A stretch of DNA of 34,281 bases, taken from Gammaproteobacteria bacterium. Lineage in GTDB: Bacteria; Pseudomonadota; Gammaproteobacteria; JAADHQ01. Both the position numbers and the translations under genes were made by a program. The stretch is from positions 1 through 34,281 of the forward strand of contig DRJK01000117.1 of the NCBI GenBank assembly GCA_011052215.1. Reading direction: 5' to 3'. Below, in pieces: positions 1-34,281 of the stretch (its first letter is position 1; each line of letters starts with the position of its first letter). Below the pieces are notes generated by a model that had not been told where the DNA came from, did not search any database, and worked only from the letters and a program-made list of their open reading frames with translations.

Positions 1-175
1 AACCGGCAAGCCTGATCAAGACACGCAAAACATGCCATCCATGGCGGCTCGGCTGCCGCGTCCGTGCGGCAGACGGTCTTGATCAGGCTTACCGGTTCCA
101 TGCCCGGATTGCGGGTTAGCCCGAAACGCACTTGCCGCGTACATTTCAACTATATTCGTTACATGTTAACGGAAC
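1..175 (-). repeat. MITE-like palindromic repeat, copy A (truncated by window start; right arm is the long type-1 arm)
   Basis: Core ctgatcaagacacgcaaaacatgccatccatggcggctcggctgccgcgtccgtgcggcagacggtcttgatcag, then an arm ending gttaacggaaca. Matches copies at 8803, 11251, 21424 and 34133. Confidence 0.85.
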
Positions 176-404
176 AGTCGTGCATTCACATACCGATAAT
201 TCCTGAGTATAAATATAGGTTATTTTTATCTTTCCCGGGAAAATAAATTAACAATTTACTGATATCCATCCATTAAATTTGTTTAAATATGATTTATTTT
301 ATTCATGTGGAGGCAGTCGTGCGCCGAAATGTAAATTATTGTTAAAGGCTGCCGATATACTCTTGTGGGTAAGTATTATTTCTTAACAGCAGGTCGAGTG
401 TCGT

Positions 405-1541
405 ATGAAAGAGGATAGCAGGGTAAAGTCTGGTGATATAACGCCTGGAGAGAAATTGCCATGGCCCATGTTTGATTGTGAGGGGCGGCTATTGCTTAAA
501 AAGGGAACGGTGGTTACTGATATAGATCAGGTAAACAAGCTGATCAGTAGAGGGCTTTACAGAAAGCAAAAGATCATAAAACCATCTGATGGCACAGAAC
601 CTGAAAAATTAAAAAAGTCCAACGATACGACAAGCCCGTTTTTCGCTATTGATGAGTTGATTGGCCATTTATCTGACGTGTTTGCCTCAATATTGGCAGG
701 TACGGAGAATACGGAAAATTCTGTTTTACGTTTATGTGCCCATATTCAGTTATTGTGCAAAATTGATGCCGATGCAATGATCGGCTCGGTGCACTTGCAA
801 CATGCCCGGAAATATACCCTTCGTCATCCTGTTCATGTCGCTATTCTGTCTGAATTGGTTGGTGCAAGGATGGGGCTTTCAACACAGGTGCGGGCATCAG
901 TTCTGGCGGCAGGCCTGACTGCAAATTTGTCGATGATTGATTTACAGGAAGATCTTTATTACCAGGAAACAGCGCCAACACCTGAGCAGATGCAGGTAAT
1001 CAGAAACCACCCGGATGAGTCGGTAAGGGTACTGGAAAAAACGGGGATTCGTGATAATTTATGGTTGGAAATAATCAAGCAGCACCATGAAAGTGTCAAT
1101 AGTAACGGTTATCCGGATGCCCTGAAGGATGACCAGATATGCAAGGAGGCACAATTGGTGAGTATCGCTGATCGTTATTCTGCATTGGTCTCTGCTCGAG
1201 GCTACAGGGACCCAAGAATATCCGGTGACACACTTAAAGAATTCTTTATGAAGAAATGTGAGTATTGCAGTGAGGAGATGACATTATTTTTTATCAAGGA
1301 GATGAGCATCTGGCCGCCAGGGTCCATCGTCTTGCTTGCCAATGGCGAGGTTGCCATTGTTACCAAGCGCAGCAGTCAGTCGATGTGGCCAATTGTGCGA
1401 AGTATAATTGGCCCGGGCGGCAGTCCCTATGCGCAGCCATATAAAAGAGATACCAGCCTTGAGGAATATCGCATTAAATCAAATATGCGGATTAGAAGAG
1501 ATATGCCGCTGAATCTTTCCAGGATTTGGGGATACAGCTAG
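405..1541 (+). CDS. Degenerate HD-GYP domain protein
   Basis: C-terminal half retains HP..S..VLEKTG, HHESVNSNGYP and ADRYSALVSARGYRDP, typical of HD-GYP phosphodiesterases. The HDIGK-like HD motif is replaced (AAGLTANLSMIDLQ). Confidence 0.75.
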   Translation: MKEDSRVKSGDITPGEKLPWPMFDCEGRLLLKKGTVVTDIDQVNKLISRGLYRKQKIIKPSDGTEPEKLKKSNDTTSPFFAIDELIGHLSDVFASILAGTENTENSVLRLCAHIQLLCKIDADAMIGSVHLQHARKYTLRHPVHVAILSELVGARMGLSTQVRASVLAAGLTANLSMIDLQEDLYYQETAPTPEQMQVIRNHPDESVRVLEKTGIRDNLWLEIIKQHHESVNSNGYPDALKDDQICKEAQLVSIADRYSALVSARGYRDPRISGDTLKEFFMKKCEYCSEEMTLFFIKEMSIWPPGSIVLLANGEVAIVTKRSSQSMWPIVRSIIGPGGSPYAQPYKRDTSLEEYRIKSNMRIRRDMPLNLSRIWGYS

Positions 1542-1560
1542 CCTGCATTTTTTATTAAAA

Positions 1561-2832
1561 TCAAGGTACTATTTTATTGATATTCAACTGCAAGGCATTT
1601 TTGTCTTTCGTATTAACTTCCAGGTTGTCGCTTGCCAGGTCGCCGCTTTGAGTGATGGCATTGCCTGATTTCGAGATTCTCGCACTGATTACAACCCGGT
1701 CAAAAGCGGACAATTTCATTTGCGGCATCATTGCCATGCTGTCATCGAGAGTAAAATCAAAGGGTAGATCCTTGACCTGTTTACGGACGACAGCAAGTGG
1801 CATCCTCGGTCCCCTGGCGGCACGGGCATAGACAAATACGGTGTCAGTTGGGCCGGCTTTGCCTGCTATTCCTTTATCCAGCTGGACGCGACCCTTTATG
1901 ATCACTGCTGTAGCGGCGGGCTGCCGTTTTTCAGGTTGCTTGTTTGTGGATTGCGGCTGTATACCCAACCGTTTTTGCGCATCGGCGATATTGTTGCCAA
2001 TCATTTTGTAATCTTTTGATTCCTGAGGCACCAGTTTTAGTAGAATCTTCCAGAAACGGATCGCGGTGCTGTATTCCTTTTTCTGGTAATGGTATGTGCC
2101 GGCCAGCCACAATGCTTTCGGATGTCGGGGTTGCAGCGAAAGGGCACGTTTGATGAATTTATAGGGCCTGCCCTGCAGACTGCCTTTCTGGTTAACGGCA
2201 GCAATATCGGCATAATCGGCCCAGACATCCGGGTCATTGTCCGCCAGTCGGGCTAGTTGCTGATAGGCATTCTCAGCCTTGGTAAACTGGCGGGTTTGCA
2301 TGTACGAACGTGCCAGTAAATACCAGCCTTGTGCATTGTCAGGTTCCTGTTCAAGTCGTTGTTCCAGCTTGGTGACCATCTCTTCCAGGCTTTGTATAGC
2401 CTGCCCCGGCTTTGCCGGTTTGCCATGTGCCGCGTTGGATTGTGGAGCAGGGCCTTTGAAATTAAGGGCCTCGGGACTCCCCAGATACAGATACAGACCA
2501 ACCGACAGGGCAGGGATGAGCAATGCAACTGTAAGCAGGCTTGCGGTACTACGTTGGTTGTTAAGTATTGTTTCCGATTTATTATCGGGTACGTCAAGAA
2601 TTAACTGCTTTTCCAGATCCTGCTGGGCAATGCTGTATTCCTCCCGGCTTATCTGATTATCGTTCAGGTCAGTATCAAGTTCCGTTAGTCGTTGATTGTA
2701 TATGTCCAGGTTAACCTGGCTGATATGCACCTGTTCGGCCTCCGGTTTGCGGAGCAAAGGACGAATCACAGTAAATAATGCTGCGAGCAGCATGATTGCT
2801 GCAAGAATAGCGAAACTAGTCATTTTTACCAT
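1561..2832 (-). CDS. ccmI: Cytochrome c biogenesis protein CcmI (TPR)
   Basis: N-terminal TM helices, YNQRLTELDTDL..G motif, TPR region, position at the end of the ccm operon. Confidence 0.9.
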   Translation of the reverse strand: MVKMTSFAILAAIMLLAALFTVIRPLLRKPEAEQVHISQVNLDIYNQRLTELDTDLNDNQISREEYSIAQQDLEKQLILDVPDNKSETILNNQRSTASLLTVALLIPALSVGLYLYLGSPEALNFKGPAPQSNAAHGKPAKPGQAIQSLEEMVTKLEQRLEQEPDNAQGWYLLARSYMQTRQFTKAENAYQQLARLADNDPDVWADYADIAAVNQKGSLQGRPYKFIKRALSLQPRHPKALWLAGTYHYQKKEYSTAIRFWKILLKLVPQESKDYKMIGNNIADAQKRLGIQPQSTNKQPEKRQPAATAVIIKGRVQLDKGIAGKAGPTDTVFVYARAARGPRMPLAVVRKQVKDLPFDFTLDDSMAMMPQMKLSAFDRVVISARISKSGNAITQSGDLASDNLEVNTKDKNALQLNINKIVP

Positions 2833-3298
2833 CCTGTCGGTCTTTCAATAGGGCTTGTATGCGCTCATGTTCGCCATCACTGATATCTTCTGAAGGTGCA
2901 TTCATTTTTTTACGAATGTTGAAAAACAGTATACTGATAGCAATGAGTATCAGGATAAGCGGCCCGGCCCAGAGTAAATAAGTACTGCCCTTTACCGGTG
3001 GATTATACAAGACAAATTCTGTGAACCTGTCAACCATGAATGCCTTGATTTGTTTATCGGATTTACCCTCCTGAATCATTTTATAGACCTTGTCACGCAG
3101 GTCTTTTGCGAGATCTGCATTGGAGGCGGCGATCGTCTGATTTTGGCAAACCGTGCAGCGGAGTTGGCCAATCAGGTTGTAAAATCTTTCTTTTTTTACC
3201 GGGTCATCAAATTTGTAGATATTGATGGCAGCCTGTGAGGCGAGGTGAGACAGAGAAAGGCTTAAAGCAACAAGAAACAGGAGTAGTTGTCTCATCAT
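2816..3298 (-). CDS. ccmH: Cytochrome c-type biogenesis protein CcmH
   Basis: LRCTVCQNQTIAASNADLAKDLR motif, signal peptide, C-terminal TM. Confidence 0.95.
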   Translation of the reverse strand: MMRQLLLFLVALSLSLSHLASQAAINIYKFDDPVKKERFYNLIGQLRCTVCQNQTIAASNADLAKDLRDKVYKMIQEGKSDKQIKAFMVDRFTEFVLYNPPVKGSTYLLWAGPLILILIAISILFFNIRKKMNAPSEDISDGEHERIQALLKDRQDGKND

Positions 3299-3825
3299 TC
3301 TTTTTCCAGCTTGTTAATCAATGGCAGAATTTCCTTGTTCAGTACATCATCTGTGACCGGGCCGATATGTTTGTAGCGGATAATACCTTTTTTATCCACC
3401 AGAAATGTTTCGGGTACCCCGTACACACCCCAGTCAATACCAACGGCACCACTGAGATCACTGGCGCTACTGATATAGGGGTCTCCAAGTAGTTGTAGCC
3501 AGCGCAAGGCGTCAGATCGATCATCTTTGTAGTTGAGACCATAGATAAGTGCACGGTGTTGTTTTACAAACTTGACGATTAACGGGTGTTCATCACGACA
3601 GGCACTGCACCATGATGCCCAGACATTAAACAATGTCACCTTGTTGAGAAATATTTCCTGGCTGATCATCTTGTCGGGATCTTTTACTGTAGGCAGGTTA
3701 AATTCAGGTGCAGGTTTGTTGATTAGGGGCGATGGTATTTCTTTTGGGTCACGGGTCAGGCCGTAACCCAGTAATACTACCAGAATAACAAAAGCGGAAA
3801 ATGGCAGAAGTGCGCGTAGTTTCAT
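3295..3825 (-). CDS. ccmG: Thiol:disulfide interchange protein CcmG/DsbE
   Basis: Thioredoxin-like fold with WASWCSACRDEHP and GVYGVPETFLVD; operon context. Confidence 0.95.
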   Translation of the reverse strand: MKLRALLPFSAFVILVVLLGYGLTRDPKEIPSPLINKPAPEFNLPTVKDPDKMISQEIFLNKVTLFNVWASWCSACRDEHPLIVKFVKQHRALIYGLNYKDDRSDALRWLQLLGDPYISSASDLSGAVGIDWGVYGVPETFLVDKKGIIRYKHIGPVTDDVLNKEILPLINKLEKE

Positions 3826-5780
3826 TATTGTACTACCTCTCCGACAGTAAGTTTCTTTTTGAAGCGATAGCGTTTATCACTCAACGCGAGAAGGCCACCG
3901 AAGGCCATTATAAGGGTACCGAGCCAGATCCATCGAATAAGAGGTTTGTACTGGATGCGTACACTCCATTCTCCGTTTCCGAGTGGCTCGCCAAGTGCGA
4001 TAAACAGGTCACGCATCAGGTTGCCATCTATGCCAGCCTCGGTCATTGGGCTGCGTTGAACAAGGTACAGTCGCTTCTGTGGTTTGAGTGTGGTGATTTC
4101 CTGCTGGTTTTTACTGACTACAATGGTGCCTTCCTGTGCGCGGTAATTGGGGCCGTTGACTTCCTGTGTACCCTTGAACTGGAAGTTGTAACCCGCCATG
4201 TCCAATGTGCTGCCAGGCTCCATGCGAATATCTTTTTCTTCGCTGTAGTTGCTGGCGAAGGTTGCCCCCAGCATGAAAACGGCTACACCTATATGGGCAA
4301 AAAACATACCATAGTAGCTGAGCGGTATCTTGGCCAGTGCAGCAAATTTGCGGGGCTTGTTTTGTACATGTTTATACAAATTGAGAAATGAACCGCCTGT
4401 TATCCAGGTAAACAGGGCTATCACCATTGCAACAGGCCAGCTAATTGTTGCCAGTATGAAGTAGCTGGCGATACCGGTAAGCAGTGAAATGATAAACAGG
4501 ATTTTTACACTATTGAGCAAGTCAGCTAATGAATGCTTTTTCCATCGGGTTAATGGTCCGACTGCCAGCAAAAAAACCAGTGGTAGCATAAATAATGTAA
4601 ACATAAAATTAAAGTAGGGCATACCTACTGATATTTTTCCTGCTCCCATGGCATCCAGTACCATCGGGTACAATGTTCCAAGCAGGATAGTGGCGCAAAC
4701 TACAATCAGCAGGACATTATTAACAAGTAGAAGTGTTTCACGAGATAACAGGCTGAAACGCCCGGCACTACGAATATCATTGGCTTTAAAGGCATAGAGT
4801 AATAGTGAACCACCGATGACAACACCCAGAAAAACCAGGATAAAAATACCACGTGTCGGGTCAGTCGCAAAGGCATGTACAGACGTGACAACACCGGAGC
4901 GTACCAGGAAGGTACCTAGCAGGCTTAATGAAAAGGCAAGAATCGCCAGCATGACTGTCCAGCTTTTAAAGCTGCCGCGTTTTTCGGTGACGGCCAATGA
5001 ATGGATCAGTGCCGTACCCACCAGCCAGGGCATGAACGATGCATTTTCAACCGGGTCCCAGAACCACCAGCCGCCCCAGCCCAGTTCGTAATAGGCCCAC
5101 CAGCTTCCCAGGGCAATACCGATTGTGAGAAAACACCAGGCCATTGTAGTCCAGGGACGGGACCAACGTGCCCAGGCACTATCCAGTTTACCGCCTAGTA
5201 ATGCCGCGATTGCGAAAGCAAAGGCGACTGAAAAACCAACATAACCCATGTATAGCATGGGTGGATGAATGATCAGACCGAAATCCTGTAACAGCGGGTT
5301 AAGGTCCCGACCTTCAACGGCTGCAGGCAACAGACGATCAAACGGATTGGAGGTGAACAACATAAATAGCAGGAAGCCGATACTGATCAGGCCCATGACA
5401 CCCAAAACACGGGCAACCATGGTTTGAGGTAAATGGCGGCTGAAGAGTGTTACCGCTAATGTCCAGATACCCAGAATCAGGGCCCAGAGCAACAGCGAGC
5501 CTTCATGTGAACCCCAGACTGCCGAGATTCGATATTGTATCGGCAACAGGGAATTGGAATTTTTTGCGACATAAAGAACAGAGAAATCATTCTGGATAAA
5601 AGCGGTTGTCAGGCTTGCAAATGCAATCAGCAGAAAAATAAACTGGCCGCGTGCGGCGGGTTTAGCAACGGCCATCCAGCGGGGTTTATTCAGTTGTGTG
5701 CCTGCCAGCGGGAAAAATGCCTGCGCGATGGCAAGGCACAGAGCAATGATCAGCGCAAAGTGACCGAGTTCAGGAATCAT
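3825..5780 (-). CDS. ccmF: Heme lyase CcmF
   Basis: Multi-TM protein with WGGWWFWDPVENASFMPWLVGTALIHS (WWD motif); operon context. Confidence 0.97.
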   Translation of the reverse strand: MIPELGHFALIIALCLAIAQAFFPLAGTQLNKPRWMAVAKPAARGQFIFLLIAFASLTTAFIQNDFSVLYVAKNSNSLLPIQYRISAVWGSHEGSLLLWALILGIWTLAVTLFSRHLPQTMVARVLGVMGLISIGFLLFMLFTSNPFDRLLPAAVEGRDLNPLLQDFGLIIHPPMLYMGYVGFSVAFAFAIAALLGGKLDSAWARWSRPWTTMAWCFLTIGIALGSWWAYYELGWGGWWFWDPVENASFMPWLVGTALIHSLAVTEKRGSFKSWTVMLAILAFSLSLLGTFLVRSGVVTSVHAFATDPTRGIFILVFLGVVIGGSLLLYAFKANDIRSAGRFSLLSRETLLLVNNVLLIVVCATILLGTLYPMVLDAMGAGKISVGMPYFNFMFTLFMLPLVFLLAVGPLTRWKKHSLADLLNSVKILFIISLLTGIASYFILATISWPVAMVIALFTWITGGSFLNLYKHVQNKPRKFAALAKIPLSYYGMFFAHIGVAVFMLGATFASNYSEEKDIRMEPGSTLDMAGYNFQFKGTQEVNGPNYRAQEGTIVVSKNQQEITTLKPQKRLYLVQRSPMTEAGIDGNLMRDLFIALGEPLGNGEWSVRIQYKPLIRWIWLGTLIMAFGGLLALSDKRYRFKKKLTVGEVVQ

Positions 5781-5783
5781 GTA

Positions 5784-6233
5784 TTATTGACCTTTTGGTT
5801 TTTTATCGATGCCTTTGGGTTTCATTGCAGCTGCAACCTCGGGTGGCATGTAGTTTTCATCGTGTTTGGCCAGTACTTCGCTGGCAATAAAAACACCGTC
5901 CGAAGCAATTTTTCCCTGGGCGACAATACCCTGTCCTTCCCGGAACAGGTCAGGCAGGATACCTTTGTATGCAACGGTCAGATTTTTTTCGTTATCGTGT
6001 ATAACAAACCTGACTGTCAGGCCATCCTTGTCACGTTTGAGGCTGCCTTCCTGCACCATGCCCCCGGCACGGAAATACCTGTTTTTTGGTGCTTCACCCG
6101 CAGCTATCTGGCTGGGCGAATAGAAAAACATCAGGTTCTTGTTAAAAGCGGTCAGTGCCAGTGTGGCAGCCGTTCCGACGCCCAGTACAATGAGCAGAAC
6201 CATCATCAGTCTGCGTTTACGTTTGGGTGTCAT
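5784..6233 (-). CDS. ccmE: Heme chaperone CcmE
   Basis: MTPKRKRRLMMVLLIVLGVG start at 6233 and heme-binding motif AKHDENYMPPEV. The supplied ORF start at 6350 is over-extended into ccmD. Confidence 0.93.
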   Translation of the reverse strand: MTPKRKRRLMMVLLIVLGVGTAATLALTAFNKNLMFFYSPSQIAAGEAPKNRYFRAGGMVQEGSLKRDKDGLTVRFVIHDNEKNLTVAYKGILPDLFREGQGIVAQGKIASDGVFIASEVLAKHDENYMPPEVAAAMKPKGIDKKPKGQ

Positions 6234-6397
6234 GATGCAGATTCCCTTTTGATTGTCTTGTGTATGCGGCGCAGTAATTGTTTTCTGCGTCTTATTGGCA
6301 GAACGATATGCAGTACCAGCAGCAGCAGGGTAAGGCCATAGGAGGTCCATACGTGGAAGGCATAGCCCCCCATATAAAAAAACTCATTCAGACTCAT
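6230..6397 (-). CDS. ccmD: Heme exporter protein CcmD (55 aa, not in the ORF track)
   Basis: Manual translation: MSLNEFFYMGGYAFHVWTSYGLTLLLLVLHIVLPIRRRKQLLRRIHKTIKRESAS. Overlaps ccmC start by 4 nt and ccmE start (ATGA). Confidence 0.9.
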   Translation of the reverse strand: MSLNEFFYMGGYAFHVWTSYGLTLLLLVLHIVLPIRRRKQLLRRIHKTIKRESAS

Positions 6398-7131
6398 AAA
6401 TTTTTCTCCTCTTCCCGGACCCAGTTTGAATTCTGGTCACGCTCCAGGATTTCATTGCGGGCAGTCATCATCAGAACGGTTGCAAAATAAAACTTGAATG
6501 CCGCTGTCATAACCATCAAAGGCCAGTACATGCTGGGATGCAGCGAAGAACCCTTGCCTACGCTGATGGATGCAACCTGATGTAACGTAAACCACCAGTT
6601 TACAGAAAAATGGATAATCGGTATGTTAACCAGCCCTACAATGGCGAGAATGGCGGCGGCGCGTGCCGCACTGGCACGATCCTCAATGGCCGAGTGCAGG
6701 GCCATGTAACCGATATACAGGAATAGCAATACCAGTTCCGATGTCAGCCTGGCATCCCATACCCACCAGGTACCCCAGGTTGGTTGCCCCCAGATGGCAC
6801 CCGTGACCAGTGCCAGAAAGGTAAAGGTGGCACCGATGGGTGCGCAGCTGTTGGCAATGACTTCAGAGAGTTTGGTTTTCCAGACAAGATGAATGGCCCC
6901 GGAGGCCGCCATTACAATATAGACAAACAAGGACATCCATGCCGCGGGTACGTGGATATAGAGGATTCTGTAGCTGTCTTTTTGCAGATAGTCGATTGGC
7001 GCAATGACCAGCCCCCAGTACAGACCAGTCAGGAAGAGTACCAGTGTGATGGCGCCGAACCAGGGCAGGAGCTTGCCGCTGAAGCGATAGAAATTTTTAA
7101 AAGAGGTTAGTCTTTTTATTGCCTTCCACAT
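6394..7131 (-). CDS. ccmC: Heme exporter protein CcmC
   Basis: Multi-TM with WGTWWVWDARLTSELVLLFLYIGYMAL (WWD motif). Confidence 0.96.
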   Translation of the reverse strand: MWKAIKRLTSFKNFYRFSGKLLPWFGAITLVLFLTGLYWGLVIAPIDYLQKDSYRILYIHVPAAWMSLFVYIVMAASGAIHLVWKTKLSEVIANSCAPIGATFTFLALVTGAIWGQPTWGTWWVWDARLTSELVLLFLYIGYMALHSAIEDRASAARAAAILAIVGLVNIPIIHFSVNWWFTLHQVASISVGKGSSLHPSMYWPLMVMTAAFKFYFATVLMMTARNEILERDQNSNWVREEEKNL

Positions 7132-7135
7132 AAAA

Positions 7136-7813
7136 TCAGACGCTCACTTTCAGGGCAGCCGCTGTTGCCAGGGGCGCAAGTGTTATTGCCAGTACCAGGA
7201 TGGCGGCCATCAACAGAAAATGCCCACTGGTATCCAATCCACCCAGTCCCACATCTACTGCGCCAGCCCCGAAAATCAGGACAGGAATATAAAGAGGTAA
7301 TATCAGCAGTGATAATAACATACCACCACGTTTGATACCCACGGTAAGGGCGACGCCGATCGAGCCGATCAGGCTCAAAACCGGGGTTCCTAACAGTAGA
7401 CTGATCATCAGCAAAATAATTCCATCGGCGGGCAGATGCAGGATGACCCCCAGCAAGGGTGACAGTAACATTAACGGGATTCCCGTTATAAGCCAGTGTA
7501 CCAGGATCTTCGCGTAGACCAGGACCGTGAATGGATGTGGGCCCAGGATTTGCTGTTCCAGGCTACCGTCCTCAAAATCCGAGCGAAAAACCCCATCCAG
7601 TGACAACATCGCAGCGAGCAGGGCCGTGACCCAGATGATGCCCGGTGCGATTTTCTCCAGTGTGTTGGGTTCCGGGCCAATTCCAAGCGGGAACAGACTG
7701 CAGGCCAGGATGAAAAAGAATAACGGGTTTGCCCATTCACTCTTGTTGCGCAATGCCAGGGTAAAATCCCTGCGTACCATGGCGTTGAAGGCCTTAAGGC
7801 TAGTGTTTGTCAT
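7136..7813 (-). CDS. ccmB: Heme exporter protein CcmB
   Basis: ABC permease-like integral membrane protein; FRSDFEDGSLEQ motif; operon position. Confidence 0.95.
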   Translation of the reverse strand: MTNTSLKAFNAMVRRDFTLALRNKSEWANPLFFFILACSLFPLGIGPEPNTLEKIAPGIIWVTALLAAMLSLDGVFRSDFEDGSLEQQILGPHPFTVLVYAKILVHWLITGIPLMLLSPLLGVILHLPADGIILLMISLLLGTPVLSLIGSIGVALTVGIKRGGMLLSLLILPLYIPVLIFGAGAVDVGLGGLDTSGHFLLMAAILVLAITLAPLATAAALKVSV

Positions 7814-8450
7814 GGCCTATCCGCATGAACTGGATTTGTGAATGTTCAAGTGCAACCGGGTGGTGTGTGGTAAAGATAATCATGCCACCCTTGCTGCAAT
7901 GCCTGTCGAAACACCTTTCGAATAATTCACGGCCATCCGGGTCCAGTGCTGTGAAGGGCTCATCGAGTATCCATAACGGTGCCCGGGTCATGATCAGGCG
8001 CGCCAGCGCAAGCCTGCGTCCCTGACCCGCTGAAAGCTTGCGGGCGGGGCTTTCATCCTTTTCAAGCAGGCCAACCTGATCGAGTGCGCTGTCTATGCTG
8101 ATGTCTTCACGGGCATTTCCAAGGGATTGATAGAACGCCAGGTTTTCCTCACAGGTCAGATCGCCCTTGATACCATTCTGGTGTCCAATGTAGGACAGCC
8201 TGGTGTTATAGGAAATACGATCTTTCTGGATGGTGGTACCACACCAGATGACATGCCCGGCGGCCGGTAGCGCCAGCCCGCACAATATTCGCAACAGGCT
8301 GGTTTTACCGCACCCATTCGAGCCTTCAATCTGGACGACCTGTCCAGAAGTCAGTTCAAAGCTCAGGTCACGAAAAAGTTCGATTTCATTGCGTACGCAG
8401 GTGAGGTGATCTGCTTTTAGTGAAAGTGTTCCGGGTTCTACCAAATCCAT
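7800..8450 (-). CDS. ccmA: Heme exporter ATP-binding protein CcmA
   Basis: Walker A GSNGCGKTSLLR, signature LSAGQGRRLALARL, Walker B LWILDEPF. Confidence 0.95.
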   Translation of the reverse strand: MDLVEPGTLSLKADHLTCVRNEIELFRDLSFELTSGQVVQIEGSNGCGKTSLLRILCGLALPAAGHVIWCGTTIQKDRISYNTRLSYIGHQNGIKGDLTCEENLAFYQSLGNAREDISIDSALDQVGLLEKDESPARKLSAGQGRRLALARLIMTRAPLWILDEPFTALDPDGRELFERCFDRHCSKGGMIIFTTHHPVALEHSQIQFMRIGHDKH

Positions 8451-8802
8451 ACAGGGGCTTTATATATAAAAGGAATATCAAGTGCGTAAGGATAGCATGT
8501 ATTCCACACGGGATACATGACTATAATTTCTTTATTTACATAGGCTTAACATAAAATCCAGAGGGTTATCGATAGATAGAACCGAACACGGCAAGGAGTC
8601 GTCAACAAGGGAATGATTTCAGGTTGAAAGTCATATAATAGATAAATCAGGGGCGGGAGTGAATTATTCATTCACCCGAAACGCTGTACGCAGTGTCTGT
8701 CAAATTCTGTCATAAAATGGACGTGTCTCTGGAGACAGTTACAAAAATAGATCCGGAAATTTGAGACAACCCGCCCTTGAAACACCCTGTAAATCACATC
8801 AC

Positions 8803-9025
8803 TGTTACCCCGTTAACTCATGACGAATGTAGCTGAAATGTAAGCAGCAAGTGCGTTTCGGGCCAACCCGCAATCCGGACATGAAACCGGCAAGCCGGAT
8901 CAAGACACGCAAAATATGCCATCCATGGCGGCTCGGCTGCCGCATCCGTGTGGCAGACGGTCTTGATCCGGCTTGCCGATTCCATGCCCTCACATTGTTA
9001 TGTGCCTCATAAAGTTAACGGGACA
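8803..9025 (+). repeat. MITE-like palindromic repeat, copy B
   Basis: tgttaccccgttaac ... gttaacgggaca ends, central ggatcaagac...gtcttgatcc inverted repeat, same core as the other copies. Confidence 0.88.
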
Positions 9026-9332
9026 GCAATGAAATTACATTATAATTACAGGGTATTTATTACCGGCGTCAAGTATTTATTGACAAGGTTAGTAAATATC
9101 ATGTGAATATTCACTTTTATTTTGTGTCATCTCTTACATTTTTCCCTGCCCGGCCCAGCTAACCTGTAACCGTATTCTTTATTAGACCACCCCGGCAGTT
9201 ACACGCCCTGTGTCAGTAAGTTGTAAGGTGAACCGATTTATAGTTTACCCGGATTAACAAGGACGCACAGGGGAAATTATGATCATGCATTGCGTTACCA
9301 CAAGCTGGCTTTGTGGAGATCAGGAGATAGCC

Positions 9333-10004
9333 ATGAAAGGCTCAACACCACATATCGTTTTACTGGATACCGGTATTACCTGGCTAAAACAGGAATACAG
9401 CAACATCCAGTTTGCCTATCAGCAATCATTTTGTCATGCATCCGATGCGCAGGATTCAGCATCACATTGTTCTTCCATGCTGCAGGTTTTATCCAGCAAC
9501 CTTACATGTAAATCACGGGTTAGTCTGGGCAAGGTTTTATCCGCCCCCGGTGTGGGGAATCCCCAGGTTATTTCACGTGGCTTGATGTGGTCTGCGGAGC
9601 TCTTTCCGGATGCAGTCGTCATGCCGCTGGGTTTGATGAAACCTAATTCCAGCATCAAGGCAGCGTTGGAGATTCTTGCCAACACCGGATGCAAAATTTT
9701 TGCGGCGGTAGGAAACCCTTATGAAGATCAGAAATCATGTTTGTATCCGGCGGCCTATCCGGAATGTATTTCAGTTGGTTGTTCCCGTTATTCACAGGTA
9801 TATGACTCATGGCCGGAGAAACCGGACATTCTGGTTGATGAGGAAATGGTTAATTCGGTCAAGGGTATTGATGGCGTTCACCTGGGCACATCAACGGCCA
9901 CAATGCTGGCAGTGGCAGAGTTCTTCAATAACGAGTTCTGTGACAAGCAGGACAGCAAGGAAATAACCGAATCAACTGACTTCCTGCCGAACCAGTATGG
10001 GTAA
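9333..10004 (+). CDS. Compact subtilisin-like (S8 family) serine protease-like protein
   Basis: RBS aggag before ATG 9333 (ORF track start 9279). Asp motif LLDTGI, His motif SHCSSMLQV, AAVGNPYED..YPAAYPECISVG, Ser motif GTSTATMLAVAEF. Confidence 0.72.
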   Translation: MKGSTPHIVLLDTGITWLKQEYSNIQFAYQQSFCHASDAQDSASHCSSMLQVLSSNLTCKSRVSLGKVLSAPGVGNPQVISRGLMWSAELFPDAVVMPLGLMKPNSSIKAALEILANTGCKIFAAVGNPYEDQKSCLYPAAYPECISVGCSRYSQVYDSWPEKPDILVDEEMVNSVKGIDGVHLGTSTATMLAVAEFFNNEFCDKQDSKEITESTDFLPNQYG

Positions 10005-11162
10005 ACAGAGATATAAAAAAATACTGAACGAAGCAATCCACAGGAACTGGGCCAGGGCAATCCACGTCATGTAATACTGGCTTGCAGTAATCATGGGGAG
10101 AAATACCCGCACAATTGCACCTGCCGTTATAAGTAAAAAAACCAGGCTTAATCCTTTCGGCGGGTTACTTACGTCTCTGCCGGTATGACCGAGCGAAACA
10201 CGTGCCATCATTCCGATTGTCATAATGCCAATCCCGCCAAATGCAAAGGCATGTAGCGATATAAATCCGGGAATATCTACAAAATAGCCGGCTGTCTTGA
10301 GGGCAAAACCTGCCGTGATGAACATGTAGGCAACGAACAGTACCCATAACAGGGGTTTGGTCCATACTGATATGGTATACCACATATAAAGACGCAGGCT
10401 GTGCAGGATGGTAAGTGCAAGGGCAAGCATGGCCGTCACCAGAGCGGAGGGAGCAAGGATGTCACTGAACATAAAAAACAGGAACAGGATGAGGCTGCTG
10501 ATATCCAGCAATTTCGAGTTTTTTACTTCTTCCTGACCCGTAGCCATCTCTATAAAAAATGGTATGACACGCCGCCCCATCATTAGTATCAATGCAATAA
10601 TCAGATAAAGCCCTAGATAGATACCCCATCTCATACCATCGGGCAGTACGCCAGTCACACCCAGATAGAAAATAATATTACTGGCCAGCAGAAGCAGTAT
10701 TTTTGACAGGATGCCAAGTTGCTTCCATTGTTTCGAAATGAAAACCGATCGTGCAAAGGACCAGGCAAAAAAGAGGCAAAAAAGAGAGTCGAATGAAGCC
10801 ATGAGATACAAGGCCGACCGGTCTTCTATAAAAGGCATGAGACGGGCAGCGCCCCAGAGTAAAAACATAAGTAAAAGCGGAATGCCTGTTACTGTTTTTA
10901 CGCCTGTCCAGTTAATGACTGCCGTCAGTAGGAAACCGGCAATAACGGCCAGACCATAACCGAAAATCATTTCATGGGCATGCCAGTATGTGAGTGGAAT
11001 ATGCTGTATTCTGATTTGCATACCGAACGAATAGATCAGCATCCATAAGGTAATGGCAATAACCGAAAATAAACCCGCACCGATAAAAAAAGGTCTGAAG
11101 GCCAGGCTCAACCACGGGGCAGTATTATGACTGGGTTGGTCGTCACTAATTTGATTAACCAT
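9972..11162 (-). CDS. nnrS: NnrS family membrane protein
   Basis: LAFRPFFIGAGLFS, YWHAHEMIFGYGLAVIAGFLLTAVINWTG and HAFAFGGIGIMTIGMMARVSLGHTGR are typical of NnrS. Confidence 0.93.
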   Translation of the reverse strand: MVNQISDDQPSHNTAPWLSLAFRPFFIGAGLFSVIAITLWMLIYSFGMQIRIQHIPLTYWHAHEMIFGYGLAVIAGFLLTAVINWTGVKTVTGIPLLLMFLLWGAARLMPFIEDRSALYLMASFDSLFCLFFAWSFARSVFISKQWKQLGILSKILLLLASNIIFYLGVTGVLPDGMRWGIYLGLYLIIALILMMGRRVIPFFIEMATGQEEVKNSKLLDISSLILFLFFMFSDILAPSALVTAMLALALTILHSLRLYMWYTISVWTKPLLWVLFVAYMFITAGFALKTAGYFVDIPGFISLHAFAFGGIGIMTIGMMARVSLGHTGRDVSNPPKGLSLVFLLITAGAIVRVFLPMITASQYYMTWIALAQFLWIASFSIFLYLCLPILVRQEVS

Positions 11163-11250
11163 GGCGTTTTATATCAGAAAATCAACAGGCATAACAGTGT
11201 ATCAGGAAAAATTATCAAATTTATTAACCAGGATTTATTAAGGTTATCAC

Positions 11251-11473
11251 TGTTGCCCCATTAACTTTATCAAGCACATAACAATGTGAGGACATGAAAC
11301 CGGTAAGCCTGATCAAGACCGTCTGCCGCACGGATGCGGCAGCCGAGCCGCCATGGACGGCATGTTTTGCGTGTCTTGATCAGGCTTACCGGTTTCATGT
11401 CCGGATTGCGGGTTAGCCCGAAACGTACTTGTCGCTTACATTTCAACTGTATTCGCTACATGTTAACGGGACA
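11251..11473 (-). repeat. MITE-like palindromic repeat, copy C (inverted relative to B)
   Basis: tgttgccccattaac ... gttaacgggaca ends. Arms and core are the reverse complement of the copy B arrangement. Confidence 0.88.
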
Positions 11474-11493
11474 GTCGCGCAAAGTTAAAAAAA

Positions 11494-11531
11494 ACTGCCC
11501 TTCATTTATGCATGTATACATGAAGGGCAGT
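11494..11531 (-). terminator. Rho-independent terminator of the minus-strand sigma operon
   Basis: actgcccttcat / atgaagggcagt 12-bp perfect stem, followed on the minus strand by a T tract. Confidence 0.8.
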
Positions 11532-11537
11532 ATGGTT

Positions 11538-11969
11538 TTACTTCATTCGGTTTATATTTTCTTTCAGGGCCTGCTCATATATTTCCAGTGCATCATTATT
11601 TCGATGATTTTTTTGCAGGTCGCCCAGGCGCATGTAAACAGCATTCCTGATTGCCAGATTATCGGTTTTATTAAGGATGTTTTGAAACAGTTTGATGGCC
11701 CTTTTTGACTGCCCTCTGGCCTTGTAGATTTCCTCAATCTTGTACATCTGGTAAATTGCAGCCTTCTCAGGGTTGTCAGACATGGCATGTACTGATTCGA
11801 TGACATTCATAAAATCCTGAAGTAGTCCGATGAGGGTTCGCATTCGCTGCAGCTGTTCTGTCTGTTCCGGTTCGGGTGGTGCGGCAGAGACCTGTACCGG
11901 AGCCATGCTGGTTGCCAGTAGCAGTGTGCATGCCAGTATGCCGAGTGGTTTTATGTTAACGAGTTTCAT
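11538..11969 (-). CDS. Secreted TPR-like protein
   Basis: Signal peptide (MKLVNIKPLGILACTLLLATSMAPVQVSA) and TPR-like helices AIKLFQNIL..AVYMRLGDLQ..ALEIYEQAL; third in the sigma-factor operon. Start chosen downstream of the track start at 11984. Confidence 0.6.
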   Translation of the reverse strand: MKLVNIKPLGILACTLLLATSMAPVQVSAAPPEPEQTEQLQRMRTLIGLLQDFMNVIESVHAMSDNPEKAAIYQMYKIEEIYKARGQSKRAIKLFQNILNKTDNLAIRNAVYMRLGDLQKNHRNNDALEIYEQALKENINRMK

Positions 11970-11980
11970 TACTATCTCCT

Positions 11981-12406
11981 TCATGTGTGTTGTATGTATC
12001 GGATGTTATAGCTCTGATGAGGTCCTGCCCCGCCATGTTTATGCAGGCTCGGCAGGTTGAAATCAATTCCATTGGTGTCAGCAAGATCGGGCAGCTTACC
12101 CATGTCTGACAGGCTGGGGATGCGGATATCTCCCCGAGGTGGTATCCAGTTTGTGGTGTCAGTCAACTGGCTCAGCGTAGGATAAGCTGATGATGTGATG
12201 TCTGTCTGCCCGGACGGGTCAGTTAATATCAGTATGGTGATGATGATGGCAAAGGCAGAGGCCAGCGCCAGTTGAGGGACGGTGAAGAAAGTCCGGGCTG
12301 TCTTTTTTTGACGTTGAATGACAGAACCGGAAAAATCGGCAGGTATGGTGATGTCCCGATAATTCTGAACCATATGATCAAGGCTGTTCCGACCGGGCTC
12401 GTTCAT
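11981..12406 (-). CDS. Putative membrane anti-sigma factor
   Basis: Overlaps the sigma-factor gene by 4 nt; single TM (FFTVPQLALASAFAIIITILIL) with a short cytoplasmic N-terminal region. Confidence 0.55.
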   Translation of the reverse strand: MNEPGRNSLDHMVQNYRDITIPADFSGSVIQRQKKTARTFFTVPQLALASAFAIIITILILTDPSGQTDITSSAYPTLSQLTDTTNWIPPRGDIRIPSLSDMGKLPDLADTNGIDFNLPSLHKHGGAGPHQSYNIRYIQHT

Positions 12407-12942
12407 AATATATCGCCTTCAAGTAAACGAAGTTGTTTTTGTGCCTTGTGGAGCAATGCCTTGACAGTACCTGGTCTGCATCTCATTGTTCTGGCTGTTT
12501 CCTCAATTGAGAGGCCCTCAAAAATTCTTAGCATCACCACTTCATGTTGACGTTTTGGTAACCGGTTGACCAATCCCCTGATTTCGATCAGGTGCTGGGT
12601 TACTTCGGTATTGGCGCTGTCCTTGATACGGGCTATTTCTTCATCGGCACCACGTTGTAAAATACTGTCACGTGAACTTTTCCGGTTAAATTCTGCGCAG
12701 ACATTTATCAGTATCCGATATAACCATGTAAAGGGTTCGGCGTGAAACCTGAAACCCCTCAAGCCCTTGTACGCACGCATGAAAACCTCCTGTGTTACAT
12801 CCATGGCATCCTGCTGCTGGTAAAGATAGACGCTGGCCAGGCGGTAAAGACGATCCTGATGACGTTTGACTAACACGGAAAATGCATGGGTGTCACCCTG
12901 TCGAAATTGCCTGACCAGTTCCGTATCTGAAATCCCGTCCAT
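12403..12942 (-). CDS. RNA polymerase ECF sigma factor (sigma-70 family)
   Basis: Region 2 FSVLVKRHQDRLYRLASVYL..DAMDVTQEVFMRAYKGL; region 4 RLPKRQHEVVMLRIFEGLSIEETARTMRCRPGTVKALLHKAQKQLR. Confidence 0.95.
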   Translation of the reverse strand: MDGISDTELVRQFRQGDTHAFSVLVKRHQDRLYRLASVYLYQQQDAMDVTQEVFMRAYKGLRGFRFHAEPFTWLYRILINVCAEFNRKSSRDSILQRGADEEIARIKDSANTEVTQHLIEIRGLVNRLPKRQHEVVMLRIFEGLSIEETARTMRCRPGTVKALLHKAQKQLRLLEGDIL

Positions 12943-13414
12943 TTATCATTCCTGCCAGTGTTTTATCCTGTGATTAAATTAGTGACGGAAACGGTAAAAA
13001 GGTTTACCCGGATGTATGTCATTATTTTTTTTTGCAGCCATATCGACCTAAGCCATTGTTTTAATATCGAATAGTCTACGCACTATAGTGTATTGTTCAA
13101 GGGTTTTTATGACAGGCCAACCCTTCAGGAACTGCTGTGGTATCGAGGTCAGATAGAGAAAAAAACTGGCCGGAAATTACCGGGTAGATTACTTGCTCTC
13201 CCGGCATGAAGGTAGATGCCGGGCGCACGCAGGGTTTAAATAAGCCGTTTGTTGCAGAGACGATAAATATACAGCCTAACCGGCATCATCCCGGTTTATT
13301 CAAGAAATGAATGGTTGATTTTTAATATTGGTATTTACAAATTCGATAATAATTGTTGCGAAAAGGGCTATAAATTGGAACAATACGACTTTATCGCACT
13401 AAAGGACAGAAATA

Positions 13415-13864
13415 ATGGCCGTTAAAAAGAAAACATTAATTAAAAGTAGCATGGCAAAAAGCAAACATGAAGCCGCCGTTTCTGCTTTGTCGACAACCTG
13501 CGAAGAAAGCAATAAGGCAGTTGCTGCAAGGGCAAAAGACGGAAAGAAAAATGCATCCCTGGTGGCAAGGCTTGGTAAAAAAAGAGCTACCCTGACAAGG
13601 CGTAAGAAAATTGCGGTGGCTCGTTTGAAGAAAACCCCTGGGGCAGACAACCGTAAGGCATTAAATGCTGTCATCAAGGACATGAATACAGTCAGCAAGG
13701 ATTTAAAAAAAGCAAAAGCAGTAAAAGATGCCAATAACCTGGAGCTAAGCGGATTACGTGCAACGCTGAAAAAAGCCAGTGCCTACATGAAGGCAATTGC
13801 ATCTGCGGATAAAATCCTGAACAGACCAAAAAAGAAAAAACGTCGCACCAGGAAAAAAACATAA
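13415..13864 (+). CDS. Lys/Ala-rich histone H1-like / nucleoid-associated-like protein
   Basis: 149 aa, highly basic, C-terminal tail RPKKKKRRTRKKT; followed by its own hairpin terminator. Confidence 0.6.
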   Translation: MAVKKKTLIKSSMAKSKHEAAVSALSTTCEESNKAVAARAKDGKKNASLVARLGKKRATLTRRKKIAVARLKKTPGADNRKALNAVIKDMNTVSKDLKKAKAVKDANNLELSGLRATLKKASAYMKAIASADKILNRPKKKKRRTRKKT

Positions 13865-13879
13865 CTGACGGGTATCTTA

Positions 13880-13911
13880 AAGGACGGTTTATCAGCAGGT
13901 AATCCGTCCTT
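13880..13911 (+). terminator. Rho-independent terminator
   Basis: aaggacgg ... ccgtcctt stem followed by a T-rich run, just after the stop at 13864. Confidence 0.7.
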
Positions 13912-14427
13912 CTTTTATGTTTGAATGGTCTGCGCAGATAACTATAGAGCGGCCGTGCCGGTCGGCTTCGGGGTGCGGTTGATCAAGCCATGCCAGAATT
14001 CGGTTTTTTTCAGGTATTTGCCTGTCACTATCAAACGGTAGTTTTAAACTGAAAGGCAGTTATTCAGGAATATCTAATATAGATCGGCTGTCACCCGGCT
14101 TGCCCGTGCATTTAATTGTCCAAAATCATCATTTGTCAGTATTTTACTTGACCAAACCCGGTGAGAATACCAAAATTGTAAATAGTATGTGAGACCCGTT
14201 TTGTATTCAATGAAAAATGAGCCACGGAATACTGGCATCATGCTGCCAGGGTAAATTGATTAAAATCAGGCAAACCACCGCTTCAAAGAGGCTCTGACGG
14301 TACGGTGCGTAAAGAGATAGCCATAATTTTTGATAAAGTTTATTTGCGTTCATTCATGGATAAACGAGGGTTCAGGAAATATAATATTTACAGCTGAATA
14401 ACGGGTTTGAATAGTAAAAAAATACCT

Positions 14428-14452
14428 GATGGCCCCCTCCCGGGGCCTTTAT
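14428..14452 (+). terminator. Hairpin / possible terminator
   Basis: ggcccc-ctcc-cggggcc followed by tttatt. Confidence 0.45.
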
Positions 14453-14502
14453 TATAGTACCTGCTCAGCGGGTGGTGTTTGATTTCATACAAGAGAGGCA
14501 TA

Positions 14503-14979
14503 ATGAAAAAAAAGAAAACAGCTTATTCAGCATGGACGTTAGTTATCGTGTTTATTTGCACCGCCACAATAATGACCGCATATGAATCCTTCAAGGAATT
14601 TTTATTCAAGGGTACACTAACTCCATGGCAATCACATTCCATTACTATTATAGTCACATCCGGAATCGCAACCATTACGGCTTCAATCATGCGTTCATGG
14701 TTGATTATGATTTATTCAAAGGAGAAAGATATTGAAATCAAGGAACAATCACTGGCTTCTTTCGAGTTAATTCTTTCAGCTGTTAACCATATTGTTAATA
14801 ATGTCCTTAATTACCTGCAAGTAATAAGAATTGACATGGATGAATATGGGAAAGTACATGATGACACTATAAAATTGTTTGAAGAAAGCCTTAAAGATGC
14901 TGATAAACAAATGAAAATACTAAATAAAATAAAAACACCCTATGATCCGGAGAGCTATACAGACATATACCCAAGATGA
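14503..14979 (+). CDS. Hypothetical membrane protein with two predicted TM helices and a C-terminal helical domain
   Basis: ATG 14503 has an upstream purine-rich RBS (track start at 14479 is TTG); hydrophobic segments WTLVIVFICTATIMTAY and ITIIVTSGIATITASIM. Confidence 0.55.
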   Translation: MKKKKTAYSAWTLVIVFICTATIMTAYESFKEFLFKGTLTPWQSHSITIIVTSGIATITASIMRSWLIMIYSKEKDIEIKEQSLASFELILSAVNHIVNNVLNYLQVIRIDMDEYGKVHDDTIKLFEESLKDADKQMKILNKIKTPYDPESYTDIYPR

Positions 14980-15048
14980 GCCCTTGCCCCTGACAAACGT
15001 TTGTTGCCGAGAAGCAGATGTTTGCCGGATAATAATCCTCCAATAAAA

Positions 15049-15070
15049 AAGGCCCACATTTGTGAGCCTT
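15049..15070 (-). terminator. Rho-independent terminator downstream of the qmo-hdr operon
   Basis: Minus strand AAGGCTCACAAATGTGGGCCTTTTTTATTG. Confidence 0.75.
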
Positions 15071-15091
15071 GATATCAACCCGACGGGTTAA

Positions 15092-16006
15092 TTATTTTTT
15101 TGCAATCGCATCCAGCTGTTTGGCCTTGATCATCTGCCCATCCAGACCGGATTCCTTATAGCTTTTCCCATAGGCCACGGACATCAATGTCGAGTAGTAT
15201 ACCACCGGGATATCAAACTTGGTGTTGTACTTCTTGTTGATCTGGCCCTGGTAGGCCTCGACGTTCAACTGGCAAACCGGGCAAGGGGTTACGATCATGT
15301 CGGCACCGCCATCATAGGCCGCTTCAATAATGTCCTTGATCAGGGCCTGGCTTTTTTCAGGTTCACTGAAGGCCAGTGCGCCACCACAGCAGGATACCTT
15401 CCTGTCGTAGTTATTGACCGGGTCTGCACCCAGGGTTTCAACCAGTTTATCGAGGTATTTCGGGTTTTCAAAAGACTCACCGTCGATACCAAAAGGGCGG
15501 TTGGTCTGACAGCCGACATAACCGGCGATCTTGATGCCTTCGAGTGGACGGGTGACATGCTTGCCCAGTGCGTCGTAACCGAAGTCTTCAATCAACACTT
15601 CAACCATGTGACGTATGTTCTGGTCGGCCTTAACAGTTAAACCACCTTCGGCCAGGGCCTTGTTGGTTTCCTCCATCAGGCCACCATCATTATGCAGACG
15701 TTCCTGGGTTTCTTTTGTTGCCAGCCAGCAAGCCGCACAGGTTGCGACAATATCCTGGTCAGGGTGAGCCTGTTCAGACAATGCCATGTTACGCGCAGAC
15801 ATGGCCAGACGCGGCAATTCACCACCACCGGCATAACCGATAGAGGCCGCACAGCAGTTCCAGTCCGGGATTTCGTTCAGTTGCACATCCAGCACATCGC
15901 ACATGCTGTTTACCGAGGTCTGATAATTAGAGGCCGAAGCTGCCTTTTGTGACGAGCATCCGGGGTAAAATGAATATTCTTTTTTAGCCATTATATTTTC
16001 TCCCAA
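15092..16006 (-). CDS. hdrB: HdrB-like CCG-domain protein (heterodisulfide reductase subunit B-like)
   Basis: Two CCG motifs: C..NCC..CAAC and C..SCC..CPVC. Confidence 0.9.
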   Translation of the reverse strand: MGENIMAKKEYSFYPGCSSQKAASASNYQTSVNSMCDVLDVQLNEIPDWNCCAASIGYAGGGELPRLAMSARNMALSEQAHPDQDIVATCAACWLATKETQERLHNDGGLMEETNKALAEGGLTVKADQNIRHMVEVLIEDFGYDALGKHVTRPLEGIKIAGYVGCQTNRPFGIDGESFENPKYLDKLVETLGADPVNNYDRKVSCCGGALAFSEPEKSQALIKDIIEAAYDGGADMIVTPCPVCQLNVEAYQGQINKKYNTKFDIPVVYYSTLMSVAYGKSYKESGLDGQMIKAKQLDAIAKK

Positions 16007-16009
16007 GCC

Positions 16010-16630
16010 TCAAAACTGCTTGGCTTTTGCTTCTTCGATTTCACGCGCCTTCTTGAGGATGGCATGCAAGCCTTTGGTGTCTTTAATGCTGTGACCGCCG
16101 AAGTATTCCATCGGGCTCATGCGCTTTGTCATCAACATACTCATGCCCATTTCTTTCATACACAGGGCAGTCTTGATACCTTCAACAAAGCCATTCATGA
16201 AATACAGTTTGAGACCCAACTGCAATTCGTTGACCCGGCCTTTTTTTGTCAGGTTGTCCCAGAAGATGCTGGCAAACTTCATGGTTTGCTGGTTCTTTGG
16301 TGCCAGGCCCAAACGTTTTGCGTAGTGTGCCAGGCCATGCATGATATGGGTGATAGGCAGGCCGCGTGGGCAACGTGCGATACAGTTGTAACACGATGTA
16401 CACATCCACATGGATTCCGAGCTCAGGACAGCTTCACGTTTTCCGGCACGGATCATCATGAACAGTTCCTGTGGCGGGTGATCCCAGTATGGGCCGAACG
16501 GGCATGAGCCGGAGCACACGCCGCACTGCATACACATCTTCACCCATTCGCCTTCCTCGACATTGGCTTCAACTTCCGAGAGGAAGCTGTTGCGGTATTT
16601 TTCAACCATTGCTGTATTCATATCGCTCAT
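16010..16630 (-). CDS. hdrC: HdrC-like 4Fe-4S protein (heterodisulfide reductase subunit C-like)
   Basis: CMQCGVCSGSCPFGP and CTSCYNCIARCPRG. Confidence 0.9.
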   Translation of the reverse strand: MSDMNTAMVEKYRNSFLSEVEANVEEGEWVKMCMQCGVCSGSCPFGPYWDHPPQELFMMIRAGKREAVLSSESMWMCTSCYNCIARCPRGLPITHIMHGLAHYAKRLGLAPKNQQTMKFASIFWDNLTKKGRVNELQLGLKLYFMNGFVEGIKTALCMKEMGMSMLMTKRMSPMEYFGGHSIKDTKGLHAILKKAREIEEAKAKQF

Positions 16631-16642
16631 AATATCGCTCCC

Positions 16643-18883
16643 CTAGAACTTGAATGGGCTCATGCCGATCTTTTCGATCGTCGCGGCCATATCGTTGATG
16701 AGTTGAGGTGCGCGTTCGATATCGGTGATCGCGATCTCGTATGTTTCAACACGTTCAGGCTCAAGACTCAGAGACTGCAAGGTGTCATCGACCTTACTCA
16801 TACGATCCTGGGCAATTTCAGAGCCTTTAACAAAGTGGCACTGGTAGTTCTCACCCTTCTGGCAACCCATCAGAATAATACCGTCATAACCACTGTTGAG
16901 CGCATCTGTTACCCAGATCAGGTTGGTAGAACCCAGACAGCGAATCGGGATGATGCGTGCGAAGGCGCTGTATTCCACGCCGTTCATGGCAGCCATGTCG
17001 AGCGCCGGATAGGCATCGTTTTCACAGGCCAGTACCAGGATGCGTGGCTTTTCGTCGAACTCTTCCGGGATGTCAACGTTCTTGATCTGGTTACCGACGG
17101 TATCGATCGAGTAATTATCAAACGAGATAACACGAACCGGGCAGGCACCCATGCAGGTGCCACAACGACGGCAACGGCCCTCGTTGAACTGCGGGTAACG
17201 CTCCTCGTCTTCATCGATGGCGCCGAATGGACATTCCACAGTGCAGCGTTTGCATTGCGTACAACCCTCCTTGCGGAAGCTCGGGTATGAAAGGTCTCCT
17301 GAACGCGGATGGGCGGCGCGACCCAGCTCGGCATTTTCAGCGGCCTGGATCGCCTTCAGTGCGGCACCCGTGGCATCTTCAATTGCCTGGCCGATGTCCA
17401 TCGGACGACGGGTAGGGCCAGCGGTATAGATACCGGTGCGGCGGGTTTCATACGGGAAGCAGATGAAGTGCGAGTCGTTGAATCCGTGACGCAGTTGCGG
17501 CATGTCCTTACCCTGACGATAATCAAGATTGAGGATGGAATCGACGCTGACTTCCCATTTACCGGGGTCGTCCTGTCCGACCACATCGATATCAACACCA
17601 GCATTGGCAACCATGCCGGTAGCCAGCACGACCAGGTCGGCGTCGGTTGATGTGTCTTCATCCAGGATCATGTCCCTGAACTTGACGGTACAACCATTGC
17701 CGTTATCCGTTACCTCGGAAGCGACACCCTTGGTGAAGTTAATGCCCTTGTCCTGACCGCTGCGGTAGAAGTCTTCACCGCCGGCACCCGGGGTGCGCAG
17801 GTCTGTGAACATAACCGTCGTATCAATCGCAGGGTTCTGATCCTTGAAGTACATGGCCTGCTTGATCGAGGTTGTACAGCAATGACCGGAGCAATATGGC
17901 AGGTGGCCTTCTTCGTCACTACGTTGGCCTGCGCACTGGATGAACACGACGCTGTTAATGTCCTTGCCATCCGCTGTTTTGATCACGCCACCATCCGCGG
18001 CCGCAGCCAGGGCTTCCAGTTCCATTTGTGTAACGACATTTTTGCCCTTGCCATAACCGAGGTGAGGCAATTGATTTGCATCGTATTCGGTGAAGCCGGA
18101 GGTCTGGATGATTGCACCAAAGTTTTCAGTTGCAGTGGCACCGGACTCGGTGGTGATATCGGCTGAGAAACGACCGGGGGCGCCACTGGTTTTGGTGACG
18201 GTGCTGTTCAGGTGTACGGTGATCTTGCTGTCCGCATCGACGGCTGCGATCAGCGCAGCAACGCCGCTGTCTTCAGGGTCCTTGAACGGCGAGCTTTCCG
18301 GGACACGCCTGTACAGGTTTGCAGCAGACCCGCCAAGTGCACCGGTCTTTTCAACAATGGTAGCCTCGTAACCGGCCCTGGCCGCTTCAATAGCCGCCGT
18401 CATGCCGGAGATACCACCACCAACGATCAGCAGGTTCTTTCTGCCTTCAGACTGACCGCTTGGAGTTGGCGGTGTCATCACGCTGACTTCATGTACCGCC
18501 ATACGTGTATAGTCTTCAGCCATTTCCTGCGTGGTTTCAGATGCCTCGTCTGTATCCGGGCGAACCCAGATGACACCTTCACGAACATTGCCACGTGAGA
18601 TGGCGACGTTTTCGAAACTAAACGCCTCTGTCTTGGCCCGCCGGGAACAGGCGACAATCGCAATATGATTGACGCCATCGTTGTCGATGTCATCCTGAAT
18701 CATTTTTACGCCTTCGGCACTACACAGGAAGTCATGTTCTTTTGTGACTTGCGATTTACATTCACGCGTTGCAATGGTGGCCATACCAGCCGTATTGACC
18801 CGATCGCCAATGCCGCAGCCTTTACAGATATAGGTTCCAACTTTCTTTTCTTCTGCCACGGCCTTAACCCTCCGATCCGGCAA
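16643..18883 (-). CDS. qmoB: QmoB-like / HdrA-like flavoprotein with C-terminal MvhD-like domain
   Basis: FAD-binding IVGGGISGMTAAIEAARAGY, CTQCKRCTVECPFGA and CRRCGTCMGACPVRV ferredoxin motifs, MGCQKGENYQCHFVKGSEIAQDRM MvhD-like end. Confidence 0.9.
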   Translation of the reverse strand: MPDRRVKAVAEEKKVGTYICKGCGIGDRVNTAGMATIATRECKSQVTKEHDFLCSAEGVKMIQDDIDNDGVNHIAIVACSRRAKTEAFSFENVAISRGNVREGVIWVRPDTDEASETTQEMAEDYTRMAVHEVSVMTPPTPSGQSEGRKNLLIVGGGISGMTAAIEAARAGYEATIVEKTGALGGSAANLYRRVPESSPFKDPEDSGVAALIAAVDADSKITVHLNSTVTKTSGAPGRFSADITTESGATATENFGAIIQTSGFTEYDANQLPHLGYGKGKNVVTQMELEALAAAADGGVIKTADGKDINSVVFIQCAGQRSDEEGHLPYCSGHCCTTSIKQAMYFKDQNPAIDTTVMFTDLRTPGAGGEDFYRSGQDKGINFTKGVASEVTDNGNGCTVKFRDMILDEDTSTDADLVVLATGMVANAGVDIDVVGQDDPGKWEVSVDSILNLDYRQGKDMPQLRHGFNDSHFICFPYETRRTGIYTAGPTRRPMDIGQAIEDATGAALKAIQAAENAELGRAAHPRSGDLSYPSFRKEGCTQCKRCTVECPFGAIDEDEERYPQFNEGRCRRCGTCMGACPVRVISFDNYSIDTVGNQIKNVDIPEEFDEKPRILVLACENDAYPALDMAAMNGVEYSAFARIIPIRCLGSTNLIWVTDALNSGYDGIILMGCQKGENYQCHFVKGSEIAQDRMSKVDDTLQSLSLEPERVETYEIAITDIERAPQLINDMAATIEKIGMSPFKF

Positions 18884-20150
18884 CGTTGTTCACTACCTGG
18901 ATTGCTCTCAGGGCGCTAGCCGTTGCGTTTTGTACAGCCCGGTTAACATCCAGGGCATCAGATGAACAGCCGGCGGCAAAGATTGCGCCGTTGGACTCGT
19001 CCGCTTCAATGAAACCTTCTTCATTAAATTTCACATCAACCGGGAAGGCATCTGCAGGAACACTGGGTTCCATACCGATGGCCAGTACCACCAGGTCATG
19101 CTCGTTGGCATAGCGGTGATAACCTTCGGTATCCACGCCGTGCAATACAGGGTTGCCGTTCTCCTTGTTTTCGACAACGGAGGCCACCTTGGACTTGGTG
19201 AAGGTGACATTTGGTAATTCTTTAACCTTGCGGTAGAAGTCATCGATGCGGTCGATGGCACGGATATCAATGTAATAAATAGTTGCCTGGCCTTCCTCGC
19301 CATATTTTTCATTTACATAATTGGCGTGTTTCAGGCTGGCCATGCAGCAAATTCTTGAACAGTGCTTGAGGTGGTTTATATCGCGTGAACCGGCACACTG
19401 GATCATGGCGACATTTTTTGCCTCGGCACCATCAGATGGGCGCAGGATCTTGCCACCGGTCGGACCATGCGGGTCACACAGGCGTTCAAATTCAACACTG
19501 GTGATCACATTGTCGATGCGGTCATAGCCGTAAGCCTGAATCTTGTTGGCGTCGTAGGGCTGCCATCCGGTTGCCCAGATAATCGCACCAACGGTGATGT
19601 CGATTTCTTCTTCCTGCATATCCAGGTCAATCGCATCGTATTTACAGGCCTCCCTGGCCTTGCTGGCATCGTCCGTACCGATAATGGCAGGGTCGAGAAC
19701 GTATCGTTGCGGGTAGGCCATCGCGTGTTGCAGGTAGGCACCCTTGCGTTTACCAAGGCCATAGTTGAAATCATCATCAAATTCAGTTTCAACGACCTTG
19801 CCACATTCACCGCAGGCCGTGCAGTTTTCGGTGATATAACGCGGGCTCACCTTGACCTTGACGCTGTAGTTGCCGGCATCACCACTGATGGATGCCACCT
19901 CGGACATGGTTATGATGCGCAGGTTCTTGTTGCCCTTGATGCGACGATTATTAATCTCCAGGCCACAGGTTGGGTGACACAGTTTGGGGAAATAGCGATA
20001 AAGCTGGCTGACACGGCCGCCCAGTGCTGGCGATTTTTCCAGCAGGATAACCTGCTTGCCGCATTCTGCAGCCTCAAGTGCTGCGGTCATACCGCTGATC
20101 CCGCCACCGACGACCAGAATAGTCTGGTTGGTTGCGATTACATCCGACAT
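18864..20150 (-). CDS. qmoA: QmoA-like / HdrA-like flavoprotein
   Basis: MSDVIATNQTILVVGGGISGMTAALEAAECGK, FPKLCHPTCGLEINNRRIKGN, CAGSRDINHLKHCSRICCMASLKHANYV. Start chosen at 20150 rather than 20210. Confidence 0.9.
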   Translation of the reverse strand: MSDVIATNQTILVVGGGISGMTAALEAAECGKQVILLEKSPALGGRVSQLYRYFPKLCHPTCGLEINNRRIKGNKNLRIITMSEVASISGDAGNYSVKVKVSPRYITENCTACGECGKVVETEFDDDFNYGLGKRKGAYLQHAMAYPQRYVLDPAIIGTDDASKAREACKYDAIDLDMQEEEIDITVGAIIWATGWQPYDANKIQAYGYDRIDNVITSVEFERLCDPHGPTGGKILRPSDGAEAKNVAMIQCAGSRDINHLKHCSRICCMASLKHANYVNEKYGEEGQATIYYIDIRAIDRIDDFYRKVKELPNVTFTKSKVASVVENKENGNPVLHGVDTEGYHRYANEHDLVVLAIGMEPSVPADAFPVDVKFNEEGFIEADESNGAIFAAGCSSDALDVNRAVQNATASALRAIQVVNNVAGSEG

Positions 20151-20343
20151 TGATTTTCCTCCGCCCGGAATGTTTAAAAGAATTCTTTGTTGCGGGCATA
20201 TTTCCCGCATTGCAGGGACCCGATTTTTGAGCGTTAAGGGTACTCTTACTTGTGTCGATCGGCCAGTAATAAGTCGGTCCTGAACAATTGAAATTACAAA
20301 TGAGCAAATAGATTATCTATATACCTTAATATGACAGGGACTA

Positions 20344-20475
20344 GGTACGGAAAGTAACAGGAACTAGGGACTAGGTACGAGGGACTAGGAAAAGCAAAAA
20401 CCAGCTGGCTTGTATCTGGGTAGTACAATCATATCCCCAGTACCCAGTCCCTAGTTCCTGTTGTTTCCTGTTACC
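20344..20475. repeat. Second palindromic repeat family (gggactaggtac type), copy 1
   Basis: Inverted arms ggtacggaaagtaacaggaactagggactaggtac / gtacccagtccctagttcctgttgtttcctgttacc. The centre matches 26721-26803. Confidence 0.75.
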
Positions 20476-20510
20476 ATCCGTTCCTGGGTATCATACGGAG
20501 TGTCGGCAAA

Positions 20511-21323
20511 GTGGAAGCAAAAGTCTTAAAACCTGAAGAATATTATATAGAATCAGAGCCTTACTATGAGCCCGTGGCCAACGAAATCGGGATTTTCGAG
20601 GCCGCCTACAACAATCAGTTGCCGATTTTGCTGAAAGGCCCCACTGGTTGTGGCAAAACCCGCTTTATGGAGCACATGGCCTGGCGGCTCAAACGTCCAA
20701 TGATCACGGTTTCCTGCCACGATGACCTGACGGCCTCCGATCTGGTAGGCCGCTTTCTGATCAGCAAGGGCGAAACAGTCTGGGTCGACGGCCCGTTGGC
20801 CCGGGCCGTGAGAAGTGGCGGGATATGTTACCTTGACGAGATTGTTGAGGCGCGTAAGGACACCACCGTGGTCATTCACCCGCTTGCCGATGACCGTCGC
20901 GTTTTACCCATTGAAAAACTGGGAGAATTACTCGAAGCGACGCCCGAATTCTGTCTGGCTATCTCCTATAATCCGGGTTACCAGAGTGTATTGAAAGATC
21001 TGAAGCAGAGTACGCGTCAACGTTTTGTCGCCCTGGAGTTCAATTACCCGGACGCGATCCTCGAGAAAAAAATCCTGATCAATGAATCGGGTATCGATGA
21101 GGATGCAGCAGATAAGCTGGTCAGGTTTGCACACATGACCCGCAACCTGAAAGGCAGTGGGCTGGAAGAAGGCGCCAGTACACGTTTACTGGTGCACGCC
21201 GGAAAGCTGATGGTCTCTGGCGTAAAACCGGTTCCCGCATGTCAAAGTGCAGTTGCCCAGGCCCTGACAGACGATGCAGAGATGCTGCTGGCGGTCACAG
21301 AATTGAGTGCATCGTTGTTTTGA
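20511..21323 (+). CDS. cbbQ: CbbQ/NirQ/NorQ-type MoxR AAA+ ATPase
   Basis: GTG start; Walker [73 protein letters not shown]. Confidence 0.93.
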
Positions 21324-21417
21324 TGCAGACGGGGGTTATGATCGTACCATTCAGATACAAGCCAACTGTTTTTTGTTTTTCCTGGTTTCTCATACCCCGC
21401 ACCTGAATATATTATGA

Positions 21418-21654
21418 TACTGCTGTCCCGTTAACCTGTAACAAATATAGTTGAAACGTAAACGGCAAGTCGGTTTTGAGTTAAACAGAGCATTCCGGAC
21501 ATGAAACCGGCAAGCCTGATCAAGACACGCAAAAGATGCCATCCATGGCTGCTCGACAGCCGCATCCCTGCGGCAGACGGTCTTTATTTGGCTATACCGA
21601 TTCCACGTCCTCACATTGATGCACGCTTAATAAATTAACGGGACATTAGCAGGG
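21418..21654 (+). repeat. MITE-like palindromic repeat, copy D, with 9-bp target duplication
   Basis: tgtcccgttaac ... ttaacgggaca ends flanked by atattatga at 21409-21417 and 21655-21663. The empty site cctgaatatattatgagtaaatct is present at 23717-23740. Confidence 0.88.
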
Positions 21655-22010
21655 ATATTATGAGTAAATCTATAATTGTCAAAACGCCTTGTCATGGGTA
21701 TGAACTTGTCGATTTTGGACAGTGAACGTGTGTCGCAATCCATAGATGAGGCTTTGTTTTTCTTGCTATAAAAATCCCACAAATTATTGACTTTCACTTT
21801 TCTCACAAAAGAACTAAATGCACGAAACCTCTCCTTTTCAATTAAAATAAGAGCCTGCGATAAGTCTAGACCCAACAGATCTTCATTAAATTTCTTATAT
21901 TGCCGGGTTACATAGCTGTTTATTTCAATTTCAGCCGCAGGGACTATAGGAGCGAGAATCATTACGGTAATAATCAACACTACTTTTAAGTAATTATCTG
22001 CCATCATCAT
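21627..22010 (-). pseudogene. Secreted hypothetical protein, 3' end replaced by antisense norD-fragment and MITE sequence
   Basis: Signal-peptide-like N-terminus. C-terminal LSKIDKFIPMTRRF... is translated from the antisense of the duplicated norD 5' fragment. Confidence 0.6.
21664..21722 (+). pseudogene. Truncated duplicate of the 5' end of the norD-like gene
   Basis: 21655-21722 matches 23724-23791 with one mismatch. Reads MSKSIIVKTPCHGYELVDFGQ then TGA at the junction. Confidence 0.85.
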
Positions 22011-22016
22011 TTATCC

Positions 22017-22084
22017 TGCATAACGCTGCCTATGAGACGCGGCCGACGAAGGAGGCCGTCGCTGCCCGACGGGGTTGTTAGAGG
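22017..22084 (-). other. attC-like recombination site (integron cassette boundary)
   Basis: Minus strand CTCTAACAACCCCGTCGGGCAGCGACGGCCTCCTTCGTCGGCCGCGTCTCATAGGCAGCGTTATGC: TAACAA...GCGTTATGC ends, imperfect dyad. Overlaps the stop of the upstream toxin gene and ends shortly before the next ATG. Confidence 0.5.
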
Positions 22085-22347
22085 GCGCCACGATATATAT
22101 CTTTTCTATGCCCCACCTTCACCACAACGACAATAAGTTCTTTATCATCGATACTGTAGACAATTCGGTAAGGTCCTTGACGTATGCGATACTTATTGTG
22201 ACCGGATAACTTCTTCGAACCTGGTGGGCGGGGATCTGCAGCCAATTGGCCAATTCGACGCATTATGCGTTGCCGTTCTTTCTTTTGCGGTATAGCTTCA
22301 ATTTCTTTTACCGCGGAACGCTTGATTGAAACCCTATATTTTTCCAC
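22078..22347 (-). CDS. RelE/ParE family toxin
   Basis: YRVSIKRSAVKEIEAIPQKKERQRIMRRIGQLAADPRPPGSKKLSGHNKYRIRQGPYRIVYSIDDKELIVVVVKVGHRKDIYR. Confidence 0.93.
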   Translation of the reverse strand: MEKYRVSIKRSAVKEIEAIPQKKERQRIMRRIGQLAADPRPPGSKKLSGHNKYRIRQGPYRIVYSIDDKELIVVVVKVGHRKDIYRGAL

Positions 22348-22567
22348 GCCGTTTTAGATCTTTTACAACGTTTTCATACGGCAGGCTTGGCTCGTTCACT
22401 CTGTCTTCAAAGGCAGCAAGATCCTCGGCATCTTCAGCAAGGCTTAATTGCACAGCCTCATTGACCAAATCCGATATAGACCGCTCAGTCTCTGCTGCTT
22501 TGACCCGAAGAGCGCGGTGGAGCGCCGGGTCAAAATATACGGTTGCTCGCTTGGGATTACTGTCCAT
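22334..22567 (-). CDS. Ribbon-helix-helix antitoxin
   Basis: KRATVYFDPALHRALRVKAAETERSISDLVNEAVQLSL; overlaps the toxin gene start. Confidence 0.88.
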   Translation of the reverse strand: MDSNPKRATVYFDPALHRALRVKAAETERSISDLVNEAVQLSLAEDAEDLAAFEDRVNEPSLPYENVVKDLKRRGKI

Positions 22568-22594
22568 AGTGATATAGATAGCACTATATCACTA
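22567..22594. promoter_or_regulatory. Putative antitoxin operator
   Basis: Perfect 11-bp inverted repeat tagtgatatag-atagca-ctatatcacta at the antitoxin start codon. Confidence 0.6.
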
Positions 22595-22678
22595 TAACGT
22601 CAAGACGTCATATCAACGTTTTAATAAGTGGTGCGCGGTAGCGCGTCCGAAAGAGCGATAGCGAATGGCTTGATTTTC

Positions 22679-23176
22679 TTATATTTTTTTCGGCAATTCA
22701 TCTCGTGCTATTTCAATTAATTTTGGAAGATATTTATTTACAATATCTCCTATTTCATTTGCTTGAATAAAACACCATTCGCTTCGTTCTTGCTCTGTAT
22801 CGGATTCACCGAGGCTTTGTTCATGAATTTTGTAAATTGACTGTACAATTAGTTTATTAGCTTCTTTTGTAATATCGTAGAACTCTTGAGAAAATATTAT
22901 TCCGCCAGTTTCTGAATATCTAGAAATCTCTCTAAGAGCTATTTCATATTTTGCCTCAATTGCACTCGATGGTTCGCAGCAATGTTCTGCCCGGACTTGC
23001 TCTGCCCAATGAAGCAACTCTTCAAAAGCTTCAACAATATTTTTATACGTATTACGTCTTTCGTTCCAGAATTTCTCTTTCTTGAATTTATTCAGAGCAA
23101 ACAATGATCCAAAATAGGCAGATAGAAAACCAATAATGATTACCGAAATAAATTTTCCAATTTCAGAGTAGTCCAA
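22679..23176 (-). CDS. Hypothetical single-TM membrane protein
   Basis: N-terminal TM IGKFISVIIIGFLSAYFGSLFAL; rest helical and soluble. AT-rich relative to neighbours. Confidence 0.6.
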   Translation of the reverse strand: MDYSEIGKFISVIIIGFLSAYFGSLFALNKFKKEKFWNERRNTYKNIVEAFEELLHWAEQVRAEHCCEPSSAIEAKYEIALREISRYSETGGIIFSQEFYDITKEANKLIVQSIYKIHEQSLGESDTEQERSEWCFIQANEIGDIVNKYLPKLIEIARDELPKKI

Positions 23177-23679
23177 TATTATTTACCTAAATATATACAG
23201 TAAGTGTCCCTGACATGTGCATATGTATAACACGGGACTTTCACAGGTATTGCACATTTACTATGTTACGGTTTTTTTATAAACCCGATTTATGCATACT
23301 TTCTGAAGTTACATAAACATTTATGAAATCAATATTATATCGGTTTTGAAGTGATTTGGGACATGCGTCAGGTGTGGATAAATCTGGCGCAGCTGCTGTA
23401 ATATGATTGCGTTGTGCCGTATATTATTTTTGGCCTGACATTTCGTTTGCTTAAGCTGCCCACGGCAATTTGCAGGGGGAGTTGAATGATATATTGTTAT
23501 TAGTATACGCATAGTTTTAAAAAGTATACTGTTCCAGTGGGTCGGGATGAACAAGTGATACGTGAATATATCAGACACCAGGAATATGAAGATTGCCGAA
23601 CGGGTCGATTGCAATTGATGTAACTACCCCCTCCGGGTACGGCTCCGTAAAAGGCTGCTTCGAGCGGTCACAAATTAAA

Positions 23680-23701
23680 ATCCCTGGTTTTGCCAGGGGA
23701 T
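23680..23701. terminator. Hairpin (possible terminator at the end of the insert)
   Basis: atccctgg-ttttgc-caggggat stem directly upstream of the norD-like gene. Confidence 0.4.
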
Positions 23702-23728
23702 ATTTACTATCTGGTACCTGAATATATT

Positions 23729-26716
23729 ATGAGTAAATCTATAATTGTCAAAACGCCATGTCATGGGTATGAACTTGTCGATTTTGGACAGGGCCGGGTG
23801 TTAGAGCGGTTTGGAGATATGATGGTAGACAGGCCGGTTTTGAGTTCTGAAGGAGAACGGAATCTGGATGGCTGGAAGCCGGACTGGCGATTTACCCCTC
23901 ATGCCGCGATCAGTGTATGGGAAAAAACCAGTGACAGGGCCAAACCCGAATGGACCCTTGATTGTCTTGGTTCCGTGTTCACACTGAGATTATTTGAGCG
24001 GGGGTTTTTGTCACTTCGCCCGGAACATTTTGCCTGTGCACAGTGGCTGTCTGAACGGTTGCAGGGTTGTTATCACCTCGACAACATCCGGGTGCTAAAC
24101 CTGTTTGGCGGGGCAGGCGTGGTCAGCGCTGCGGCATTGAGATCCAGCGCCAGTGTTGTTCATGTTGAGTCATCGGTCGATGAGCTGGAAATTGCCAGGC
24201 AGTTTCTTGGCAGTCAGAGTATAGAATATATTTGTGAAGACCCGCATGACTATGTGGACCAGGCGTTACGCGACCGGCAACGGTTTGAGTTAATCATCGT
24301 ACAACCACCGGTACAACAAAAAGGCCCCGGTAAACGGTCATGGGATATCAAGGTTGATCTGGGTCCCTTGATGAACAAACTGTCCAGACTGGCCAGTGAT
24401 GATTTTCGTGGTATCTGGCTGGCCCCGCAAATGCAGGTCTGGCAACCGGAAAGTCTGTCGCCTTTCCTCAAGGAAACATTTCCGGGGCGAAATATTGTCG
24501 ATGCTGGAATCAGGCTGGCCACGGCTGATGGGCGTGAAATTTCCAGCGGGATTGCAGTCTACGCCTATGATGATGACGAGATCATCAGTGCCGAAGGAGA
24601 ACGTCCTCCACTGACGACAGAGAATCTTGAAATCCGGCTGGACGTATATCTGGAACCGGCCCTGTCTTCGCGGCGAACTGCAATCGGGCCTGCCAGAAAC
24701 CTGGCAAACTGTAGCCGTAAACAGCAGGATTTTGCCTTGCATTGGGTCGAGGTGCTGGTGCGCACCCATGCCGAAATGGGTTATCAGTTTGCGGCCTGTG
24801 TCAGCAAGGCTGTGGACGTGATGTCCGAAGAGGAGGTTCAGGAATGGCTGCTGGCCGCAATCGATGCATTTGATACCACCGGTCTGCACGCCGGCATTGC
24901 CATTTTGAAGAATGTCGAGGTCTTTGCAGAAAAGTGCCGGGCGCGTAAAACCGGTGTAAGACTGGCAGATGTGAGTCACGTGCTTGAGCTTTTTGCCCAT
25001 GGATTGAATGGACGGCAACTGAGGGTTGCAGAAGACGATGGCTGTTTTACCGATACGGAAACACTGTTTTTACCCGGGCAAGTCAATCTGTTTCAGGACA
25101 AGGAGCATAACTTTCAGCTTTACAAGGTTATGGTTGTGCATTTGTGGGCGCAAACATGGTGGGGTACTTTCAGTCATGATGTCCTGAAGAGGCTGGGTGA
25201 TTTTGATGACAGTGAAAAGGCGTTGCTGCTATTTCACAGGCTGGAGTTAATTCGTCATGACGCGAGGATTAAAAAAATGTTGCCGGGTATACACCGAACC
25301 TTGCGGGAGTTGTGCGATATCCACAACGAAAAACTGATCCCCGATGGATGGAGCCCGTGGGCAGACCGGTTGAGTGAGATGCATTCTACTGCGAAAGACA
25401 GTTTTTCAATACTGGAAGAATGCATGTCATCAGATGTGCCGGCACCGGTTTGTTATCAGGGAATTCTGAGGCCGGCTCAGGCTGAAAAAATTCGCCAGAT
25501 GCGTATAGAAAAAGACAAGGCCAGTCTGCAATCCATGCTGGTGCAGTTCAAGGGTGACGCGGAAAACATTTCCAGCCTGAAGCCACGCGATCAGGGTAGC
25601 GACAAGCGGCTTGAAATCAATATCAAAGTGAATGAGGTCCCGGGTGAGCTGGAAATAGAAATCACACTGGATGGACAGCCGATACCGCCGCCGGATGACA
25701 TTGCAAATGTTATCTCCTCAATCCATCAGGATCTCGGCGAGATACCACCTGAATATCTCGTTGCGGCAGGTGACGGTGCCTGGCGTCCTGACGAAACGGA
25801 TGAGGATAAAAGTCGTGATGTATGGAAAGGGTCCTATCACGAGAAGGGTGCCTTTTTATACGATGAGTGGGATTTCAAGCGTCAGAGCTACCGTAAACAA
25901 TGGTGTGTTTTGCGGGAAATAGATATCAACAAACAGCCCGTGGATTTTATTGATGCAACACTCAGAAAATATAAAGGGCTGGTGCATGAAATCCGCCGGA
26001 CATTTGAAGTTTTGCGTGGTGAAGACAAGCTGTTAAAAAGACAACCTTTTGGTGATGATGTCGATATCGATGCGGTAGTTGAAGCCATTGCTGATGTCAG
26101 TAGCGGGCTGGAGATGACCGACAGATTGTTTACCAAAAAGCATAAACTCGAGCGTAATATTGCCGTCATGTTTATGGTGGATATGAGTGGTTCAACACGG
26201 GGCTGGATCAATGAGGCCGAACGCGAATCACTGGTCCTTTTGTGTGAGGCACTGGAAATACTCGGTGATCGATACGCCATATACGGATTTTCCGGTGTGA
26301 CACGCAAACGCTGTGAGTTATACAGGATAAAGCACTTCGACGAGCCTTATGACGATGAAATCAAGGGCCGTGTCTGCGGCGTCAGTCCGCAGGACTATAC
26401 CCGCATGGGTGTAACCATCCGGCATTTGTCCGGGCTGTTAAACAAGGTGGAGGCCAGAACAAAATTATTGATCACCCTGTCTGATGGCAAGCCGGATGAC
26501 TTTGATGGCTACCGCAGCGAGTATGGCATAGAAGATACAAGGCGGGCGTTGATCGAGGCCAGGCGAGATGGTATCCATCCATTCTGTATAACAATTGATA
26601 CCGAGGGCGCCGGTTACCTGCCGCATATGTACGGGGCGGTGAATTACATGGTGCTGGATGATGTCCGGAAATTGCCGTTGAGGGTGTCGGATATATATCG
26701 GAAGCTCACTTCGTGA
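23729..26716 (+). CDS. Fusion: N-terminal RlmI-like class I SAM-methyltransferase domain + C-terminal NorD/CbbO-type VWA protein
   Basis: N-term YELVDFGQGRVLERFGDMMVDRP, FTLRLFERGFLSLRPEHFACAQWL, VLNLFGGAGVVSAAALRSSASVVHVESS, FELIIVQPPVQQKGPGKRSWDIKVDL. C-term MIDAS MFMVDMSGSTRGW, YTRMG, LSDGKPDDFDGY. Start taken at ATG 23729 rather than 23690. Confidence 0.85.
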   Translation: MSKSIIVKTPCHGYELVDFGQGRVLERFGDMMVDRPVLSSEGERNLDGWKPDWRFTPHAAISVWEKTSDRAKPEWTLDCLGSVFTLRLFERGFLSLRPEHFACAQWLSERLQGCYHLDNIRVLNLFGGAGVVSAAALRSSASVVHVESSVDELEIARQFLGSQSIEYICEDPHDYVDQALRDRQRFELIIVQPPVQQKGPGKRSWDIKVDLGPLMNKLSRLASDDFRGIWLAPQMQVWQPESLSPFLKETFPGRNIVDAGIRLATADGREISSGIAVYAYDDDEIISAEGERPPLTTENLEIRLDVYLEPALSSRRTAIGPARNLANCSRKQQDFALHWVEVLVRTHAEMGYQFAACVSKAVDVMSEEEVQEWLLAAIDAFDTTGLHAGIAILKNVEVFAEKCRARKTGVRLADVSHVLELFAHGLNGRQLRVAEDDGCFTDTETLFLPGQVNLFQDKEHNFQLYKVMVVHLWAQTWWGTFSHDVLKRLGDFDDSEKALLLFHRLELIRHDARIKKMLPGIHRTLRELCDIHNEKLIPDGWSPWADRLSEMHSTAKDSFSILEECMSSDVPAPVCYQGILRPAQAEKIRQMRIEKDKASLQSMLVQFKGDAENISSLKPRDQGSDKRLEINIKVNEVPGELEIEITLDGQPIPPPDDIANVISSIHQDLGEIPPEYLVAAGDGAWRPDETDEDKSRDVWKGSYHEKGAFLYDEWDFKRQSYRKQWCVLREIDINKQPVDFIDATLRKYKGLVHEIRRTFEVLRGEDKLLKRQPFGDDVDIDAVVEAIADVSSGLEMTDRLFTKKHKLERNIAVMFMVDMSGSTRGWINEAERESLVLLCEALEILGDRYAIYGFSGVTRKRCELYRIKHFDEPYDDEIKGRVCGVSPQDYTRMGVTIRHLSGLLNKVEARTKLLITLSDGKPDDFDGYRSEYGIEDTRRALIEARRDGIHPFCITIDTEGAGYLPHMYGAVNYMVLDDVRKLPLRVSDIYRKLTS

Positions 26717-26720
26717 GCTT

Positions 26721-26803
26721 AGGGACTAGCGACGAGGTACCAGGAAAGGCAAAAAACCAGTTGACTTGCATCTGGGTAGTACATTCATATCCCTAGTCCC
26801 TTG
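26721..26803 (+). repeat. Second palindromic repeat family, copy 2
   Basis: aggaaaggcaaaaaaccagttgacttgcatctgggtagtacattcatatccctagtccc matches aggaaaagcaaaaaccagctggcttgtatctgggtagtacaatcatatccccagtaccc at 20387. Confidence 0.8.
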
Positions 26804-26810
26804 ACCTGTT

Positions 26811-27464
26811 TTACCACCCTGGGGGCAATTTCTCATTAATCACTATGCACTTGTTTCCCGGTGTAATGTACCCACCCTTTTGCAGGTCTTTCATGATGCG
26901 ACTGACCATTTCACGGGATGATCCGATCATTCTGGCGATATCCTGATGGGTCAGTTTCTGGTTGATGACCTTCACACCGTCTTCATCTTCGGCCATATCC
27001 AGTAATGTTTTGGCAACGCGCCCGTAGACATCCATCAGGGCCAGGTTGCGGATATTGTCCGTCAGCCTGCGAACCATTCGTGTCAGTTCGGTGATGACGG
27101 TTCGCGCTATCTCCGGATGATCAACCAGAGATTTATCGAAGTCATTTTTTGAGATAATGGAAAACTTGCAGGGTTCCATGGTCATAATAGATGCGGAACG
27201 GGGCGCCTGATCCAGAATCGCCAGCTCGCCAAAGTACTCACCTGGCCCCATCATGGTCAGTATCACTTCCTTGCCATCCTCATTACTCAGAAAGACCTTG
27301 ATCTTGCCGGACAGGATGACATACATGGAATTGGTGTCATCACCCTCATTGATAATAATGGAGTTTTTCGGGAAGGTTTTGTTAACGGCGTGTGAGGCAA
27401 TACTCTTTACTTCCTTGTCCTTCAGGTCTGCAAATATCGGTATTTTTTTTAGAACATTTTCCAT
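26811..27464 (-). CDS. Crp/Fnr family transcriptional regulator
   Basis: Cyclic-nucleotide-binding fold (GPGEYFGELAILDQAPRSASIMTME) and HTH (LTHQDIARMIGSSREMVSRIMKDLQKGGYI). Confidence 0.94.
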   Translation of the reverse strand: MENVLKKIPIFADLKDKEVKSIASHAVNKTFPKNSIIINEGDDTNSMYVILSGKIKVFLSNEDGKEVILTMMGPGEYFGELAILDQAPRSASIMTMEPCKFSIISKNDFDKSLVDHPEIARTVITELTRMVRRLTDNIRNLALMDVYGRVAKTLLDMAEDEDGVKVINQKLTHQDIARMIGSSREMVSRIMKDLQKGGYITPGNKCIVINEKLPPGW

Positions 27465-27734
27465 ATGTATTATTATGAATTTATTGAATAGTCTATTAAG
27501 GTTAGAATTTCATGAGATTATCAGAAAACAGACAGCCTGCTGCGGGAAAACCATTTTTGTCAATTTCCACGCGTATTTTTGTTAAACAGGTACACGATTC
27601 GCCTCAAGTGATCGGGAAAGCTGGCTCAAACTGGTTTTCCCTCGCCACGACTTCTATTCTCGGATAATCTCCTGACCATCCTCTCTCCGAGGGGGGGTAG
27701 AATAACGCTTCTATGACAGTATACGGGACACCAA

Positions 27735-29954
27735 TTGCGATACACAAGGACTAACAAGGCACTTTTCCTGTTAATCATCACTATTTTAGTGGCGATTGGT
27801 CTGTCGATTACTCCGCAGGTTCAGGATTGGGAAGAGGATACCGGTCTGTCATGGCTGTTTCATGCCAGGGGCGTGACACCTGCACCTCAATCTGTAGTCG
27901 TTATCAGTATTGACAAGTCATCTTCCAGTCATTTTAACTTGCCCAACCTGACCCGAAAATGGCCCCGTATCCTGCATGTCGATTTACTTAACAGACTAAA
28001 AAAAGCCGGGGCACGTGTGGTTGCCTTTGATATTTTTTTCAAGTCCAGTCGGCCAGGCGACCAGGATGCAAGACTTGCACAGGCAATAAAGGCATCCGGA
28101 AATATCATATTATTTGAGTTTTTACAGAAACAGATGGCGGATACGGTTGATCAGCAGGGTCGGAAATCCAGCCTGATGATAAATGAATTACAGACGCCGC
28201 TTGAAATTTTTGCCAATGCGGCCGTCGCGCTTGCCCCCAATCCGTTACCCAAGGTGCCGGTCAAGGTCAGTCAGTTCTGGAAGTTTATACCTGAGGCCGG
28301 CGATGCACCGACATTGCCCGTGGTGGCATACCAGATATATATGCAGGCTTATCTGCCTTCGTTTGTCCGGATAGTTGAAGACCTGACTGGGAAAAAACTT
28401 TCATCTGGCGGCAGGACAGAATCCCGTGGCCATGATAAAACGGTTTCACTGATGATCGAGTTGAGGGAATTTTTTGTGCGTAACCCGTGGCTGCTCGATG
28501 CAGTTATTAATAAAACGGATGCATCAGGGTTTGAGGCCGGTAAACGACAGACTTTATTGAATCTGGCGAGGTTATATGGAAATGATGCGACACAGTTTAT
28601 CAGTTACTACGGCCCTGCAAGAAGTATCAGAACGATACCGTTTTATCAGGTGCTGGCATCCGATCGTGTATTAAAGAGTCTGAAAGACAAGCTGGTTTTT
28701 GTCGGTTTTTCAGAACGTCGTCAGTGGGAACAGCAGGATGGATTTTACAGCGTCTATTCCAACCGGCAAGGGCTGGATATCAGTGGTGTGGAAATTACCG
28801 CCAGCGCCGCTGCAAATCTGATGGAGGGTATTTCCGTACAACGACTGTCTCTGGGCTCACATTTTATTGTGCTGGCAGTCTTTTCATTGTTGTCTGCGAC
28901 GGTTTATCTTTACACGCGCGGTATCGGTTTGCCTGTTGTCATGTTGCTGCTAAGTGGCCTGTATTTTATGATTGCATCACAGTTGTTTTCACATCTCGGC
29001 CTGTGGTTACCGTTGACAGTACCGCTACTGGTGCAGCTTCCCGCCGTTTTGCTACTCGGTATGACCTGGAATTATCAGGAACTCAATAAGGAGCGCAATA
29101 ATATACAGCGCGCATTCGGTTATTACCTGCCGGAAACAGTAGTGGACCGGTTGGCTCGTGATATTGCCGGGCATGGGCTGGGCGGTCAGTTGATGCACGG
29201 GATTTGCCTGTCGACAGATGCGCAGCAATATACGACCTTGTCAGAGCAACTTACGCCACAGGATCTGACCACGTTGATGAATGAGTACTACGAGGCCATT
29301 TTCAAGCCGGTTCGTCTGCATGGCGGCATTATTTCAGATGTGGTGGGTGATTCGGTTATGGCCCTGTGGGCCGGCCCGACTGAAGAGCGTCAACACCGCG
29401 AACATGCGGTCAGGGCTGCGATCGAAATGCTGGAGAGCGTGAAACAATTCAACCGGCAACATCCGGATTACGAGTTACCCACCCGGGTTGGTCTGCATTA
29501 CGGTACAATGGTCATTGGTAATGTCGGTGCCGTTGATCATTACGAATACCGTGCGGTTGGCGATATCGTCAACACGACTTCACGCATAGAAGGCATGAAC
29601 AAGTATCTCGGGACAAGACTCCTGGTGAGTGGTGAAGTCATTGACGGGCTGGAAGGTTTCAGTGCAAGAAATGTTGGCAGATTTATCCTGAAGGGTAAAA
29701 CAGTTCCGTTACAATTATTCGAGATATGCCGTGAGAATGAGTCACAGGGCACACGAGACGTCTGGTCTGTATTTGACCATGCAATTGAATTATTCCAGTC
29801 GGGGGAATGGGAAAAGGCACGGCAGGAATTCGCCAGGGTGCTGGAATACAAACCGGATGATGGCCCCTCGCACTTTTATGTGATGTATTGTGATAGTAAT
29901 AAAACAGCAACGCCAGAAAATTGGCATGGCGTCATCAATATGGGCGAGAAATAG
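27735..29954 (+). CDS. CHASE2-domain class III adenylate/guanylate cyclase
   Basis: N-terminal TM + CHASE2 (VVVISIDKSSS..RVVAFDIFFKS), TM helices, cyclase domain (STDAQQYTTLSEQL, HGGIISDVVGDSVMALWAGP, GLHYGTMVIGNVGA, YRAVGDIVNTTSRIEGMNK). The TTG start is uncertain. Confidence 0.92.
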   Translation: MRYTRTNKALFLLIITILVAIGLSITPQVQDWEEDTGLSWLFHARGVTPAPQSVVVISIDKSSSSHFNLPNLTRKWPRILHVDLLNRLKKAGARVVAFDIFFKSSRPGDQDARLAQAIKASGNIILFEFLQKQMADTVDQQGRKSSLMINELQTPLEIFANAAVALAPNPLPKVPVKVSQFWKFIPEAGDAPTLPVVAYQIYMQAYLPSFVRIVEDLTGKKLSSGGRTESRGHDKTVSLMIELREFFVRNPWLLDAVINKTDASGFEAGKRQTLLNLARLYGNDATQFISYYGPARSIRTIPFYQVLASDRVLKSLKDKLVFVGFSERRQWEQQDGFYSVYSNRQGLDISGVEITASAAANLMEGISVQRLSLGSHFIVLAVFSLLSATVYLYTRGIGLPVVMLLLSGLYFMIASQLFSHLGLWLPLTVPLLVQLPAVLLLGMTWNYQELNKERNNIQRAFGYYLPETVVDRLARDIAGHGLGGQLMHGICLSTDAQQYTTLSEQLTPQDLTTLMNEYYEAIFKPVRLHGGIISDVVGDSVMALWAGPTEERQHREHAVRAAIEMLESVKQFNRQHPDYELPTRVGLHYGTMVIGNVGAVDHYEYRAVGDIVNTTSRIEGMNKYLGTRLLVSGEVIDGLEGFSARNVGRFILKGKTVPLQLFEICRENESQGTRDVWSVFDHAIELFQSGEWEKARQEFARVLEYKPDDGPSHFYVMYCDSNKTATPENWHGVINMGEK

Positions 29955-30147
29955 TTAAATGCCGCGATACAGCTCAAAAATCTGATTGAATAGTCAAGTG
30001 CTTGAAAGTACAATTGAATACAAATAATAAGAACTGGATAAACTGCGGCACATATATGCTGAATAGTTATACCTTTGCAGACCTCTGGAGCAAATCAATC
30101 TGTTGTAGTTATGGATTTTTCCGTCCCTGGGGTAATAAAAATACAGT

Positions 30148-33100
30148 ATGAAAGCAGTGAGGAAGGGCCTTAATTTTTTTCTGAGGAGTGGTTCGGCTGA
30201 AAGAGTTTTTTTTTCGGCATTGCTGTTCTGCCTGCTTTTCCCCGTCAGCGCGTTTGCAGATTGCAGTAGCTGGATAGCCCGCGTGGTTTCAATGCAGGGG
30301 ACGGTTGATATTCGTGCGAAAGGTTCCGGTTCATGGAATCCTGCAAAATTACAGCAGGCCTATTGTGTCGGTGATGTCATTCGTGTCGGGGCCGGTAGTC
30401 GGGCCGGGCTGGAACTGCATAATGATACGATACTGCGCCTCAATCAAAATACCACGTTGTTACTGTCGGGTCCCAGAAAGGATGACTCCTGGGTTGATCT
30501 GATCAAGGGTTCAATCCATGCCATCACCCGTGTTCCCCGTTCACTGAAGATCAAGACACCGTTTGTCAATGCGGCGGTTGAGGGCACGGAGTTTCTTGTC
30601 AGGGTTGATTATGACCATACCCTGGTCGGTGTGATCGAGGGCAAGGTTGCGGTGACAAATGAATTCGGGCGACTGCTGCTGGTACAAAATCAGTCGGCCG
30701 TAACTTACAAGGGCAAGGCCCCGGTATTAAGGCTGGACATCAAACCAACTGACAGCGTGCAGTGGTCGCTGTATTATCCAGTGCTGGATGTTGCCGGCCT
30801 GAAGCAAGTGGAAGCCTTGTTAAAATCAGGCCAGGTTAATGCAGCACAGGCAGCACTCAAGGGCAAGAAGTCAGCCGAGGCCATGGCATTACGCAGTATT
30901 ATTGCCGTGGCCAGAAACAACAAGGATCAGGCGCTCAAACTGGCCGAACAGGCCGTGCAGAAGAACAGCCGATCCGTTGCCGCGCACCTGTCGCATTCCT
31001 ATGCGCTACAGTCCCGGTTTAATCTGGGCGCCGCCCTGGGTGCTGCACTGAAGGCCGTGCAGAGTGATCCCGGCCATGCCATGGCGTGGGCACGGGTTGC
31101 AGAATTGCACCTGTCACTTGGCCAGCTTGAGCAAGGACTGGCTGCAGCGCAAAAAGCCGAAGAACTGCAATCCGGTTTAGCGCGCACCCGGACAATTCTC
31201 GGTTTTGCCTATCTGCTTCAGTATGAAACAGACAAGGCCAGAAGGGCCTTCAGGCATTCAATCAAACTGGATTCATCTGACCCGTTGGCCAGGCTCGGTA
31301 ATGGTCTGGCGACAATTCGTGATGGCGATCTGAAGCAGGGCAGGCGTGAAATAGAAATCGCAGCCAGTCTGGACACAAGCAACGCACTGATACGCAGTTA
31401 TCTCGGCAAGGCATATTACGAAGAGGGCCGCTACAAACTGGCCGCAGATCAGTTCGCATTGGCCAAACAGATGGATCCGAAAGACCCGACCCCCTGGCTG
31501 TATGACGCCATCCGCAAGCAGAGTGAAAATAATCCCGTAGGCGCACTGCACGACATGCAAAAATCAGTGGCACTGAACAACAGCAGGGCGGTTTATCGTT
31601 CGAGGCTTGCTCTCGATAACGATGATGCTGCACGCAGCGTCAATATGGCACGATTGTATCAGGAACTGGGTTTTGACCAACTGGGACTGGTTGAGGCAAG
31701 AAGATCGGTTGACCGCGACCCTTTCAATTATTCTTCACATCGTTATCTGGCCGATGCCTATCGGAGCCGGCCACGACACGAGATCGCCAGGGTCAGTGAG
31801 TTACTACAGGCACAGTTGATGCAGCCACGGAATGTTAAACCGATTCAACCGCAGCTCGCAGAAAGCAGTCTTGGCATCGTTAACGGTGCCGGTGGCGTAC
31901 CCTCTTCCCTGAATGAATACAACAACCTGTTTGTCAGAAACCAGTTTTCATTTTTCATCGACGGTCTGACCGGCAGTAATGAAACCCGCGCAAATGACGT
32001 AATTCATTCGGGTATTATTGACAAAGTCACTTACAGTGTCGGCCGGTATCATTATTTCTCTGAGGGTTACCGCGCAAACAATGACCAGAAATATAATATC
32101 GACAATGCCTTTATCCAGGTGGCATTAACTCCCCGGTTCAATATCCAGTTTGAATACAGGGATACCGAACGGCGAAATGGCGACCTGTCACTGAATTTTG
32201 ACTCAACAAGTTTTTCTGCAACAAAACGTGAAACCCGTGATAGTGAAGTTTCCCGTGCTGGCCTGTCATACCTGTTTTCGGAACACTCCAGGGTCATCGT
32301 TTCTTTTCTGGACAGAAATCAATTGACAACACAAAGGATTCCCGGCACGTTTCCATCATCAGATTCCAGCAGGCAGAGCAAGGGGAATCTATTTGAGATT
32401 CAACATATTTACCGCTCGGGCAAGTTGTCGCTGATTAGTGGCGGCGGCCGTTTCAGGGCCGACTCAACCACCTCGATTGCACTGGATTTCAGTCCCTTTC
32501 CATGCCTGATACCGTCCTGCCTTGTCGTTAACCCGGTTAAAAATAAACACGATAACCTGTATGTCTATTCCCGTTATAAACTTGACAATATATTGATTAC
32601 ACTCGGGTTCAGTGCAGATTCAGTGAAGAACGAGCTGGTTGATTTCAGTAAAATAAATCCAAAGATGGGCTTTGAATGGGATGCCGGTTCAGGACTCAGT
32701 ATAAGAGGCTCACTGTTCCGCTATCTGAAAAGAGATTTGATCTCAAACCAGACTATCGAGCCAACGCAGATAGCAGGATTCAATCAATTCTTTGATGACG
32801 GGCTTTCAACGCTTTCCACCGTAGCGGGTTTAGCTGTGGACAAAAAATATTCCGGAAAGCTTTTTACAGGGGCGCAGGTATTTAGTCGTAATATGGATGT
32901 ACCCTATTCCGCCTCGAATCAGACCTTCTTTGCAAAATGGAAAGAATGGATATTTGATAGCTATATAAACTGGGTGCCGGGCAACACGTATTCAGTTAAC
33001 GCAGGTTTGCGATATGAGCAATTAAAACGCCCTGCCAGCCTTAATTCAGGTGTGTTGAAAGTAAACAGCTATTACCTGCCGCTGGCTGTCAATTATTTTT

Positions 33101-33375
33101 ACAATAAAAATATCAGGGTTAATCTGGGTGGTAACTTTATTCGCCAAAGGGGTGAATTTTATGATTCAGTGATACCTCTCGCCACCACTGGCAGTGACAG
33201 CTTCTTTGTGGCTGATACGGAAGTCAGGTTCAGGTTTTCGAAGAGTAAAGGTTTTTTTGGAATAGGAGTGAAAAATATTTTTGACAGAAAATTTAATTTT
33301 TATGAAATTGATACAGCAACCCCACGTATCAGCCGTGAACGTTTTGTGTATGGAAGTTTAAAGATAAACCTTTAA
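30148..33375 (+). CDS. FecR-domain / TPR / outer-membrane beta-barrel protein
   Basis: Signal peptide, FecR-like domain (GDVIRVGAGSRAGLELHNDTILRLNQNT..IKTPFVNAAVEGTEF), multiple TPRs, C-terminal alternating beta strands ending FVYGSLKINL. Confidence 0.82.
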   Translation: MKAVRKGLNFFLRSGSAERVFFSALLFCLLFPVSAFADCSSWIARVVSMQGTVDIRAKGSGSWNPAKLQQAYCVGDVIRVGAGSRAGLELHNDTILRLNQNTTLLLSGPRKDDSWVDLIKGSIHAITRVPRSLKIKTPFVNAAVEGTEFLVRVDYDHTLVGVIEGKVAVTNEFGRLLLVQNQSAVTYKGKAPVLRLDIKPTDSVQWSLYYPVLDVAGLKQVEALLKSGQVNAAQAALKGKKSAEAMALRSIIAVARNNKDQALKLAEQAVQKNSRSVAAHLSHSYALQSRFNLGAALGAALKAVQSDPGHAMAWARVAELHLSLGQLEQGLAAAQKAEELQSGLARTRTILGFAYLLQYETDKARRAFRHSIKLDSSDPLARLGNGLATIRDGDLKQGRREIEIAASLDTSNALIRSYLGKAYYEEGRYKLAADQFALAKQMDPKDPTPWLYDAIRKQSENNPVGALHDMQKSVALNNSRAVYRSRLALDNDDAARSVNMARLYQELGFDQLGLVEARRSVDRDPFNYSSHRYLADAYRSRPRHEIARVSELLQAQLMQPRNVKPIQPQLAESSLGIVNGAGGVPSSLNEYNNLFVRNQFSFFIDGLTGSNETRANDVIHSGIIDKVTYSVGRYHYFSEGYRANNDQKYNIDNAFIQVALTPRFNIQFEYRDTERRNGDLSLNFDSTSFSATKRETRDSEVSRAGLSYLFSEHSRVIVSFLDRNQLTTQRIPGTFPSSDSSRQSKGNLFEIQHIYRSGKLSLISGGGRFRADSTTSIALDFSPFPCLIPSCLVVNPVKNKHDNLYVYSRYKLDNILITLGFSADSVKNELVDFSKINPKMGFEWDAGSGLSIRGSLFRYLKRDLISNQTIEPTQIAGFNQFFDDGLSTLSTVAGLAVDKKYSGKLFTGAQVFSRNMDVPYSASNQTFFAKWKEWIFDSYINWVPGNTYSVNAGLRYEQLKRPASLNSGVLKVNSYYLPLAVNYFYNKNIRVNLGGNFIRQRGEFYDSVIPLATTGSDSFFVADTEVRFRFSKSKGFFGIGVKNIFDRKFNFYEIDTATPRISRERFVYGSLKINL

Positions 33376-33406
33376 TATTTACAACAAAGACGAAGGAGAG
33401 AGTAGG

Positions 33407-33751
33407 ATGAAAATATTTTCAATACTGAAATATGGAAAAACTTTACTGTTTATATCAATTCTGGTGGCACCACTGCTTGTAAATGCCGCTAATACCGGGC
33501 AGAAAAAAGAAAAAACCATTCATGATTATGAGTTTTCGCTGGAGCTTGTGCCGGATGGAAGCTTCAAACCTGTTGTCAGGGAAAAAGGCACAGGCAAACT
33601 AATCAAACGCGTAAAGATAAAAAAAGGTACCTCTTTACCCGCAACTTCAGTAGAGGAGATACAGACGCTTACTATCCTGAGAATCAGGGGATCACATTAT
33701 ATAATCATCGTCATAGATGGTGTCACATACAAATTTTTCCTTCCACATTAA
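33407..33751 (+). CDS. Small secreted hypothetical protein
   Basis: RBS aaggagaga, signal peptide MKIFSILKYGKTLLFISILVAPLLVNAA; followed by a terminator. Confidence 0.65.
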   Translation: MKIFSILKYGKTLLFISILVAPLLVNAANTGQKKEKTIHDYEFSLELVPDGSFKPVVREKGTGKLIKRVKIKKGTSLPATSVEEIQTLTILRIRGSHYIIIVIDGVTYKFFLPH

Positions 33752-33767
33752 AGACGTGACTCCGCGC

Positions 33768-33799
33768 AAAAAAACCGGCCATCTGGCTGGTTTTTTTGT
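33768..33799. terminator. Bidirectional Rho-independent terminator
   Basis: aaaaaaaccggccatctggctggttttttt lies between convergent ORFs. Confidence 0.8.
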
Positions 33800-33815
33800 T
33801 TCTTGCAATATCAGA

Positions 33816-33998
33816 TCAGGACAGGGATATCCTGAACTTGCAGGCAGGCAGCTTTGGTTTTTCAGTGACAACCTTACTGGTCTTTTTGTCCTTGACCTGT
33901 TTGGCAGCAACGGCCTTTTCCGCCGCTATGACTGAGAAACTGAGCAGGCTTAATGCAAGCAGGGTAATAACAAGCTGGCGCATTTTCATAAACATCAC
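33816..33998 (-). CDS. Small secreted peptide (60 aa or shorter)
   Basis: Signal peptide MRQLVITLLALSLLSFSVIAAEKAV with a short basic tail; shares the terminator with the convergent ORF. Confidence 0.45.
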   Translation of the reverse strand: MMFMKMRQLVITLLALSLLSFSVIAAEKAVAAKQVKDKKTSKVVTEKPKLPACKFRISLS

Positions 33999-34087
33999 AC
34001 TAACCCCGTTTTGTGGTTAACCTGTACATTATATCGGCCAGAATTCATTAAAATTTAACAATTATTAATAAAATTACTACACCCGTA

Positions 34088-34112
34088 AAAATCCGGCAGT
34101 ATGCCGGTTTTT
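34088..34112. terminator. Hairpin, possible terminator
   Basis: aaaatccggcagtatgccggttttta. Confidence 0.5.
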
Positions 34113-34132
34113 ATATGTAATTTCACTGCTAA

Positions 34133-34281
34133 TGTCCCGTTAATCCATGACGAATGTAGTTGAAATGTAAGCGGCAAGTGCGTTTGGGGCTAACCCGCAA
34201 TCCGGACATGAAACCGGCAAGCCTGATCAAGACACGCAAAACATGCCATCCATGGCGGCTCGGCTGCCGCGTCCGTGCGGC
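34133..34281 (+). repeat. MITE-like palindromic repeat, copy E (truncated by window end)
   Basis: tgtcccgttaatcc ... ccggacatgaaaccggcaagcctgatcaagacacgcaaaacatgcc; same left arm as B and D. Confidence 0.88.

Follow-up and report, generated by a model that had tools for sequence, protein, structure and literature searches.

The window analysed here is a stretch of 34,281 nucleotides of a gammaproteobacterial contig, DRJK01000117.1. It contains a long open reading frame in which a methyltransferase-like domain is joined to a NorD-type protein, a gene for a MoxR-type ATPase on the same strand and, divergent from these, a group of qmo- and hdr-like genes. The features are as follows.

15092-16006, minus strand, hdrB-like gene
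16010-16630, minus strand, hdrC-like gene
16643-18883, minus strand, qmoB-like gene (HdrA family)
18864-20210, minus strand, qmoA-like gene (HdrA family), divergent neighbour and part of the putative client module
20511-21323, plus strand, CbbQ/NorQ-type MoxR AAA+ ATPase gene, predicted motor partner (Pfam AAA_5 and CbbQ_C, the latter at 6.5e-29)
23729-26716, plus strand, fusion ORF of 995 aa, no internal stop
23729-24583, plus strand, 2IGT-type class I methyltransferase-like domain, residues 1-285 (phmmer, profile, AlphaFold, Foldseek)
24095-24118, plus strand, motif I LNLFGGAG, residues 123-130 (family alignment)
24302-24310, plus strand, degenerate motif IV, residues 192-194, QPP instead of DPP (family alignment)
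24341-24358, plus strand, W205-D206-x3-D210 region, invariant in the fused family (family alignment)
24614-25558, plus strand, NorD-like N-terminal helical domain of the qmo/apr-linked subfamily, residues ~296-610
25559-25843, plus strand, linker, residues ~611-705, partly of low model confidence (AlphaFold)
25844-26713, plus strand, VWA domain with MIDAS (D818, S820, S822, T891, D919), residues 706-995

Between cbbQ and the fusion lies an insert of about 2.3 kb (21420-23723), and a short repeat at ~21403 and ~23716 resembles an insertion duplication. A ribbon-helix-helix/RelE-like toxin-antitoxin pair was recognized by eye on the minus strand of the insert (22334-22567 and 22078-22347), which also carries a small membrane ORF (22679-23176) and, at 21655-21722, a 68-nt copy of the start of the fusion with 99% identity. 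A dispersed repeat of about 45-60 nt at 21600-21660 has at least 39 further matches in the same genome (79-91% identity), and direct as well as inverted copies of TAGGGACTAG-type repeats lie around the cbbQ-fusion block (20365-20444, 21329-21396 and 26720-26800). No Rfam RNA family was found in 20200-27000.

The fusion frame is open from 23690 (TTG) or 23729 (ATG) to 26716, the TTG start adding 13 residues, and it is uninterrupted, as a preliminary description of this DNA had stated. When the protein was compared with PDB sequences by phmmer, two separate matches were obtained: residues 11-258 matched 2IGT (2e-14) and residues 706-994 matched NorD 9qhd (5e-48). The AlphaFold model of the whole protein, with 57 family members in the input, had a mean pLDDT of 85 and a pTM of 0.64, the lowest confidence being found at residues 618-620 and 682-701. 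In Foldseek this model matched 2IGT with a TMt of 0.81 and the NorD VWA part with a TMt of 0.73-0.81, and the VWA part matched 9qh6 (E 3e-19, TMt 0.77). The methyltransferase domain modelled alone reached a pLDDT of 91 and a pTM of 0.90, and its residues 1-285 matched 2IGT at E 1.5e-26 (TM 0.86/0.80). A family profile of the domain matched 2IGT at 1.6e-50.

The preliminary description had read the N-terminus as RlmI-like or Methyltrans_SAM and the remainder as NorD/CbbO with an intact MIDAS. A methyltransferase fold of the 2IGT/PF10672 type is indeed present within residues 1-300, but the closest solved relative is 2IGT and not RlmI. The assignment of the remainder agrees with the phmmer and Foldseek matches to NorD, and all five MIDAS residues are in place, as is the QPP that had been noticed at motif IV. 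The architecture had also been suspected to lie outside standard annotation. In Pfam and NCBIfam, the N-terminal domain of the window protein fell below every curated cut-off, including the gathering score of PF10672, which stand-alone relatives do reach, as does one fused protein, L067, with 27.3 bits; nor was the fusion found in the literature searched.

A scan with one genome per species was performed and the best 80 loci were retained. Among these, 23 are fused (L076-L097 and the truncated L142), 56 lack the methyltransferase part (~700 aa) and one is cut by the contig end (L107). Counting the window and two additional genomes, the set of distinct full-length fused proteins comprises 25, all joined at the same place. 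The architecture is therefore that of a conserved group and not a singleton. The preliminary description had cautioned against an assembly join or a frameshift near 24.6 kb; this is very unlikely, because independently assembled genomes encode 24 further distinct proteins with the identical junction. The methyltransferase-like/NorD-type fusion is real.

Fused forms come mostly from gammaproteobacterial sulfur oxidisers, under the names Thiogranum, Thiohalobacter, Ectothiorhodospiraceae or Gammaproteobacteria; one record titled Halobacteria archaeon is probably a mislabelled bin. Among the unfused records are Thiomargarita, Thiosymbion, Sulfuricaulis, Acidiferrobacter and Sulfurimicrobium. A quick maximum-likelihood tree built on the NorD part placed 25 of its 26 fused rows in one clade (SH-aLRT 89), with L092 beside it in an unsupported placement; the fused architecture is essentially one clade. 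Three further candidate fusions (G260, G355 and G214) were rejected, their longer open frames being the cbbQ gene read in another frame. A 1305-codon frame in L095 was likewise rejected as a triple fusion because cbbQ lies there in a different frame.

Conservation is uneven along the fused proteins, the mean pairwise identity being 0.49 in the methyltransferase domain, 0.51 in the NorD N-terminal part and 0.82 in the VWA part. The MIDAS residues D818, S820, S822, T891 and D919 are invariant among the aligned fused proteins, and the MIDAS pattern (DxSxS, T, D) is found in 93 of 98 family members. In the methyltransferase domain, the window protein has the motif I loop NLFGGAG and an acidic residue after strand 2 (E147); the pattern L-F-x-x-x-G is invariant among fused copies and the acidic residue is kept in 22 of 25. 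Also invariant across the 25 copies are G20, G22, R23, E26, L125, F126, G130, H145, V146, W205, D206, D210, G228 and W230. The motif IV Asp, by contrast, is kept in 4/4 stand-alone proteins and in only two fused copies (L086 and L096); P, S, R, T, N or Q stands in its place in the other 23, and the position of D171 varies among D, N, H and E. Since the motif IV Asp is mostly lost while the fold and the conserved surface are kept, the extra domain is most likely a binding module.

The genome G134, in which QmoB is absent, bears on the history of this domain. There, the methyltransferase part is an intact ORF of 282 aa with DPP kept; a cbbQ relict lies upstream of it, and it is followed by a stop and then an in-frame VWA relict, which indicates that this stand-alone copy is a de-fused one. 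To judge from these remains, the methyltransferase domain outlived the chaperone in G134. Because DPP is retained by this copy and by the fused L086 and L096, the ancestral fusion probably had DPP. The parsimonious reading would be that the fusion began with DPP and then lost the Asp several times under continued selection for the fold. Stand-alone 2IGT-type methyltransferases with DPP intact and no adjacent NorD relict were also seen in G062 (L047/L075) and G096 (L043/L071).

It might be argued from the invariant motif I, the acidic residue after strand 2, the probable ancestral DPP and the intact ORF left in G134 after decay of the chaperone that the fused domain is an active methyltransferase, acting on the client (e.g. 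AprA or a Qmo/Hdr subunit) or on RNA, with the chaperone presenting the substrate. Certain methyltransferases function without the motif IV Asp, and loss of the DPP Asp is for that reason no proof of lost catalysis. The replacement of this Asp in nearly all fused copies and the variability at D171 nevertheless speak against methyl transfer, as does the existence of some 56 unfused relatives. The class sample contained no strong match to a stand-alone methyltransferase in genomes whose NorD part is unfused, which makes the domain an accessory. An active enzyme therefore seems unlikely, and a domain that binds is preferred.

The ATPase gene is present in 51 of the 80 loci. Of 13 genomes with the NorD part that were tested, 12 encode an ATPase of the window's subclass (73-86% identical), the exception being G265, which has the fusion; the 11 tested genomes that lack the NorD part contained no such ATPase, but only relatives of about 60% identity. 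Among the 80 fetched loci, QmoA is encoded in 33, AprA/B in 11 and either in 41, and many of the remaining loci are short contigs. The divergent qmo/cbbQ order recurs across many lineages, and an alternative order, aprB-aprA-YkgJ-like-cbbQ-NorD-like, was seen in betaproteobacterial and some other loci (L128, L130, L140 with its start cut off, L141, L148 and L154). The YkgJ-like cysteine protein of these apr-linked loci is another candidate assembly factor. Genomes G286, G158, G128, G064, G149, G300 and G260 carry a second, more diverged NorD-like paralogue of the qmo/apr-linked subfamily (for example L160 and L164) that shares 33-36% identity with the window protein over the N-terminal part.

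Of 369 genomes of the class that were examined for co-occurrence, 61 contained the NorD part, 61 QmoB and 43 both (Fisher p 2e-27), the two lying within 12 kb in 22 of these 43. Of the 61 genomes with the NorD part, 46 also have AprA of the Qmo-linked lineage (p 2e-27). These p-values overstate independence, since the genomes are related and sulfur oxidisers are over-represented in both sets. For AprA of the other lineage, no association with the NorD part was seen (p 0.68). Fifteen genomes combine Qmo and the linked AprA but lack the NorD part, which is thus not obligatory, and 15 have the NorD part with neither, several of these being distant matches or incomplete genomes. Joint loss was also observed. 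At the syntenic site in G003, a member of the same genus, the neighbouring NnrS-like gene and CRP-type regulator are both conserved, but nothing of the qmo-hdr-cbbQ-fusion block is left between them except relicts of the cbbQ end and the fusion start.

Gene linkage alone does not identify the client, and the pair could act on some other client or be a general respiratory chaperone, the linkage to qmo/apr reflecting co-regulation only. Some loci do have neither qmo nor apr within 10 kb, and the 15 genomes with both but without the pair could be read in the same way. However, the divergent order repeated in so many lineages, the apr-linked alternative and the joint decay with qmo in G003 and G134 make this rather improbable. 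The NorD-like part belongs to a subfamily of its own, whose ties are to qmo/apr genes rather than to rubisco or cNOR.

The homology of the pair to CbbQ/CbbO raises the question whether it is a second rubisco activase (CbbQO), the more so as the hosts, by their names and known biology, are for the most part autotrophs. However, the genome has on contig C112 a form II cbbM followed by its own cbbQ and cbbO, with which the window pair shares 58% (ATPase) and 32% (VWA) identity, and a form II rubisco query gave no match in the 80 loci. Similarly, NorD is the closest to the VWA part among solved structures and an NnrS-like gene was recognized nearby by eye, as if the pair were a NorQD maturing cNOR; yet in this genome, which is 95% complete, three COX1-family proteins were found, one CtaD-like and two CcoN, and no NorB. 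The separate cbbM-cbbQ-cbbO set and the lack of a detected NorB make both targets unlikely, a rubisco activase being very improbable and a role in cNOR maturation barely credible.

The usual place of the gene beside genes for sulfite oxidation via APS points to an undescribed helper of the APS pathway. The ORF product and the CbbQ/NorQ-like ATPase at 20511-21323 would together make up a MoxR-type AAA+ pair, with the ORF product as its VWA adaptor; within sulfur oxidation, the pair may serve the reverse APS-reductase branch, which comprises AprBA and QmoAB-HdrBC. In NorQD, the VWA finger lies in the ATPase pore and the variable N-terminal domain of NorD has been proposed to give target specificity (PMC13036017, PMC9976466). 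By analogy, the VWA finger of the window protein would sit in the AAA+ pore, the NorD-like N-terminal domain would grip the client jointly with the MIDAS, and the client would be twisted by hydrolysis of ATP, which would permit cofactor insertion or repair. In E. coli, ViaA of the RavA-ViaA pair binds the flavoprotein FrdA, the reported effect being Frd inhibition (PMC10585395), and AprA scores against fumarate reductase flavoprotein family models. For these reasons, namely the NorQD mechanism, the ViaA-FrdA binding and the resemblance of AprA to fumarate reductase, AprBA or the QmoAB-HdrBC complex is favoured as the most likely client. The 2IGT-type domain would have been added N-terminally in one clade, retaining its fold and a family-specific conserved surface, and may bind the client, or SAM/SAH as a signal, rather than carry out classical methyl transfer.

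Taken together, we regard the chances as about even that the fusion and the ATPase form a MoxR/VWA factor by which the APS reductase-Qmo-Hdr branch is matured or remodelled, and that the methyltransferase domain binds but is not classically catalytic. That this is a dedicated, ATP-driven maturation system for dissimilatory APS reductase-Qmo-Hdr, in which one clade recruited an Asp-stripped methyltransferase fold as a SAM-sensing or client-binding module, is put forward tentatively, as a possibility somewhat short of probable. MoxR/VWA pairs mature or repair key metalloenzymes, and to our knowledge few of their clients are known; the APS reductase branch has a central place in the sulfur cycle. 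With a genetically linked pair of this kind, the pathway would gain a candidate dedicated chaperone. Nature also supplies fused, unfused and de-fused forms, a comparison through which the function of the variable N-termini of VWA adaptors could be tested. The parts are of known kinds, while their combination and the tie to qmo/apr were not found: the open-access literature searched, outside which a mention is possible, contained no paper on the fusion or on a tie of NorD, CbbQ or CbbO to qmo/apr.

Compared with 2IGT (an Agrobacterium SAM-dependent methyltransferase) and PF10672 Methyltrans_SAM, the window domain shares the whole-domain fold, the N-terminal motif D-x-G-x-G-x-x-x-E and motif I, but it is fused to a NorD protein, the motif IV Asp is gone in most fused members and W-D-x3-D is invariant there. 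We know of no natural substrate of 2IGT. The qmoAB-hdrBC cluster of sulfur oxidisers (PMC4136832, PMC2211403) consists of the same genes that neighbour the window's pair, whereas the text of PMC4136832 does not name NorD, CbbQ or CbbO. RavA-ViaA, compared by description, is likewise a MoxR/VWA pair, and its target FrdA belongs to a family that AprA resembles; it differs in the reported inhibition of Frd, and the part of the report used here mentions no methyltransferase domain (PMC10585395). CbbO and CbbQ, the rubisco activase (PMC4660213, PMC8718961), also form a gene pair of a VWA protein and a MoxR ATPase, but the window pair lies away from rubisco and the cbbM-cbbQ-cbbO set of the genome is separate. 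In contrast to NorD and NorQ of Paracoccus and Jhaorihella (PDB 9QH6, 9QHD; PMC13036017), the window pair is linked to qmo/apr and not to norCB, no NorB having been found in the genome, and the window protein has another N-terminal domain subfamily and an extra methyltransferase domain of 290 aa. Shared by the two systems are the C-terminal MIDAS VWA domain (32-33% identity over ~290 aligned positions), the flexible linker from the N-terminal domain to the VWA domain and the paired AAA+ ATPase with a CbbQ_C domain.
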